Shown here: one piece after another, positions 1 through 64,000 of the stretch
How the letters are laid out: each line of letters begins with the position of its first letter
How positions within the stretch are numbered: position 1 is the first letter of the stretch
Assembly: GCF_000179915.2 (NCBI RefSeq)
Contig: NC_014963.1
Coordinates: 2,604,001 to 2,668,000, forward strand
Direction of reading: 5' to 3'
DNA from: Terriglobus saanensis SP1PR4
GTDB taxonomy: Bacteria; Acidobacteriota; Terriglobia; Terriglobales; Acidobacteriaceae
DNA length: 64,000 nt
The notes under the pieces: generated by a model
The model's input: only the letters and a program-made list of their open reading frames with translations
What the model was told of the DNA's origin: nothing
Databases searched by the model: none
Program-made: the position numbers and the translations under genes

Positions 1-1202
1 TCACGCTTCTGACCCACCTTGCCGGGCATCACTGGATCGGTAAGCCCCATCCCATTCTTCTCCCGCTGGGCATCTCCTTCTTCACCTTTACCCAGATCAG
101 CTATCTCATCGATCTGGCGCAGGGGCAGGCGGAAGAGAAAGACTTTCTCAGCTACCTTTTGTTCGTAACATTCTTCCCGCATCTCATTGCGGGCCCCATC
201 CTTCATCACAAAGAGATGATGCCGCAGTTCGCAGAGGGACGCCGCTTTCAGGTCACAGCGGAGAACTTCTCGCTTGGCTTCACCTGGTTCGTGTTCGGAC
301 TGGCAAAAAAAGTTTTGATCGCGGACCATCTCGCGGCGAAATCAGACTTTACTTTTTCCCATGCCGGAGCGCTGGGGCTTTTACCCGCGTGGACAGGCCT
401 GGTGGTCTACTCCATGCAGTTATACTTCGATTTCTCGGGGTACTCGGATATGGCCATCGGTTTGGCTCGTATGTTTGGCATCGAGTTTCCGATGAACTTC
501 AACTCGCCGTGGAAGGCAACCAGCGTCACGGAGTACTGGCAGCGCTGGCACATAACGCTGACGCGCTACATCACGCTCTATCTCTATAACCCGCTGCTTC
601 TTGGAGTGCAGCGACGACGCATGGATGCGGGCAAGAAGGTCTCGCGAAAGTCGCTGGCGACCCTTGGGGGATTCACCGCGATGGTGGCCTATCCGACCAT
701 GCTGACAATGCTCCTGACGGGAATGTGGCATGGCGCTGGACTTCAATTTCTTCTCTTCGGCGTGCTGCATGGTATCTATCTGACGGCAGCCCAAGCATGG
801 CGACACTTCCGCCCCAACGCCAACGTGAGCACGAAGTGGCCCGTGCTGGGCATGCGCGTCGGAGTCTATCTGCAGGTGGCGTTTGCCTTGGTCTTCTTCC
901 GTTCAGCGTCCCTGGGAAAAGCGTTCGCGATGATTGCCGATATGGCAGGACGGCATGGCCTTGGTCAGCTGGATACCGAGATCCCCGTGTTGCTCGCATT
1001 CGCCCTCTTTCCTGTCGTCTGGTATCTGCCCAATACCCAGGAGATTTTGGGACAGCAGGCAACGACCGAAGTGGGGCTTCCTCTGCTCGAACGGATACGA
1101 TGGCGGCCGAACATGCCATGGGCATGCGCTACGGCCGCCGTCTTCTTTGCTGTCCTCGTCCTGATGAACGAAGTTTCGACCTTCCTCTACTTCCAGTTCT
1201 AA
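1..1202 (+). CDS. MBOAT family O-acyltransferase (AlgI/DltB-like), 5' end outside window
   Basis: A membrane-bound O-acyltransferase of the AlgI/DltB group, which moves acyl (usually acetyl) groups onto exported polysaccharide or cell-wall polymer. The reading frame is already open at base 3 and runs 399 residues to the stop at 1200-1202, so the N-terminus lies to the left of the window. Visible family signs are the early LPLGISFFTF stretch, the YFDFSGYSDMAIGLARMFG segment, the EYWQRWHITL motif, and GMWHGAG with the presumed catalytic His followed by LLFGVLHGIYL. Several hydrophobic helices are spread along the chain. The partner that usually follows or precedes AlgI (an SGNH/DHHW acyltransferase) is not visible, so the polymer acted on is unknown. 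It converges on manA with a 9-base gap. Confidence 0.9.
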   Translation, partial: TLLTHLAGHHWIGKPHPILLPLGISFFTFTQISYLIDLAQGQAEEKDFLSYLLFVTFFPHLIAGPILHHKEMMPQFAEGRRFQVTAENFSLGFTWFVFGLAKKVLIADHLAAKSDFTFSHAGALGLLPAWTGLVVYSMQLYFDFSGYSDMAIGLARMFGIEFPMNFNSPWKATSVTEYWQRWHITLTRYITLYLYNPLLLGVQRRRMDAGKKVSRKSLATLGGFTAMVAYPTMLTMLLTGMWHGAGLQFLLFGVLHGIYLTAAQAWRHFRPNANVSTKWPVLGMRVGVYLQVAFALVFFRSASLGKAFAMIADMAGRHGLGQLDTEIPVLLAFALFPVVWYLPNTQEILGQQATTEVGLPLLERIRWRPNMPWACATAAVFFAVLVLMNEVSTFLYFQF

Positions 1203-1211
1203 AGACTCGCT

Positions 1212-2183
1212 CTACGGCATGGACCGAACGCACGCAAAGCCTTTTGCTCCAGCGGAGAGAGTGTACTTCGTAATCGAAGCGGGGATGACAGTCGCGGTTC
1301 CGAGAAGAAGCTCCACCTCACTGCCATCCGAGGCCTTGAGAGTCGCACTACCTTCAAGCGCAACGATGCAATGCGGCTTTCCCGCTGCGTCTGCGAGATC
1401 CAGTGTGCCGTTGGCGGGAAGGTCGAAGCGGTCGACGGTGAAGTAATGCTGCTGGATAAGGCGGGTCCCACGAACATCGGGCGCAGCGTTCAGAGACAGT
1501 GCCTCCGGTTTCACAGGACCGGCAGCGGTCTTTGCCTTAGCTATAGCAATTCCCTGTTCCAGATGCAGCTCGCGCGGGCGACCATAGTCATACATGCGAT
1601 AGGTAATATCAGAGGTCTGTTGCGTTTCAAGCAGCGTGAGTCCAGGCCCAATGGCGTGCACTGTTCCTGCATCGACGAAGATCATGTCGCCAACATGCAG
1701 CACGATCTGGTTGAGAAGCTCTTCCATGCTGTTGTCTGCTACCGAAGCGCGCACCTGGTCCGGCGTCACACCGGGCTTCAGACCACAGGCGACGGCCGCT
1801 CCTGGCTCTGCCGCGAGGGTGTACCAGCACTCCGTTTTGCCTCGTCGCTGGCCCATGGCCTGCGCCTGCTCGTCGTTGGGATGCACCTGCACCGACAGCT
1901 TATCGTCCGGGAAGAGCAGCTTGAGCAGAAGCGGAAACTCGCCTTCGCCCTCCCATGCTCCAAGTAACGGTACGGCATGCATCTTCGCAATTTCAGCGAG
2001 TGTTATGCCAGAGAGTTCACCTGTCTCTACTACCGCCTGCGGCCCGGTAAGCCAGGATTCGCCGATAGGCTCCGCTCCTTGTTCTTTGGGATCGAGCGTG
2101 TACCAGGGCTTGAGATCACGACGTCCCCATGGGCGTGGGCTGAAGGTCGGGCGAAGGCGAAAGGGGGCGAGAGCATTTGTCAT
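1212..2183 (-). CDS. manA: Mannose-6-phosphate isomerase, class I (short form)
   Basis: Interconverts fructose-6-phosphate and mannose-6-phosphate in the cytoplasm, feeding GDP-mannose synthesis or mannose use. The 323-residue length matches the short (Bacillus-type) class I enzymes rather than the roughly 390-residue E. coli form. Zinc-site motifs are visible: VQVHPNDEQA, the Glu in GKTECWY, and the His in DAGTVHAIGPGL; YDYGR follows downstream. I start at the ATG at 2183 (MTNALAPFRLRPTF); the frame is open 41 codons further upstream, but that extension has no family similarity I can see. The gene is divergent from the desaturase across a 177-base region. It may serve the polysaccharide genes at 21-28 kb, which is inference. 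Confidence 0.93.
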   Translation of the reverse strand: MTNALAPFRLRPTFSPRPWGRRDLKPWYTLDPKEQGAEPIGESWLTGPQAVVETGELSGITLAEIAKMHAVPLLGAWEGEGEFPLLLKLLFPDDKLSVQVHPNDEQAQAMGQRRGKTECWYTLAAEPGAAVACGLKPGVTPDQVRASVADNSMEELLNQIVLHVGDMIFVDAGTVHAIGPGLTLLETQQTSDITYRMYDYGRPRELHLEQGIAIAKAKTAAGPVKPEALSLNAAPDVRGTRLIQQHYFTVDRFDLPANGTLDLADAAGKPHCIVALEGSATLKASDGSEVELLLGTATVIPASITKYTLSAGAKGFACVRSMP

Positions 2184-2360
2184 AGTTATGTAAGCCTTGG
2201 TCGAGAGCAGATGAAATAGAACGTTTTCATGGGATATTTCCAGCTTTTGCGAGCGTTTCGCTTTATGAAACACGATCGTAATTGCGCTTACAAAAGTGTT
2301 ACACAAGCAAGGGCATAAAGGCTGTTACGTTGACCATACGAGCTTGAGTAACGGCTCTAC

Positions 2361-3377
<1,017 letters not shown>

Positions 3378-3398
3378 CCTGTCCGCAAGACAGAACCC

Positions 3399-3434
3399 AA
3401 GCCCCGGTGGATACTATCTATCACTGGGGCTTTT
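3399..3434 (+). terminator. Rho-independent terminator after the desaturase
   Basis: An 11-base stem (3399-3409 pairing with 3422-3432, one G-T wobble) with a 12-base loop runs into TTTT, 22 bases after the desaturase stop. Confidence 0.7.
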
Positions 3435-3476
3435 CTGCGTTTGCGCGCAGTGGGGCACGGCGAGGATGCATTGAGC

Positions 3477-4400
3477 ATGAACAGTACACGGCGGCGGGGA
3501 GCCATTGCATTCTTTCTTACACTGGGCGTCTGCCTGGTGGCCACGGCCGTGGTGCTTCAGTTTGGATGGATCATCGTCAACGGGAAGCGCTTCCCAGTGC
3601 TGCTTGTCCTGGGCATCGTCCTTTTCATCCTGATGATCGCGGGCATGATCATCAACACAATCTTTCTCGTTCGTGAGATCCGGCGGAACGAGCGGCAGGA
3701 CAGCTTTCTGAACTCCGTCACTCACGAGCTGAAGACGCCCATTGCCTCCATCCAGCTCTCACTAGAGACGCTGCAGCAGCGACCGATGTCTGAAGACCAG
3801 CGCCAGGGCTTCTACGGCATGATGATGGAAGATAATGCGCGTCTACTCGCTACCGTAGAGCAAATTTTGCGCGCCGGCGATGCCAGTCATCGCAAGTCGG
3901 CACGGCATCGACTCCCGGTCGACCTGCGCGCTCTTACCCTTGAGTGCCTGAACGACATAGCCCGCAGACACCAGCTCAGGCCAGAAGCGGTCCGGATGGA
4001 AGATCGAGCGCAAGGTGCAGCCGTTATCGTTGCGGGAGATGTGGAAGACCTTCGCTCTGCCCTGATGAACGTCCTGGAAAATGCTGTGAAATATTCGCCC
4101 GTAGGCGTCCGTATCATCGCCGAACTGGATCTTGCGCGCGACGGTCGTGTTTCGCTGAAGATCAACGATAGTGGAGTGGGCATCCCGGCCGCGATGCTGA
4201 AGCGTGTCTTTCACCGCTTCTATCGCGTCACGGGACGCGACTCAGTCAACGTAAAAGGAACAGGATTGGGGCTCTTTATCGTGCGGAGCGTAATGCGACA
4301 GCATGGCGGCGACGCAACGGCGCAGAGCTTTGGTCCCGGCAAAGGGACGACGATTAGCCTCTGGCTACCGTCGACCGGCCAGCATGGAGAAAAAGCTTGA
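3477..4400 (+). CDS. Sensor histidine kinase, two membrane helices
   Basis: Membrane sensor kinase of a two-component pair; it autophosphorylates on His and passes phosphate to the regulator encoded next. Two hydrophobic helices lie at about residues 8-31 and 39-64 with only a few residues between them, so there is almost no periplasmic sensor domain. The H-box SVTHELKTP places the phospho-His at about residue 83. ATPase boxes follow: N box NVLENAVKYSP, G1 DSGVGIP, F box VFHRFYRV, G2 GTGLGLFIV. I prefer the ATG at 3477 (MNSTRRRGA), which has a GAGGA sequence upstream, over 3441. The stop overlaps the start of the response regulator, indicating co-translation. The signal is unknown; the short loop suggests sensing within the membrane. 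Confidence 0.93.
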   Translation: MNSTRRRGAIAFFLTLGVCLVATAVVLQFGWIIVNGKRFPVLLVLGIVLFILMIAGMIINTIFLVREIRRNERQDSFLNSVTHELKTPIASIQLSLETLQQRPMSEDQRQGFYGMMMEDNARLLATVEQILRAGDASHRKSARHRLPVDLRALTLECLNDIARRHQLRPEAVRMEDRAQGAAVIVAGDVEDLRSALMNVLENAVKYSPVGVRIIAELDLARDGRVSLKINDSGVGIPAAMLKRVFHRFYRVTGRDSVNVKGTGLGLFIVRSVMRQHGGDATAQSFGPGKGTTISLWLPSTGQHGEKA

Positions 4401-5146
4401 GCGAAAAGACACTCATTGTTCTGGTGGAGGACGAAGATCATCTGGCGAAGGGACTCATCTTCAATCTGGAGGCCGAGGGCTTTCGTGTGCACCATGAAGC
4501 CGATGGAAGCAGCGCTCTGAACTATCTTCTGGACACGCCCGAAAAGATCGGCGCAGTCCTGCTCGACGTCATGCTGCCGGGCCTGGACGGGTTTGAGATC
4601 GTGCGCGCCCTCAGGGATGCCCAGAACTACGTGCCGGTCCTGATGCTGACCGCGCGGAGCCGTCCGGAAGATGTTCTCGAAGGCTTCTCCGCCGGTGCCG
4701 ACGATTACCTGAACAAGCCATTTCAACTCGCCATTCTGATGGCAAGACTCACCGGGCTTTTGCGCCGCATGCGTTGGCAACAGGCAGTGACCAACGCCCC
4801 CGACGAAGAGATTCAGGACATTTACACCTTTGGCACCGGCAAGGTGATTCGTTTCGACGCGTTGGAGCTTGAAGTGAACGGCAAGGTGACCCGGCTGACC
4901 CTTATGGAAGCGGAGCTGATGCGTTATCTCGTGGAACGCGAGGGCAAGATCGTCTCCCGTAAAGAGATCCTCGAAGAGGTCTGGCGTGTACGCGAGGATA
5001 CGGACACGCGGGCGATCGACAACTTTATCGTCCGCCTGCGGCGCTATCTGGAAGACGACCCGGCCCGGCCGACGCATCTGCTCACGGCGCGCGGTGTGGG
5101 ATACAGATTTGTTGGCAACGCGGATTCCGTGCCTGTCCAGCAGTAG
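4397..5146 (+). CDS. OmpR-family response regulator
   Basis: DNA-binding response regulator paired with the kinase just upstream. The receiver domain (residues about 1-120) has the acidic pocket VEDED, phospho-acceptor Asp57 in LLDVMLPG, Thr85 region LTARS and Lys107 in YLNKPF. The C-terminal winged-helix domain (about 145-245) ends with the family pattern RAIDNFIVRLRRYLEDD and ARGVGYRFV. Translation begins at TTG 4397, four bases inside the kinase stop, with GGAGA eight bases upstream. Target genes cannot be deduced; the nearest candidate is the LptFG fusion that begins 63 bases downstream. Confidence 0.95.
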   Translation: MSEKTLIVLVEDEDHLAKGLIFNLEAEGFRVHHEADGSSALNYLLDTPEKIGAVLLDVMLPGLDGFEIVRALRDAQNYVPVLMLTARSRPEDVLEGFSAGADDYLNKPFQLAILMARLTGLLRRMRWQQAVTNAPDEEIQDIYTFGTGKVIRFDALELEVNGKVTRLTLMEAELMRYLVEREGKIVSRKEILEEVWRVREDTDTRAIDNFIVRLRRYLEDDPARPTHLLTARGVGYRFVGNADSVPVQQ

Positions 5147-5209
5147 ACTGGAAGAGATGGGTGAACTGGCAGGATCCGACATAACAACAGAGCATCTGGC
5201 GGGAGCACC

Positions 5210-7558
5210 GTGCGGATACTGACGCGATATATCCTACGCGAAGTCGTCTCGCACGCCATGCTGGGTGGAGCGCTGTTTACTTTCGTGCTCTTCATGCAGC
5301 GCGACCTCGGCCACATTCTGGAACTCGCCGTGCGCGGTTCTGCGACCCCAAATGACGTCGGCCGCATCCTTCTCTATTCGCTTCCAGCCACTCTGACCTT
5401 CACCATTCCGATGACGGTTCTCGTGGGAATCCTTCTGGGGCTCGGTCGCCTTTCTGCGGACAGTGAAGTGACGGCCATGCGCGCCAGCGGATTCGGTGTG
5501 ATGCAGTTCGTGCGCGTCGTCTCGATGTCAACGGTCGTTGCGCTTCTTGTCGGCCTGGTGAACTCGCTCTACATCGCTCCCAAAAGCACGGCGTCTCTCC
5601 TCCGTCTGGAAAACGATCTGAAGTCTTCGCAGGCTTCCTTCGAGGTGCAGCCTCGCGTCTTCTATGAAGACTTCAAAAATTACGTGCTCTATGTACAGGA
5701 CACGCAGCCTTCACAGGGCGCCACGATCTGGAAGCATGTCTTTCTTGCCGACCTGACGCAGCCCGCAACGCCCTACATCACCACCGCGAACCAGGCCGTC
5801 GTGGCTGTTGGAAAACAACAAACGCTTCGCCTGCACTTCATGGATGGATCGACGCACCAGATCTCGCCGACCGATCCGAACCAGTACAACATCTCCACCT
5901 TCGCCGAAAACGATGTCCCCATGCAGGCGGGCCAGCAGGAAGATATCAAGCTGACGCGGAGCGATGCGCCCATGGCCGCCATGACCGCAGGACAGCTGTG
6001 GCAGGCGCAGCCCGGGCCGCAAAGACGGGCCGCGATGATCGAGTTGAACCGTCGCCTGAGCTATCCCATCGCCTGCGTGGTACTGATGCTCGTTGGTGTT
6101 CCGTTGGGGCTCTCCTCACGCCGTGGTGGCAAAAGCACAGGATTCGTTCTCACCATCGTCCTGGTGTTCCTCTACTACTTCCTCTCCTCGGTAGGCGTGG
6201 CGCTGGCAAAGCAAGGCAAGCTGCATCCTGTCATCGGGGTCTGGGCCGCCAATGTTCTGTTTGGCTTTGCAGGCGTTCTTCTTCTGCGCCAGATGACGAT
6301 TGGAACCGTGGCCCTGGGACGCATCGCAAGTGTAGGCGTCTGGCTGCAGAGGGTGACGGCGAGCTTCCTGCGGAGCAGAAAAAAGGGAGAAGGCATCAAG
6401 CACGCGCTCGAAGGCGCTGCGCACAGAGGACGCAGGCTGTTGCATAGCCGCTTCCCTCTGCTTCTGGATGACTACGTGATGCGCGAGTTTCTTACCAGCC
6501 TGGCGCTAGTGCTCTCGTCTTTCCTTGTCCTGAGCGTGGTCTTCAGCTTCTTCGAACTCATTGGCGATATCATTCGCAACCGCACCCCTCTCGTGACCGT
6601 GGGCGGATACCTGCTGAACCTCATTCCCTACATGATTTACAGCCTGACGCCACTCTGCGCCTTGATCGCCGTGCTGGTGACGGTGGGCGGCCTGAACCGA
6701 TCGAGCGAACTTACCGCCATGAAAGCGAGCGGCATGAGCCTCTACCGCATCGTCGCTCCGATCTTCGTTCTGGCAGCGGTGCTTGCGGTGGGACTCTTCG
6801 CCTTTGACGACTTATACCTGCCGCAGGCGAATCGCAGGCAGGAGGCCCTGCGCAGCGAGATCAAGGGAAAGCCCGCGCAGACCTTTCTCCGGCCCGACCG
6901 TAAATGGATCAGCGGACAGGAAGCCAATGGCTCGCCGACGCGGATCTTTTACTACCAGTTTTTCGACTCCGACAAAGACGTCTTCGCCAATCTGACGGTC
7001 TTCGAGTTTCAACCCGGCAGCTTCCTTCTGCAGCGTCGTATCTTTGCCACCAGCGCACGATGGAACCCACAGGTGCAACAGTGGGAGATGGAAAACGGAT
7101 GGCAGCGCACCTTCAATCACGAGAGCATTGCCACCTACCAGCCCTTTGCAACCAGTACCTTTCCGGAGATCCATGAGCTTCCGGCCTACTTCAAGAAAGA
7201 GAGCCGTCCCTCGCAGGAGATGAGCTACGGCGATCTGAGCGCGTATATTCACGACCTGAAACAGAGCGGTTTTGACACCATGCGGCTCCGTGTTCAGTTG
7301 AATCACAAGATCGCCTATCCGCTGATGACGCTGGTGATGGCTATTTTCGCCGTGCCCTTCGCCATGATGATGGGCAAACGGGGCTCGCTGGCCGGATACG
7401 CCACCGCAATTGGCATGGCGATCGCGTACCAACTCATCGCGAGTGTCTTTGAATCCATGGGCAATGTGAACGCCCTTCCACCGATGCTCGCGGCGTGGAG
7501 CGTTGACCTTCTGTTTGCTCTTGGCGGAACGTATCTGCTGCTGCGAACCCCCACCTAA
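5210..7558 (+). CDS. Single-chain LptF-LptG type LPS export permease (YjgP/YjgQ fusion)
   Basis: An inner-membrane permease of the LPS export ABC complex (LptB2FGC). In most diderms LptF and LptG are separate proteins of about 360 residues; here one 782-residue chain carries both. The first copy (about 1-365) opens with LTRYILREVVSHAM and contains RLSADSEVTAMRASG. After a charged linker (about 388-420) the second copy begins LLDDYVMREFLTSLAL and contains GLNRSSELTAMKASG. Each copy has the usual layout of paired N-terminal helices, a periplasmic beta-jellyroll and C-terminal helices. The GTG start has GGGAG close upstream. No lptB, lptC or lptA is nearby, so the ATPase must be encoded elsewhere. 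The two copies differ clearly in sequence, which argues against a recent internal duplication. Confidence 0.9.
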   Translation: MRILTRYILREVVSHAMLGGALFTFVLFMQRDLGHILELAVRGSATPNDVGRILLYSLPATLTFTIPMTVLVGILLGLGRLSADSEVTAMRASGFGVMQFVRVVSMSTVVALLVGLVNSLYIAPKSTASLLRLENDLKSSQASFEVQPRVFYEDFKNYVLYVQDTQPSQGATIWKHVFLADLTQPATPYITTANQAVVAVGKQQTLRLHFMDGSTHQISPTDPNQYNISTFAENDVPMQAGQQEDIKLTRSDAPMAAMTAGQLWQAQPGPQRRAAMIELNRRLSYPIACVVLMLVGVPLGLSSRRGGKSTGFVLTIVLVFLYYFLSSVGVALAKQGKLHPVIGVWAANVLFGFAGVLLLRQMTIGTVALGRIASVGVWLQRVTASFLRSRKKGEGIKHALEGAAHRGRRLLHSRFPLLLDDYVMREFLTSLALVLSSFLVLSVVFSFFELIGDIIRNRTPLVTVGGYLLNLIPYMIYSLTPLCALIAVLVTVGGLNRSSELTAMKASGMSLYRIVAPIFVLAAVLAVGLFAFDDLYLPQANRRQEALRSEIKGKPAQTFLRPDRKWISGQEANGSPTRIFYYQFFDSDKDVFANLTVFEFQPGSFLLQRRIFATSARWNPQVQQWEMENGWQRTFNHESIATYQPFATSTFPEIHELPAYFKKESRPSQEMSYGDLSAYIHDLKQSGFDTMRLRVQLNHKIAYPLMTLVMAIFAVPFAMMMGKRGSLAGYATAIGMAIAYQLIASVFESMGNVNALPPMLAAWSVDLLFALGGTYLLLRTPT

Positions 7559-7588
7559 TCGCAATACAATAGAGGCAGGAGAGACATT

Positions 7589-8209
7589 TTGCGCAATCTG
7601 AGTGTGATGTTCGTGATGGCAACCTGCATCACTTCCGCGTCCTTTCAAGGACAAACGACAAGTACGCCTGCAACGACCAAGCCAGCAAAAAGCAAAACAA
7701 CTACGACGAAGACCGGAACCGCTGCCTCCCGTGCGCGCGCCCGCACACACACTACGGTACCGGCGCCGCCGCCGGTAGAAGGATTGGCTGCTGTGGGAGA
7801 AATGCCCGCTGTTACAGGTGTACCTCAGACTGCATATGCCCTGAAGTACGTGGAGATCACCATCGGCACCGGAGAACTCGCCCTGCCACACAAGTACTAC
7901 ACCGTTCACTACACCGGTTGGACGACCGATGGGAAGAAGTTCGACTCCTCCCACGATCATCCTGGTGGCGAGCCTTTTGTCTTTGCTGCAGGGGCGAAGC
8001 GCGTCATCACCGGTTGGGATACGGGCTTTGAAGGCATGCATGTTGGAGGAAAGCGGCGTCTGCTGGTTCCCTATCAACTGGCCTACGGCGAGTTTGGTCA
8101 TCCTCCTGTGATCCCTGCAAAAGCGCAGCTGATCTTTGACATCGAATTTCTCGGTCAATCCGATACTCCCTCGGATCAGACCGCACCCCCTGCACCGGCA
8201 CAGAAGTAG
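7589..8209 (+). CDS. Exported FKBP-type peptidyl-prolyl cis-trans isomerase
   Basis: Folding catalyst that isomerises X-Pro bonds, probably in the periplasm. The N-terminus (TTG start, AGGAG upstream) is short and hydrophobic, like a signal peptide. Next comes a Thr/Lys/Ala-rich, low-complexity linker to about residue 65. The FKBP fold occupies about residues 85-195, with VHYTGW, the Asp of KKFDSS, VITGWDTGFEGMHVGGKRRL and IPAKAQLIFDIEFLG. A Pro/Ala tail ends the protein. It sits 8 bases upstream of an ABC exporter half and so may be co-transcribed with it. The exact signal cleavage point is not clear. Confidence 0.9.
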   Translation: MRNLSVMFVMATCITSASFQGQTTSTPATTKPAKSKTTTTKTGTAASRARARTHTTVPAPPPVEGLAAVGEMPAVTGVPQTAYALKYVEITIGTGELALPHKYYTVHYTGWTTDGKKFDSSHDHPGGEPFVFAAGAKRVITGWDTGFEGMHVGGKRRLLVPYQLAYGEFGHPPVIPAKAQLIFDIEFLGQSDTPSDQTAPPAPAQK

Positions 8210-8217
8210 GACTATCG

Positions 8218-9966
8218 ATGCTTGACCGTCTCAAACCGCTGCGTCCTTACCTCAAGCGCTATCGTGCGTCGCTGGCTTGGGGCGGTCTTTCCGTCGTGCT
8301 CTACAATTGCTCCAAGATCGTGATGCCGCTGCTGATTGGCCGCGCGATCGACCATATCTCGCGGCATGTGGGCGAACGGGATGTCGCACACGATGCGGTG
8401 TGGCTTCTCGTTGTGGCCGTCGCCGCAGCCATCTTCCTTTACCTGACACGGTGGATCATCATCGGCGCTTCGCGCGAGATCGAGTTCGATCTGCGCAACG
8501 ACCTCTTCGCAAATCTCGAACGCCAACCGCCCGCTTTTTATCATGAACACCGTACGGGCGACATCATGGCCCGCACGACGAACGACTTGAATGCCGTCCG
8601 TCAGCTTCTTGGCCCGGCCATCATGTACTCGGCGAACACCGTGGTCTTCACACTCGCTGCGCTGCCGTTCATGATCCGCATGAGCCCGAGGCTCACGATC
8701 TTTGCGTTCCTTCCACTTCCCGCGGCGTCGCTGCTCGTGCAGACCATGGGACGTCGCATCCATCGGCGCTTCGAACGCATCCAGGCGATGTTTTCCGACA
8801 TCTCGGCGCAGGCGCAGGAAAACTTTTCCGGTGCACGGCTCGTTCGCGCCTTCGCTCAGGAAGAAGCCGAGGTCGCCCGCTTCGAGACCGCGAACCAGGA
8901 GTACATCCGTCGCTCGCTCATGCTCGTGCGCCTGATGGCGATGCTCTGGCCCACGCTGGAGTTCGTCCTCGGCATCTCGTTGGTGGCGACGCTCTTCTTC
9001 GGCGGCCGCGAGGTCGTACAGCATCGCCTGTCCGTAGGCCAATTCACGGCTTACATGGTCTACATGGTGCAGCTTATCTGGCCTATGATCGCCCTCGGAT
9101 GGGTAGTCAATCTCTTTCAGCGCGGAACCGCATCCGTAGAACGCATTGACCAACTCCTACGGCAGAAGCCCGCCATCTGGGATGAGCCAGCAGTAGAGAA
9201 CACAGTCCTGCCGGAGATACGGGGCGACATCGAGTTCCGTGGCCTGACCTTCCGTTATGGTGCCGCCGAGATCCTGCGCGATATCGACCTCACGATTCCG
9301 GCGGGAACCAGTCTCGCCATCGTTGGGCCTACCGGCTCGGGCAAATCGACGCTCGTAAATCTTGTCCCCCGTCTTCTGGATGCCGAAGCAGGCATGGTCT
9401 TGATCGATGGACGCCCCATTCGCGAGTGGTCTCTGGCGCAGTTGCGCGAAGGCATCGGGTTTGTGCCGCAGGAGACGTTTCTCTTCTCCACCAGCATTCG
9501 CGACAACATCTCCTTTGGCGTGCGCGAAGCAACACCGGCCCAGGTACGAGAGGCCGCCGTCTCCGCACACATCGCCACAGAGATCGAGGAATTCCCTGCT
9601 GGCTTCGATACGCTGGTTGGAGAACGCGGCATCACCCTTTCGGGCGGCCAAAAGCAGCGCACCTCTATCGCCCGCGCACTTCTGCGCAATCCGCGGATTT
9701 TGATTCTGGATGATGCCTTGGCCAGCGTGGACACTTACACGGAAGAACGCATCCTTCTGGCTCTGCGCGAACAGATGAAGGGGCGTACCACAATCTTCAT
9801 CTCGCACCGCGTCTCCACGGCGCAGAGCGCGGACCGCATCGCTGTTCTGGTGGATGGTCGCATCGTGGAAACCGGAACGCACGAAGAGCTGCTCTCCGCG
9901 GGAGGATACTACCGTGGGCTTTATCAGAAGCAGCAGTTGGAAGAAGAGATCGCCGTCGTAGCTTAG
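8218..9966 (+). CDS. ABC exporter half-transporter with degenerate Walker B (MdlA/BmrC-like)
   Basis: Type IV ABC exporter half: six membrane helices in residues about 15-305, then the nucleotide-binding domain. Walker A is GPTGSGKST (370-378), the signature is canonical LSGGQ (474-478) and the H-loop His is 530. The residue after the Walker B Asp is Asp499 (ILILDDALASVD), where most ABC ATPases have the catalytic Glu. This DD form is known from the degenerate-site member of heterodimeric exporters such as BmrC and MdlA. The matching partner is probably the half-transporter at 57026-58996, which has the complementary change in its signature motif; the pairing is inference. Substrate is unknown (lipid or drug export is typical). 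It overlaps the convergent DedA gene by four bases. Confidence 0.93.
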   Translation: MLDRLKPLRPYLKRYRASLAWGGLSVVLYNCSKIVMPLLIGRAIDHISRHVGERDVAHDAVWLLVVAVAAAIFLYLTRWIIIGASREIEFDLRNDLFANLERQPPAFYHEHRTGDIMARTTNDLNAVRQLLGPAIMYSANTVVFTLAALPFMIRMSPRLTIFAFLPLPAASLLVQTMGRRIHRRFERIQAMFSDISAQAQENFSGARLVRAFAQEEAEVARFETANQEYIRRSLMLVRLMAMLWPTLEFVLGISLVATLFFGGREVVQHRLSVGQFTAYMVYMVQLIWPMIALGWVVNLFQRGTASVERIDQLLRQKPAIWDEPAVENTVLPEIRGDIEFRGLTFRYGAAEILRDIDLTIPAGTSLAIVGPTGSGKSTLVNLVPRLLDAEAGMVLIDGRPIREWSLAQLREGIGFVPQETFLFSTSIRDNISFGVREATPAQVREAAVSAHIATEIEEFPAGFDTLVGERGITLSGGQKQRTSIARALLRNPRILILDDALASVDTYTEERILLALREQMKGRTTIFISHRVSTAQSADRIAVLVDGRIVETGTHEELLSAGGYYRGLYQKQQLEEEIAVVA

Positions 9967-10937
9967 GCGATACGCGGAAGAACCGGCTCAGTGTAGTCCA
10001 TGAGCGGATATCCCGCATCGCGCCAGCCTTCGAATCCGCCCTTCAGCGGACGCACACGGTGAATCCCCAGCTTGTGCAGGCGTAGAGCCAACGCCGCCGA
10101 GGTCTCCTCCGATGGGCAAGTGCAGTACAGCACAATGTCGCGATCACGCGGCAAAAGCGCGGCCTGTTTCTCCAACTCCTTCGGTCCGATTCGATAGGCG
10201 CCCGGTAAGACACGCGGATCGGGCAGATAGTCGAGCGGGTGGCGGAGATCGACGATGACCGGCGGTTCGCCGCCAAGATTTTCCGCAGTCTCGATCATGG
10301 ACTTCAGCTCATCCGGCCCAAGGCGCAACTCACGCACAGAGAGCAGAAACGACCTCTGGCGGTAGAGCCGGTAGCCGATGATGCTGAGCAGCAAAACAGC
10401 GAAGATGACCACGCCATAACGGCCGAGGGCATGAAAGAGCATCGTGCTGCGCTCCGCGAGGCGTCCAAAGAAGCTGCCACCGAAGACAAAAGCTCCGCCC
10501 CATAGCGTGGAACCTATCAAGTCCAGCGCAAGAAAACGTGCAAAGGGCATGCCCGCCTGTCCGGCGATGGGCGGTGCGAGAGCAGAAAGTCCGGGAACGA
10601 ATTTTGCAAAAACCAGCGTAATTGCGCCGCGACGCTCGAAGTAGCCCTCCGTCTTTTTCACGCAGGCGGAAGCTTCCAGCGAAAGACGGCAGACGAGCCG
10701 CACGACGCGGCCTCCGTAACGGACACCCGCAAAATACCAGAGCGAATCTGCGATGGCGCAGGCCGCCAGGACCGCGAGCATCACTGGAAACGCGTGGATC
10801 TTGTGCGTTGCCGAGAGGGTTCCCGCCGTCAGCAGCATGGGAGCAGAAGGGATGGGGAGGCCCAGCTGCTCGATCAGCACCCAAAGAAACACGATGCCGT
10901 AGGCATAGTGGACAAAGAATTGGAGTGCGATTGGCAT
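9963..10937 (-). CDS. DedA/VTT-domain membrane protein fused to a rhodanese domain
   Basis: A 324-residue fusion. The N-terminal two thirds (about 1-205) is a DedA/SNARE-associated (VTT) membrane domain, with the LPIPSAPMLLTAG segment, the FVPGLSALAPPIAG re-entrant motif and several hydrophobic helices. DedA proteins are linked to phospholipid or undecaprenyl-phosphate flipping and membrane energetics. The C-terminal part (about 225-315) is a rhodanese domain with IVDLRHPLDY and the active-site Cys in the loop LYCTCPSE, plus LKGGFEGWRDAGYP. The start is the ATG at 10937 (MPIALQFF); longer versions would read through the terminator hairpin of the efflux operon. What the sulfurtransferase does at the membrane is unknown. 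Confidence 0.9.
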   Translation of the reverse strand: MPIALQFFVHYAYGIVFLWVLIEQLGLPIPSAPMLLTAGTLSATHKIHAFPVMLAVLAACAIADSLWYFAGVRYGGRVVRLVCRLSLEASACVKKTEGYFERRGAITLVFAKFVPGLSALAPPIAGQAGMPFARFLALDLIGSTLWGGAFVFGGSFFGRLAERSTMLFHALGRYGVVIFAVLLLSIIGYRLYRQRSFLLSVRELRLGPDELKSMIETAENLGGEPPVIVDLRHPLDYLPDPRVLPGAYRIGPKELEKQAALLPRDRDIVLYCTCPSEETSAALALRLHKLGIHRVRPLKGGFEGWRDAGYPLMDYTEPVLPRIA

Positions 10938-10991
10938 ATATCTGTAGATGATAGCGATTCTTGATCGGGTGCGAAAATCTTTCGGACAAGC

Positions 10992-11027
10992 AAAAACGCC
11001 CGGCTCCGCAAAAGCGGAGCCGGGCGT
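10992..11027 (-). terminator. Rho-independent terminator of the efflux operon
   Basis: A perfect 14-base GC-rich stem (10996-11009 with 11014-11027) with an AAAA loop ends in a T run on the minus strand, 11 bases after the stop of the membrane fusion gene. Confidence 0.85.
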
Positions 11028-11038
11028 CAAGCGGTTAA

Positions 11039-12304
11039 TTACTTGATTGCGACGTCGGGATCCACAGAGAACCCTGGGCGCAACAGGTGATCGTTGTTCT
11101 GGTTCGGCTCAAGATCGATCCGGACCGGAATACGCTGGACCACCTTCACATAGTTTCCCGTCGCATTTTCCGGGGGAAAGAGCGAAAGACGCGATCCGGT
11201 AGCGCCACCGATCTGGGTGACATGGCCTTCGTACTTGCGACCGCCGAGTGCATCCACCTTGATCTCAACCTTCTGGCCGGGCTTCATTTTCTGAAGCTGT
11301 GTTTCCTTGAAGTTGGCCGTAATCCAGAGATTGTCGAGCGGGATGATCGTCAGCATGTTCTGCCCTATGCTGATGTTTTGTCCCACGGCGACATTCTTTT
11401 TGTTGATGACGCCTGCCGTCGGAGCAGTGATGTGGGTATAGCTGAGGTTCAGGCGGGCCTGATCGACCTTTGCCTGGGCCTGTTGTATGTCAGCCGTTGC
11501 GCCCTGTGCCTTCGCCTGCTGCACAGCTACCTGCTTCGGTCCGTTGATATTGGCCTGCGAAGCCTGCGAGCGAGCCTGAGCCAGCTTCGACTGCATCTGA
11601 CGCACATTCTCCTGCTGCGCGATCACATTCGACTGCGCCTCAAGCAATGCTGCCTGGGTTCCAGCAGCGGTCGCGACAGCCTGGTCGAACTGCTGTTTGG
11701 AGATGACGTCCTTCTCGACGAGTGGCGTGTAACGCTCTACGTCCAGCGCAGCCTTGGTGGCATTCGCCTGGGCCTGCGCAACGCGCGCCTGGGCTGCAGC
11801 TACCTGCTTCAGGGCCTGTGCAACCCCTGCCTGAGCGGAAGCGACGTCGGATCCTGTTGTGGCCGACTCCGTCTGTGTCTGGGTCGCTGTGATCGGCACG
11901 TTTGAGCTTGCCTGCACATAGCTTGCCTTCGCATTCGCCAACTCGGCCTCGGCCTGCTCCAAAGCCACCTGATAGTCGCGGGGGTCGATTTCGGCGATCA
12001 CATCGCCAGCTTTGACCTCCTGGTTATCCGTGACGTTGACCTTGATGACCTGCCCGCCCACACGTGCGGAAACGGCATAGAGATCGCCGTCCACCTGGGC
12101 ATCGTCCGTGTTCTCCGTAAAGGTCGACCTCCAGTAAAAGAAGAGGGCGATAAGGACGAGCAACAAAACCACGCCGAAGATGATGAACTTGCGGCGCGCC
12201 TTCTTCTCGGGCGTCTCAGGAGGTGGCGGCGGCGCACTGTTTCCGGCCTGTTTATCGTCGGTTGCCGGTTGTTGATTCTGCTGATCGGGCTCTGCCACGG
12301 TCAT
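11039..12304 (-). CDS. EmrA/HlyD-family membrane fusion (periplasmic adaptor) protein
   Basis: Periplasmic adaptor of a tripartite efflux or secretion pump, joining an inner-membrane transporter to TolC. A Gln/Pro-rich cytoplasmic tail (1-35) leads to one membrane helix (about 36-57, IIFGVVLLLVLIALFFY). The biotinyl-lipoyl half motif follows (SARVGGQVIKVNV, VKAGDVIAEIDPRDYQ). A long Ala/Gln-rich coiled coil covers about 115-280. The second lipoyl half (ITAPTAGVINKKNVAVGQNI) and the beta-barrel region complete the EmrA layout. The ATG overlaps the stop of the tolC-like gene (ATGA), with GGGAGG upstream. No MFS (EmrB) or other pump gene is adjacent, which is unusual for this family. Confidence 0.92.
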   Translation of the reverse strand: MTVAEPDQQNQQPATDDKQAGNSAPPPPPETPEKKARRKFIIFGVVLLLVLIALFFYWRSTFTENTDDAQVDGDLYAVSARVGGQVIKVNVTDNQEVKAGDVIAEIDPRDYQVALEQAEAELANAKASYVQASSNVPITATQTQTESATTGSDVASAQAGVAQALKQVAAAQARVAQAQANATKAALDVERYTPLVEKDVISKQQFDQAVATAAGTQAALLEAQSNVIAQQENVRQMQSKLAQARSQASQANINGPKQVAVQQAKAQGATADIQQAQAKVDQARLNLSYTHITAPTAGVINKKNVAVGQNISIGQNMLTIIPLDNLWITANFKETQLQKMKPGQKVEIKVDALGGRKYEGHVTQIGGATGSRLSLFPPENATGNYVKVVQRIPVRIDLEPNQNNDHLLRPGFSVDPDVAIK

Positions 12305-13821
12305 TTTCCTCCCAGATAGGTCTTGTAGCTGCTGTCGGCGATGCCCAACGCACGCGCGAGTGAAAGCTTCGCGATGTTGTGTTGGTACAGCGCGCTAATA
12401 TATTGGTCGTTTGCCTGCGAAGTCTGAGCCTGTGCCTGCGACACGGCCAGGTTGTCCGAAACGCCCGAGCGGAAGCGGTCCTGCGACTCCAGCAACGCCT
12501 CATTCGCAAGGTCGACATTGGACTTCGTCGCCTCGACGAGTTTCGCAGCGGCTTCGATATCCAGGATGGCGTCGCGCACGTCCGCATTCACCTGCTGCGC
12601 ACGATCGGAAAGCCGTGATTTTGCCTGCTCCTGCGCGGCTTCGGCCACAAGAATATCGCCGCGCGTCTTGGCGATCTGCAGAATGGGCGCGGTAATCTCG
12701 CCAGTCGCCGTGTAGGTGCCGTGTGAGTGGCCCACAGTAGCACCGATATCGCCAAAATCACCAGAGAAGTGTGCCTCGGGAAGCTGCTCTGCCCACGCCG
12801 CAGTCTTCTGCGAGTTCGCCGACTTCACCTGTTCCGCCGATGCCTTCAGATCTTTACGAGCAGCCAGAGCCTGAGTGTAAGCCGTATTCGGATCCACATG
12901 ATCCAGAGCTACGTAAGGAACCAGATCCGTCGTACGAAACTCCTGATCGAGCGGCAAACCAATCACGCGAGCCAAAGCCAGTTTGTCTTTCGACAGATTG
13001 TTCTGTGCGGAGATCAACTGCTGCTGCTGGTTCTGATAATCCACCTGGGCGCGAAGCACATCGAGCTTTGGACTTGTGCCCGCGTTATGCGCCGCAGTCG
13101 CCTGATCCAGAGAGACCTTGGAGCTATTCAACTCGCCCTGCACTGCCTCGATGCGCGACACATCCGCGATGCAGAGGAGATAAGCATTACCCACCGTCAG
13201 GACCACTAGACTGCGCGCATCCTCGGCGGTCAGCTTTGCTGCCTGAAAGTTGTGTTTCGAAGCAACGTAACGTTCGATCGAAGGAACGTTGACTAGCGAT
13301 TGTGAAAGCGATGCGCGAAAATCGAAGACCTGGAACGGGCCAACGATGGGATTGAAACCAGGAAAATTAAGGCCATACGCCGCAAGATTGATCTGCTGCA
13401 CGGTATAACTTGCGGTTCCTGTCACTGTAGGCAGAAGGGACTGGAGGCTCTGCAACCGTTGACCAGCCGCCGTTTTCTCCGCAGTGCCCTGCAGGATAAG
13501 GCCGAGATTCGTTCGCAGGCCGCGTGCCATGGCGTCATCCAGCGACAGGTCGAGGACTGTCCCGGTGGACTTCCCCTCAATGAGAGACCCGCGATAATCG
13601 CCCTGGCCAGCCTGCTGAGGCGTAGTGGACGAAGACTGCGTATTTACTGTGGAAAGAGTCTGTTGAGCAGCTGCAACGGTCGCAGGTCCGGTCGCCTCAT
13701 TGGACGACGTTCCCTTCGATCCGCCCAGTTGGGCCACAGCCATGGATGTTCCCAAACATGCCAATCCAACCAGAGTCAGCCTTCGCAAGCCAATGGTTTC
13801 TACTTTTCCCTTAGTGTTCAA
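12301..13821 (-). CDS. TolC-family outer membrane efflux protein
   Basis: Outer-membrane channel component of the efflux pair with the adaptor that overlaps its stop codon. After the presumed signal peptide it has two long alpha-helical OEP repeats (roughly 110-300 and 310-490), with Gln/Ala-rich heptads, the typical repeat LRTNLGLILQ and later VNADVRDAILDIEAA. I choose the TTG at 13821, which puts a normal signal peptide (LTLVGLACLGTSMAVAQ) about 12 residues from the start. A GTG at 13893 would give a 24-residue longer protein with the hydrophobic core too far inside. The first 24 codons are therefore uncertain. It is divergent from the oxidoreductase operon at 13975. Confidence 0.9.
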   Translation of the reverse strand: MNTKGKVETIGLRRLTLVGLACLGTSMAVAQLGGSKGTSSNEATGPATVAAAQQTLSTVNTQSSSTTPQQAGQGDYRGSLIEGKSTGTVLDLSLDDAMARGLRTNLGLILQGTAEKTAAGQRLQSLQSLLPTVTGTASYTVQQINLAAYGLNFPGFNPIVGPFQVFDFRASLSQSLVNVPSIERYVASKHNFQAAKLTAEDARSLVVLTVGNAYLLCIADVSRIEAVQGELNSSKVSLDQATAAHNAGTSPKLDVLRAQVDYQNQQQQLISAQNNLSKDKLALARVIGLPLDQEFRTTDLVPYVALDHVDPNTAYTQALAARKDLKASAEQVKSANSQKTAAWAEQLPEAHFSGDFGDIGATVGHSHGTYTATGEITAPILQIAKTRGDILVAEAAQEQAKSRLSDRAQQVNADVRDAILDIEAAAKLVEATKSNVDLANEALLESQDRFRSGVSDNLAVSQAQAQTSQANDQYISALYQHNIAKLSLARALGIADSSYKTYLGGK

Positions 13822-13974
13822 TCGTAGTCCCGCCACCCTGTCGTTTGTTATGAGATGCAGAGATGTTGTGTCCGCGATGCAGAATATTTTCACAATCGTC
13901 TCATAGCGATGCCTCGGTCTGCATAGTGTTCGACCGTAGAATCAAAGAGATAAAAGTTCTTGTGGAGAAACCAA

Positions 13975-15066
13975 GTGAGTCAAGACATCAAAGTTGGAGT
14001 CGCCGGTTTTGGTCTGGCAGGCAGAGTTTTTCATGCGCCGTTCGTTTCAGCCGTGCCGGGGCTGGAGCTCTCCGTCCTCTTTCAACGTTCGGGAGATACA
14101 GCGCAGGCTGCTTATCCCTCAACCCGGATCGTCCGTTCGCTCGAAGATCTGCTCGCTAGCGACATTGGCCTCGTGGTCGTAGCCACCCCGAATGCAACCC
14201 ACTTTGAATTTGCCAAAGCCGCGCTTCAGGCAGGTAAGCATGTGGTTGTGGACAAACCGGTCACTGCCACCAGCGACGAAGCTGCCGAGTTGACGGCTCT
14301 CGCTCTTTCCAAGGAACTCGTCTTCGCCCCCTTCCACAATCGCCGCTGGGATGGCGACTTCCTTACAGTGAAAAAGCTCATCGCCGAAGGCACTTTGGGC
14401 CGGGTTTCCAGTTTTGAGTCTCACTTCGACCGATTTCGTCCCGTGCAGCGCCAAGGCACATGGAAAGAACAGGCAGGAGACATGCATAGCCTGCTGATGG
14501 ATCTTGGCCCTCACCTCATCGATCAGGCCCTCGCTCTCTTTGGCAAACCCGACTCCGTATGGGGCTCCTCGCGTTCGGACCGTGATGTGACGGCAATCCA
14601 GGACGCCTTCGATATCTCCCTGCGATATACCGTAGAGAGTAAGCCTCTAACGGTCTGGCTACGCTCCACCATGCTGGCTGCTGATCCTTCGCCCCGCTTG
14701 CTTGTCCACGGAACAAAAGGCAGCTTCAAGAAGCTCGGTGTAGATCCACAGGAGCCCGCGATTGTTGCGGGAGCGAAGGTTCCTCCCATGGAAGACCCGA
14801 GCTGGCTGCAGGAGGCAGAAAGCGCGTGGGGCACACTCACCCTCGCACCGAATCCAGCGGAACCGGCGAAGCTTGAGCGTACACAGGTGAAAACAGAACG
14901 TGGAGACTATCGGGGCTTCTACGCCAACGTTCGCGACGCCGTTCTGGGCGCGGCTTCTCTGGCGGTTACGGGTCAGGACGCTGTACGTGCCCTGCGCATC
15001 ATCGAGATGGTGTTGGAAAGCAGCCGCACAGGGGCAAGCATCAAGCCAGAGGCGGCCACATGGTAA
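13975..15066 (+). CDS. Gfo/Idh/MocA-family oxidoreductase, YdgJ-like (first of tandem pair)
   Basis: NAD(P)-dependent sugar or polyol dehydrogenase of the Gfo/Idh/MocA superfamily. The Rossmann motif is GVAGFGLAGRVFHAPF at the very N-terminus; the family EKP motif appears as VVVDKPVTAT, followed by FHNRRWDGDFLTVKKL and SHFDRFRP, which closely match E. coli YdgJ. I start at GTG 13975 (MSQDIKVGVAG), which has GGAG nine bases upstream, rather than TTG 13960. The stop overlaps the start of the next gene, a clear paralog. Substrate unknown. The shared operon with argJ may be coincidental packing. Confidence 0.9.
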   Translation: MSQDIKVGVAGFGLAGRVFHAPFVSAVPGLELSVLFQRSGDTAQAAYPSTRIVRSLEDLLASDIGLVVVATPNATHFEFAKAALQAGKHVVVDKPVTATSDEAAELTALALSKELVFAPFHNRRWDGDFLTVKKLIAEGTLGRVSSFESHFDRFRPVQRQGTWKEQAGDMHSLLMDLGPHLIDQALALFGKPDSVWGSSRSDRDVTAIQDAFDISLRYTVESKPLTVWLRSTMLAADPSPRLLVHGTKGSFKKLGVDPQEPAIVAGAKVPPMEDPSWLQEAESAWGTLTLAPNPAEPAKLERTQVKTERGDYRGFYANVRDAVLGAASLAVTGQDAVRALRIIEMVLESSRTGASIKPEAATW

Positions 15067-16175
15067 AGCCGGTCCAAGGTGAGATTAAGGTTGGCGTCGT
15101 CGGATATGGTCTCGCGGGACGCGTCTTCCATACGCCCTTCGTTTCGGCGGTTCCTGGGCTCGTTCTGAGCGGAATCGTCCAACGCTCCGGCGATTCGGCG
15201 GCCCGCGCCTGGCCTGACGCCACAATCTTTCGCGGCTTTGAGGACCTTCTCGCGAGCGACGTCGATCTGATCGTCATCGCAACTCCCAACGCAACCCATG
15301 CGCCCATGGCAATGCAGGCCCTTCGACGCGGCAAGCACGTCGTCGTAGACAAGCCGATGGCGGGAACATGGAGCGATGCCCTGGCCATGGAGAAGCTCGC
15401 TAAAGAGCTTGGCCTGCTCCTCGCGCCCTTCCACTGCTCGCGCTGGCACGGGGATTTCGTCACGCTGCAATCCCTGATCGAAGCACGCACCCTCGGTCGC
15501 CTGGTCACGGTCGAAGCCAAGATGGACCGCTTTCGTCCCATCCTTCGCCAGGGTACGTGGAAGGAAGAAGAGAGCGAAGAAAACGGAATTCTCCTCGACC
15601 TGGGACCACACATGGTGGATCAGATGATCGCTCTGCTTGGAAGACCCGTCTCTGTCACCGCAGACGTACGGAGAGACCGCGCGGGGTCGAAGATCGCCGA
15701 CGCCTTCGATCTGGGTCTGGAGTTTGAACGCGAGGGCGCACCAGTCCACGTACGACTGCAGGCCACGCTGATCGGTGCGGCTCCGGGACCGCGTTTTGTC
15801 GCGCACGGAACCCACGGCAGCTTTGTAAAAAACGGGATCGACCAGCAGCAAAATCTCGTCGACAGCGGCGGCCGTGTTCCCAGGCTCGATGAAGCGACCG
15901 AGTGGTGGCGCGAGGAAGAACAGTTCTGGGGAGAACTCACCACCGCCGCGGATCCTGCCGTTCCCGCAGCGCTCGAAAAACGCCGCGTTCCCACGATTCC
16001 CAGCGATTATCGCGGCTATTACGCCAACATACGCGATGTGCTCCGCGGAGAAGCAGAACTGGCCGTCACACCACAAGACGGCGCTCGCACGATTCGTCTG
16101 CTGGAACTTGCCATGCAGAGCAGCGCCACACGCACAACCGTCGCCGTGAGCGACACCGATTGGGAGAAGGAATAG
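15060..16175 (+). CDS. Gfo/Idh/MocA-family oxidoreductase (second of tandem pair)
   Basis: Paralog of the preceding gene, sharing the same blocks: GVVGYGLAGRVFHTPF (Rossmann), VVVDKPMAGT, APFHCSRWHGDFVTLQ and AKMDRFRP. The two proteins look alike along their whole length but are clearly diverged, so the duplication is not recent. The ATG lies inside the end of the upstream gene, so translation is coupled; the stop is immediately followed by the argJ start. Note Cys where the upstream copy has Asn-Arg in the FHxxRW motif, a possible change of substrate preference (inference). Confidence 0.9.
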   Translation: MVKPVQGEIKVGVVGYGLAGRVFHTPFVSAVPGLVLSGIVQRSGDSAARAWPDATIFRGFEDLLASDVDLIVIATPNATHAPMAMQALRRGKHVVVDKPMAGTWSDALAMEKLAKELGLLLAPFHCSRWHGDFVTLQSLIEARTLGRLVTVEAKMDRFRPILRQGTWKEEESEENGILLDLGPHMVDQMIALLGRPVSVTADVRRDRAGSKIADAFDLGLEFEREGAPVHVRLQATLIGAAPGPRFVAHGTHGSFVKNGIDQQQNLVDSGGRVPRLDEATEWWREEEQFWGELTTAADPAVPAALEKRRVPTIPSDYRGYYANIRDVLRGEAELAVTPQDGARTIRLLELAMQSSATRTTVAVSDTDWEKE

Positions 16176-17399
16176 ATGGCTTCAGTACGCAAAGAGCTGC
16201 CGAAGGGATTTCGCTGGGCGGCAGTCAAGGCAGGCATTAAAGCAAGTGGACGGCCCGATCTCGCCGTCGCGGTCGCAGATACAGCAGCTACAGCGGCCGT
16301 AATGTTTACGAAAAATCAGGTCGTCGCCGCGCCCATCATCGTAGGCAGAGAGTTCATGACCGCGACCGGTGGCCGCGTGCGCGCCGTAGTGGTCAACGCG
16401 GGCAACGCAAACTGTGCGACGGGAAAAGCCGGTCTTGATGCAGCCTACGCCACCTGCAAAAGCGCAGCCGAGATCTTCGAATGTCCGCAAAACGAAGTCT
16501 TCCCTTCTTCCACCGGCATCATCGGCGTTCCTCTGCCCGTAGAAAAGCTTCTTGCGGGCTTGCCGATTGCTGCCGCAGGTCTGGGCTCACGCCCTGCGGA
16601 CGCGGAGGCTTTCGCGAAAGCCATCATGACCACCGACACGAAGCTCAAGGTCTCGCAGGGCTGCGTAGAGGACGGCGCAAACAGCGTCCATATCTTTGGC
16701 ACCTGCAAGGGCGCAGGCATGATTGGCCCGCAGCTCGGTCCGCCGCACGCGACCATGCTCGTCTATCTCTTCACCGATCTAGCCATCGGCGCGGAAGATC
16801 TCCGCGGTCTGCTGGGACCTGCCGTCGAAAGCAGCTTTAACTCCATCTCGGTCGATGGCGATACCTCCACCAACGACACCGTTCTTCTTTTAGCAAGCGG
16901 AGCAAGCAGTGTGAACTGGGACGCAGCAAGCACCGCCGTCCGGTCTTCTTTCACCAAGGAATTGCAGCGGGTCTGCGATGAACTTGCACACGCCGTCATC
17001 GACGATGGCGAAGGCGCCACGCACGTCGTCACCCTCGACATCACCAGCGCCCGCTCCAACACGGAAGCCAAGACAATTGCAAAGTCCATCGCGCACTCGC
17101 CCCTCTGCAAAACAGCGTGGTCCAGCGCCGATCCTAACTGGGGTCGCCTCCTGGCCGCAGCAGGTTACAGTGGTGTTGAATTCGATTTAGAAAAAGTTCG
17201 GATCACCATTGAGGGCCTTCCTGTCTTCGAAAACGGTGTGAGAGCAGAGGCCTTTGACGAGGCCGCCACCCACGCCGTCATGCGGGAGCGGGAATACACC
17301 ATTTCCATCGATATGGGACAGGGTGACGGGAGCTGTCGCTTTTTAACCTGCGATTTAACCGTGGAATATGTCCACATCAACGCGGACTACTCCACCTAA
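16176..17399 (+). CDS. argJ: Bifunctional ornithine acetyltransferase / N-acetylglutamate synthase
   Basis: Arginine biosynthesis: recycles the acetyl group from N-acetylornithine to glutamate and, if bifunctional, also makes N-acetylglutamate from acetyl-CoA. The pro-protein (407 aa, normal length) is self-cleaved between Ala and Thr in the conserved block; here that block reads CKGAGMIGP followed by PPHATMLVYLFTD, so the nucleophile Thr is present. Other family blocks are NAGNANCATG near the N-terminus, STGIIGVPLP, DGDTSTNDTVLLLASG and DPNWGRLLAAAGYSG. The ATG follows the upstream stop directly, with GAAGGA as ribosome binding site. No other arg gene is in the window. Confidence 0.96.
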   Translation: MASVRKELPKGFRWAAVKAGIKASGRPDLAVAVADTAATAAVMFTKNQVVAAPIIVGREFMTATGGRVRAVVVNAGNANCATGKAGLDAAYATCKSAAEIFECPQNEVFPSSTGIIGVPLPVEKLLAGLPIAAAGLGSRPADAEAFAKAIMTTDTKLKVSQGCVEDGANSVHIFGTCKGAGMIGPQLGPPHATMLVYLFTDLAIGAEDLRGLLGPAVESSFNSISVDGDTSTNDTVLLLASGASSVNWDAASTAVRSSFTKELQRVCDELAHAVIDDGEGATHVVTLDITSARSNTEAKTIAKSIAHSPLCKTAWSSADPNWGRLLAAAGYSGVEFDLEKVRITIEGLPVFENGVRAEAFDEAATHAVMREREYTISIDMGQGDGSCRFLTCDLTVEYVHINADYST

Positions 17400-17506
17400 A
17401 GTGGTTTCGCTTATGACCAGTGCCGGTCGCACTTATAATAAATTTCGAGTCTGTGTGCGCCGGCGGGTGAGCTGGCAGTCTGCCGCAGATGACAGGATTG
17501 CTTCTC

Positions 17507-20179
17507 ATGGCCACGAAGACCACCGTCCCGGTAGTAAACGACAAGCAAGCTGAGATCGCCGAGTGGATTGAAGCCTTCGACGAGATGATCGTGGCCGAAG
17601 GCCCGCAGCAGGGCGAAGACCTGATGGAAGCCCTGCGTGCCCGCGCTCGCGAAGCCGGTCTCTCCGCACAGAACGACGTCACCACGCCCTACAAAAATAC
17701 CATCCCTAAGCACGATGAAGTGCCCTATCCCGGAGACCGTGACCTTGAGCGTCGCATCGAGGCCCTCCTTCGCTGGAATGCCATGGCGATGGTCCACGGC
17801 CAGAACAAGAAAGACGCCGGTATTGGCGGCCATATCTCCACCTACTCCTCTTTGGCGACCCTTCTCGAAGTTGGCTTCAACCACTTCTTCCGTGCCAAGT
17901 ACGGCGAACAGCCCGGCGACTTCGTTTACTTCCAGGGCCATGCTTCTCCCGGCGTCTACGCCCGCGCCTTTCTTGAAGGCCGCCTGAGCGAACAACATCT
18001 CGCAAACTTCCGCCACGAACTCCGCGACACTCCCGGCCTCTCCTCTTATCCGCATCCATGGCTGATGCCGGACTTCTGGCGCTTTCCTACCGTCTCTATG
18101 GGAATCGGACCTCTGAACGCGATCTACCAGGCACGCTTCATGCGCTACCTTGAGAACCGCAGCATCATCGAGAGGACCGACCGCAAAGTCTGGGCCTTTG
18201 TCGGTGACGGCGAGACGGACGAAGTAGATACTCTTGGCGCAATCGGCCTTGCCACACGTGAGAAGCTCGACAACCTGATCTTCGTCGTCAACTGCAATCT
18301 GCAGCGCCTCGACGGCCCTGTCCGCGGCAACAAACGCATTATCGATGAACTCGAAGGTGTCTTCCGCGGCGCGGGATGGAACGTCATCAAGGTTATCTGG
18401 GGTTCGGACTGGGATGCTCTCTTCGAGCGCGACCACACCGGCCTTCTACTCAAGCGTATGGAAGAGTGCGTCGACGGCGACTTCCAGGCGTACAAAGCCA
18501 AGGGCGGCGCGTATCTCCGCCAGCACTTCTTCGGCAAGTACCCTGAACTGCTTACCCTGGTCGAAGACAAGACCGACGAAGAGCTCTCGCGCCTGCATCG
18601 CGGTGGCCATGACTCGTTGAAGATCTACAACGCCTACAAGCGTGCCGTAGAGCATAAGGGCGGCCCAACGGTCATCCTTGCCAAGACGGTCAAGGGCTAC
18701 GGCCTCGGAACCACGGAAGCCCGCAACGCTTCGCATCAGGAGAAAAAGCTCACCGATGAGGGCGTCGTCGCCTTCGTAAAGCGCTTCGACATTCCTGTCC
18801 CCGAAGAACAGGCAAAGAACGGAAAGCCATGGAAGCCTGCGGACGATGCTCCGGAGATCCAGTACCTGCAGGCACGCCGCGCTGAACTTGGCGGCTATCT
18901 GCCTCAGCGCACGGTCAAGCCCTTCGACTTCACAGCGCCCACACTCGAATTCTTCAAGGAGTGGATGGCCGGTTCCAAGGGCCGCGAAGTCTCCACCACC
19001 ATGGGCTTCGTCGCCATGCTGCGTAACCTGCTCAAGGATCCGAAGATCGGCAAGTTGATTGTCCCCATCGTTCCCGACGAGGGTCGTACCTTCGGCCTCG
19101 AATCCGTTATCAAGCAGGTCGGTATCTACGCCTCAGAAGGCCAGAAGTACATTCCGCATGACTCCGACATGCTCCTCAGCTATCGCGAGGAGAAAGATGG
19201 TCAGGTTCTCGAAGAAGGCATTACGGAAGCCGGTTCGATGGCCAGTTTCACCGCTGCTGGAACGGGATACGCGAACTACAACGTCCCTACGATTCCCTTC
19301 TACATGTACTACTCCATGTTCGGCTTCCAACGCATCGGAGACATGGTCTGGGCCTTCGCGGACTCACGCGGCAAGGGCTTCCTGATGGGCGGTACTGCCG
19401 GTCGTACCACGATGCTGGGAGAAGGCCTTCAACATCAGGACGGCCACTCGCACGTTCTCGCTTCCACAGTGCCCACCTGCCTCAGCTACGACCCGGCGTA
19501 TGTCTATGAACTCGTCGTCGTCGTGCAGGACGGCCTTCGCCGCATGTACCAGGAGAACGAGCAGGTCTTCTACTACATCACCATGTACAACGAGGACTAC
19601 GTCATGCCCGAGGCTCCGGCGAACCTCGACACAGCAGGCATCCTTCGCGGCATCTACAAGTTCAAGCCTGCAGCCAAAGGCGCAGGCACGGTGCAGCTCT
19701 TCGGCTCCGGTCCTATCCTCAACGAAGTCGTCAAAGCACAAGCCATTCTCTCCGAGAAGTACAACATCGAGGCCGATGTGTGGAGCGTCACCAGCTACAC
19801 CGAGCTCCGTCGCAACGCGCTGGAGACGGAGCGCTGGAACCGCCTGCATCCCGCGCAGCCGGAGAAGAAGTCCACCGTCGTCGAAGCTCTTGGCAACGCG
19901 CAGGGCCCAATCATCGCCGCCAGCGATTACATGAAGGTCATGCCGGACTCGCTCGCTCCCTGGCTTGGCGGTCGTCTGGTTGCTCTCGGAACGGACGGCT
20001 TTGGACGCTCAGACAATCGCGAAAACCTGCGCCGTCACTTCGAGGTGGATGCCAACGCGATCGTCGCCGCAACGCTATCGCGCCTTGTGCGTGAAGGCAA
20101 GGTCAAGGCCAAGGTCGCAGAGAAGGCCTTTGCCGACCTCGGCATCCAGACAGAGCTTGGCGATCCAGCAAAGCGGTAA
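17507..20179 (+). CDS. aceE: Pyruvate dehydrogenase E1 component, homodimeric (AceE) type
   Basis: Thiamine-diphosphate-dependent decarboxylase of the pyruvate dehydrogenase complex, making acetyl groups for acetyl-CoA. The 890-residue length matches E. coli AceE (887). The cofactor motif is GDGETDEVDT followed about 25 residues later by NCNLQRLDGPV; the family-typical HGGHDSLKIYNAYKRA-like block, the ITEAGSMASF segment and GLQHQDGHSHV are present. I take ATG 17507 with AGGA ten bases upstream. No E2 (aceF) or E3 (lpd) gene is adjacent, so the rest of the complex must be elsewhere. A terminator hairpin separates it from the degenerate E1-alpha-like gene that follows. Confidence 0.97.
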   Translation: MATKTTVPVVNDKQAEIAEWIEAFDEMIVAEGPQQGEDLMEALRARAREAGLSAQNDVTTPYKNTIPKHDEVPYPGDRDLERRIEALLRWNAMAMVHGQNKKDAGIGGHISTYSSLATLLEVGFNHFFRAKYGEQPGDFVYFQGHASPGVYARAFLEGRLSEQHLANFRHELRDTPGLSSYPHPWLMPDFWRFPTVSMGIGPLNAIYQARFMRYLENRSIIERTDRKVWAFVGDGETDEVDTLGAIGLATREKLDNLIFVVNCNLQRLDGPVRGNKRIIDELEGVFRGAGWNVIKVIWGSDWDALFERDHTGLLLKRMEECVDGDFQAYKAKGGAYLRQHFFGKYPELLTLVEDKTDEELSRLHRGGHDSLKIYNAYKRAVEHKGGPTVILAKTVKGYGLGTTEARNASHQEKKLTDEGVVAFVKRFDIPVPEEQAKNGKPWKPADDAPEIQYLQARRAELGGYLPQRTVKPFDFTAPTLEFFKEWMAGSKGREVSTTMGFVAMLRNLLKDPKIGKLIVPIVPDEGRTFGLESVIKQVGIYASEGQKYIPHDSDMLLSYREEKDGQVLEEGITEAGSMASFTAAGTGYANYNVPTIPFYMYYSMFGFQRIGDMVWAFADSRGKGFLMGGTAGRTTMLGEGLQHQDGHSHVLASTVPTCLSYDPAYVYELVVVVQDGLRRMYQENEQVFYYITMYNEDYVMPEAPANLDTAGILRGIYKFKPAAKGAGTVQLFGSGPILNEVVKAQAILSEKYNIEADVWSVTSYTELRRNALETERWNRLHPAQPEKKSTVVEALGNAQGPIIAASDYMKVMPDSLAPWLGGRLVALGTDGFGRSDNRENLRRHFEVDANAIVAATLSRLVREGKVKAKVAEKAFADLGIQTELGDPAKR

Positions 20180-20191
20180 TAAGGTAATTTC

Positions 20192-20226
20192 GGGCGCTGG
20201 CGGCACTGCCGTCAGCGCCCTTTGTT
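20192..20226 (+). terminator. Terminator after aceE
   Basis: A 12-base stem (20192-20203 with 20209-20220, one G-T wobble), five-base loop, then TTTGTTTG, 12 bases after the aceE stop. It may be partly read through into the next gene, which lies 25 bases beyond. Confidence 0.75.
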
Positions 20227-20250
20227 TGAAGTCTTGAGGGGTGATCTGTC

Positions 20251-21069
20251 GTGGCCGAAAAGGTATTCAAACCATTAATCAGCAATGAGAAGCTGTGGCA
20301 CATCTATGAAGCCATGCTGCGTGTGCGCCTCTTTGAGGATCGCTTTGCTGCACACAGCCGCACACCTAAACGGAATCGCCGGGAAGAAGCGATGCTCGCG
20401 GCGCTGCTCGATGGTCTGGGAAAACGCGACGTACTGATCGCACGCAAAGAAAATCTGGGCGCTGCACTTCTGCGTGGCCAGTCGATTCCCTCCGTGCTCG
20501 GACAGGCGCTCTCCGACGACCGCAACGCAACGCGCCCGATCTTCGCTCCGGCCACCGATTCCAATATCTTTACCGGCTCCGTCGCCGAGATGGGCACCTT
20601 CGCCGCAGGCGTTGCAATGGGCCTGCAGATCCAGAAGGGAGCCAACCCTCTGCGCAGTGTGACGCTCGTTCTGCTGGGGGAGGTCAAGGACGGATTAAAG
20701 CTCGATGCGGCGCTCCGTGTTGCGGCCCAATCCAGCCTTCCTTTGATCCTCGTCTGCCGTACGAACAATGCGCAAAAGCTGACACTTACGAGCAAGGAAC
20801 TCCATAGCGTTCCGCATATGCCCGTCGACGGTCAGGATGCGGTCGCCATGTGCCGCGTTGCACAGGAGGCCCTGGGCCGCACCCGTGCAGGTATTGGCAG
20901 CGTACTTGTGGAATGCCGCTTCTTCTCGCATCAACAGGACCCGATCGAAGCAATGAAGGACCGACTGCAGGCCAAGAAAATCTTCAACCAGCGTCGCCAT
21001 GACCTTCTCATTGAGCGCTTTTCTGCCACACTGGAAGACAGCTTCGGCACGCTCGGTTCAAAGCGATAA
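20251..21069 (+). CDS. Degenerate dehydrogenase E1-alpha-like protein (ThDP fold, cofactor motif lost)
   Basis: A 272-residue protein that resembles the alpha subunit of heterodimeric pyruvate/branched-chain 2-oxoacid dehydrogenase E1: the opening YEAMLRVRLFEDRF, the GSVAEMGTFAAGVAMGLQ block, and LDAALRVAAQSSLPLILVCRTNN. In active subunits the ThDP/Mg motif is GDG...NQG before that block; here the same place reads LLGEVKDGLKLD, so the Mg-binding Asp is not conserved. It is also shorter than the usual 320-360 residues, and no E1-beta gene is adjacent. Translation starts at GTG with GAGGGG upstream. Catalysis looks unlikely; a structural or regulatory role near AceE is inference from position only. 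Confidence 0.7.
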   Translation: MAEKVFKPLISNEKLWHIYEAMLRVRLFEDRFAAHSRTPKRNRREEAMLAALLDGLGKRDVLIARKENLGAALLRGQSIPSVLGQALSDDRNATRPIFAPATDSNIFTGSVAEMGTFAAGVAMGLQIQKGANPLRSVTLVLLGEVKDGLKLDAALRVAAQSSLPLILVCRTNNAQKLTLTSKELHSVPHMPVDGQDAVAMCRVAQEALGRTRAGIGSVLVECRFFSHQQDPIEAMKDRLQAKKIFNQRRHDLLIERFSATLEDSFGTLGSKR

Positions 21070-21140
21070 AGACTGCGATAAAACGGTAGACTGGAGAGCG
21101 TCCCTTCAGGCAGTTGCAGAGTGTGGGCGTGAGGTGAGTT

Positions 21141-22961
21141 TTGCGGAAGTTTCTGTTGCTGGCTACGTTTCTGTTTTTATTCTCTTCCGCCTTCAGCGTA
21201 GCCGAAGAAATACGTCCTGAAGCCACTGCCGTCCCCGCTTCCGCTGTTGCAGCAGTTGATTCCCCAGGGACGCCGCAGACATCGTCGCGCCCCATCCCGC
21301 AACAGAGCGAGGTCATCGGCTCGCGCGATGCCTATGGCGAGATCACCTATGCCGATGGCAAGCTCGGCTCCACGTATATTCCCATCGATAGCTGGATCTA
21401 TCCGGCCCTACTCCGTCTGCACGCGATGGGATACCTCGATACAGCCTTCATCAACATGCGTCCCTGGACGCGACGCAGCGCTCTGCACATGCTGCAGCGG
21501 AGCGAAATCGACATCAATGGCGACGGAAACGAACAGGCGATGGATATCCTTGCCACCACGCTGCGCGCTCTTCAAGGCGAGATCCCTGAGAAAGGCAAGC
21601 CGCGGGGCTACGTCTACGGTATAGAGAACGGATACGCGCGCGCCATGGTCAATGGCGGCACGGTGTTGCGCGACAGCTATCACGTCGGCCAAAGCTACAT
21701 CAATGACTATGGTCGGCCCTACGGCGAAGGGTTCAACACCTACAACGGCGTTTCAACTCTGGCCGAATTCGGTCGCTTCTCCCTCCACGTGCGCGGTGAA
21801 TATCAGCACGCCGCCTCCGCCGGAGGGTATACGCTCGCAGAGAATCAGGCCCTCGTTGCGCCCGATTTCTATACCTTTAACGATCAGCTCCTGACGGTTC
21901 CGGGCCTCCATGTCGGCACGCGGGATTACTTCCGCCTCATCGACGCTTCGCTTTCCTTCCATATTCTGGGGCACGAGATCTCCGGCGGTAAAACAGACAA
22001 CTGGCTCAGTCCGGCACGCGGCGGCTCTATGGCCCTGTCCAACAATGCGGAGAGCATGTATGCCCTCCGTATTAATCGAGTCGAACCGCTCCATATCCCG
22101 CTGCTTTCGCGTCTGATCGGTCCGCTCCGTTATGACATCTCGGTTGGGAGCCTCAAAGGACACCAGTTTCCCAACAGCCCATGGATGCATACGGAAAAGT
22201 TCTCGTTCGCTCCCACCAGCAATTTTCAGTTCGGTTTGACCCGCAGCGTAATCTGGGGCGGAAAGGGCCATGAACCCATTACCTTTCACACCTTCCTAAA
22301 AAGCTTCTTCAGTTTCGACGACGTTACGCCTGCGCAAAAAGCCACCGCAGAAGACCCAGGCGCTCGCTACAGCTTCTTCGACTTCTCCTGGCGACTCCCT
22401 TTCTTGACCCACTGGGCGACACTCTACGCGGACACAATGGCGCATGACGATGTAACACCGCCCAGCGCGCCGCGCCGCGCCGCCTACCGCACCGGAGTCT
22501 ATCTCTCGCACTTGCCGAAGCTCCCGAAGATGGACCTTCGCGTGGAAGCGGTCTCGACCGATCCAAATACCTCGCGCAGCGTGCAAGGCCGCTTCAACTA
22601 CTTCGAGATTATTCAGCTTGAGGGGTATACCAATAAGGGCTTCATCATGGGCGACTGGATCGGCCGCGAGGCCAAGGGAGGTCAGCTATGGCTGACATAC
22701 CATCTTTCCCCGAATGAATCGATTGAGTTCGAGTACCGAAACAAGAAGAATCCTAAGGACTTCATCCAGCTCGGCACGACTCAGAATACCTTCTCGGTCA
22801 CGGCCATCAAGCGTTTCTATCGAGATTTAGAGGTGACCGCCGCAGTCTCCTATGAGCCATGGAAGGCGCCCTTCGTTGCAGACGGAGAACAGCATCTCAC
22901 CACGGGAAATATTCAGGTGAAATGGTATCCCCGCCTGCACTCAGGCGCTCAGCTTCCCTAA
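21141..22961 (+). CDS. Wzi-family capsule assembly outer membrane protein
   Basis: Outer-membrane beta-barrel of the Wzi (capsule assembly/attachment) family, 606 aa. A signal peptide is clear ([18 protein letters not shown]). After a low-complexity stretch the family N-terminal part appears ([22 protein letters not shown], then [13 protein letters not shown]). The rest is rich in alternating aromatic and polar strands, ending in a stretch typical of barrels ([26 protein letters not shown]). The start is TTG with GAGGTGA seven bases upstream. It converges, with a four-base overlap, on the UDP-sugar genes, in keeping with a surface polysaccharide role. E. coli Wzi binds group 1 capsule; the polymer here is unknown. 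Confidence 0.82.
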
Positions 22962-23896
22962 AGTTCAATCTGCTGGAAGTATGGAATGGTCAGGCCAAGC
23001 CCCTCGCGGAGGGCGACCTTTGGCTTCCATCCAAAGAGACGTCCAGCCTTGGAGATATCGGGCTGGCGCTGCTTGGGATCGTCCTCAGGAAGAGGCGCGA
23101 AACCAATCTTCGACTTCGAACCTGTTAGCTCCTTCACAATCTCAGCAGCGGACAGGATCGTGAACTCGTCAGGATTGCCGATGTTTACTGGCGTAGCCTC
23201 TGAGGTTTCGGCCAGCGCGAGAATGCCCGCAATCAGATCGGAGACGTAGCAGAAAGATCGCGTCTGCGAACCATCTCCGTAGATGGTCAGATCTTCACCC
23301 GCCAAGGCCTGCATGATCAGGTTCGAGATCACGCGGCCATCCTTCGGATCGAGTCTCGGCCCATAGGTATTGAATATGCGCACCAGGTGGGTATTCACCT
23401 TGTAATAACGGTGATACGCCATCACCATGGCTTCGGAGAACCGCTTGGCTTCGTCGTAAACCGAACGCGGTCCAATCGGGTTGACGTTACCCCAATACTC
23501 TTCCGTCTGGGGATGCTCCTTCGGATCGCCGTAGCACTCCGAAGTCGAGGCGTGGAGATAGCCAGCCTGGTAACGGCGAGCTATCTGGAGCGTCTGCTCC
23601 GTGCCCACCGATCCCACGCGAAGTGTCTCCACTCCCAGTTTCATATATCCCGGGGGGCTCGCAGGCGATGCCATGTTGAAGACGAAATCCACCGCGCCAT
23701 AGTCGAACGGCTCGCAGATATCGTGCTCTTCAAACGAAAACATCGACTCTTTCGACAGGTGGGCTATGTTCTTCAGCCTACCTGTCGAAAGATTGTCTAC
23801 TGCGATAACACGAGATCCACGCTGCAGAAGAGCGTCGCATAAATGAGATCCCAGAAAACCAGCTCCGCCTGTTACAAGTACAGTCTTCCAATGCAT
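22958..23896 (-). CDS. UDP-glucuronate decarboxylase (UDP-xylose synthase), SDR family
   Basis: Extended short-chain dehydrogenase converting UDP-glucuronate to UDP-xylose; cytoplasmic. Signs are the NAD motif [28 protein letters not shown], the catalytic [10 protein letters not shown] (YxxxK), the STSECYGDP block and [10 protein letters not shown], then [16 protein letters not shown] start at ATG 23896 ([11 protein letters not shown]) with AGGGG upstream. It lies 43 bases after ugd on the same strand, so substrate supply and use are coupled: UDP-glucose to UDP-glucuronate to UDP-xylose. Length 312 aa is normal. Confidence 0.93.
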
Positions 23897-23939
23897 TCTC
23901 TGCGCCCCTGAATATTCGTTCGTAAATCGTTTGAGGCTT

Positions 23940-25364
23940 TTAGACAGTTTGCAATTTTTGCACTGAAGCCTTTGGGGTACGCACTGGACGAGCAACAGAA
24001 CGGCCTACGCTGAAGTAAGAGAATCCGTGCTTCGTCACCTTCGAGGGCTTATAGAGATTGCGGCCGTCGATCAGAATCGGGAACTGCAGAAGCAATCTCA
24101 TCCGATCCAGGTCCAGGTCGGCAAACTCTTTCCAATCCGTGAGGATCAGTAGAGCGTCCGCGCCTTCCGCAGCGTCATAGGCGTCCGAAGCATAACGGAG
24201 CTTGTCCGAAGCCGGAAGAATTTCCTTCGTGCGATCGATTGCCGCTGGATCATAGGCCGTAATGCTGCAACCCTCGGCAAGAAACAGACGAATCAGATCA
24301 ATCGCTGGAGACTCGCGAATGTCATCCGTGTCGCCTTTGAAGGACAGACCGAGAACAGCCAGTTTCTTCCCACGCAAAGTCCAAAGCGCAGAACGAACCT
24401 TTTCGAAAAAGCGTTTCTGCTGTCCGCGGTTGATCTTCTCCACTTCGCTGAGCAGGCCGAAGTCCAGACCGAACTGCTCGGCTACCGAACGAAACGCGGC
24501 AACGTCCTTAGGGAAGCACGATCCGCCATATCCGATGCCAGGACTCAGGAATCGATTGCCGATGCGCTCATCCAGACCCATACCCTGTGCCACCTGGACC
24601 ACATCTGCTTCTGCCGCCTCACAGAGGTTTGCAACCGCATTGATGAACGAAATTTTCAGCGCCAGAAACGCATTGGAAGCATGCTTGATGATCTCGGCGC
24701 TTTTGGTCGAAGTGTGGAGAAGCGGGGGAAGGTTCTCGGCATTGAAGCGGCCTGGAAGCGCGTCCGCACGCTTGTAGTAATCGCCTTTGGTGAGGGGCGC
24801 ATAGATCGCGTCTAGCAACTCGGCCGCGCGCTCATGATCGGAACCGACAACAATGCGGTCTGGGTGAAGAAAGTCGGAAATTGCCGTGCCTTCACGCAGG
24901 AACTCGGGGTTGGAGACGACGTCGAAGGTATCGTGCTCCACGCCATGACGCTCCATGGTCCGTCGGATCCACTCGTTCGTGTACACAGGAACGGTGCTCT
25001 TCTCAACCAGCACCTTGTATCCATTGATCGAACGTGCGACCTCGGAAGCAACGGCTTCGATGTACGAGAGATCCGCGTGGCCCGTATCGCTCTGCGGTGT
25101 ACCTACTGCGATAAAAATTACTTCGCTGGCCTGCACCGCCGCGGCGAGATCCGTCGTGAAGCTGATCTTATGGCCGTTGTGCTTTGCGAGCAGCTCGGGG
25201 AGATGCTCTTCATGAATAATGGAGATGCCGTTGCTCAGAGCTTCTGTCTTCCGAGAGTCATTATCGATGCAGATAACTTCGTGTCCGATCTCGGCAAAAC
25301 AAACCGCGGCTACGAGACCTACGTAACCGGAGCCAACCACTGCAATCTTTACGCTACGCGCCAT
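23940..25364 (-). CDS. ugd: UDP-glucose 6-dehydrogenase
   Basis: Oxidises UDP-glucose to UDP-glucuronate with two NAD, in the cytoplasm. The N-terminal Rossmann motif is [20 protein letters not shown], the catalytic Cys lies in [12 protein letters not shown], and the later blocks [14 protein letters not shown] and ILTDWKEF are standard. Start at ATG 25364 (MARSVKIAV) with GAGGAGG upstream; the frame extends 27 codons further without similarity. It is the first gene of a two-gene unit with the UDP-xylose synthase and probably has its promoter in the gene-poor region upstream (25365 onward). Confidence 0.95.
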
Positions 25365-26222
25365 GTATTCACTTCCTCCTCGGGACTTGCAAATGATGTC
25401 CGTCAATAGAATTGTAGCCGAGTCAAAAGCCATTGATTGCGACAATGAGCGCTAACGGCCTACATTTCCTCGTAGTATACTTCCGCTCGCCTACGCAAAA
25501 TAAAATCGCGTTTACATGGAATAAAACACTTGCAGCGGCCTCTGCAAAGATCAGTGCACTCACGGCAATACAGCAGTCATCCCGAGCGATAAGCAGAAGA
25601 AAAAATAGATATCGGACAGGCCGCGTGGTGACAAAGGTTTTTTCTTCACGGCCGTATCGCTCACGCTTTGCGTTTGTATCTTCCTCTCGCTCGTCCCAGA
25701 ACGTGTCGACAAAACGCTGCGTACAGTCACAGAAATTATGTGCACCACTACACTAAGTTGCTTTGGAATAATTCCGAAGATACAACTGGGTTGGCCTAAT
25801 ACTCATCTCAGGCCCTCGCAAGGTACGCCCTCAGTTCTCTGGCACTTCCCCACTTCGCTCCATGCCGTTATCAAAAATCATCCAGATCATCAGCGCAACC
25901 TTCCTCCGCAGGCGAGACCACAATCGCATGCAACTTGGTTTCCGCCTTGCGGAGAACAAGTCTTCTCCTTTGTTCCGATGCTCTCATTATGGTCTTTGTG
26001 CTCACCACAATCCCGACGCGCAGCAGTAAAGATCACTCCTAAGTAACGCTCCGCAGCACTTCTCTGAAAGGGCATGCGCTTGCGCGGGATATCCTATCCC
26101 AACGACTGCCATAACGTGTCGGCTTCACCGCCAGGCTGTCACCCGAACTTGGGACCTTGCAGAGGAGATTGCGGTTTGCTTACACAGAAGACTTCCAGAA
26201 CCACCGGGCCAGGGACCGAAGA
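25365..26222. other. 858-base stretch without a recognisable gene
   Basis: No reading frame here has a plausible start, ribosome site and protein-like composition. The part next to ugd (about 25440-25740) is visibly richer in A and T than its surroundings, with several A and T runs. It should hold the promoters for ugd (minus strand) and perhaps for the glycosyltransferase at 26223. I see no tRNA, terminator-like hairpin or insertion-sequence ends. Confidence 0.5.
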
Positions 26223-27374
26223 ATGAGGATTCTCCACATCATCGCCACGCTGGATCCTGCAGCGGGTGGCCCTGTGCAATCCGTTCGCACCCTGATGAGC
26301 TATACCTCGATCGGCTATATCGGAGAAGTCGTCACGTTCGATCGTCCTGATTCCCCCTTTCTCAAAGATCTGAAGTTCCCGGTGCATCCTCTTGGCGCGG
26401 AGGGAGCGACGTATGGCTATACCCCGAAGCTCATTCCCTGGCTCAAAGCCAACCAGCGGCGCTTTGATGGAATCGTTGTCAATGGTCTGTGGCAGTTCTG
26501 TGGCTTGGGTGCCAGGCTCTCTGCCAAAGGCATAAAGCCTTATCTCGTTTTCAGTCACGGCATGCTCGACCCATACTTCAAAAAGACCTTCCCACTCAAG
26601 CATTTCAAGAAGGCCATTTACTGGTACCTCGCGGAATATTGGGTACTTAAGGGCGCATACCGCGTCCTGTTTACCACCGCTCAGGAGGAGAAGCTGGCCC
26701 GGCAGAGCTTTGCGCTCAACGACTGGACTTCGCAGGTGGTTCCCTATGGTTCAGGCGGACCTCCCTGCACAGCGGAAGAATGCCTCCCCAGCTTCTTTGA
26801 ACAAATGCCTGCCATGCAGGGCAAACGCTTCCTGGTCTATCTCGGTCGCATTCATCGAAAGAAGGGTGTCGATCTTCTCGTCGAAGCCTTTGCGCGGAAG
26901 GCGCATCTCGATCCCGCTCTGGAACTTGTGATCGGCGGCCCCGATCAGCAGGGATGGGCGACAGATCTACAAAAGATAGCTGAAACAGCGGGTGTCTCCG
27001 ATCGTATCCATTGGCCCGGCATGCTGGAGGGCCGCTCTAAATGGGGCGCACTTTATGCAGCTGAAGCCTTCATTCTTCCCTCACATCAGGAAAACTTCGG
27101 CATAGCCGTTGCCGAGGCCCTCTCCTGCAGTCTTCCAGTTCTGGTCTCAGATCAGGTCAACATCGCGCCCGAAGTCGTCTCAGATGGCATCGGCTTGATG
27201 GAGCCGGACACGCTCGAAGGCACCGAAGACCTCATTGAGCGTTGGATCAAGGTCTCTCCGGAAGAGCGTAAGGGGATGCGGACACGCGCCCTGCAGTCCT
27301 TTCATACACGGTACGATTCGCAGGAAACTGCCAAGACCGTCATAGCCCTTTTTGAACAAGCGCAGCAACGCTAG
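26223..27374 (+). CDS. Glycosyltransferase family 4 (GT-B)
   Basis: Retaining GT-B glycosyltransferase for polysaccharide or LPS sugars, 383 aa. The N-terminal domain opens MRILHIIATLDPAAGGPVQSVRTL, a typical acceptor-binding start. The C-terminal GT4 domain has LVYLGRIHRKKGVDLLVEAF, the binding loop AFILPSHQENFGIAVAEALSCSLPVLVSDQVN, with the E-x7-E motif within it (HQENFGIAVAEAL). I choose ATG 26223, after AGGGA, because the similarity begins there. It is followed 28 bases later by the WcaF-like acetyltransferase. Sugar donor and acceptor cannot be told. Confidence 0.92.
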   Translation: MRILHIIATLDPAAGGPVQSVRTLMSYTSIGYIGEVVTFDRPDSPFLKDLKFPVHPLGAEGATYGYTPKLIPWLKANQRRFDGIVVNGLWQFCGLGARLSAKGIKPYLVFSHGMLDPYFKKTFPLKHFKKAIYWYLAEYWVLKGAYRVLFTTAQEEKLARQSFALNDWTSQVVPYGSGGPPCTAEECLPSFFEQMPAMQGKRFLVYLGRIHRKKGVDLLVEAFARKAHLDPALELVIGGPDQQGWATDLQKIAETAGVSDRIHWPGMLEGRSKWGALYAAEAFILPSHQENFGIAVAEALSCSLPVLVSDQVNIAPEVVSDGIGLMEPDTLEGTEDLIERWIKVSPEERKGMRTRALQSFHTRYDSQETAKTVIALFEQAQQR

Positions 27375-27402
27375 ACCAAGACTCCACCGAAGGGACAGAT
27401 TG

Positions 27403-28035
27403 ATGGCGAAGACCCCGCAATATCATGCAGCAAACCATATCGACACGGCCTCTGATGCTGACCCTTACCTCAGTCCGGCGTTCACACTGCAGAATCGCAT
27501 CGGTCGTGTCCTGTGGGCCGCGTGCTGGCTTCTGCTTTATCGGCCTTCTCCCCGGCCTCTGCACGCATGGCGCAGCCTTCTGCTTCGGATCTTTGGAGCC
27601 ACCATGGGTCCGAACTGCCACTTCTATCCCGGTTCGCGCGTCTGGGCGCCCTGGAATCTCATCTGCGCCGATCAGGTGACCGCTGCCAACGGCGCTGAGA
27701 TCTACAACCCCGTCCCCATGCACTTCGGGTCACACGCCATCCTCTCTCAGGATGCGTACCTTTGCGGTGCGACGCACGACTATGATGATCCCGCCTTCCC
27801 GCTGATCGCCTTCTCCATGACCGTCGGAGCCTACGCCTGGATCTGCGCGCGTGCCTCCGTAGGCCCCGGTGTCCAGGTAGGAGAAGGTGCCGTACTTGGG
27901 TTGGGAGCCGTCGCCACGCGCAGCTTAGATCCCTGGACCATATATGGCGGTTCGCCCGCCGCGCGGATCAAGCAGCGCGTTCAGACTCATCCCAGCGAAA
28001 CCTCCAGCAACATCGCCGACGCACCGGAGGCGTAA
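27403..28035 (+). CDS. WcaF-like colanic-acid-type acetyltransferase (hexapeptide repeat)
   Basis: Left-handed beta-helix acyltransferase, 210 aa, probably acetylating an exopolysaccharide sugar. It has the WcaF-group pattern: the N-terminal RVLWAACWLLLYRPSPRP hydrophobic segment, MGPNCHFYPGSRVWAPWNL, then hexapeptide turns with the catalytic His region GATHDYDDP, GPGVQVGEGAVLGLGAVATRSL and YGGSPAARIK. Start at ATG 27403 with AGGGA upstream. Co-oriented with the glycosyltransferase. A pair of strong hairpins follows the stop. Confidence 0.88.
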   Translation: MAKTPQYHAANHIDTASDADPYLSPAFTLQNRIGRVLWAACWLLLYRPSPRPLHAWRSLLLRIFGATMGPNCHFYPGSRVWAPWNLICADQVTAANGAEIYNPVPMHFGSHAILSQDAYLCGATHDYDDPAFPLIAFSMTVGAYAWICARASVGPGVQVGEGAVLGLGAVATRSLDPWTIYGGSPAARIKQRVQTHPSETSSNIADAPEA

Positions 28036-28066
28036 GTACTTCTTCACACTGTGGAAAGACCACCAA

Positions 28067-28123
28067 AATCTTCGTGCTTACGGCACGAAGATTCGCGCCG
28101 GAGCTAAAGAGCTTCCGGCGCGA
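28067..28123. terminator. Two adjacent hairpins between convergent genes
   Basis: First hairpin: perfect 11-base stem 28067-28077 with 28083-28093, five-base loop. Second: 28093-28105 with 28110-28123, one bulged base, AAAG loop. They share base 28093 and sit between the acetyltransferase (+) and the receiver gene (-). The minus-strand gene reads through a TTTTTAG tract (28135-28141) first. Together they probably act as a bidirectional terminator. Confidence 0.6.
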
Positions 28124-28144
28124 TTCAGATTTCCTAAAAAGCTA

Positions 28145-28525
28145 TTAGCTGCGAAGTTTGGCGAGCAAATCGGTCGGATGTACCGGCTTGGCCAGGATCT
28201 CGAACTCGTGGCCCTGCGCGCGCGCCTTCTCCAGAAGGTCAGCGGTTGCGGCCTGTCCGGAAAACAGAAGGATCTTGCACTTCGGGAGACGGTTGCGAAT
28301 CTCGATCGCCGCTTCAATCCCTGTCATACCCGTCATGATGACGTCGGAGATGAGCATATTTGGCTGAAATGATTCAACCGTTTCAATGGCGCTTTCGCCT
28401 GAGTACACGGCCCGCGCGTCAAAACCGGCCTGGTTCAAAATGATCGCGAGTGTATTCGCAATTACCTGTTCGTCATCGGCGACCAGGACTCGCGGTTTGG
28501 AGGAATTCGTTTCGATATCTGACAT
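28145..28525 (-). CDS. Stand-alone response regulator receiver protein
   Basis: A 126-residue single-domain receiver with no output domain. Acidic pocket VADDEQ at 15-20, phospho-Asp61 in LISDVIMTG, Ser in LLFSGQ near 89, Lys113 in LAKPVH. It covers the full CheY-like fold and ends right after helix 5. Start at ATG 28525. No kinase is next to it, so it is an orphan that may act by protein-protein contact. It faces the ABC system across 178 bases. Confidence 0.9.
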   Translation of the reverse strand: MSDIETNSSKPRVLVADDEQVIANTLAIILNQAGFDARAVYSGESAIETVESFQPNMLISDVIMTGMTGIEAAIEIRNRLPKCKILLFSGQAATADLLEKARAQGHEFEILAKPVHPTDLLAKLRS

Positions 28526-28703
28526 ATTTCTTTGACCCACTCCAACTATATATGACAAAGCAGTTTACAGTCTCTGGACAACCGGTCTCTGCGGACCCTT
28601 GGGAGATGATACGCTGGGCGCAGTCTATCAGTAACCGGGCCCACTTTTGGATTCTGCCTTAGTCTCTTCAGGCATCACCACACGTTAAAGAAACATCGAC
28701 CTT

Positions 28704-30047
28704 ATGAAGCCAGCGATCATTCGAGCCGAGCGCGTGGAAAAGTACTACGCGCAGCCCAGCGAGAACCGAATTCAGGTAATTTCGCCCACCGATCTGTCCA
28801 TTGCAGAAGGCGAAATCGTCGCGCTTCTCGGCCCATCCGGCTCGGGCAAATCTACTCTTCTGCGCATGCTCACCGGTCTTTCGGTTCCCTCCGCAGGAAA
28901 GGTCTTCTGGCACGAAAAGCCCATCGCTGAGACAGAGATCAATGTCTCCATCGTGTTTCAGAACTTTGCTCTCTTTCCCTGGCTCACTGTTCTTGAGAAC
29001 GTGGAAGCTCCGCTGAAGGCACGTGGCCTGGATCCGATCGAACGTCGCCGACGCTCCAAGCACATGCTCGACGCCGTCGGTCTCGATGGATTTCAAGCTG
29101 CATATCCAAAGGAACTTTCCGGTGGCATGCGCCAGCGTGTGGGCTTTGCCCGCGCCCTGGTCGTAGAGCCGGAAGTACTCTTCATGGACGAACCCTTCTC
29201 CGCTCTTGACGTGCTCACTGCGGAGAATCTGCGCTCGGAGCTTCTCGAACTCTGGCACAAGAAGACGATCCCCACGAAGTCCATCTTCCTCGTCACGCAC
29301 AACATCGAAGAGGCCGTGCAGCTCGCAGACCGCATCATCGTCCTTGGCCGCAATCCTGGTCATGTCCGCACAGACTTCCGAGTCAATCTGCAGCATCCTC
29401 GCGATCGCAAGGCCCACGCCTTCCTCGACCTGGTCGATTACATCTACAAGGTACTCACACAGCCTGAGACGCAGCCGCCCGCCCTTCCGCGCACAGCCGA
29501 CGGCAAACGCGTGCGCGATCAGCGCCTTATGAGCTACCAGATGTTGCCGCACGCACGTCCCGGCGGCATCGCTGGTTTGCTGGAACTTCTGCTCGACCAT
29601 AATGGCAAGGACGACATCTATCGTCTCGCCGACGATCTGGCCTTCGAGATCGACGATCTGCTGCCGATTGTCGACGCCGCGTCTCTCCTCGGCTTCCTCA
29701 CCGTCAACGAAGGCGACGCAGCCCTTACCCCGATCGGCATTGAATACGCCAACGCCGAAATCCTTCGTCAGAAAGACATCTTCCGCGAAGTCGCCGTCGA
29801 AAACGTACTTCTCCTTCGTCAGATTGTCCGCGCGATCGACGCCAAGAGCGACCATACTGTTCCCGAGGAGTTCTTCCACGACATGCTCGATGAGCAGTTC
29901 AGCGAAGAGGAGACCCAACGCCAGCTCGAAACCGCCATCAATTGGGGTCGCTTCGCTGAGCTCTTCGACTTCGACGCCTCACGTCGCCGCTTTACCCATC
30001 CCGAAGCCCTGCAGATGCCGCCGGATGAAGATGAGGTCGTTGCATGA
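28704..30047 (+). CDS. Nitrate/sulfonate/taurine-type ABC transporter ATPase with C-terminal AAA-associated domain
   Basis: ATPase subunit of an importer of the NrtD/SsuB/TauB class. Walker A GPSGSGKST (43-51), Q-loop IVFQNFALFPWLTV, signature LSGGMRQRVGFARAL, Walker B VLFMDEPFSALD and H-loop VTHNIEEAVQLADRI are all intact. After about residue 300 there is an extra domain (GGIAGLLELLLDHNGK through the FREVAVENVLLLRQIVRAI helix) matching the AAA-associated C-terminal domain found in a subset of these ATPases. The last four bases overlap the permease start (ATGA). No periplasmic binding protein is encoded nearby, so substrate is unknown. Confidence 0.92.
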   Translation: MKPAIIRAERVEKYYAQPSENRIQVISPTDLSIAEGEIVALLGPSGSGKSTLLRMLTGLSVPSAGKVFWHEKPIAETEINVSIVFQNFALFPWLTVLENVEAPLKARGLDPIERRRRSKHMLDAVGLDGFQAAYPKELSGGMRQRVGFARALVVEPEVLFMDEPFSALDVLTAENLRSELLELWHKKTIPTKSIFLVTHNIEEAVQLADRIIVLGRNPGHVRTDFRVNLQHPRDRKAHAFLDLVDYIYKVLTQPETQPPALPRTADGKRVRDQRLMSYQMLPHARPGGIAGLLELLLDHNGKDDIYRLADDLAFEIDDLLPIVDAASLLGFLTVNEGDAALTPIGIEYANAEILRQKDIFREVAVENVLLLRQIVRAIDAKSDHTVPEEFFHDMLDEQFSEEETQRQLETAINWGRFAELFDFDASRRRFTHPEALQMPPDEDEVVA

Positions 30048-31813
30048 TTCAGCTGCCGGGTAACTTCAGCTACATGCGCACGCGCGAAACGCTTGCACGC
30101 GCTCATGTGCTGCGACGCACCTGGCCCGTCATGCTGGATCTGCTCGTCGCCGCCATCGGACTCGCCTGCTTTTACGGTGTCGTGCGTATCGCCACGATGT
30201 GGATGGCCCACGCCCAGCCAGACGTCATCATCTCTCTGGCTCCAAGCGCTCTTCCTCGCTATGCCTTTTTCTCCATGGTGCGGATGGCGCTCGCCTACTT
30301 CCTTTCGCTGGCCTTCGCCATCGGATACGGCTACGTAGCCGCGTATAGTCGCCGTTTGGAAGCCTTGATGATTGCGGGGCTTGATATTCTGCAGTCCATC
30401 CCCGTCCTCAGTTTTCTTCCTGGTGTCATGCTTGCCATGGTGGCGCTCTTTCCTTCGCGCCAGATCGGCGTCGAGCTCGGTGCGATCATCCTCATCTTCA
30501 CCGGGCAGGCGTGGAATATCGCCTTCAGCTTTTATGCCTCCCTCAAGAGCATTCCCAAGGAGCTGGACGAAGCCGCGACGCTCTACGGCTTTTCGCGCTG
30601 GCAGCGCCTGTGGCAGCTCGAACTTCCCTATGCTGCCATAGGCCTTATCTGGAACTCGATGGTCTCCGTCGCCGGTGGATGGTTCTTTCTGATGGCCTGC
30701 GAGATGTTTGTCCTCGGCCCGCGTGACTTCCGTCTTCCCGGACTCGGGAGCTACCTGCAAACCGCGGCCAGCCGCGGCAACTTCCCCGCCATGCTCTGGG
30801 GTATCGCAACGATGATCGGCATCGTGGTGCTTACCGATCAACTCGTTTGGCGGCCACTGATCGCATGGAGCGACCGCTTCAAGTTCGAACAGGTGGAGAG
30901 CAAATCCCACGTGCGCTCTCCCCTTCTGCACGCGCTGCAGCACTCGACCGCGTTTCGCTCCGTCAGCAAAAAAATCATTCGCCCACTCAACGAAAAGATC
31001 TACCGTCACTTCGCCGCGACGCGCACCACGCACATCGAATACGACGCCGTGAAGCGAGGCGCACCCTCCCGTGTTCTTCGTGCCATCGTCTTCATAGCCT
31101 TGCTCTGCGGCGTAGGCTACAGCGCGGTACATGCCATTGACCTGCTGCGTTCCGTCGAGTTGCAGCAGTTCCTCACCATACTGCGCGGAGCAGCAGCGAC
31201 TTTCCTTCGTGTCAATATTGCGCTTGTACTGGCTTCTCTTTGGACTATCCCCGTCGGTGTCGCCATCGGCTTCAATCCGCGACTCGCACGCATCGCACAA
31301 CCCGTCGCACAGATCGCCGCCTCCGTTCCGGCCACAGCGCTCTTTCCTATCCTTCTTCTTGCCCTCGTCCGCTTTCGGGGAGGCATGGGTCTCGCGGCGA
31401 TCCTGCTGATGTTGCTAGGAACACAGTGGTACATCCTCTTCAACGTGATCGCAGGGGCGATGGCCATTCCCACAGACCTTCTGGAAGTCGCCACCCTCTT
31501 CCGCTTCAGCCGCATCCAGAAATGGAAGACTGTCATCCTACCCGGCATCTTCCCTTACCTGATCACAGGCCTTCTGACCGCATCAGGCGGTGCATGGAAT
31601 GCGAGCATCGTCGCGGAGTACTTCCGCCTCCATGACCAGACGCTGAAGACCTTCGGTCTGGGAGAGCAGATCTCCTCCGCTACCGACAGCGGCCAATTTC
31701 AGCTTCTCCTGCTCGCCACCATCGTCATGGCGCTCATGGTCGTTACCATGAACCGCCTTGTCTGGCGACCGCTCTTCCGTCTCTCAGAGACTAAGTACAA
31801 ACTCAGCGCTTAG
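30044..31813 (+). CDS. Twin-domain ABC transporter permease (binding-protein-dependent type)
   Basis: A 589-residue inner-membrane permease carrying two complete transporter domains in one chain. Each has its own coupling loop: DEAATLYGFSRWQRLWQLELP (about residues 178-198) and EVATLFRFSRIQKWKTVILPG (about 483-503). A hydrophilic linker of about 70 residues (280-345) joins them. Start overlaps the ATPase stop. Single-chain duplicated permeases with an AAA-associated ATPase form a recognised branch related to nitrate/taurine importers. Lack of any binding-protein gene in the surrounding 5 kb is unusual. Confidence 0.9.
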   Translation: MIQLPGNFSYMRTRETLARAHVLRRTWPVMLDLLVAAIGLACFYGVVRIATMWMAHAQPDVIISLAPSALPRYAFFSMVRMALAYFLSLAFAIGYGYVAAYSRRLEALMIAGLDILQSIPVLSFLPGVMLAMVALFPSRQIGVELGAIILIFTGQAWNIAFSFYASLKSIPKELDEAATLYGFSRWQRLWQLELPYAAIGLIWNSMVSVAGGWFFLMACEMFVLGPRDFRLPGLGSYLQTAASRGNFPAMLWGIATMIGIVVLTDQLVWRPLIAWSDRFKFEQVESKSHVRSPLLHALQHSTAFRSVSKKIIRPLNEKIYRHFAATRTTHIEYDAVKRGAPSRVLRAIVFIALLCGVGYSAVHAIDLLRSVELQQFLTILRGAAATFLRVNIALVLASLWTIPVGVAIGFNPRLARIAQPVAQIAASVPATALFPILLLALVRFRGGMGLAAILLMLLGTQWYILFNVIAGAMAIPTDLLEVATLFRFSRIQKWKTVILPGIFPYLITGLLTASGGAWNASIVAEYFRLHDQTLKTFGLGEQISSATDSGQFQLLLLATIVMALMVVTMNRLVWRPLFRLSETKYKLSA

Positions 31814-31824
31814 CTTTCGTCGCC

Positions 31825-32313
31825 CTAAGATTTGGGCTTGCGAAACGCATAGACCACAGCCAATACCGGCGGAGCCAACAGCGCCCCCCACGGCGGCAAC
31901 AAAATTCCACCCACAATCGGTCCCAACAACGCGGCCCACCACGGCACACGCGTCGTCCGCTTCAGAAGCATCGGTTGAATCACAAGCCCATCTACAATCA
32001 CGATGAACGCATACAGCCCAAGCACCCACCAGAGCTTGTCGAAGTCGGTATCGCTTGAGGCAAAGGCCGCAGAAATCGCTGGTCCGCACACCGAAAGCGA
32101 AGTTCCAATCCCCGGGACGAACTGGCAGAACGCGGCAATCATCGCCCACATCGGCGCCAGCGGTACATGAATCAGCAACAACCCGACCAGCCACATCGCA
32201 CCAACGATCAGCGCGTCCAGCGTCGTCGCTCTCCACCAACCCAGCAGTGCAGCTCCTGCGCGCCGTGCGGGATGAACCTCTCCGCTGGATCCGATCAAAT
32301 GGTCCTCCTGCAT
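31825..32313 (-). CDS. Half-size AI-2E-family transporter-like protein
   Basis: A 162-residue membrane protein matching only the C-terminal half of the AI-2E (PerM/TqsA-like) family, which is normally about 350 residues. Recognisable parts are FCQFVPGIGTSLSVCGP, the helix VLGLYAFIVIVDGLVIQPML and the final LGPIVGGILLPPWGALLAPPVLAVVYAF. The start ATG has a strong GGGAGG site eight bases upstream, so the short form looks like a deliberate gene and not a fragment. Four or five hydrophobic helices are visible. Function unknown; quorum-signal export should not be assumed from the name. Confidence 0.7.
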   Translation of the reverse strand: MQEDHLIGSSGEVHPARRAGAALLGWWRATTLDALIVGAMWLVGLLLIHVPLAPMWAMIAAFCQFVPGIGTSLSVCGPAISAAFASSDTDFDKLWWVLGLYAFIVIVDGLVIQPMLLKRTTRVPWWAALLGPIVGGILLPPWGALLAPPVLAVVYAFRKPKS

Positions 32314-32391
32314 CGTCGCCTCCCAATAAAACGCCTACCCCATGAGATGCATCACACGTGAGGTACCGAAACTTCAAAGGATACAGAAACC

Positions 32392-33723
32392 ATGGCAGTG
32401 ATGATGCAGGCGTTCTACTGGGATGCTCCCCAAAAGGAAAACAAGCGCGGCGAGTGGTGGAATTACCTCAACTCCAAAATCCCCGAACTGTCAGCCGCAG
32501 GCATCGACACCATGTGGCTTCCCCCGATCTCTAAAGCCGCCAGTCCCGACTCCCCTGGATACGATCCCTACGATTACTTCGACCTCGGCGACTTCGACCA
32601 GAAGGGCGCGATCAAGACCCTTTATGGCAACTCAGCCGAACTAAAACAGCTCCTTGCCAGCATGCGTGAAAAGCATATCGGCGCGATTGCCGACATGGTC
32701 ATCAACCACAACTCCGGTGCGGATGAAGAAGAGGTCAATCCTCTCGATGGACAGAAGCGTTGGACCAAGTTCAATCCCAAGAGTGGCCGTTTCCCTCGTG
32801 ACTGGAACTGTTTCCACCCGTCCCGCTACGAAGAAGCCATCATCGAAGGCGAAGAGTTTGCCGGGTTTCCTCACCTCTGCCACCGCAATCCATCGGTCTA
32901 CAAACACATGTTTGATTACGCCCGCATGATCATCGAAGAACTTGGCTTTGACGGCTTCCGCTTCGACTTCGTGAAGGGCTTCGGCGCATGGATGATCGGC
33001 ATTCTCGCCAAGTATAAGTACGAACGTAACGGCGAGGAGGTTCGTCCCTTTGTTGTCGGCGAATATTGGTCCGGCCCCGAAGACATCGACAACTGGCTCG
33101 AACGTGTACGCGCCGTCACCGAGGGCCAAATCGCCGCCTTTGACTTTCCCCTTCGTTACAAGCTGAAGGACATGTGTGATACCCCCAACTACGATCTCCG
33201 CAACCTCACAGACGATGGTTCCGTCGTCTCCAAGCGCCCGTTCAATGCCGTAACCTTTGTCGAAAACCACGACATGGGTGGCAATGAGATCGTGAATGAC
33301 AAGATTCTGGCGTACTCTTTCATTCTCGTGAACGAGGGCTACCCCTGCATCTTCTGGTACGACTATTACAATCTCGAACTTGCCCGCCCGCTTACACCCA
33401 ACGGCATCGACGCGCTCATTGACGCCCACCATCGCTACGCCGGTGGAGAAGCCTGCATCCTCCACGCAGATCCAGATCTCTACATCATGCAGCGCGGCGG
33501 CACAGAAGGTCAGCCCGGCCTCATCTACGTTCTGAACAACCTCGGCGACCAGTGGTCAGGTACGTCGATCAAAACCAAGTGGCATAACCAGAAGTTCAAG
33601 CCGCTCGCTTGGTCTGGCCACGACGAAGCGCATCCTGACGAACGCACCACCAACGAAAACGGAGAGGCTGAGTTCCCTGCTCCACCGCGTGGCTACTGCA
33701 TCTACGTCCCCATCTTCGAATAG
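32392..33723 (+). CDS. Cytoplasmic alpha-amylase (GH13)
   Basis: Endo-acting alpha-1,4-glucan hydrolase, 443 aa, no signal peptide. GH13 regions are intact: region I DMVINHN (101-107), region II GFRFDFVKGF with nucleophile Asp192, region III VVGEYW with acid/base Glu224, region IV FVENHD with Asp294. The start MAVMMQAFYWD and the overall block order resemble the plant-like/bacterial intracellular amylases. It probably degrades internal glycogen or maltodextrin. It stands alone between the AI-2E-like gene (divergent) and a palindromic repeat. Confidence 0.95.
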   Translation: MAVMMQAFYWDAPQKENKRGEWWNYLNSKIPELSAAGIDTMWLPPISKAASPDSPGYDPYDYFDLGDFDQKGAIKTLYGNSAELKQLLASMREKHIGAIADMVINHNSGADEEEVNPLDGQKRWTKFNPKSGRFPRDWNCFHPSRYEEAIIEGEEFAGFPHLCHRNPSVYKHMFDYARMIIEELGFDGFRFDFVKGFGAWMIGILAKYKYERNGEEVRPFVVGEYWSGPEDIDNWLERVRAVTEGQIAAFDFPLRYKLKDMCDTPNYDLRNLTDDGSVVSKRPFNAVTFVENHDMGGNEIVNDKILAYSFILVNEGYPCIFWYDYYNLELARPLTPNGIDALIDAHHRYAGGEACILHADPDLYIMQRGGTEGQPGLIYVLNNLGDQWSGTSIKTKWHNQKFKPLAWSGHDEAHPDERTTNENGEAEFPAPPRGYCIYVPIFE

Positions 33724-33736
33724 CAAATACTTCTCT

Positions 33737-33796
33737 GGTACCCCATTCTTTCGCAGCTTCATCGCGAAAGAATGGGGCACGTAGGGCGCACAAACA
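33737..33796. repeat. Intergenic palindromic repeat, copy A
   Basis: A perfect 14-base inverted repeat (33741-33754 with 33764-33777) around the nine-base loop AGCTTCATC, followed by GGGCGCACAA. The loop recurs in copies at 48751 and 49391, and the stem and right flank recur at 41446. It lies 17 bases after the amylase stop and could also act as its terminator. Confidence 0.75.
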
Positions 33797-33862
33797 TGAT
33801 CACTGTAGAAACCCAAAGCTTTGTCATAGCGTAGCGAAGGGAGATCTGGTTCTCGCTACCCC

Positions 33863-35089
33863 TCACTTCCCCACCTCAGCCAACACCGGCTCTGCCAGCT
33901 CCACCCTATTGCGGCCATTCTCCTTGGCCCGATAAAGCGCCCGGTCCGATGCCTCGATCAGCATCTTTGAAAACAACCCCGGCCCAGGCACCATCGCGGC
34001 ACAGCCGATCGAAACGGTCACCTTTCGTTTCAAAAGGCTGCCCTCCTGTTCATACAAGGCTTCCACTCCGGCGCGGATAGCTTCCGCGATCACCGCCGCG
34101 CTCGCCAAAGTATTAATCGGTAAAAGAAAGATGAACTCTTCGCCTCCGTATCGGGCAAGCACGTCGGTGGAACGGCGCTTCATCGGAAGCGTGACCTCCG
34201 CGATGGCGGTCAGGCAATCATCCCCAGCGAGATGGCCAAAGGAATCGTTGTATAACTTGAAATCGTCAGTATCGATCATCAGCATGGCAACGGAACTGCC
34301 CATACGATAGGCACGCGCCCACTCCACCTCGAGAAATTCTTCAAATCGTCTTCGATTGGTCAACCCTGTCAACGGATCGGTCGTAGCGAGATACTCCATC
34401 TGTTCGTAGGCCGCCTTCAGCTTGTCCTGAAAGCTTTTGCGCTCAAGCTGAATGACGGAGATGGAAAAGATGGCAAGCATGCTCAGTGTCAGAAACGACT
34501 GCAGAAGAATGATGCGTGAAGACAGGACAGCTCCTCCTCCAAGAACGAAGGGACCATGGCCAGACATAGTAGCGACTGTGGCAATCACTGAGATGACGTT
34601 GACTGCGATCACCGCGGCGCTAAAGCCGAGACGCAAAGTCACCAGGAGCGTGACCGATGCCAGGACAAACGACAGGGCGAAGGACGATTGATCAAAAACC
34701 GCAATCGCGATCACCGCCACAAGGACCAAAAGCAGGATCGTTCTAGAAAGGGTGCGCAGCCTCGCGACGGAACGAAGTTGGATCGAGCAAAGAACCAACA
34801 CTAGCGGTGTGAATAAGGCATACCCGAGCATGTCAGCAATCCCACGGCGCTCCATGACCGTCCAAAAGCTAAATCCCTGAAGTAGAAAGTGGCGATACGC
34901 TCCCAGGATCGAACCGGAGACCAGAGGCGCCAGGAATAGAGAAAATATTACGAAACGGGAGACCAGATGCGGCTTCTGCAACCAGTCATCCAGCTTTTCG
35001 AAACGCGGCAACGTCCACGCACCCAGAAGTGGTCCTACCGCGTTCGCGGTCATATTCGCGAAATCTGTCAGCAGAGGGTAGCCATGCAC
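33863..35089 (-). CDS. GGDEF diguanylate cyclase with N-terminally cut MASE1 sensor
   Basis: Makes cyclic di-GMP from two GTP. The GGDEF domain (about 235-400) has DPLTGLTNRRRFEE, IDTDDFKLYNDSFGH and the active loop RYGGEEF. About six hydrophobic helices precede it, corresponding to the C-terminal part of a MASE1 membrane sensor. No EAL domain is present. The only start in this piece is GTG 35089 with a poor ribosome site. The same reading frame continues upstream past an in-frame TGA (35102-35104) into the missing first part of MASE1. The gene is therefore best read as one 1.5 kb cyclase interrupted by a nonsense codon, unless the stop is read through or is a sequencing error. Confidence 0.85.
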   Translation of the reverse strand: MHGYPLLTDFANMTANAVGPLLGAWTLPRFEKLDDWLQKPHLVSRFVIFSLFLAPLVSGSILGAYRHFLLQGFSFWTVMERRGIADMLGYALFTPLVLVLCSIQLRSVARLRTLSRTILLLVLVAVIAIAVFDQSSFALSFVLASVTLLVTLRLGFSAAVIAVNVISVIATVATMSGHGPFVLGGGAVLSSRIILLQSFLTLSMLAIFSISVIQLERKSFQDKLKAAYEQMEYLATTDPLTGLTNRRRFEEFLEVEWARAYRMGSSVAMLMIDTDDFKLYNDSFGHLAGDDCLTAIAEVTLPMKRRSTDVLARYGGEEFIFLLPINTLASAAVIAEAIRAGVEALYEQEGSLLKRKVTVSIGCAAMVPGPGLFSKMLIEASDRALYRAKENGRNRVELAEPVLAEVGK

Positions 35090-35101
35090 CAGCTGCCCAA
35101 T

Positions 35102-35344
35102 TCAGGAACCAAACAGGACTCCGACGATGATCCGTGGCCATTTCGAGCGACCCGTCTGCAAGAGTACAGCGAGTGCGAAGCCATTCGTCGGCCACCACAC
35201 GGCCTGACCTCCATTGAAGAAACCGAAATGCCGTATCAGCTCTTCCAGAAGGGCCACGAAACAGACGATTCCCAGAAACTCTCCGGTAATCCGGAGAGCC
35301 TTTCTGGAGGTGACCTGCCCGAAACTCAATTGTTGATAGCCCAA
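35102..35344 (-). pseudogene. 5' part of the MASE1-GGDEF gene, ended by an in-frame TGA
   Basis: Eighty codons from TTG 35344, with GAGGAAG upstream, encode the conserved beginning of MASE1 (GGQAVWWPTNGFALAVLLQTGRS, then KWPRIIVGVLFGS). They end at TGA 35104-35102. The next codons, in the same frame, read IGQLVHGYPLLTDFANM and continue the MASE1 domain in the downstream coding region. No base is gained or lost, so a single substitution (for example TGG to TGA) explains the break. Confidence 0.8.
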
Positions 35345-35441
35345 GGTCTTCCTCAGTTCTCATACGTCAGGCAGGCAGTAGGATGCTGTATCCAACTTCT
35401 GCTCAGAACCGAGAGTCTGACAGTATCAATAAAAGGGCGTA

Positions 35442-35461
35442 CCTCACAATAGCTTGTGAGG
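35442..35461. terminator. Short hairpin between the cyclase and the ADOP operon
   Basis: Eight-base perfect stem (35442-35449 with 35454-35461) and a TAGC loop, 80 bases beyond the ADOP stop on the minus strand; a TTTTA tract follows about eight bases later on that strand. Weak candidate for the operon terminator. Confidence 0.35.
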
Positions 35462-35540
35462 GTAAGATGGCCTTCGCTATAGCCAGATCGTGCGAGAGAT
35501 CTTCACCGTAATCCAAAGGGTATTTGGTACGGCGAACAAG

Positions 35541-38186
35541 TTACTCAGCGCGGAGTGCTTCTACCGGGTTTACGGAGGCAGCGCGCCGTGCTGGCAAATA
35601 GCTTGCCACCATGGCGGAAACTCCGAGCGCAACCGCTACCGCAAGCAGCGTCGCAACATCCCACGCCTGCACACCGAACAACAGCTTTCGCATCAATCTC
35701 GCCACAGCAATGGAAGACGCCAGGCCACCCGCGATCCCAATGACAGTCAGCATGCCCGCTTCGCCCAGGATCATTCGATAGACAGACCCGCGCGGCGCGC
35801 CTAGGGCAATGCGCACACCGATCTCCCGCGTCCTCTGACTTACGGAATACGCAATCACTCCGTACAGCCCCACCACTCCCATCAGCAGAGCGAGCGAGGC
35901 AAACGCTCCCACCATCCACGCTGATGACCGGTGTAGGTAGGCCGTTTGAGAATCTCCGATACGCTGGGACATCGTGGTTCCATTGATCACGGCAAGGTTT
36001 GGGTCAATCTCACGAATGGCCGCCACCATCTCCGGAAGCAACGCGCTGGGATCCTGCGCCGTCCTCGCCACCAAGCTGAAGTCTGTGTCTGGTTCCTGTT
36101 TGAACGGAATGTAGATCGCCGGGCGGATCTCCTGCTCCAGCGTTCCCTCGCGAATGTCGTCCACTACACCGACGATCTTCCTCATCGACTTCGGAGCGAG
36201 GTCCGTATTCCCGATCATCTTGTCGATGGGGTCTTCACCGGGAAAGAACTGCTTCGCCAGCGTCTGGTTGATCACCATCACCTGCGGCTTTGACGCATCA
36301 TCTGTCTCCGTGAAAAATCGTCCACGCATCAGCCTCGCCTGGATCGTCTTGAAGTACTCCGTCGTCACTCCTCTCTCCGGGGCATCATTGTGCTCTCCAT
36401 GAAACGGATGGCCTAGCACACGAAACCAGGTTGTATTGCAGTTGCAGCTCACTGGCAGAAGATTGGTATGGCCCACTGAGATCACACCCGGCAGTCTCGC
36501 AATTCTCCCCACCACACGATCGGACAATGTAATCATCTGCTCGTCTTTTCCATAATTCGCATTGGGAGCCGCAACCGAAAGTGTTGCGAGGTGGTCAGGC
36601 TGAAAGTTCATCTCCACATGCAAAAGCCTGTAAAAACTCTTGCTGAGCAGCCCAGCCCCTACTAACAGCACCACAGCAATGGCCAGTTCTACAGCGACAA
36701 GATTCGATCCAAACCGCTTCCACATTGTGCCCGCTGCGCCGCGTCCGCCTTCGCCAAGGTCTCCTCGCAAATCACTCAAAGACAACCGTATCAATGGTGT
36801 CACCGAAAAAATCGTCGCTGCGATGACCGCAATCAGCGCGGCAAACATCAGTACATGCGGGCCGATGCCCGCTCCTTGCAGGTAAGGCATTCCGCCTAGC
36901 ATCTCGGCAGGAATTAGCTTCAACAGCAATCTTGAAAGGCCGTAGGCGCTCACCACACCGAGCGTCATCGACGCCGTCACAAGCACCAATCCCTCCGTAA
37001 CGAATTGCCGCACCAGCCTCCCCGGGGAGGCACCCAGCGCTCCACGAACGGCCATCTCTCGCCTGCGATTTTCCGCTCGTACCAGCAGCAAGCTCGCAAC
37101 ATTCACGCACGCGATCAGCAGCAGCAGCCCCGCTCCACCCAGCAGCACCAGCAGGATGGGGCGCACATCTCCCACGATCGCGTCGCTCAATGCGATCACC
37201 GCCGCGCCTTGCCCGAGGTTGGAGTCTGGATACTGCCGCTCCAGCTGCCCCGCAATCGTCTGCATCTCCGCCAGCGCCGTCGCTACGGAAACACCCTCTT
37301 TCAATCGGCCCGCAGCAAACAGGTTGTGGCACGATCTCCGTTTCTCACATCCCGTGGGATGATGCAGCGGAGTCCAGAAACTCGCATTGCCACGCGGAGC
37401 AAAGTGAAACTCCCGCGGCAGTACACCGATCACGCTATAGGCCGTATCATCCAGCGTTACCGTCTGACCCAGGACCTCGCGCCTCCCGCCGAATCTCCTC
37501 TGCCACGTGTCATAACTCAGCAATACCGTGCGCGAAGCAGCGGGTGTGTCATCAGCCTCCGTAAAGTCACGCCCTAACGCGGGACTTACTCCAAGCGTGT
37601 GGAAGAACCCACTGGCCACGCGCGCGCCTTGCATCGATTCCACTCCCGTCGAACTCTTCCATAAATAACGACTGTAGGCCCAGGCATCCAGCGCGCTGAA
37701 GACCTTGTTCTGTTTTTTGAAATCCAGATAATCCGGATAAGAAATATTGCACAACGGACAAAAGCTCGCCTTCTCATACACAGCTACGAGTCGCGAAGAG
37801 TCTTTGTAAGGCAATGGCTTCATCAGGGCTGCATCCACGAACGAGAAGATCGTTACGCTCGCCGCCACGCCCAGCGTCAGCACCCCTATCGCCGTACACG
37901 CAAATCCGGGGCTCCGCCGCAACTGCCGCAGGGCGAAACGAAGATCGTGCAGCACACTTTCCATACGGAACCCCATCACCTCGTGGCTCTGTTCCCTCAA
38001 TCGTGTTTCGTTCCCAAAAACCCGTTTCGCGGCATAGTGCGCTTCTCCGGAACCCGCACCATGCCCAACCAGATCTTCCTCTGCCATCTCGCGATGGAAC
38101 GCCATCTCTTCTTCCAGGTCACGATGAAACTTGTCGCGACGTACGAAGACCAAAACCTTCTTGAAGAACTGCGAGATCTTTCCCAT
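35541..38186 (-). CDS. Acidobacterial-type orphan permease (ADOP, MacB/FtsX fold), second of pair
   Basis: An 881-residue membrane protein of the ADOP family. A short N-terminal prefix domain (FHRDLEEEMAFHREMAEED, then AKRVFGNETRLREQSHEVMGF) leads into two MacB-like permease units. Each unit has one helix, a large periplasmic MacB_PCD domain, then an FtsX domain: helices near 370-400 with RRREMAVRGALGASPGRLVRQ, and at the C-terminus RTREIGVRIALGAPRGSVYRM and FGVQAWDVAT. No ATPase domain is present and no ATPase gene is adjacent, hence 'orphan'. I start at ATG 38186, which has GGAGG six bases upstream, and not ATG 38198. It is the third gene of the PadR operon, 18 bases after its paralog. Substrate unknown. 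Confidence 0.9.
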   Translation of the reverse strand: MGKISQFFKKVLVFVRRDKFHRDLEEEMAFHREMAEEDLVGHGAGSGEAHYAAKRVFGNETRLREQSHEVMGFRMESVLHDLRFALRQLRRSPGFACTAIGVLTLGVAASVTIFSFVDAALMKPLPYKDSSRLVAVYEKASFCPLCNISYPDYLDFKKQNKVFSALDAWAYSRYLWKSSTGVESMQGARVASGFFHTLGVSPALGRDFTEADDTPAASRTVLLSYDTWQRRFGGRREVLGQTVTLDDTAYSVIGVLPREFHFAPRGNASFWTPLHHPTGCEKRRSCHNLFAAGRLKEGVSVATALAEMQTIAGQLERQYPDSNLGQGAAVIALSDAIVGDVRPILLVLLGGAGLLLLIACVNVASLLLVRAENRRREMAVRGALGASPGRLVRQFVTEGLVLVTASMTLGVVSAYGLSRLLLKLIPAEMLGGMPYLQGAGIGPHVLMFAALIAVIAATIFSVTPLIRLSLSDLRGDLGEGGRGAAGTMWKRFGSNLVAVELAIAVVLLVGAGLLSKSFYRLLHVEMNFQPDHLATLSVAAPNANYGKDEQMITLSDRVVGRIARLPGVISVGHTNLLPVSCNCNTTWFRVLGHPFHGEHNDAPERGVTTEYFKTIQARLMRGRFFTETDDASKPQVMVINQTLAKQFFPGEDPIDKMIGNTDLAPKSMRKIVGVVDDIREGTLEQEIRPAIYIPFKQEPDTDFSLVARTAQDPSALLPEMVAAIREIDPNLAVINGTTMSQRIGDSQTAYLHRSSAWMVGAFASLALLMGVVGLYGVIAYSVSQRTREIGVRIALGAPRGSVYRMILGEAGMLTVIGIAGGLASSIAVARLMRKLLFGVQAWDVATLLAVAVALGVSAMVASYLPARRAASVNPVEALRAE

Positions 38187-38204
38187 CACTTCCTCCATAC
38201 GTCT

Positions 38205-41048
38205 TTACTCAAACCGAAGAGCCACCATCGGATCGACCTTGCTTGCGCGACGCGCTGGCAACCAGGCCGCAAACAACGTCATTCCGCCCACTACGGCAAT
38301 CGCAACCGCAAACGTCGCTCGATCCACCGGCCCTACACCGAAGAGTTGTTGTCTCACAAACGAGCTTGCAGCGAAGGCCAGTGGCATTCCCAGACAGACA
38401 CCCAGCGCAAGCAGAAGCAGAGCTTCGCGCAGAATCATCCACCGCACCACCGGCGTCTGCGCGCCCAGCGCCAGACGAATCCCGATCTCGTTCGTCCTCC
38501 GCACAACGTTGTAGCTCATCACGCCATACAACCCGATCGCGGCGAGCAACAGCGCAAGCAACGAAAACACTCCGGTCAACGTCGAGATCAATTCATCATG
38601 CGTAATCAATCCGGAGATCTGCCCCTCCATCGTCGTCACCCTGAGCAGAGGCAGGTTCGGATCCACCGCCGACACAGCGGCGCGAAGGTCCGCAATCGTC
38701 TTCGCAGGATCACCTGTCGTCCGGACCAAAAGCGTGTTGGCAAATCGATTCTGGTTCGGCTCCGGGGGTGTATCCGCCCGAGCACCAGGATCAGCCGGGA
38801 TAGTTGGCTCGATCTGCTCCAGAGGGATATATGTCATGCGGATCGCATCCACAGTGCGTGGGTGTCTGGATCGTGTATCTCGTACCACTCCGACGATCTG
38901 CCACGGCCCTTTCTCCGAACCCATATCGATCCCGAGCGATCGGCCTATCGCATCGCCCTTAGGGAAAAATCGCTTGGCAAGCGCCTCGTTCACTACCGCG
39001 ACTTTCATACTCGTGGCGGAGTCTTCTGATGTAATGCCGCGTCCAGCCACTACTGCGATTCCAGCCGTCTCAAAGTATCTTCCAGACACCCGATTCAAAA
39101 CTGAACCCATATTCTCCTTCGGCGCTGGAGAATAGCCGGAAATCGTAATGGAAGAACTCCACTCGCTCCGGCTGATCGGAGGCGTTGCAGCAAGCGCAGC
39201 GGACCGCACACCCGGAAGCGCACTCACACGCTCCAGCAACCGCTGATGCAGAGCCGACGTTTGACTCGGCTGATACCCGGCAAGCTTGGCATTGAAATCA
39301 GCCACAAGCAGATGGTCTCGCTCAAATCCATAATCCTGGTGTTGCAGATTCCTCAAAGTGCGTAGAAATAAGCCAGCGCCCACCAGCAGCACGAGAGACA
39401 ACATCACCTGCACAGTCACCAGTACCCTGGGCCACAGACGCGCGGAACGTCCTTCGCTTCCCTGCGCCGTTCGTGTATTGCTGTTCAGCGCGCTACTCGT
39501 GCCACCGCGTGCCGACGCAAGTGCTGGCGCAAGTCCAAAGAGCAGAGCCGTCACAATCGAAACGGCAAACGTAAAGAACAGCACCGGAGCATCCGGAACA
39601 GGACTCAGCACCAGCGTCGTCTCACCTCGCCCGACAAACGCAATCAAAGACCGCGTGATGGCAAAGGCGAGACCAATGCCCAAAGCTCCTCCAGCGAATG
39701 AGAGCAGAAGCGTCTCAATCAGGCTCTGCCGCACAATGCGCCCACGGCTGGACCCCAGGGCAAGTCGCGTGGCGATCTCGCGCTGTCGGGCTGCGCCACG
39801 CGCCAACAAGAAGTTGGCTAGATTCGCGCACGCGATTAACAACACCAGCCCAACCACAGCCATCAGGATCTGAAGCGACTGACCATACTCGCTGCGAACG
39901 GAAGAGACACCGTGCATTGCGGTCAGCAACGGGACCGATTCGTGATTGATCTCCTGCTCCCGTTCCGTAGTCAGCTTCGTCCCTTCACTCGTCCGCACTG
40001 CCGCGTGGATCTGCTGGTCCAGCCACAGTTGGCTTTGTGCAAGCGCACCTTTATCCCTTGCAGCTTGCGCACTCAACCGTCCGAACACATGCAAAAAGTA
40101 GAGACCAGACTGTAGCGTCAGCAAAGAAGGTTCCCGCAAAACCACGGGTTGCATCGTGACCGGAATCCAGAAGGCCGTCGGTTCCAGCTCCAACTTGATT
40201 CCTTGAAACGACTTCGGCATCACACCGATCACGGTCAGCGGAGTTCCATTCACGCGAAGTGACTTACCGATTACGTCCGTATCTCCAGAGAGCGAATCCT
40301 CCCAGAAGTGATAACTCAAAACGACCACCGCCCCACTTCCAGAAGTGGCTGCATCCGCAGACGTAATCGTGCGGCCCAGTAGTGGTCGCGCTCCGATTAC
40401 ATTGAAGTAATTCCCTGAGACGAGGTTTGTCGGGACCAGAAGCGCGGAAGAGTTTTCATCTAAGTGTCCATTCGCGCTCGACGGCCTCTGCACACTTACC
40501 TTGTCGGTGAAGCTTCTGAAAGAAGCGATCCCCTGAAAAGGTCCCGGATTCACTTCCAACTGCCGCGCGAAATACCACGGAAACAATCCAAACTGGCCTA
40601 GATCGATCCCACCCGCTACGCCCCCGTTCTCCGCATTGCCAAAGCTAACCAGCTGTTGCGGGTCGCGCACTGGAAGCCTCTGTAGGAGCAACTGATCGAT
40701 CAGAGAAAAGATCGCTGTGTTCGCTCCAATCCCCAGCGCAAGTGAGATTACGGCTACAGCTGTGAACCCTGGACTCTTCGCAAGGGCACGAAGTCCGAAA
40801 CGAACATCACGCAGAACGCTCTCCAGGCGAAATCCCATCACTTCATGGCTCTGCTCACGAAGCCGTGTCTCATTCCCAAAGCTTCGCTTCGCCGCATATC
40901 GCGCCTGACTTGGCGGAACACCACGGCCCACCATCTCTTCTTCCGCCAACTCGCGATGGAACGCCATCTCTTCTTCCAGCTCTCTGTGGAAGCGTTCACG
41001 CCCGATGAGAGTCCTTATCTTTTTGAAGAATCGCGAAAGTAGAGCCAT
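38205..41048 (-). CDS. Acidobacterial-type orphan permease (ADOP, MacB/FtsX fold), first of pair
   Basis: A 947-residue paralog of the next gene with the same layout: prefix domain (FHRELEEEMAFHRELAEEEM, AKRSFGNETRLREQSHEVMGF), first helix SPGFTAVAVISLALGIGANTAIFSL, MacB_PCD periplasmic domain, FtsX helices with ARQREIATRLALGSSRGRIVRQ, then a second unit ending RRTNEIGIRLALGAQTPVVRWM and FGVGPVDRATF. Ribosome site AGGAGG is six bases before the ATG. The upstream PadR gene ends eight bases before the start. The family is described as acidobacterial and PadR-linked; transport of peptides or stress-related signalling has been guessed, but nothing here shows it. Confidence 0.9.
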   Translation of the reverse strand: MALLSRFFKKIRTLIGRERFHRELEEEMAFHRELAEEEMVGRGVPPSQARYAAKRSFGNETRLREQSHEVMGFRLESVLRDVRFGLRALAKSPGFTAVAVISLALGIGANTAIFSLIDQLLLQRLPVRDPQQLVSFGNAENGGVAGGIDLGQFGLFPWYFARQLEVNPGPFQGIASFRSFTDKVSVQRPSSANGHLDENSSALLVPTNLVSGNYFNVIGARPLLGRTITSADAATSGSGAVVVLSYHFWEDSLSGDTDVIGKSLRVNGTPLTVIGVMPKSFQGIKLELEPTAFWIPVTMQPVVLREPSLLTLQSGLYFLHVFGRLSAQAARDKGALAQSQLWLDQQIHAAVRTSEGTKLTTEREQEINHESVPLLTAMHGVSSVRSEYGQSLQILMAVVGLVLLIACANLANFLLARGAARQREIATRLALGSSRGRIVRQSLIETLLLSFAGGALGIGLAFAITRSLIAFVGRGETTLVLSPVPDAPVLFFTFAVSIVTALLFGLAPALASARGGTSSALNSNTRTAQGSEGRSARLWPRVLVTVQVMLSLVLLVGAGLFLRTLRNLQHQDYGFERDHLLVADFNAKLAGYQPSQTSALHQRLLERVSALPGVRSAALAATPPISRSEWSSSITISGYSPAPKENMGSVLNRVSGRYFETAGIAVVAGRGITSEDSATSMKVAVVNEALAKRFFPKGDAIGRSLGIDMGSEKGPWQIVGVVRDTRSRHPRTVDAIRMTYIPLEQIEPTIPADPGARADTPPEPNQNRFANTLLVRTTGDPAKTIADLRAAVSAVDPNLPLLRVTTMEGQISGLITHDELISTLTGVFSLLALLLAAIGLYGVMSYNVVRRTNEIGIRLALGAQTPVVRWMILREALLLLALGVCLGMPLAFAASSFVRQQLFGVGPVDRATFAVAIAVVGGMTLFAAWLPARRASKVDPMVALRFE

Positions 41049-41056
41049 CTCGCCTC

Positions 41057-41386
41057 CTAAGCGTCCTGCAACACTCGGCCAATCGCTGCGATCATCTGTT
41101 GAAATTGGGAAAGCTCAACGCCAAGCTGCTTCGCCCCCGTCGGCGTAAGCGTGTAGTAGCGTGCACGACGATTCGTCTCCGTCATCTTCCACTCAGCCTT
41201 CACCCATCCCTGCAGCAAAAGACGCTGCAGTGCGGGATAAAGCGATCCCTCTTCCACAGTCAGCACATCGTCGGTAATCCGCTTGATCGACAGCGCAATG
41301 CCGTAGCCGTGCATCGGCTCGCGGCTCAGCGTTTTGAGAATGAGCAGATGCAATGTTCCCGGCAATAATTCTTGTTTCTTCGCCAT
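41057..41386 (-). CDS. PadR-family transcriptional regulator of the ADOP operon
   Basis: A 109-residue winged-helix repressor of the acidobacterial PadR group that accompanies ADOP permeases. Family blocks: LLPGTLHLLILKTLSREPMHGYGIA, then VEEGSLYPALQRLLLQGWVKAEW and ARYYTLTPTGAKQL. I take ATG 41386 (MAKKQELLP); an ATG four codons earlier (41398) is possible. It is the first gene of a three-gene operon and probably controls its own expression. Confidence 0.93.
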   Translation of the reverse strand: MAKKQELLPGTLHLLILKTLSREPMHGYGIALSIKRITDDVLTVEEGSLYPALQRLLLQGWVKAEWKMTETNRRARYYTLTPTGAKQLGVELSQFQQMIAAIGRVLQDA

Positions 41387-41393
41387 GCCCGCA

Positions 41394-41423
41394 ACCATAG
41401 ATAAACTATGGGTAGGATGTCAA
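41394..41423 (-). promoter_or_regulatory. Candidate promoter of the PadR-ADOP operon
   Basis: On the minus strand TTGACA (41423-41418) is followed after 18 bases by TATGGT (41399-41394). This would place the transcript start within a few bases of ATG 41386, giving a nearly leaderless message. Confidence 0.35.
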
Positions 41424-41441
41424 TGGAAAAGATGGGACGGC

Positions 41442-41500
41442 TTTGCCCCATTCTTTCGCGGCTTTTTGCGAAAGGGTGAGGTCGCGCGGAGCGCACAACC
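41442..41500. repeat. Intergenic palindromic repeat, copy B (imperfect)
   Basis: Left arm 41446-41459 is identical to the left arm of copy A; right arm 41468-41481 differs at three positions. The right flank GGAGCGCACAA resembles the GGGCGCACAA flank of copy A. Loop here is GGCTTTTT. It lies between the PadR promoter and the terminator of the Gly/His-rich gene. Confidence 0.65.
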
Positions 41501-41552
41501 AATCTCAGAAGACTTCCAAATACATCTTCCGAAACACCGCGAACACGCTCCA

Positions 41553-41591
41553 CAAACAAAACGGGACGAACTCATCTGAGTTCGTCCCGTT
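41553..41591 (-). terminator. Terminator of the Gly/His-rich protein gene
   Basis: Perfect 14-base stem (41560-41573 with 41578-41591), four-base loop, followed on the minus strand by TTTGTTTG; 39 bases after the stop. Confidence 0.8.
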
Positions 41592-41630
41592 CCGTTATTC
41601 CTTCCATATAGAGCTGGAATTCAGCCCACG

Positions 41631-42248
41631 TTAGCGATGTCCTCCACCGCCGCCGTGCGATTGCCCACCACCGCCACCACCGTGAGATTGGCCGCCGCCT
41701 CCTCCACCGTGTTGCTGTCCTCCACCGCCGCCGCCATGGAACTGACCACCACCGCCGCCCTGAGGACGTCCGCCGCCACCGCCACCATGAAAGGCCTGAG
41801 CATTACCCCGGCCACCCTGCGAACCACCGAAGCCACCACGAGCAGCATGGCCGACGCCGTCCCGCATCTGGTTTCCACGGAATCCGTGAATGTCACCACC
41901 ATGGTAATAACCCGCTGCTCCGCGACCAGGAAATCCGCCGCGATATCCAAAGCGCGGATCATAGCTGCGGTTCACATGGCCATAGAAGCCACGCGGTCCG
42001 CGAAACCAGGGGCCCGCTCCGAAAAAGATCCCATTGTTGAACCATTCCGGGCCATAGTAGCCATAGGGAGAGCATTGATAGGGCGCATAGTCGTAATACC
42101 CGTAAGGGCAAGCCGGCGCGATTCCACCACCACCAAGATTGATGCCCACGGAAACTTGCGCCTCACTCTTTGGCGCAGTCAGCAATGCCAGCATCACACC
42201 GGCAAAAAGTGTCAGAAGTACTTTGCTCAATCCACGATTCCACTTCAT
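41631..42248 (-). CDS. Secreted Gly/His-rich low-complexity protein
   Basis: A 205-residue exported protein of unknown function. The signal peptide is clear (VLLTLFAGVMLALLTAPKSEA, cleavage after SEA or AQ). A Tyr/Pro/Cys-rich segment with PYGYYDYAPYQCSPYGYYGP follows, similar to the small 'YXWGNYX' secreted proteins common in acidobacteria and proteobacteria. The last 70 residues are runs of Gly broken by His and Gln, repeating a GGGGGGQSH unit about four times. The spaced His residues could bind metal, but that is inference. Start at ATG 42248 with GAGG upstream. Confidence 0.8.
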   Translation of the reverse strand: MKWNRGLSKVLLTLFAGVMLALLTAPKSEAQVSVGINLGGGGIAPACPYGYYDYAPYQCSPYGYYGPEWFNNGIFFGAGPWFRGPRGFYGHVNRSYDPRFGYRGGFPGRGAAGYYHGGDIHGFRGNQMRDGVGHAARGGFGGSQGGRGNAQAFHGGGGGGRPQGGGGGQFHGGGGGGQQHGGGGGGQSHGGGGGGQSHGGGGGHR

Positions 42249-42368
42249 TTCACGTACCTCACAGTTGAGTAAGAGGTACATGAGGCGTTTTAGGTCGCCT
42301 GCGCCACGCCATAAAGACACATCGGTTTGAAAAGTAATCGATTTCTGTTGATCTGCTAACCTTAAGGT

Positions 42369-43064
42369 ATGAAGTTTGGCGTATTAGTCTTCCCCGGTTC
42401 CAATTGCGATCACGACACCTTCAATGTCATCGAGAGTCTCCTTGAGCAGCCCGTGACCTTTCTCTGGCATGCCTCCGAAGATCTCCAGAATGTGGACGCT
42501 ATCCTCGTCCCCGGGGGTTTCGCCTACGGCGACTACCTCCGCACCGGCGCACTTGCACGCTTTGCACCCATCATGGGCTCCGTAAAAAAATTCGCGGATG
42601 CTGGCGGCCCCGTCCTTGGTATCTGCAATGGCTTCCAGATTCTTTGCGAAAGCGGTCTGCTCCCCGGCGCTCTCATGCGCAACGCGGGGCAGCACTACAT
42701 CTGCAAACAGGTCCACCTGCGCACTGAGACCAACAATTCCCTCTTTACGCATCCACTGAAAGAACACGAAGTGCTGCAGATGCCAATCGGTCACATGGAG
42801 GGCAACTACTTCTGTGACGAGGCCACGCTCGCTCAGCTCAAGAGTCAGGACCGCATCGCCTTCCGTTACAGCACACCCGCAGGTGAAATCATCGCACCAG
42901 CAAATCCGAATGGATCGCTCGAAAACATTGCAGGCATTCTCTCCGAAGGCCGCAACGTGCTTGGCATGATGCCCCATCCCGATCGCTCCAGCGAGTCGAT
43001 CCTTGGCTCCGCCGACGGTCTTAAACTCTTCCAGGCGCTGCTCTCTTCCAGCGTTCTCCGGTAG
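42369..43064 (+). CDS. purQ: Phosphoribosylformylglycinamidine synthase subunit PurQ
   Basis: Glutaminase subunit of the fourth step of purine synthesis, supplying ammonia to PurL. Class I glutamine amidotransferase signs: N-terminal GVLVFPGSNCDHD, the nucleophile Cys in GICNGFQIL, and the catalytic His/Glu block MMPHPDRSSE near the C-terminus. The 231-residue length is normal for the small-subunit form. No purL or purS is adjacent in the window. It is followed five bases later by the CpsB-like phosphatase, likely in the same transcript. Confidence 0.96.
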   Translation: MKFGVLVFPGSNCDHDTFNVIESLLEQPVTFLWHASEDLQNVDAILVPGGFAYGDYLRTGALARFAPIMGSVKKFADAGGPVLGICNGFQILCESGLLPGALMRNAGQHYICKQVHLRTETNNSLFTHPLKEHEVLQMPIGHMEGNYFCDEATLAQLKSQDRIAFRYSTPAGEIIAPANPNGSLENIAGILSEGRNVLGMMPHPDRSSESILGSADGLKLFQALLSSSVLR

Positions 43065-43069
43065 GTTCA

Positions 43070-43870
43070 ATGGTCGATATTCACCATCATCTACTGCCTG
43101 GGGTCGATGACGGACCAGTCGACATCGAACTCTCCGTCGCCATGGTGGAGATGGCAGTAGAAGATGGTGTCACCCACATCGTCGCCACCCCTCACGCGAA
43201 CAATGCCTACGAATACCATCGTCCCTCGCACGAACTTCTGCTTCAGCAGGTTCGCGAAGCTCTACCAGATCGCGTGCGAGAAAAAATCACGCTTGGCCTC
43301 GGCTCCGACTTTCATCTCCTCTTTGAAAACATCGAAGAGGCCAAGGCAGACCCGGCAAAGTTTTCCATCAACGGCAAGGGTTACCTCATGCTCGAACTGC
43401 CGGATCACGGGATTCCTCGCAACCTTGAAGAGGTCCTCTACAGCCTCCGTGTTGCCGGACTGACTCCCGTGCTCACACACCCGGAGCGCAACGCGACGCT
43501 GCAAAGCAGCCTGGAGCCACTGAAGAGCTGGCTGCAGGGCGGTCTGCTTCTGCAGGTCACGGCAAACTCCGTCACAGGCGACTTCGGCAAAGTCGCGCAT
43601 CGTATCTCTAATCTTCTGCTGGATAACAATTGGGTTCATTTCGTCGCCAGCGATGCACACAGCGTCGGACGTCGTAATCCGCGTCTCAGCCCCGCCTACG
43701 CCACCGTTGCAAAGCGCCGGGGAGAAGAGACTGCCCGCCGTCTCTTCCTCGAGAATCCGCTCGCCGCATTCGAAGGCCAGCCTCTAGGTGAACAGCCGGA
43801 GGCCCTGCATCTTCATGAAGACCTCGAGCCAAAATCCTGGTGGAGGCGGATCTTCGGCAGCGACTCTTAG
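43070..43870 (+). CDS. CpsB/CapC-type tyrosine-protein phosphatase (PHP fold)
   Basis: Manganese-dependent phosphatase of the PHP superfamily; relatives dephosphorylate the tyrosine autokinases that control capsule and exopolysaccharide chain length. Metal-binding motifs: DIHHHLLPGVDDGP at the start, VATPHAN (about 39-45), LTHPERN (about 139-145) and ASDAHS (about 194-199). Length 266 aa is normal. The matching tyrosine kinase (CpsD/Wzc) is not in this window. Linkage to purQ is probably not functional. Confidence 0.9.
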   Translation: MVDIHHHLLPGVDDGPVDIELSVAMVEMAVEDGVTHIVATPHANNAYEYHRPSHELLLQQVREALPDRVREKITLGLGSDFHLLFENIEEAKADPAKFSINGKGYLMLELPDHGIPRNLEEVLYSLRVAGLTPVLTHPERNATLQSSLEPLKSWLQGGLLLQVTANSVTGDFGKVAHRISNLLLDNNWVHFVASDAHSVGRRNPRLSPAYATVAKRRGEETARRLFLENPLAAFEGQPLGEQPEALHLHEDLEPKSWWRRIFGSDS

Positions 43871-44601
43871 AGCCCTAAACCACCGTCCACTGCCAGCAAC
43901 TGCCCCGTGATGAAGTGCGGCCCCGTGGCAAAAAACAGCAACGCTTCCACCACATCCTCTGCCGTACCGTTCCTCTGCATCGGCGTCTTGTCTGCGAAAC
44001 GCTGATAGGCGGGATCTGGAGCATCGCCCTTCACAATCATCCCCGGAGCGATGCAGTTCACACTGATCTCCGGAGCCCACGCCTTCGCCATCGTCTGGCT
44101 CAACATGTGGAGCGCCGCCTTGCTAGTGCAGTAATGCGCATGCGTCGCCCACGGATGAATCCCTCCAAGGGAGCCGATATTCACGATGCGCCCGTGCGAA
44201 GCCTTCAGGTATGGATAAGCTGCTTTCGCAACCAGGAACGGAGCACGTGTATTGGTCTCGAAGACCGCATCCCACTGCTCTGTCGTGATCTCTTCCAGAG
44301 CCGAGGTCTCGAACATCCCGGCGTTATTTACGAGCAGGTCGAGCCCACCCAGATCGGTCGCGATCTCCTCCACCGCAGCGGAGACTGCCTCAGGATCGCG
44401 CAGATCGCAACGCACCCCAACATTCACCGCACCCGCATCGGCAAGCTCGGCCAGCGTGCGGTCTGCGTCTTCAGGAGAGCTTCGATACGTGATGCCTACC
44501 GAGTAACCCGCATACGCCAGGGCCACCGCGAACGTGCGCCCCAGACCCCGAGCGCCTCCCGTGACCAGGGCGCGCTTCCCTGCAAACGATTCCAGGGCCA
44601 T
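43867..44601 (-). CDS. Short-chain dehydrogenase/reductase (SDR)
   Basis: Classical SDR of 244 residues using NAD(P)H. Cofactor motif VTGGARGLGRTFAV (TGxxxGxG), NNAG at about 91-94, the active-site Ser in NIGSLGG, and the catalytic YCTSK (YxxxK) are present; it ends with VDGGLGL as usual. FabG-like or sugar/pteridine reductases share these features, so the substrate stays open. It lies five bases after the small secreted protein gene on the same strand and overlaps the convergent phosphatase gene by four bases. Confidence 0.9.
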   Translation of the reverse strand: MALESFAGKRALVTGGARGLGRTFAVALAYAGYSVGITYRSSPEDADRTLAELADAGAVNVGVRCDLRDPEAVSAAVEEIATDLGGLDLLVNNAGMFETSALEEITTEQWDAVFETNTRAPFLVAKAAYPYLKASHGRIVNIGSLGGIHPWATHAHYCTSKAALHMLSQTMAKAWAPEISVNCIAPGMIVKGDAPDPAYQRFADKTPMQRNGTAEDVVEALLFFATGPHFITGQLLAVDGGLGL

Positions 44602-44606
44602 GCGTC

Positions 44607-45176
44607 CTACTGCTTCGGCGCAGGAGGCGTCGCGCTGTCGTCTGCAGACTTGCTCGGAAGCTGAATCACCGGATCGGTCGGTGCCAGAACCTTGGGAGCC
44701 GTCGCATTGGGATGCTTTACAGGCTCCTGAACGCCCGCAGCGCGATTTTCTCCGCTTCCGTCTGTCTCGTAGGTCGAAACCTGCGCCTTGGGACGCAGCA
44801 TACGGACGGTCACGTTACGCGTCGTCGATGCCACGTCAAACTGTCCGCCATGCGTAGAAAATCCGGTCGCGATGACCTGAATCCCCACCACCGAACCCGT
44901 CGGGATGATGTCGATGGAAGCCTTGCCATCCGGCCCGGTCTTCAGCTCCATGCTGCCGATTTCGCGCCCATCTTTGGACGGACGCAGGATCACCGCAGCA
45001 TTCGGAATCGGCTTTCCGGAGGCATCGCGCAACACTGTAACTTCAATATGAGAGGTCTCCGGCGGCGCCTTGTACTTTCTTCCACGGTTCTTCGTATCGT
45101 CCTGCGAAGACATGGCCAACGTGAAAAAAACGAGCGAAAGTGACGCAAAAAAAACCCTGAATCTGTGCGAAAGCAT
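44607..45176 (-). CDS. Exported protein with carboxypeptidase-regulatory-like (Ig-like) domain
   Basis: A 189-residue protein of unknown role. The N-terminal hydrophobic stretch (FFASLSLVFFTLAMSS) looks like a signal peptide. Residues about 43-130 form a single beta-sandwich domain of the CarboxypepD_reg type (IEVTVLRDASGKPIPNAAVIL, GPDGKASIDIIPTGSV, IQVIATGF). The last 50 residues are Pro/Ala/Ser-rich. Such domains are abundant in acidobacterial envelope proteins. Upstream of the SDR in an apparent two-gene unit. Confidence 0.78.
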   Translation of the reverse strand: MLSHRFRVFFASLSLVFFTLAMSSQDDTKNRGRKYKAPPETSHIEVTVLRDASGKPIPNAAVILRPSKDGREIGSMELKTGPDGKASIDIIPTGSVVGIQVIATGFSTHGGQFDVASTTRNVTVRMLRPKAQVSTYETDGSGENRAAGVQEPVKHPNATAPKVLAPTDPVIQLPSKSADDSATPPAPKQ

Positions 45177-45257
45177 GTCAAAAGTCTACTCTTTCAGACC
45201 CCTCAGGCGCTAGACGACAAACCTGAGCCAAATTCACTCAGATTTCACCTGGGAGCC

Positions 45258-45311
45258 TTGACACGCTTCCGGCTGTGGTCTAACTTAGCAATCGGAAGGC
45301 AGGAGTGCTAA
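45258..45311 (+). promoter_or_regulatory. CIRCE operator (HrcA) and promoter of groES-groEL
   Basis: CIRCE lies at 45285-45311: TTAGCAATC, nine bases, GAGTGCTAA. The left arm differs from the consensus by one base. TTGACA at 45258-45263 and TAACTT at 45281-45286 (17-base spacing) fit a vegetative promoter whose start would lie inside the operator, so HrcA binding would block transcription until heat shock. Confidence 0.9.
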
Positions 45312-45349
45312 CTCTCGCCCCAAACGATCTACCAAGGAGAACCAAAGCA

Positions 45350-45646
45350 ATGGCATCCACATTTACACCGCTGCACGACCGCATCCTGGTCCGTCGCGTC
45401 GAAGAGGGCGAGACGCTGCGTGGCGGCATCATCATCCCCGACTCCGCTAAAGAGAAGCCCCAGCAGGGCACTGTAATCTCCGTCGGCAAGGGCAAGTCCA
45501 ACGACGAAGGCAAGACCTTCCCCCTCGATGTCAAGGCGGGCGATACCATCCTCTTCGGCAAATACTCCGGCACCGAGATCAAGCTTGACGGCGAAGAACT
45601 CCTCATCATGCGCGAGGAAGAAGTCCTCGGAATCCTCAAGGCTTAA
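45350..45646 (+). CDS. groES: Co-chaperonin GroES
   Basis: Ten-kilodalton lid of the GroEL chaperonin. The 98-residue sequence has the standard start [17 protein letters not shown], the mobile loop [20 protein letters not shown] that docks on GroEL, and [29 protein letters not shown]. Start at ATG 45350 with AAGGAGA upstream; an in-frame ATG at 45305 lies within the CIRCE element and is not used. It is 60 bases upstream of groEL in the usual operon. Confidence 0.98.
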
Positions 45647-45688
45647 TTTCGCCACCTGCACCACATTCAGATTTCGCTCTCACGATAG

Positions 45689-47380
<1,692 letters not shown>

Positions 47381-47426
47381 CTCCTCCGCGGAGGGCGATA
47401 CGCGCTTCGCGCAAAGGCAACAACTG

Positions 47427-47456
47427 AAAGCCCCGGAGAAATCCGGGGCTTTCCTG
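47427..47456 (+). terminator. Terminator of groES-groEL
   Basis: Perfect 11-base stem (47427-47437 with 47442-47452) with a GAAA loop, ending CTTTCC; 47 bases after the groEL stop. Confidence 0.85.
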
Positions 47457-47491
47457 GTTTATGAATCCGCAAACGAGTGGTAAAAGTGCAC

Positions 47492-48739
47492 ATGATCTCC
47501 AGACGCCGCTTTATCGCCACATCCCTGGTCTCCTCAATCGCTGTCACCAGCAAGCAACACCTCTTGTTCGGACAGTCGACCTTGGCAACACCTCTGCCCC
47601 GCTGGACGCCGGGCGTTTTGGAAATCCATCACATCGCTACCCAGCGGGGAAACTCTGCACTCTTTATCCTGCCGGACGGCTCCACCATGATGGTGGATGC
47701 AGGCGCTATCTATGGAGAAACTCCTTATCTCAGTGAAACGCGTCCATCCTCCGCGCACCGTCCGGGAGAGTGGCTTGGCCGATATGCGAAGCGCCGACTG
47801 GACGCAGCGGGACTGAAAGGAATCGACACCTTTCTTGCAACCCATCTCCACGGAGATCACATCGGGTACCTTTCTCCTCAGTGCCCTCCCTCCAGTCAAG
47901 GAACTCACCACCTCACCGGCGTCAGCGATGTGGCTGCAATCCTACCCATTGCCCGGTATGTGGATCGTGCCTTGCCTGACTTCTCTTATCCAATTCCGGC
48001 GGAGCAAGATTTCCAAAAGAACTACCGCGCCTTTCTGAACTCCGAAGTACAAGCCGGAAGAAAAGTCGAGCGTTTCCGGGTGGGTGCGAACGACCAATTT
48101 AGCCTGCTGGATCCTGGAAAGCATCCCGATTTCGAAGTGCGAAATCTGGCAGCGAACGGTGAAGTCTGGACGGGAAAAGGTGAAGCAACGCAAAAGCTCT
48201 TCCCCGAACTTACACGATTGAAAACAGAAGAATTCCCGTCAGAGAACGCATGCTCGTGCGCCATACGAATGCGCTATGGCAAGTTCAGCTACTACACTGG
48301 AGGCGACCTGACTTCGGAGACAAACTTCGGACGCGATCCCTGGCGGGATGTCGAATCTCCTGCGGCAGAAGTCTGTGGACCTGTAAGCGTAGCGGTCGCC
48401 AATCACCATGGATATTTCAATGCGAATGGTGAAAGATTTGTCCATGCGCTTCAACCGAAAGTCTTTGTCATTGAGAGTTGGGATTCGGCACATCCGACGG
48501 TAAATGTTCTGAACAATCTCTTTTCCAAAACGCTCTATCCAGGCAAACGGGATGTCTTCGCGACGACGGTGAAGGCTGAGAATCGGATCGCAAATAAACG
48601 GACGGACAATCTCGCTTCACGAGAAGGTCACATCGTTCTCCGCGTGGAACCGGGTGGCCTCAACTTCACGGTTCATATACTTGCGAATACCGACGAGAGC
48701 GATACGGTAACCGCGTCGTTCCGCCCGTATATCTCGTAA
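47492..48739 (+). CDS. Metallo-beta-lactamase-fold hydrolase with twin-arginine signal
   Basis: Exported MBL-fold enzyme, 415 aa, related to ComEC/Rec2-like hydrolases. The N-terminus ISRRRFIATSLVSSIA is a good Tat signal, supporting ATG 47492 as start in place of GTG 47477. Metal-binding signs are THLHGDHIGYL (HxHxDH, about residue 116), YYTGGDLTSET (second Asp) and VANHHGY (later His). Residues 25-60 hold the domain start LEIHHIATQRGNSALFIL and MMVDAGAIYG. The substrate is unknown; known relatives hydrolyse phosphoesters or nucleic acids. It stands alone after groEL. Confidence 0.85.
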   Translation: MISRRRFIATSLVSSIAVTSKQHLLFGQSTLATPLPRWTPGVLEIHHIATQRGNSALFILPDGSTMMVDAGAIYGETPYLSETRPSSAHRPGEWLGRYAKRRLDAAGLKGIDTFLATHLHGDHIGYLSPQCPPSSQGTHHLTGVSDVAAILPIARYVDRALPDFSYPIPAEQDFQKNYRAFLNSEVQAGRKVERFRVGANDQFSLLDPGKHPDFEVRNLAANGEVWTGKGEATQKLFPELTRLKTEEFPSENACSCAIRMRYGKFSYYTGGDLTSETNFGRDPWRDVESPAAEVCGPVSVAVANHHGYFNANGERFVHALQPKVFVIESWDSAHPTVNVLNNLFSKTLYPGKRDVFATTVKAENRIANKRTDNLASREGHIVLRVEPGGLNFTVHILANTDESDTVTASFRPYIS

Positions 48740-48744
48740 TTCTG

Positions 48745-48795
48745 AATCGGGTACCCAATGCGCAGCTTCATCGCCCATGCTTGGGTCTCGACCAA
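48745..48795. repeat. Intergenic palindromic repeat, copy C (imperfect)
   Basis: ACCCAA (48753-48758) pairs with TTGGGT (48781-48786) around the shared loop AGCTTCATC (48764-48772). It lies 5-55 bases after the MBL gene stop. The outer flank GGGTACCC resembles the GGTACCCC of copy A. Confidence 0.6.
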
Positions 48796-48846
48796 ATGGA
48801 TTTAAGTACAGAGCTATACTCTATTTCCTACGGAGACACATAAAGC

Positions 48847-49383
48847 ATGCCCCAAAATCTCCACCAAACCATCGCTCTTTTAACCAACACCCCCGCCGCC
48901 CTATCCACCCTCCTCCACGACCTCCCCGAAGCGTGGACCCACCGCAACGAGGGCGAAGGCACATGGACGGTAGCCGAAGTCATCGGCCATCTCGTCCACG
49001 GCGAGCAGACCGACTGGCTCGCCCGCGCGAAGATCATCCTCGAACACGGGGAGAGCCTTCCCTTCCCAGCCTTCAACCGTGCGGCACACCTCAACGCCCC
49101 TCAGAAATCATTGGACGATCTCCTTGAAGAATTTGCAGACCTCCGCGCAGCGAACCTTGCCGAACTTCGCTCCTGGGATCTGCAACCCGAAGACCTCGAA
49201 CGCCGCGGAACCCATCCCGCCTTTGGCTCGGTCACACTCTCCCAGCTTCTCGCCACATGGGTCACCCATGACATGACTCATCTTCACCAGATCTCCAGAA
49301 CCCTTGCCTACCAACACCGTGATGCCGTTGGGCCATGGAGCGCCTACCTCGGTGTTCTCAAGTGCAGCCCCACTGATCGCTGA
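48847..49383 (+). CDS. DinB-superfamily protein
   Basis: Four-helix-bundle protein of the DinB/YfiT group, 178 aa. The metal-site His residues are in the expected places: GHLVHGEQTDW (about residue 47-57) and THDMTHLHQI (about 139-148). Relatives are metal-dependent thiol transferases or hydrolases; a precise reaction cannot be given. Ribosome site GGAG lies 12 bases before ATG. Downstream is a palindromic repeat and then the DUF4142 gene. Confidence 0.87.
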   Translation: MPQNLHQTIALLTNTPAALSTLLHDLPEAWTHRNEGEGTWTVAEVIGHLVHGEQTDWLARAKIILEHGESLPFPAFNRAAHLNAPQKSLDDLLEEFADLRAANLAELRSWDLQPEDLERRGTHPAFGSVTLSQLLATWVTHDMTHLHQISRTLAYQHRDAVGPWSAYLGVLKCSPTDR

Positions 49384-49390
49384 GCCATCG

Positions 49391-49545
49391 ATAGGTGCCC
49401 ATATGAGTAGCTTCATCGTGCATGTGGGTATTGGCGCAAAGCGACCCCTCTTAGACTTCCGTTCCATCCCAATCCCAGACGGGACGAGCATCCCTCCCGC
49501 ACATCAAAAAGCGCGATGTACGGGGCACCCGGATTTCACCGTTGC
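49391..49545. repeat. Intergenic palindromic repeat, copy D (probably composite)
   Basis: GTGCCCATATG and CATGTGGGTA (49396-49440) flank the loop AGCTTCATC (49409-49417) shared with copies A and C. A second partial arm, TGTACGGGGCACCCGG, lies at 49518-49533. The element fills most of the 262-base gap before the DUF4142 gene, so its promoter must lie in or beside it. Confidence 0.5.
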
Positions 49546-49645
49546 ACTCCAGACAGCTATATCGCGAAATGGCGTTGCAACTCTCGTCTTCTCCTCCGCC
49601 TCCAACCACACGAAACAGAAACACATGCGCCACTTGGAGGACGAC

Positions 49646-50155
49646 ATGAAGACGATCAACAAACTGATGTGTTGCGCAGCAATCGCTGGCACCGTTGCCT
49701 TGGTTCCCACCAAAGCTTTTGCCGCTACCGAAGATGACAAGAAGTTTTTGGCCATGGCTGCTCAGTCGGACAAGAACGAGATCACGCTCAGCGAACTCGC
49801 AGAACAAAAGGCCACTAATCCTGCTGTCAAAACCTTCGCCCAGCACATGGTGATGGAGCACACCAAGATGTCTGAGAGCATGGCGCCCTTCGCGACCTCC
49901 TGGGGATTGAATCCTCCCGTGGAAGCGGACTCCGACCACCAGAAGGAGCTTAACAAGCTGAGTAAGCTCTCCGGCAACGACTTCGACAAGGAATACATGG
50001 ACCAGATGGTTTCGGATCATTCCAAGGCTCTCAGCGCCTTCACCAGCGAAGCCAAGGACACGAAAGACGTCAAATTTCGCACTGCGGTTTTGAAAGGTAA
50101 GACGATCGTGGCTGCGCACAAGAATATGGCCTACGACTTGAAGAAGAAGCTCTAA
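49646..50155 (+). CDS. Exported DUF4142 ferritin-like-fold protein
   Basis: A 169-residue periplasmic or outer-membrane-associated protein of the DUF4142 family, predicted to be a four-helix ferritin-like bundle. The signal peptide ends at AFA (MCCAAIAGTVALVPTKAFA). Domain blocks are FLAMAAQSDKNEITLSELAEQKA, FAQHMVMEHTKMSESM and DFDKEYMDQMVSDHSKALSAF. Function is unknown; family members are often stress-linked. ATG 49646 has a perfect GGAGG site six bases upstream. A strong terminator follows. Confidence 0.9.
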   Translation: MKTINKLMCCAAIAGTVALVPTKAFAATEDDKKFLAMAAQSDKNEITLSELAEQKATNPAVKTFAQHMVMEHTKMSESMAPFATSWGLNPPVEADSDHQKELNKLSKLSGNDFDKEYMDQMVSDHSKALSAFTSEAKDTKDVKFRTAVLKGKTIVAAHKNMAYDLKKKL

Positions 50156-50179
50156 CGCAACGGTCTTTTGCAGCAAGAG

Positions 50180-50213
50180 AACGGGGCAGCTTGACGCTGC
50201 CCCGTTCATATTT
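50180..50213 (+). terminator. Terminator after the DUF4142 gene
   Basis: Perfect 11-base stem (50180-50190 with 50196-50206), five-base loop, then CATATTT; 25 bases after the stop. Confidence 0.8.
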
Positions 50214-50249
50214 CACCAGATGAAATCCTATCCGCTACCATAGACAGGT

Positions 50250-50450
50250 ATGCCTTTTCCGATCAAAGTTTGCGCCGTCTGCTCCGAAGAGTTTGAACTG
50301 AAGCCCGATAAGCCCGGTTTCGCCAACCGCTGCCCCGAGTGCAGCGCCCCGGAAGCCCCGGAGGCCGCCGCCAAAGACAAGGTGGACAAGGAAGCAAACC
50401 AGGCCCGCCGCGAGGCGATGCGCAATCTTCTCTACCGCAAAGACAGTTAG
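50250..50450 (+). CDS. Small zinc-ribbon-like protein
   Basis: A 66-residue protein, no family name recognised. Two Cys pairs, CAVC (residues 8-11) and CPEC (28-31), spaced like a zinc ribbon; the second half is a charged, helix-forming stretch rich in Ala, Lys and Glu. Good codon usage and a stop three bases before the convergent VWFA gene stop suggest it is real. Possible role: small metal-binding or nucleic-acid-associated protein (inference). Confidence 0.7.
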   Translation: MPFPIKVCAVCSEEFELKPDKPGFANRCPECSAPEAPEAAAKDKVDKEANQARREAMRNLLYRKDS

Positions 50451-50453
50451 CCA

Positions 50454-51371
50454 CTACTGCGCTGCGTTCCCTGCACGGATCGCCTTGGGAGCGCTGACCT
50501 TGGTTCCGTGGACCTTCGCAGTGACCTTCAGGTCCAGAAGCCGCTTGTTTGCAGGAGCGTCAAAGCTGATCAGGAAGCTCTCTCCCAGATCGGCCATGAA
50601 CTTGTCGAGCATGGGCCGGATCGAGGGCGGATTGATCGTTCCCTGTCCCAGCAACTCGCCGCCTGTGCTCGTGACGACATCGCTGAGATAGTTCTGTCCG
50701 CTGAACGAGCCGAGACCCAAACCGCCGAAGTCGCGGTTATTCCACGGAATGGCATAGACGGTCAGGCCGTGCTCCTGCGCATCATGGATGGCGGTGTCGA
50801 CATAGGGGCTGTTCTGGTTCATCGGGCTCACAGAACCGTTATAGGGATCAATGCCGTTGGTGATCATCACCACGACGCGCGGCGCTCCAGTGTTCGTGGG
50901 CCAGCTTTTTGCCAGGTCGGAGAGGCAGAAGTACGGACTGCCGCTAATGCCGGCCTGTCCAAAGGGAAGGCGAATCGCCTTGACCGCCTCCTCGTGCTCC
51001 ACGGAAAAACCGTGCGAGAAGATAACGCGTCCGTTCTGCATGTAGCCGACGCCGATCGCTACATTGGGTGGAAGCGACAGAACAAATCTTTGAACTTCGC
51101 TCAGATTGTTCGCGAAGTTCCCGCGCAGACCATCGTCGATCAGGAGCGCGATCTCTACGTGCCCATTTGCACCCAGAACGGGCCGCACACGCGTTACGGG
51201 AACGCCATGCCCGTTTACCTTGATCTGAAGGTCGTCTTTACTGACGGGGCTACTTCCACCCACCACACGAACAATGGCCTGCGTGGGCTGCAGACCTTCT
51301 TCCTGCGCAACGGCACTTGCCGCACACAAAAGAGAAATACCAAATCCAAGAGTACGCAGTATACGAACCAT
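50454..51371 (-). CDS. Exported VWFA-type domain protein
   Basis: A 305-residue secreted protein with a signal peptide (FGISLLCAASAVA) and a von Willebrand A-type fold (about 85-275) of the kind common in acidobacteria. The metal-site motif normally DxSxS reads LLIDDGLRGNF, so the MIDAS is incomplete. Later blocks are VVVMITNGIDP (second motif region) and HGLTVYAIPW. Probably a binding or envelope-assembly protein. Single gene; its start lies 48 bases after the stop of the iron-permease-family gene on the same strand. Confidence 0.85.
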   Translation of the reverse strand: MVRILRTLGFGISLLCAASAVAQEEGLQPTQAIVRVVGGSSPVSKDDLQIKVNGHGVPVTRVRPVLGANGHVEIALLIDDGLRGNFANNLSEVQRFVLSLPPNVAIGVGYMQNGRVIFSHGFSVEHEEAVKAIRLPFGQAGISGSPYFCLSDLAKSWPTNTGAPRVVVMITNGIDPYNGSVSPMNQNSPYVDTAIHDAQEHGLTVYAIPWNNRDFGGLGLGSFSGQNYLSDVVTSTGGELLGQGTINPPSIRPMLDKFMADLGESFLISFDAPANKRLLDLKVTAKVHGTKVSAPKAIRAGNAAQ

Positions 51372-51419
51372 GAAAAAACCTCTATCTCATTAGACGCTTC
51401 CCACGGTCTATCGAATCTA

Positions 51420-51884
51420 CTACTTGGCGGTTCGAGAGATTTTCTCTTCTACGTCCTCATCCACCTCGTCGACCGCCTTGTTTCCAAGCCGCTTCATAGC
51501 CTGGGAACGTACCTGCTCGTAGCGATTGGTCAGATCGTCCAGTTCGCTGTCCGAAAGGTGCTCGATATTGATCATCTGGTTCTTCGCCGCGTCGATCGAG
51601 CAGATCAACTCATCCAGCTTTAGGTTCATGGCGCGCGCGTCGCGGTTCTGCGTGTTCTGGATCAGGAACACCATCAGGAACGTCACAATAGTCGTTCCGG
51701 TATTGATGATGAGCTGCCACGTATCGGAGTAATGGTAGACAGGTCCAGTCGCGGCCCATAAGACGATGACACCAATCGCGCCAGCAAACGCCCATCTGGA
51801 TCCCAGGTACGTTGCCGTGACTGCGGCAAAGTGGCCGAAGTGGTCTGTATTGCCCTTCAATGCTTCTTTGCGCTTCGGTTCCAT
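51420..51884 (-). CDS. Low-affinity iron permease-family membrane protein
   Basis: A 154-residue protein matching the family named after yeast Fet4 (low affinity iron permease), which in bacteria is a short two-helix membrane protein of unproven function. Two helices are visible: about 28-48 (WAFAGAIGVIVLWAATGPVYHY) and 56-75 (LIINTGTTIVTFLMVFLI), followed by the conserved QNTQNRDARAMNLKLDELI. A charged C-terminal tail ends it. I start at ATG 51884 with GAGGG upstream in preference to TTG 51902. Iron transport should not be assumed. Confidence 0.85.
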   Translation of the reverse strand: MEPKRKEALKGNTDHFGHFAAVTATYLGSRWAFAGAIGVIVLWAATGPVYHYSDTWQLIINTGTTIVTFLMVFLIQNTQNRDARAMNLKLDELICSIDAAKNQMINIEHLSDSELDDLTNRYEQVRSQAMKRLGNKAVDEVDEDVEEKISRTAK

Positions 51885-51960
51885 GGTTTCCCTCGGGGAC
51901 AAAAGATGAGACGCCCCCTGCAGTCTCGCAGTTGTGTCTGCGGCGTATGCACTCCTGCAG

Positions 51961-51993
51961 GCACAAAACAGCCCGGCAAAATGCCAGGCTGTT
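51961..51993 (-). terminator. Terminator of the BtuB-like receptor gene
   Basis: Twelve-base stem (51967-51978 with 51982-51993, one wobble) and a three-base loop, running into TTTTG on the minus strand; 20 bases after the receptor stop. Confidence 0.7.
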
Positions 51994-52013
51994 GTCGTCA
52001 GAGAATGCTCATC

Positions 52014-54482
52014 CTATCCACCGCCGAGCCTGACCTTCAGGCCTGTGCGGAAGTTGAACGGCAGGGAGGGATAACCGATCGGGCCCATATGCTGCTGTCC
52101 CAGCAGGTTATTCATCTGCGTAAACACGGAGAACTTCGACGTGATCTGGTAGGTCACATTAGCGTCGATGTTCTGATAGCCGAAGTCCAGATTGCGGTTC
52201 GGAAGCAGCAGCGTATTGCCTCCGTTGAAGTCGGAGAAAGACAGGAACGTCGAATCATCCGACCGCGAAGAAAACGCGCTTTTGACCGCGGCAGTGAACT
52301 TGGTCGCGGTGTACTGCACCACAAAGTATCCCGTCTGCGGCGCACGTCGAAAGGGCCTCTGCCCAACGAGCGGCGAACTGCTGCCGATGGCGATCCCGGG
52401 ATAGTTTGGGTTGGTTGTCGGAAATCCACCAAGCTCCGCTGTTACGTCGCTGGAAAAGCTTTTCTGCACGTTCGAGTCGAGGTAGGTGTAACCGCCGCGT
52501 GCAAAAAAGTGCCGACTGGCGCGCCATTCCAGCTCCGTCTCGATACCCTGCGCGCTGAAGTCGAGCGAGTTGAGATAAGCGCCAAAGTAATTGGCAACGC
52601 CAGAAGGTACAGAGATACCGAAGTACTGCTGGATATCCGAAGAGCCCACAAATTCAATCTGTCTGCCGAACTCGTTATGAAAGTAGTTGAACTTCAACAT
52701 CAACTTACTTCCATAGATGCTCTGGTCCACTCCTCCCTCGTAGGTGCGGAGCCGTTGCGCACCGATGGGACTGACGCCCGGAATGGTAAGGCCAGCCTGC
52801 TGAAGTAGTACATACAATGAGGAGAGTTGCGTGGAGAGGTTTGGCTCCTGCACACCCTTCGAGAAGTTGAAACGCAGCTTCGTTCCATGGAACCATCCAG
52901 ACCCCGGACGTACAGGGTAGCCAGCAAGACCGAAGCGCGGCGTCGCTTCTGTGCCGTAGAGGTAGTTCTTCTGGATCGCTCCGCCCAGAGTGAAAAACAC
53001 ACGGTTCAAAACATCGCCCTGTAACTGCACGTTGTAGTCGTAGTTACGGCGGCGTGCACTCTGGTCCAGGAAATTGGCGGGATTGTGATACGTCCCACGC
53101 TCGTCCTCGTAGCGGAAGCTTCCGTAAGCCGAAAGATGTGGAGTGAAGTGATAATCCGTCTGGTACTGCATCCCGTCGCGATTGTTCGCTGAATCTGATG
53201 GCTGGGGATACGTCCCGCCAAAAGCAATCGCCGCACGTCCCGTTCCGCTTGTTCCGTTGGCGCCACGAATCGTTACGGTGTTGCCGTAATACGTATCTCC
53301 AAAAGCGCCACTAACAGCCTCACCCACCGGGAAAAAGTTTGTAGCCTGTTCATCTTTGCGCGATCCAAAATATCGCAGCACATTGTGCCAGTTGCCGCGA
53401 TAGATGTTGTCGATCGTTCCGCCAAAGAAGGTCTGCTCGTCGGCCTGTTTCCCCGCCGCCACGATCCCTGCAAAATCAAACGCTCCGGGGAGACCCGATG
53501 CGGATACACCGCGCCGCACTGTGCCGCGAAGCTGTGTGGAACCATTCAGGCTGTATCCAAGATTCGCCGCAGCAGTCGTCACGTGAAAGCGATCCATCGG
53601 CAGAGCGTTCGAGCTGTCGAAGCGCGAAAACGCCGTGTAGTAATCGATCTTGCGATACGCCCCACTCAACTCGGCTTCATTGCGATAGGTATGAAAGTTG
53701 CCCGCGTCTCCTGTGTAGTTCAACACTGGCGCCGGAGTGACACCGTGCGGGATATTGAAGCTCACAACGGACGAGATCGCGTCCGATCCGTAGAGAACAC
53801 TGTCCGGTCCTCGGTGGATCTCCAGGCCGTTCACTGCGGTCGAAGACAGGATGCCGAAATCGAACCGTCCACCCACATCATCCGCCGGTATGCCATCAAC
53901 CATCACCTTGTTGCCGTCGGACGTTCCACCGCGTACAAAGAGCGAGGTCTGACCGCCATTCTGGCCTGTTTGGACGACGCTCACCCCAGGCTGCAACCGC
54001 AGCTCGTTCACCACGCCTTCGCGCGTTGCCAGGTCCGCAGACGAGATCAGATTTACGCTCGCGCTGGATTGCTCCATCGGCGTAGGCAAACCTGTCGCAG
54101 TGACGGTTACCTGCTCCTCAACCGCACGGAAGCCCAGCGTCAGGTGGTTGGTGACGACATCCAGATCGCCTCCGTAGAAAGGCTGCGCCACATTGGTGGC
54201 ATATCCTGCGGCACCGGTCAGCAGGACAAACCGTCCCGAACCCGCGCTGCGAATCTCATAACTGCCGTCCTCGTTAGAGGTCCCTGAAGCAACTACCAAG
54301 TGTCCCTGTAGCAACTGGATCTTCGCCAACCCTATCGGTCGTCCCAGCGGATCGCGCACGTCGCCGCGCACTACGACAGCATTAAGGCTGGACGTGAAAA
54401 GAATTGCTGCAAAACCGCCCAACGCGCACGTTCGAACTTGCGTACGGATACCGGCAAAAATCTGGCCTGAATCATAGAACAT
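52014..54482 (-). CDS. TonB-dependent outer membrane receptor, BtuB-like (vitamin B12 uptake)
   Basis: An 822-residue outer-membrane receptor, probably for cobalamin because a B12 riboswitch precedes it. After the signal peptide (to about 36) a carboxypeptidase-regulatory-like domain occupies about 37-115 (VVRGDVRDPLGRPIGLAKIQL). A TonB-box-like EEQVTVTATG comes next, and the plug domain about 130-240 (VNELRLQPGVSV, SLFVRGGTSDGNKVMVDGIP, VLYGSDAISSVVSF). The remaining 580 residues form the beta barrel, ending RTGLKVRLGGG; the last three Gly extend beyond the usual aromatic end. Start at ATG 54482 with GGAGGAG upstream. No B12 ABC importer or cobalamin synthesis genes are in the window. Confidence 0.9.
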   Translation of the reverse strand: MFYDSGQIFAGIRTQVRTCALGGFAAILFTSSLNAVVVRGDVRDPLGRPIGLAKIQLLQGHLVVASGTSNEDGSYEIRSAGSGRFVLLTGAAGYATNVAQPFYGGDLDVVTNHLTLGFRAVEEQVTVTATGLPTPMEQSSASVNLISSADLATREGVVNELRLQPGVSVVQTGQNGGQTSLFVRGGTSDGNKVMVDGIPADDVGGRFDFGILSSTAVNGLEIHRGPDSVLYGSDAISSVVSFNIPHGVTPAPVLNYTGDAGNFHTYRNEAELSGAYRKIDYYTAFSRFDSSNALPMDRFHVTTAAANLGYSLNGSTQLRGTVRRGVSASGLPGAFDFAGIVAAGKQADEQTFFGGTIDNIYRGNWHNVLRYFGSRKDEQATNFFPVGEAVSGAFGDTYYGNTVTIRGANGTSGTGRAAIAFGGTYPQPSDSANNRDGMQYQTDYHFTPHLSAYGSFRYEDERGTYHNPANFLDQSARRRNYDYNVQLQGDVLNRVFFTLGGAIQKNYLYGTEATPRFGLAGYPVRPGSGWFHGTKLRFNFSKGVQEPNLSTQLSSLYVLLQQAGLTIPGVSPIGAQRLRTYEGGVDQSIYGSKLMLKFNYFHNEFGRQIEFVGSSDIQQYFGISVPSGVANYFGAYLNSLDFSAQGIETELEWRASRHFFARGGYTYLDSNVQKSFSSDVTAELGGFPTTNPNYPGIAIGSSSPLVGQRPFRRAPQTGYFVVQYTATKFTAAVKSAFSSRSDDSTFLSFSDFNGGNTLLLPNRNLDFGYQNIDANVTYQITSKFSVFTQMNNLLGQQHMGPIGYPSLPFNFRTGLKVRLGGG

Positions 54483-54493
54483 ATCTGCTCCTC

Positions 54494-54511
54494 CACTCCC
54501 CCTCGGGAGTG
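54494..54511 (-). promoter_or_regulatory. Hairpin next to the receptor's ribosome site, possible riboswitch expression platform
   Basis: Seven-base stem with a four-base loop directly upstream of the GGAGGAG site of the B12 receptor gene. It could alternate with the riboswitch and control translation. Confidence 0.4.
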
Positions 54512-54519
54512 TGGCTGGT

Positions 54520-54740
54520 GTCAGCAGTGGAATCGGTCTCCTGACTTACGCGCCCGGCTGCAACGATATCTGGACCGCTTCCCTTCCCGCGGCCCTGAGC
54601 CACAGTGCGAAGCTTCCTCGATTGCGAAAACCGTTCCGGCCCATGGGACCATGGTGCGCTTACAGTTGCGGGGCAGTGGCGGATTCTCACCGCGCTTCCC
54701 AATGCATTCCTCTGCAGTAACAAATGAAAAAGCACGTAGT
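54520..54740 (-). promoter_or_regulatory. Cobalamin (B12) riboswitch
   Basis: Read on the minus strand, the classic blocks appear in order: GGGAAGCGCGGTGAGAATCC (54701-54682), CACTGCCCCGCAACTGTAA (54679-54661), and the B12 box AAGTCAGGAGACCG (54547-54534). The element ends about 40 bases before the receptor start codon. Adenosylcobalamin binding would switch receptor synthesis off when B12 is plentiful. Confidence 0.95.
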
Positions 54741-54805
54741 GATCCTCACTGCGCGGAAGTACGTCTACCAATGCAAACGATAGCCTATTGTAAGCCGACA
54801 GCCTG

Positions 54806-55825
54806 CTAGTCAAGCAGCTCCATCATCACCTTGGCCGCATACACGCAGTCCGCCCGCGAAACATCATAGTGAGTGACCAGCCTGACGGAGTCGGCCCCGA
54901 TAGCACTCGCGAGCACGCCGCGCTCCTTCATCCCTGCCACCAGCTCCGCCGCTTTACCGGTTTTAATGGTGATGAAGACAATGTTCGTCTGCACATCCTC
55001 AAGACCCACCTTGCAATGCGGATGATGCGCAATCGTCTCTGCCAGCAGACGTGCATGGGCATGATCCTCGCTCAGACGAGTGGGCATCTCTTCCAAAGCG
55101 ATCAACCCTGCCGCTGCGAGGATGCCCGTCTGGCGCATGCCACCGCCCAGCGCCTTGCGCACAACCCGCGCGCGATCCGTCAGCTCACGCGACCCCACCA
55201 GCATCGATCCCACAGGAGCTCCGAGTCCCTTGGAGAGACAGAACATCACGGTATCGAAGCCCTTGGTCAAAACCGCAACGTCTTCGCCCAACGCAGCCGC
55301 CGCGTTAAAGACACGCGCGCCGTCGAGATGCGTCTTCAGGCCCGCCTTCTGCGCGCCGTACCAAACCTCTTCCATCACCGCCAGCGGCGTCACCGTACCG
55401 CCCGCCATGTTGTGCGTGTTCTCCAGCCAGATCAGCGAGGTCTGTGCTTTGTAATAAATCTTCGGCGAGATCTTCGGCGCGATGTCACCCCACGTCAGAA
55501 TGCCGCGCTCCGCAGGTACCGCGCGCAACTGGCAACCTGAAAATGCAGCCGCCGTTCCCATCTCCCAATCCAGAACATGCGCGCGAGCCTCGCAGATCGT
55601 TTCAGTTCCAGGCTGCGTATGCAGACGCATAGCGATCTGGTTTCCCATCGATCCGGTGGGCACAAAGATTGCAGCTTCGCGGCCAAAGACCTCTGCCGCC
55701 CGCGCTTCCAAACGGTTCACCGTCGGGTCTTCTCCGTAGACGTCGTCCCCAACTTCGGCTGAAGCCATCGCCGCACGCATCTTCTCTGTCGGCTTCGTCA
55801 CCGTATCGCTCCGCAGGTCAATCAC
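54806..55825 (-). CDS. ltaE: Low-specificity L-threonine aldolase
   Basis: PLP enzyme splitting L-threonine or allo-threonine into glycine and acetaldehyde, cytoplasmic. Blocks: [15 protein letters not shown] at the start, [39 protein letters not shown], and the PLP lysine in [13 protein letters not shown] start at GTG 55825, which gives [13 protein letters not shown] as in E. coli LtaE, with AAGGAG six bases upstream. ATG 55831 would touch that site, and TTG 55840 would overlap the hemW stop. It follows hemW by 11 bases in an apparent two-gene unit. Length 339 aa is normal. Confidence 0.95.
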
Positions 55826-55836
55826 TCGCATCTCCT

Positions 55837-57027
55837 TCAAGCCGGCACCGCCAAAAGTTCACCAAAGACGCTGGAACTCACCACGCGTCCACGCGCAGTC
55901 AGCCCAAAACGCCCGTTTGCAGACCACATCAGCCCACCCTGCACCATCTCATCCACCGCACCATGCACATCCGCAAGGAGCGCAGCCTCGACACCCTCGT
56001 TCAAACGCAGCCCGAGAAAGACCTTCTCTTCAAAAGCCTCAGCATCTTCAACACGTTCCACGGACACAGGATCCGCCTCACTGAGATACGCGTCCAGTTC
56101 ATCGCCATTCGAAAAACGGGCCGCTCTGCCCTGCTCATCCGGCAACATAGAATGCGCATCCAGGCCAAAACCCAGATAAGGAGCGCGCTCCCAGTACTTC
56201 CGGTTGTGTCTCGACTGGTGGTCTTCGCGGGCAAAGTTTGAGATCTCGTACTGTGCCAGTCCGCCCTCAGCCAGCACATCGCAGGCTTCGAGATACATTT
56301 CCGCCACCGCGCCGTCGTCGGGAACCATACCCGCGCCATAACGCACACCCGGCCCGATCAGTTCACGCCCCAGGCGAGAGTCTTCATCGACCTCCAGCAT
56401 GTAGACGCTCACATGATGCGCGCCCGTGGCGACAGCCCTTCGCAGCGATTCGCGCCAGCTTTCGCACGTCTGGTGCGGCAGACCGCAGATCAGGTCGAAC
56501 CCGACATCCAGACCCAGCGACCTCAGCCGGGCAATCTCGTTCTCGCACTGAATCCCGGTATGCAGCCGACCTACTGCTGCCGACTCCCGATCCACAAAAC
56601 TCTGTACGCCCAGCGAAACGCGAGAAACTCCCAGCCGCATCGCCGCCTGCAAACTTGTCTCGGCGATCTGTCCGGGGGCGCACTCCATCGTTATCTCGGC
56701 ATTTGTGACGACATCAAACTCGCCGCGCAATGCTGCAAATATCTCCTCGAATTTGTCCACACCAAGAAGGCTTGGCGTTCCGCCGCCGAAGTAAACGGAA
56801 TCCACAGTCTGCGGGACGACTACGCCTCGTTCCGCAGCGATCTGCCGTGCGGAGCGGATCTCTGCACACAGCCGGGCGACGTATCCGTCCATCCGTTCCG
56901 GCGCAAACGCGTCCGAGGCAAAGTTGCAGAAACTGCACTTTGCCTTGCAAAACGGCACTGAAAGATACACACCGAGCGAATCCCGCACCCTCCTATTCTC
57001 CCACGCATCTAAAATCAACTGATACAT
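55837..57027 (-). CDS. hemW: Radical SAM heme chaperone HemW
   Basis: Radical-SAM protein that binds heme and delivers it, formerly called oxygen-independent coproporphyrinogen oxidase-like. The cluster motif is [10 protein letters not shown] (CxxxCxFCxF), the HemW form, followed by [35 protein letters not shown] and [11 protein letters not shown]. The [15 protein letters not shown] block and C-terminal HemN-like domain complete it. The longest plausible start is ATG 57027, whose bases overlap the start of the divergent ABC gene in CATG. GTG 56988 is a shorter alternative, so up to 13 N-terminal residues are uncertain. True coproporphyrinogen oxidase activity is unlikely. Confidence 0.92.
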
Positions 57028-58996
57028 GCCAGAAAAGCCGCAGGATACAAAAAAGAAGAAGAAAGTCGCCACGCCGGAGGATGACGTCCTCGGTAAGGCC
57101 TACGACGGTCGCCTCATGCGCCGCCTGCTTACCTACCTGCGTCCTTATAAGGCAGCGACTGCTCTTTCCGCTGTCGCTATTCTGCTCAAAGCCTGCTCCG
57201 ACGTAATGGGCCCCTTTCTCATTAAAGTCGCTGTGGACAACTACATGTCCGCGCAGCGCCCGGCAAATCCATCTTGGCTGGCCCGCCATCTTTCCACGAC
57301 GCCGCTCACCGGCGTGGCCGAGTGCGCCGCCCTTTTCCTCGGCTCCCTCTCTCTCTCTTACGGTCTGGAGTTTGTGCAAACCTACCTGATGCAGTGGACC
57401 GGCCAGCGCATTATGTTCGACCTGCGCAAGCAGATCTTCCGTCATCTGCAGCGCATGGATGTCGCCTTCTTCGACCACAATCCCGTAGGCCGCCTCGTTA
57501 CCCGCGTCACATCCGATGTGGACGCGCTTAACGAGATGTTCACCTCTGGCGTACTCGCCATCTTTGAAGATGTCTTCGTCCTGCTCTTCATTGTGATCAT
57601 CATGCTGAAGATGAGCTGGCCTCTCGCGATCCTCACGCTCTCGGTCCTGCCGCTCATCATGTACGCCACGCGCCTCTTCCGCATCTCGGTGCGCGAAAGC
57701 TACCGCCGCATCCGCACAGCCATCGCACAGATCAACTCCTTCACGCAGGAGCATGTCTCCGGCATGTCTGTCGTGCAACTCTTCAATCGCGAGCAGCGTG
57801 CCTATAACGACTTCAAGGACATTAACGCCGCCCACCGCGATGCCTTCGTCGACCAGGTGCAGGCCTACTCTCTCTATTACCCGGCGGTCGAACTTCTCAG
57901 CTCCATCGCGATTGCGCTCGTCGTCTGGCGCGGTGGACATGCCATCTTCCACGAGACCCAGATCCTCGGCGGCACCGTTACCCTCGGCGTACTGATCGCC
58001 TTCATGCAGTATGCGCAGCGCTTCTTCCGTCCCATTCAGGACCTCAGCGAAAAGTACAACATCCTGCAAGCAGCGATGGCTGCTTCAGAGCGGGTCTTCA
58101 AGCTCATCGATACGCCCGCGCAGATTACGTCTCCCGCTCTTCCCGTTGCAGGCGACCTCTCCGGCAGTATTGAGTTCCGCAACGTCTGGTTTACCTATCA
58201 GAGGCTGGATGAAGCCACAGCCGCTCGCCTCGCATCCGCAACGGAATCCGAACTCGCGCACGAGCACGGCATTGAGTGGATTCTCCGCAATGTCTCCTTC
58301 ACCGTGGCTCCCGACCAGACGGCAGCCATCGTAGGCCACACCGGCGCGGGTAAAACCACGATTACCGGGCTCATGATGCGCTTCTACGATATCCAGCACG
58401 GCAGCATCCTCATCGACGGCGTAGACGTTCGTCAGCAGGACCTCAATAAGCTGCGCAAGCGCTTTGGCGTGGTTCTGCAGGACTCGACCCTTTTTACCGG
58501 CACGGTCGCCGACAACATCCGCCTCGGCACCACCTCCATTACCGACGAAGAGGTGGAGCACGCAGCGGACGAGGTCAACATCGGCGACTTCATCCGCACG
58601 CTTCCCTTGCAGTTCGCCGAACCAATGCACGAACGCGGCGCAACCCTCTCCACCGGCCAAAAGCAGCTCATCAGCTTTGCCCGCGCACTTGCGCACCGGC
58701 CCGCCGTGCTCATTCTCGACGAAGCCACCTCTTCGGTCGACACCGAGACCGAGCTTCGCGTCCGTCTGGCGCTGGACCGCATGATTACCGGCCGCACGTC
58801 CATCGTCATCGCGCATCGCCTCTCTACCATCCAACGTGCGGACACGATCCTCGTCATGCACAAGGGCCAGCTCCGCGAGTCCGGCACCCACAACCAGCTT
58901 CTTGCCGCACGCGGCCTCTACTGGAAGCTGTATCAACTGCAGTACCAGGAGCAGGAAGCCGAACCAACCGAGCCGATAACCGCGCAAATCGCGTAA
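57026..58996 (+). CDS. ABC exporter half-transporter with non-canonical signature (MdlB/BmrD-like)
   Basis: Type IV ABC exporter half of 656 residues. A basic N-terminal tail (KKKKKV) leads to six helices (about 45-345), then the ATPase domain: Walker A GHTGAGKTT (437-445), signature LSTGQ (541-545) where LSGGQ is usual, Walker B LILDEATSSVD with intact catalytic Glu566, H-loop His597. An extra segment of about 25 residues (393-417, Ala/Glu-rich) sits after the A-loop region. The pattern matches the BmrD/MdlB member of heterodimers, and the complementary partner is at 8218. No ribosome site precedes the ATG; a TAAAAT box ten bases upstream suggests a leaderless message. Divergent from hemW. 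Confidence 0.92.
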   Translation: MPEKPQDTKKKKKVATPEDDVLGKAYDGRLMRRLLTYLRPYKAATALSAVAILLKACSDVMGPFLIKVAVDNYMSAQRPANPSWLARHLSTTPLTGVAECAALFLGSLSLSYGLEFVQTYLMQWTGQRIMFDLRKQIFRHLQRMDVAFFDHNPVGRLVTRVTSDVDALNEMFTSGVLAIFEDVFVLLFIVIIMLKMSWPLAILTLSVLPLIMYATRLFRISVRESYRRIRTAIAQINSFTQEHVSGMSVVQLFNREQRAYNDFKDINAAHRDAFVDQVQAYSLYYPAVELLSSIAIALVVWRGGHAIFHETQILGGTVTLGVLIAFMQYAQRFFRPIQDLSEKYNILQAAMAASERVFKLIDTPAQITSPALPVAGDLSGSIEFRNVWFTYQRLDEATAARLASATESELAHEHGIEWILRNVSFTVAPDQTAAIVGHTGAGKTTITGLMMRFYDIQHGSILIDGVDVRQQDLNKLRKRFGVVLQDSTLFTGTVADNIRLGTTSITDEEVEHAADEVNIGDFIRTLPLQFAEPMHERGATLSTGQKQLISFARALAHRPAVLILDEATSSVDTETELRVRLALDRMITGRTSIVIAHRLSTIQRADTILVMHKGQLRESGTHNQLLAARGLYWKLYQLQYQEQEAEPTEPITAQIA

Positions 58997-59119
58997 GAAT
59001 TACTTTTCTGTAACTTATTTACTGCATTGGTTGATTTCGACACGTAAATCCGCAACGGGGTACGCTATCCTTGCACCGGAAGCAGAGATATCTGTAATAC
59101 CGAAAGAGAGATATTCCTC

Positions 59120-59743
59120 GTGTTCAACCGCATGCCGAAGGACAAAAGCTTCTTCGACGATTTCGAACAATTGGGTCAGTGCCTTACCAGCGTTACTGCT
59201 TCTCTTTCCTCCTGCATGGACCAGTGGCCCGGAATGAATGGCTGCGTGCAAAGCATGGAAGAGAACCGCCACATCGCGCACCAGGTCCAGCGCGTCTGCC
59301 TTCTGCATCTCGACACGGCGTTCATTACGCCCTTCGATCGCGAAGACATTCTGCAGCTCGCCACCGAGCTTTACAAGACCATCGCTGCCGTTGCGACTGC
59401 TGGGCGTCGGCTGGAGCTGTACAAACTGGAAGATATGCATCCTTCCCTGCGTTGGCACGTCTCTGCGCTCGATAGTATGGCCCGCGAGATCTCGGCGACC
59501 ATCAATCTCCTGCGTTCCGCCCCCAAGCTTTCCGCCCTTCGTGCCAACCTGGACGAGATCGGTCGTCTCGAAGAGACAGCGCGGCAGCATCGTGACCAGT
59601 TTCTGACCGAGGTGTACATCGACCAGGCAGATCCGATCGCCGTGATGCAGAAGCGTGAAGTTCACGATCTCATGATGGATGGCATCGACCGTTGTGACCG
59701 TCTCGGCCGCACCGTGGAACGCATTCTCCTGAAAAACGACTAG
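59120..59743 (+). CDS. DUF47 (PhoU-like) phosphate transport regulator
   Basis: A 207-residue all-helical protein of the DUF47/PhoU-like family, which is encoded with PiT transporters and adjusts their activity. Typical features are the N-terminal FDDFEQLGQCLTSVTASLSSCM, the HQVQRVCLLHLDTAFITPFDREDI block and the C-terminal REVHDLMMDGIDRCDRLGRTVERI. The FITPFDREDI motif is diagnostic. GTG start with GAGAG upstream. It lies 15 bases before the transporter gene, a standard pair. Confidence 0.93.
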   Translation: MFNRMPKDKSFFDDFEQLGQCLTSVTASLSSCMDQWPGMNGCVQSMEENRHIAHQVQRVCLLHLDTAFITPFDREDILQLATELYKTIAAVATAGRRLELYKLEDMHPSLRWHVSALDSMAREISATINLLRSAPKLSALRANLDEIGRLEETARQHRDQFLTEVYIDQADPIAVMQKREVHDLMMDGIDRCDRLGRTVERILLKND

Positions 59744-59758
59744 GACAAACGAGCAATC

Positions 59759-60826
59759 ATGCACGCCGCGCCTTTAGCCCTCGTCGTCATTACAGTGGTC
59801 ATCGCCCTCGGCTTTGACTTTCTCAACGGTGTCCATGATGCCGCCAACTCCATTGCAACGATCGTCACCACACGTGTGCTCACGCCCACGAAGGCCGTGA
59901 TCTGGGCAGCGAGCTTCAACTTCATCGCCGCCTTCCTCTTCGGCACCGGTGTGGCGCATACGATCAGTTCCACCATCATCGATCCCCGCATCATGAACCT
60001 CTATATTGTGCTGGGTGGCCTGCTGGGTGCGATCACGTGGAACCTCATCACTTGGTATCTTGCCCTTCCCACCTCCAGCTCGCATGCGATTATCTCTGCG
60101 CTTGCCGGAGCGGCCATCGCCAAAGCCGGCTGGCACGCCATCCTGATCAAGGGATGGATCCCGATCCTCGCGTTCCTGCTCCTTTCGCCGCTCATTGGCA
60201 TGGTGCTTGGCTACATCCTCATGCATATCGTGGCGTGGAGCAGCTTCCGGATGCACCGGGACAAGGCATCCAAACTCTTCCGCCGCCTGCAGCTCGTCTC
60301 TGCGGGCGCCTATTCTCTGGGACACGGGACGAACGACGCGCAGAAGACCATGGGCATTATCGTGGCCCTGCTGGTATCCACCGGCTACGGCAACTACGCC
60401 CTCGGTCATACCCGTCTCTTTGGCCGCACGCATGAGATCTCCATCTGGATCATCCTCTCCTGCCACGCCTGCATCGCCGCCGGAACGATGATCGGCGGAT
60501 GGAAGATCGTGCGCACGATGGGATCGCGCATCACGCCACATCTCCGCCCCATCGATGGCTTCGCCTCGGAACTCTCCGCTGCGGTCACCATTGCCCTGGC
60601 CACCTTTGCGAAGGTGCCGATTTCCACGACGCACGCCATCGGCGGAGCCATCTCCGGCGTCGGCGCGACGCGCGGTCTGCATGCCGTCCGCTGGATCTGG
60701 GCCCGCCGCATCATCTACGGTTGGATTCTCACTTTCCCGGGCGCAGGCCTTGTAGGCGCTTTCTTCTACGCAGTCGTTCACTTGGGCATCGAACGCTTCA
60801 TTGGTGGCGGCGCACCGATACACTAG
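59759..60826 (+). CDS. Inorganic phosphate transporter, PiT family
   Basis: Low-affinity phosphate (metal-phosphate) symporter, 355 aa, about 10 helices. Both inverted-repeat PHO4 signatures are present: FDFLNGVHDAANSIATIV near the N-terminus and LGHGTNDAQKTMGIIVALL in the second half. SSSHAIISALAGAA and ISTTHAIGGAISGVGA are the paired re-entrant segments. Encoded with its DUF47 regulator just upstream. The gene ends 38 bases before the first plausible lpxB codon. Confidence 0.94.
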   Translation: MHAAPLALVVITVVIALGFDFLNGVHDAANSIATIVTTRVLTPTKAVIWAASFNFIAAFLFGTGVAHTISSTIIDPRIMNLYIVLGGLLGAITWNLITWYLALPTSSSHAIISALAGAAIAKAGWHAILIKGWIPILAFLLLSPLIGMVLGYILMHIVAWSSFRMHRDKASKLFRRLQLVSAGAYSLGHGTNDAQKTMGIIVALLVSTGYGNYALGHTRLFGRTHEISIWIILSCHACIAAGTMIGGWKIVRTMGSRITPHLRPIDGFASELSAAVTIALATFAKVPISTTHAIGGAISGVGATRGLHAVRWIWARRIIYGWILTFPGAGLVGAFFYAVVHLGIERFIGGGAPIH

Positions 60827-60864
60827 AGTTAGCCTTCGTTCAGACGACCAGCTAAACTACGCAC

Positions 60865-62070
60865 ATCGCTACGAAGCCCAAACCGACGATCTTCCTCTCC
60901 GCAGGCGAAGCCTCCGGAGACCACTACGGCGCTCAACTCATCACCGCGCTCAAGGACGCTCTCCCCGAGGCCGGCTACACAGGCCTCGGCGGCACGGAGA
61001 TGGAGCAGACGGGTCAGCAGCGCACCATACGGGCGGAAGATGTTGCCGTCATGGGCATCACCGAGATCCTCCGCCACATCCCCCACATCTATCGCTCGTA
61101 CCGCCGCCTTGTCGCCGAGATCAAAATCAACAAGCCAGACGTAGCCGTCCTCATCGACTTCCCCGACGTCAACTTCCGTCTCGCCAAACACCTTCATCGC
61201 GCTGGCGTTCCGGTCCTCTGGTTTGTCTCCCCACAACTGTGGGCCTGGAAACGCTCCCGCCTGAGGTGGGTTCAGCAGCGGGTCTCTAAAATGTTCGTAA
61301 TCTTCCCTTTTGAGCAGGAGTTCTATCGCAATCGAGGCGTCGATGCGACCTTCACAGGCCATCCTTTGGCGGATCTGCCGCTGCCCACGGTTACGCGGGA
61401 AGAATATGCGGAACGGAACAGTCTCGATCCAGCAAAGCAGTGGGTGGCGCTTCTCCCCGGATCCCGCTGGAAAGAAGTTCGGGCAAACCTTCCGGCGATG
61501 GTCGAAGCGGCTCAGCAGTATCCGCCGAATGTCGAATTCATTCTCCCCATCGCGGCCACCCTTCAACGATCCGAGTTTGCCGCATACCTTGAATCACTCA
61601 GGACACCTCAAGGTAAAACAAGCTTCACCCTGGTTCATGATGCCCGAGCCGCCTTGCACCATGCCCGCGCTTCGGTTGTGGCCTCAGGAACAGCGACGGT
61701 CCAGGCCGCACTCATCGGCAATCCATTCCTCGTCGTCTACCGCGTCAGCGATCTTACCTTCCGGGTAGCCAAGCGCCTCATCCGATATCCTGCTGAGATC
61801 CCGGCCCCAAAAGACCAGTACGGCAATCTTCCCATCGCGATGCCAAACCTCATCGCCGGCAAACGCATTGTCCCTGAACTCCTTCAGAATCATTCTGATG
61901 CTATCGAAATCAAAAAAATACTTAATCTATTACTTGAAGATTCCCCGGAACGCGCAGCGCAGATAGCTGACCTTGCTTCTCTCCGCAAATTAATGAAACC
62001 TGCCAACAACACCACGGCCATTGGTCAACTCAAAGACGCCGTCCTCCAGGCGCTCGGAATCCGCTCATGA
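60865..62070 (+). CDS. lpxB: Lipid-A-disaccharide synthase with apparently non-canonical (ATC) start
   Basis: GT19 enzyme joining UDP-2,3-diacylglucosamine and lipid X to make the lipid A disaccharide. Family blocks: FLSAGEASGDHYGAQLI at the N-terminus, VLIDFPDVNFRLAKHLH, YVSPQ-type FVSPQLWAWKRSR, FPFEQEFY, TGHPLAD, LLPGSRWKEV, and ASGTATVQAALIGNPFLVVY. The conserved N-terminal block is in frame upstream of the first ATG (61000). Between the in-frame stop TAA 60853 and that block there is no ATG, GTG or TTG. ATC 60865 would give MATKPKPTIFLSAGEASGD, a normal LpxB beginning, so I take it as the start (401 aa). Starting at 61000 would remove 45 residues including the active-site loop. The stop overlaps the next ATG. 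Confidence 0.85.
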   Translation: MATKPKPTIFLSAGEASGDHYGAQLITALKDALPEAGYTGLGGTEMEQTGQQRTIRAEDVAVMGITEILRHIPHIYRSYRRLVAEIKINKPDVAVLIDFPDVNFRLAKHLHRAGVPVLWFVSPQLWAWKRSRLRWVQQRVSKMFVIFPFEQEFYRNRGVDATFTGHPLADLPLPTVTREEYAERNSLDPAKQWVALLPGSRWKEVRANLPAMVEAAQQYPPNVEFILPIAATLQRSEFAAYLESLRTPQGKTSFTLVHDARAALHHARASVVASGTATVQAALIGNPFLVVYRVSDLTFRVAKRLIRYPAEIPAPKDQYGNLPIAMPNLIAGKRIVPELLQNHSDAIEIKKILNLLLEDSPERAAQIADLASLRKLMKPANNTTAIGQLKDAVLQALGIRS

Positions 62071-62168
62071 ATCGCCTCGAAGCCACCCCAACTTCCTCAC
62101 CCGCAACGCCGTCTTCTGCGTCTAACTCACTGAGACAGATACAGCTCCCGCCAGAGGACCGCATCCGT

Positions 62169-64000
62169 ATGTCACGTCACCGCCTTTTGAAGACCAGTAT
62201 CGCCGTTGTCGCTCTAATCTTTTGCAGCTTTGCCGGACGCGCCGCTCCTCCGTCACGCCCGCTGCTCCAAGTCACGGCGTACACGATCAACGCGGATATC
62301 GACCCCGCCGTGGCTCGCCTGACCGCAACGGTTCAGGTCACCTTCACTGCGCTCGAAGACGTCTCCACCGCAACCTTCGAACTGAACAACGGCCTCAGGG
62401 TCACCAAAATCACCGACGCAACTGGCGCGACTCTGCAATCCGATCGCAACCCCACGACATCCACGATCAACGTAGCGATGACCGCTCCCATTGCCAAGGG
62501 CACCAGCACGACGCTCAGTTTTGAATACACCGGCACCCTCAACGGCGCGGACACCTCTCCCGTTGAAGGCATTAAACTCGCTGCCATCGCCGATCCCATT
62601 ACCATGCTGCTTTACCCCGGCCGGTGGTTTCCGGTCTCTGGGCTCTATACCCAGCGTTTCACTGCGGAGATGCACATCCGTGTCCCCAAGGGCGAAACAG
62701 TCATCGCAAGCGGAGCGACGAATCATCCTGCCGCACCGGCATCGACTGTTCCCACCCTCCACGCGACAGCGCACATGACTCCTCGCCGCGCAGGCGGAGG
62801 AGTAGGCACCCGCACTACTGCCAAACCGACGACAACGGCTAAAGCGGACACTCCTCCAGCAGCTCCGGCTGCTGCGCCTACTTCTTCGGCAAACATGGAG
62901 GAGTTCGATTTCTCCTGGCAGAAGCCCGGGTTCCCCGGCACCGTGATTGCGGGCAAATTCCTTCCTGCCATCCGCTCCTCGGGCGCGCGCAACGTCAGCA
63001 TCTATGTGACTGAAAAACATAAGACCGGCGCCGCCGAGTACGCCGCCATTGCTGCACGTCAGCAGGAGTTCTTCACAACAACCTTCGGTGAACCGCAGTC
63101 CTCCACGCTCAACATCGTGGAGATGCCTGAGGATGCCGTCGCCGCCTCCTGGGCCCCGGAGATCGCCGCCATTGCGGGTAATCGCATCGGCAACGCCAAT
63201 AGCTCTCGGCTTCTTTCCAACACCATTGCCCACCAGTGGTGGGGCAGCGAAGTCTCTCCCTACACACTCAACGATGCCTGGATCACAAACGGCATGAGCC
63301 GTTATGCCGAACTGATGTTTCTCGAAGACGCCAGCGGAAAGACCGCCTTTCAGAATGCAGTGACGGACGTCTCCGCCGGTGCACTCGCTTACGATACTGC
63401 ACCCCTCGCTACCCTTGGTCGCGTCGATCCCTACTCGCCCCAGTTCCAATCCGAGACTCTCGAGAAGGGAGCCATGGTCTTCCATATGCTTCGCTACCAG
63501 ATGGGTGATGAGAAGTTCCCCGTCTTCCTTCGTGGCCTGCTCTCGCAGTTTGCTGGAAAGGGCGTCCGCTCCTCCGACGTGGAAACGGTGGCCGCAGCGC
63601 AGTCCGGTCTCAACCTCACACCCTTCTTTGCGCAGTGGATCGATGGGACGGGCGCTCCTGCCTTTACGAGCAAGTTCACCGTCTATCGTCTGGGTGGCAA
63701 CAAGGGTTTCCGCACCATCGGAGCGATCTCGCAGGACCTCGATCTCTTCCGTATGCCCGTCGATCTTAGGATCGAAACCGAAGGCAAGACGGAGAATAAG
63801 CGGATCGATGTCTCCGGGACTGACTCGCACTACACCATCGAGACCTTTGGACGTCCCCGGCGGATTGTGATCGATCCGGAACATTGGGTGCTCAAATCCA
63901 CCCCCGACTTGGCCGTCCGTGTTGCCGTGCTCAAGGGTCAGCAGTTGGTCGCGCAGGGTGACCTGATCGGCGCGCTCGCCGAGTATCAGCATGCGCTTGA
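62169..64000 (+). CDS. M1-aminopeptidase-like exported protein with lost zinc site, 3' end outside window
   Basis: A secreted relative of M1 aminopeptidases; at least 610 residues are visible, and the frame is open at the right edge. A signal peptide is clear from ATG 62169 (KTSIAVVALIFCSFAGRAA), with GAGG upstream; an earlier ATG 62067 overlaps the lpxB stop and would add 34 residues. The N-terminal beta domain and the TIAHQWWG...LNDAWITNG region match M1 proteins. However, HExxH reads NTIAH (codons 63219-63233) and the third ligand in WLNEG reads WITNG, so zinc binding should be lost. A Pro/Ala/Thr-rich insert of about 45 residues lies between 62770 and 62910. The end of the visible part looks like TPR-type helices (RVAVLKGQQLVAQGDLIGALAEYQHAL). 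Confidence 0.8.
   Translation, partial: MSRHRLLKTSIAVVALIFCSFAGRAAPPSRPLLQVTAYTINADIDPAVARLTATVQVTFTALEDVSTATFELNNGLRVTKITDATGATLQSDRNPTTSTINVAMTAPIAKGTSTTLSFEYTGTLNGADTSPVEGIKLAAIADPITMLLYPGRWFPVSGLYTQRFTAEMHIRVPKGETVIASGATNHPAAPASTVPTLHATAHMTPRRAGGGVGTRTTAKPTTTAKADTPPAAPAAAPTSSANMEEFDFSWQKPGFPGTVIAGKFLPAIRSSGARNVSIYVTEKHKTGAAEYAAIAARQQEFFTTTFGEPQSSTLNIVEMPEDAVAASWAPEIAAIAGNRIGNANSSRLLSNTIAHQWWGSEVSPYTLNDAWITNGMSRYAELMFLEDASGKTAFQNAVTDVSAGALAYDTAPLATLGRVDPYSPQFQSETLEKGAMVFHMLRYQMGDEKFPVFLRGLLSQFAGKGVRSSDVETVAAAQSGLNLTPFFAQWIDGTGAPAFTSKFTVYRLGGNKGFRTIGAISQDLDLFRMPVDLRIETEGKTENKRIDVSGTDSHYTIETFGRPRRIVIDPEHWVLKSTPDLAVRVAVLKGQQLVAQGDLIGALAEYQHAL

Follow-up and report, generated by a model that had tools for sequence, protein, structure and literature searches.

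The lpxB gene of Terriglobus saanensis SP1PR4 was confirmed to lack a usual start codon (ATG, GTG or TTG) ahead of the conserved SAGEASGD block of its product, and an ATC codon is present there, at position 60865 of the window (the whole stretch of 64,000 nt that was analysed). Comparison of related genomes established that this codon is kept as ATC or ATT (ATY) in 24 of 41 species from two genera, and that it follows a -10-like TANNNT box at a distance of exactly 6 nt in 22 of the 24 (the exceptions are G141 and G146). From this layout we infer that lpxB is expressed from a leaderless mRNA beginning at or near A60865, the AUC of which would be read by the ordinary initiator tRNA; we give this reading a probability of about 0.78.

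The 5' end of lpxB in T. saanensis

The host genome consists of a single contig of 5,095,226 bp. The lpxB product matched the Pfam family LpxB (PF02684) with 276 bits over residues 9-371 of 401, the domain thus extending across most of the protein, and it could be aligned with solved LpxB chains from residue 6 on, the SAGEASGD block included. It was the sole LpxB match found genome-wide, and lpxC and lpxK were both found in the same genome. Following TAA 60853, the lpxB frame reads ACT ACG CAC ATC GCT ACG AAG (the features are collected in Table 1). The initial annotation had stated that this frame is devoid of usual starts from the TAA to the block, and the sequence and the frames bear this out, the first such codon being ATG 61000; as the TAA is in frame, a start farther upstream in the lpxB frame is barred. 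The same holds for its statement on the remaining two frames, neither of which contains an ATG, GTG or TTG from the transporter stop (60826) to the block. Its corollary that a frameshift does not help was only partly sustained: starts are indeed missing from that interval, but one of the non-lpxB frames is open from inside the transporter gene, where TTG 60801 and GTG 60804 are found, across the 5' region of lpxB, so that frame reading alone is insufficient to exclude a frameshift.

The strength of the coding signal above the first usual start was compared among 858 genes called by our own simple gene finder in 1,264,000 bases, or 25% of the genome. By this measure lpxB ranks second, the top rank being held by an ORF without a Pfam family. 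At the other end of the gene, the TGA of lpxB shares bases with the ATG of the next ORF (ATGA, window 62067-62070), and translation of that ORF may consequently be coupled to that of lpxB.

Table 1. Features of the lpxB region, in positions of the window
Feature	Position	Strand	Remark
Upstream ORF	59759..60826	+	Phosphate transporter according to the initial annotation
TTG and GTG of the overlapping open frame	60801..60806	+	Route needed for a frameshift
TAAACT, -10-like box	60853..60858	+	Ends 6 nt before the ATC; TANNCT in 41/41 genes of two genera
TAA, in-frame stop	60853..60855	+	Overlaps the -10-like box
Spacer ACGCAC	60859..60864	+	6 nt; same sequence in G129
lpxB coding sequence, ATC to TGA	60865..62070	+	401 codons and stop; lipid-A-disaccharide synthase
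ATC, proposed start codon and proposed first mRNA bases	60865..60867	+	ATC/ATT at the homologous codon in 24/41 species
SAGEASGD block	60898..60921	+	Near the N-terminus of LpxB
First in-frame ATG	61000..61002	+	45 codons past the ATC

Conservation of the ATY codon among relatives

An LpxB match was obtained in all 19 Terriglobus genomes, and the 5' end of the gene was readable in 18 of them (all but G128). Fifteen of these 18 genes have a usual start within 75 nt, and the relatives with usual starts begin close to the same place, with short N-termini. In the three other members, T. saanensis (ATC), G129 (ATT) and G135 (ATC), the box is followed at 6 nt by an ATY, and usual starts are missing; in both G129 and G135 the TANNCT ends exactly 6 nt before the ATY. 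G129 is the nearest relative, its LpxB being 90% identical to that of T. saanensis over residues 1-106. The alignment with close relatives that the initial annotation had called for thus returned ATT and ATC at the same place.

In the family as a whole, an LpxB match was found in 115 of the 120 genomes sampled. Outside Terriglobus, 87 loci were read at the 5' end and 84 of them had a recognisable block (L017, L022 and L146 had none); 25 further family genomes with an LpxB match were left out of this reading. A usual start was present within 75 nt in 81 of the 84 loci, L126 had only a farther TTG, and two loci had none, L117 (in G064) and L138 (in G042). In L117, TAAACT is followed 6 nt later by ATC. 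In L138, no in-frame ATG, GTG or TTG occurs for 450 nt upstream of the block, which is as far as the stretch extends, and the combination of box and ATY is absent; the contamination of this assembly is 6%. Another genome, G123, has two lpxB loci with equal scores (L046 and L062), separated by about 460 kb; its assembly consists of one contig and has a contamination of 10%.

G064 pointed to a neighbour genus, for which 28 genomes were available; 23 had an LpxB match, and all 23 5' ends were readable. An ATC or ATT was present at the homologous codon in 21 of these 23 genes. The two exceptions have an ATG, at the homologous codon itself in G136 and one codon upstream in G157. The 24 ATY species of both genera comprise 20 with ATC and four with ATT (G129, G147, G159 and G160), G160 having been missed by the motif and included after its sequence was read by eye. 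Four rows with an ATY were dropped: G120, G121 and G126, where the ATY lies away from the box and usual starts are found upstream, and G127, where an ATC lies 7 nt past the box and a TTG downstream. Since column statistics were taken on rows having an ATY, the full conservation of its A and T there is a matter of construction; the unselected figures for ATY at the homologous place are 21/23 in the neighbour genus and 3/18 in Terriglobus.

Within the set of 24, 13 species have no usual start from the upstream in-frame stop to the block (G160 as read by eye) and 16 lack one in the 75 nt preceding the block; in G141, G161 and G159 a usual start exists only far upstream. In the other eight species a usual codon is found just downstream of the ATY, ATG at codon 3 in seven and TTG at codon 4 in G140, and in those eight the AUC need therefore not be the start. 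Residue 2 is small in all 24 species (Ala in 16, Thr in five, Ser in two and Gly in one), and a small second residue fits removal of the first Met. The absence of usual starts, with an ATY at one place, is thus shared by related species, 13 in all. The choice of ATC 60865 as start by the initial annotation gains from this recurrence in 24 species of two genera, and from the ATG that G136 carries at that very codon.

The history of the ATY codon was examined on an LpxB tree of 66 rows. Its distribution needs four state changes, of which at least three are forced by starred branches, and none of 500 shuffles gave a number as low as four. This fits one gain before the split between Terriglobus and the neighbour genus followed by three losses, so that a single origin of the AUC/AUU start before the two genera split is the simplest account of the sequences; as change counts cannot tell gain from loss, independent gains may account for it as well.

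A -10-like box and the layout of a leaderless gene

A TANNCT motif was found in the 70 nt that precede the IFLSAGE codons in all 41 lpxB genes of the two genera, whereas its expectation in the SP1PR4 genome is about 0.08 per 65 nt. In T. saanensis the in-frame TAA is itself part of this box; neither this nor the leaderless layout featured in the initial annotation. Between the transporter stop and ATC 60865 neither GGAG nor GAGG occurs, and the gene therefore shows what is expected of a leaderless one, a -10 box at a fixed short distance (TAAACT, 6 nt) and no Shine-Dalgarno sequence. The predicted structure of the first 50 nt, counted from A60865, is weak (-5 kcal/mol), and a fold at least as stable was obtained for 190 of 200 shuffled sequences. 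A full sigma-70 promoter was not found at 60700-61000, and there is no conserved -35 column among the 41 lpxB genes; the missing -35 lowers confidence in the promoter, although not every promoter needs such an element. By itself the spacing is too variable to place the 5' end of the transcript precisely, given that eight of the 15 Terriglobus genes with a nearby usual start have a GTG 8-9 nt after the box. Of the two exceptions to the 6-nt distance, G146 keeps the ATC and has its TANNCT box farther upstream. At the lpxB locus of G141 (L157), there is a TAAACT farther upstream and, 4 nt beyond it, an ATT GCT in the reading frame; a start there would lengthen the N-terminus.

The called starts in the same 25% of the SP1PR4 genome were then used as a reference for this spacing. 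TANNNT peaked at a distance of exactly 6 nt before the start, where 36 of the 843 starts have it compared to 7.7 expected; these comprise 30/502 ATG, 6/183 GTG and 0/158 TTG starts. With the stricter TANNCT, the frequency at 6 nt near gene starts was 18/731 for ATG, 2/664 for GTG or TTG and 4/906 for ATC, ATT or ATA, and 30/16,136 before all remaining codon kinds. This enrichment indicates that the genome has a leaderless class, chiefly with ATG, and the ATC of lpxB lies in its register. For ATC, ATT and ATA, the four occurrences compare with about two expected from the remaining codons, and the only clear one in the sampled quarter of the genome is lpxB. In locus L229, on the minus strand at 2201 (counted on the reverse complement), a TAGACT is followed after 6 nt by ATT GTG ATT, which is a possible leaderless ATT or GTG start.

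When the family and the genus were taken together, a TANNNT was present 5-10 nt before an in-frame ATG, GTG, TTG or ATH in 55 of 102 lpxB genes, the commonest layout being GTG at 6 nt (12 genes). On the strength of these counts, lpxB is likely to be leaderless, or to have a very short leader, in much of the family.

In the proposed mechanism, a promoter with TAAACT as its -10 box would transcribe lpxB, and the 5' end of the mRNA would be A60865 or no more than two bases from it. Ribosomes would then initiate at the 5'-terminal AUC using the ordinary initiator tRNA, with bases 1 and 2 paired and the third mismatched, and the predicted product would begin fMet-ATKPKPTIFLSAGEASGD. A search of the genome with one anticodon-arm pattern, which we take to be that of initiator tRNA, gave a single copy, with CAT; a special initiator tRNA was rejected on the outcome of this one-pattern search.

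Alternative readings and comparison with known starts

The initial annotation had put forward, as the main alternative, a sequencing error of one base turning ATG into ATC. Any base call can in principle be wrong, but ATC or ATT is found at the same codon in 23 other genomes, which in practice rules the error out and removes it from the place it had been given; moreover, the SP1PR4 genome is a finished one, covered 39x by 454 and 180x by Illumina reads according to its genome report (PMC3570800). It is nearly as improbable that ATG 61000 is the start of a truncated or decayed lpxB. This is the first usual in-frame start, but the conserved N-terminal block lies 5' of it, which makes it an unlikely start as judged from the sequence; its use would cost the protein the SAGEASGD block that aligns with solved LpxB chains. 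The strong coding signal upstream of 61000 speaks against it as well, as does the genome itself, where lpxC and lpxK are present and no second lpxB was found. Equally little probability is given to a translation that begins upstream in another frame, at TTG 60801 or GTG 60804, and then shifts into lpxB. The frame concerned is uninterrupted across this region in SP1PR4, as is its counterpart in G129 and in G135; in G129, however, it contains no start from the transporter stop to the block, and the relatives with usual starts begin close by, with short N-termini. The frameshift thus stays formally open and unsupported.

Two further readings accept the conserved ATY and differ on its role or its context. 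The ATC could be retained merely because the transcript preferably begins with these bases, the start codon being elsewhere, and its retention in seven species that have an ATG two codons later would agree with this. In G146, on the other hand, it is retained despite the TANNCT box being farther upstream, and 13 species offer no usual start at all from the upstream in-frame stop to the block; we regard this reading as quite improbable. More weight, though still well short of an even chance, is given to a start at a nearby non-standard codon, the best being ACG 60871 (codon 3, leaving a 6-nt leader), or to an AUC on a longer, leadered transcript. ACG occupies codon 3 in eight of the 16 species that lack a usual start nearby, ATG does so in the seven further species, and a very short leader is likely in the relatives with GTG 8-9 nt past the box. 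Codon 3 in the other eight of the 16 is GCC, GTC, ACC, ACT (two), ATT, AAG or TCC, whereas ATY is present in 21 of the 23 genes of the neighbour genus (and in all 24 species by definition of the set); this reading is also disfavoured by the lack of GGAG and GAGG from the transporter stop to the ATC. Initiation at the AUC of a leaderless mRNA remains our preferred reading.

The ten genes highest in coding signal above the first usual start were examined with Pfam. The domain extends above that start in three of them, LpxB, IF3 (L225) and a PIN-domain gene (L088); in a peptidase M1 (L214) and a peptidase M29 (L080) domains are found only farther in, and five have no family. The infC gene, seventh in this ranking among the 858 called genes, has in SP1PR4 an ATT start behind GGAGG (L203; L225:11913-12593). 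GGAGG followed by ATT was found in 18 infC loci of the genus, SP1PR4 included (19 were fetched and L205 was left out); nine of the 18 have no usual start between the stop and the block, and in the other nine, which have one somewhere upstream, the ATT call rests on the GGAGG layout. In the PIN-domain gene (L088:16269-16715), the domain is preceded by no ATG, GTG or TTG; its ATT 16269 is found five nt past GGGAGG and shares bases with the TAA of an upstream frame, which suggests an AUU start coupled to an upstream gene. With GGGAGG ahead of its ATT, it counts as a second led AUU case rather than as a second leaderless one. By their layout infC and the PIN gene would be Shine-Dalgarno-led AUU starts, and among the three lpxB alone lacks a Shine-Dalgarno-like sequence and has a box at 6 nt.

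Few non-standard starts have been characterised, the best known being that of infC, which is ATT in E. coli and ATC in Streptomyces (PMC5472188). Like infC, lpxB is a conserved gene with an AUY start; unlike infC, a self-regulated case (PMC5472188) with GGAGG just upstream, it has a leaderless layout, and this sets the two cases apart. Streptomyces sigR, which starts with GTC and is repressed by IF3 (PMC5472188), is like lpxB a non-infC gene that retains a non-standard start, and differs from it in encoding a sigma factor and in its codon; the word 'leaderless' does not occur in the main text of that paper. In bacterial TA-led leaderless genes, TANNNT precedes the start by about 10-12 bp (PMC3160421), in agreement with the box and spacing of lpxB; no AUC- or AUU-led leaderless gene is described in the parts of that article available to us. 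Among titles and abstract openings of the open-licence literature we found no description of an AUC- or AUU-led leaderless lpxB; the relevant terms co-occur in PMC5386190 and PMC11975287.

Leaderless mRNAs of E. coli strongly favour AUG (PMC9031893), and this preference counts, by analogy, against the reading of AUC proposed for lpxB. In some other bacteria GUG works better on leaderless mRNAs, and findings on IF3 diverge, the factor inhibiting some leaderless mRNAs and being required according to one study (PMC9031893). Non-standard starts are repressed by IF3 (PMC5472188), and in vitro less product was obtained with IF3 when the third base was mismatched, as in AUU paired to anticodon CAU (PMC10158994), in view of which AUC should be a weak start. 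That the AUC start of lpxB is sensitive to IF3 would be a guess from these analogies, and it is speculative that a weak start keeps LpxB low, as in the throttled synthesis that the initial annotation had suggested by analogy with infC, or puts it under IF3 control.

For gene annotation, rules restricted to ATG, GTG and TTG would misplace the lpxB start in no fewer than 13 of the 41 species. If the proposed reading is true, lpxB would be a further conserved AUY case after infC, in an envelope gene with an apparently leaderless mRNA. Nature would then have supplied, in the AUC/AUU lpxB genes, a means of testing how a start is chosen by ribosomes when no leader is present. We advance only tentatively, and with some doubt, that this clade of Acidobacteriota may keep a leaderless AUC/AUU lpxB as a setting for lipid A that is either fixed at a low rate or sensitive to IF3 and 70S ribosomes; the ribosomes of these bacteria would in that case accept near-cognate starts at a naked 5' end, contrary to the AUG preference of E. 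coli leaderless mRNAs.
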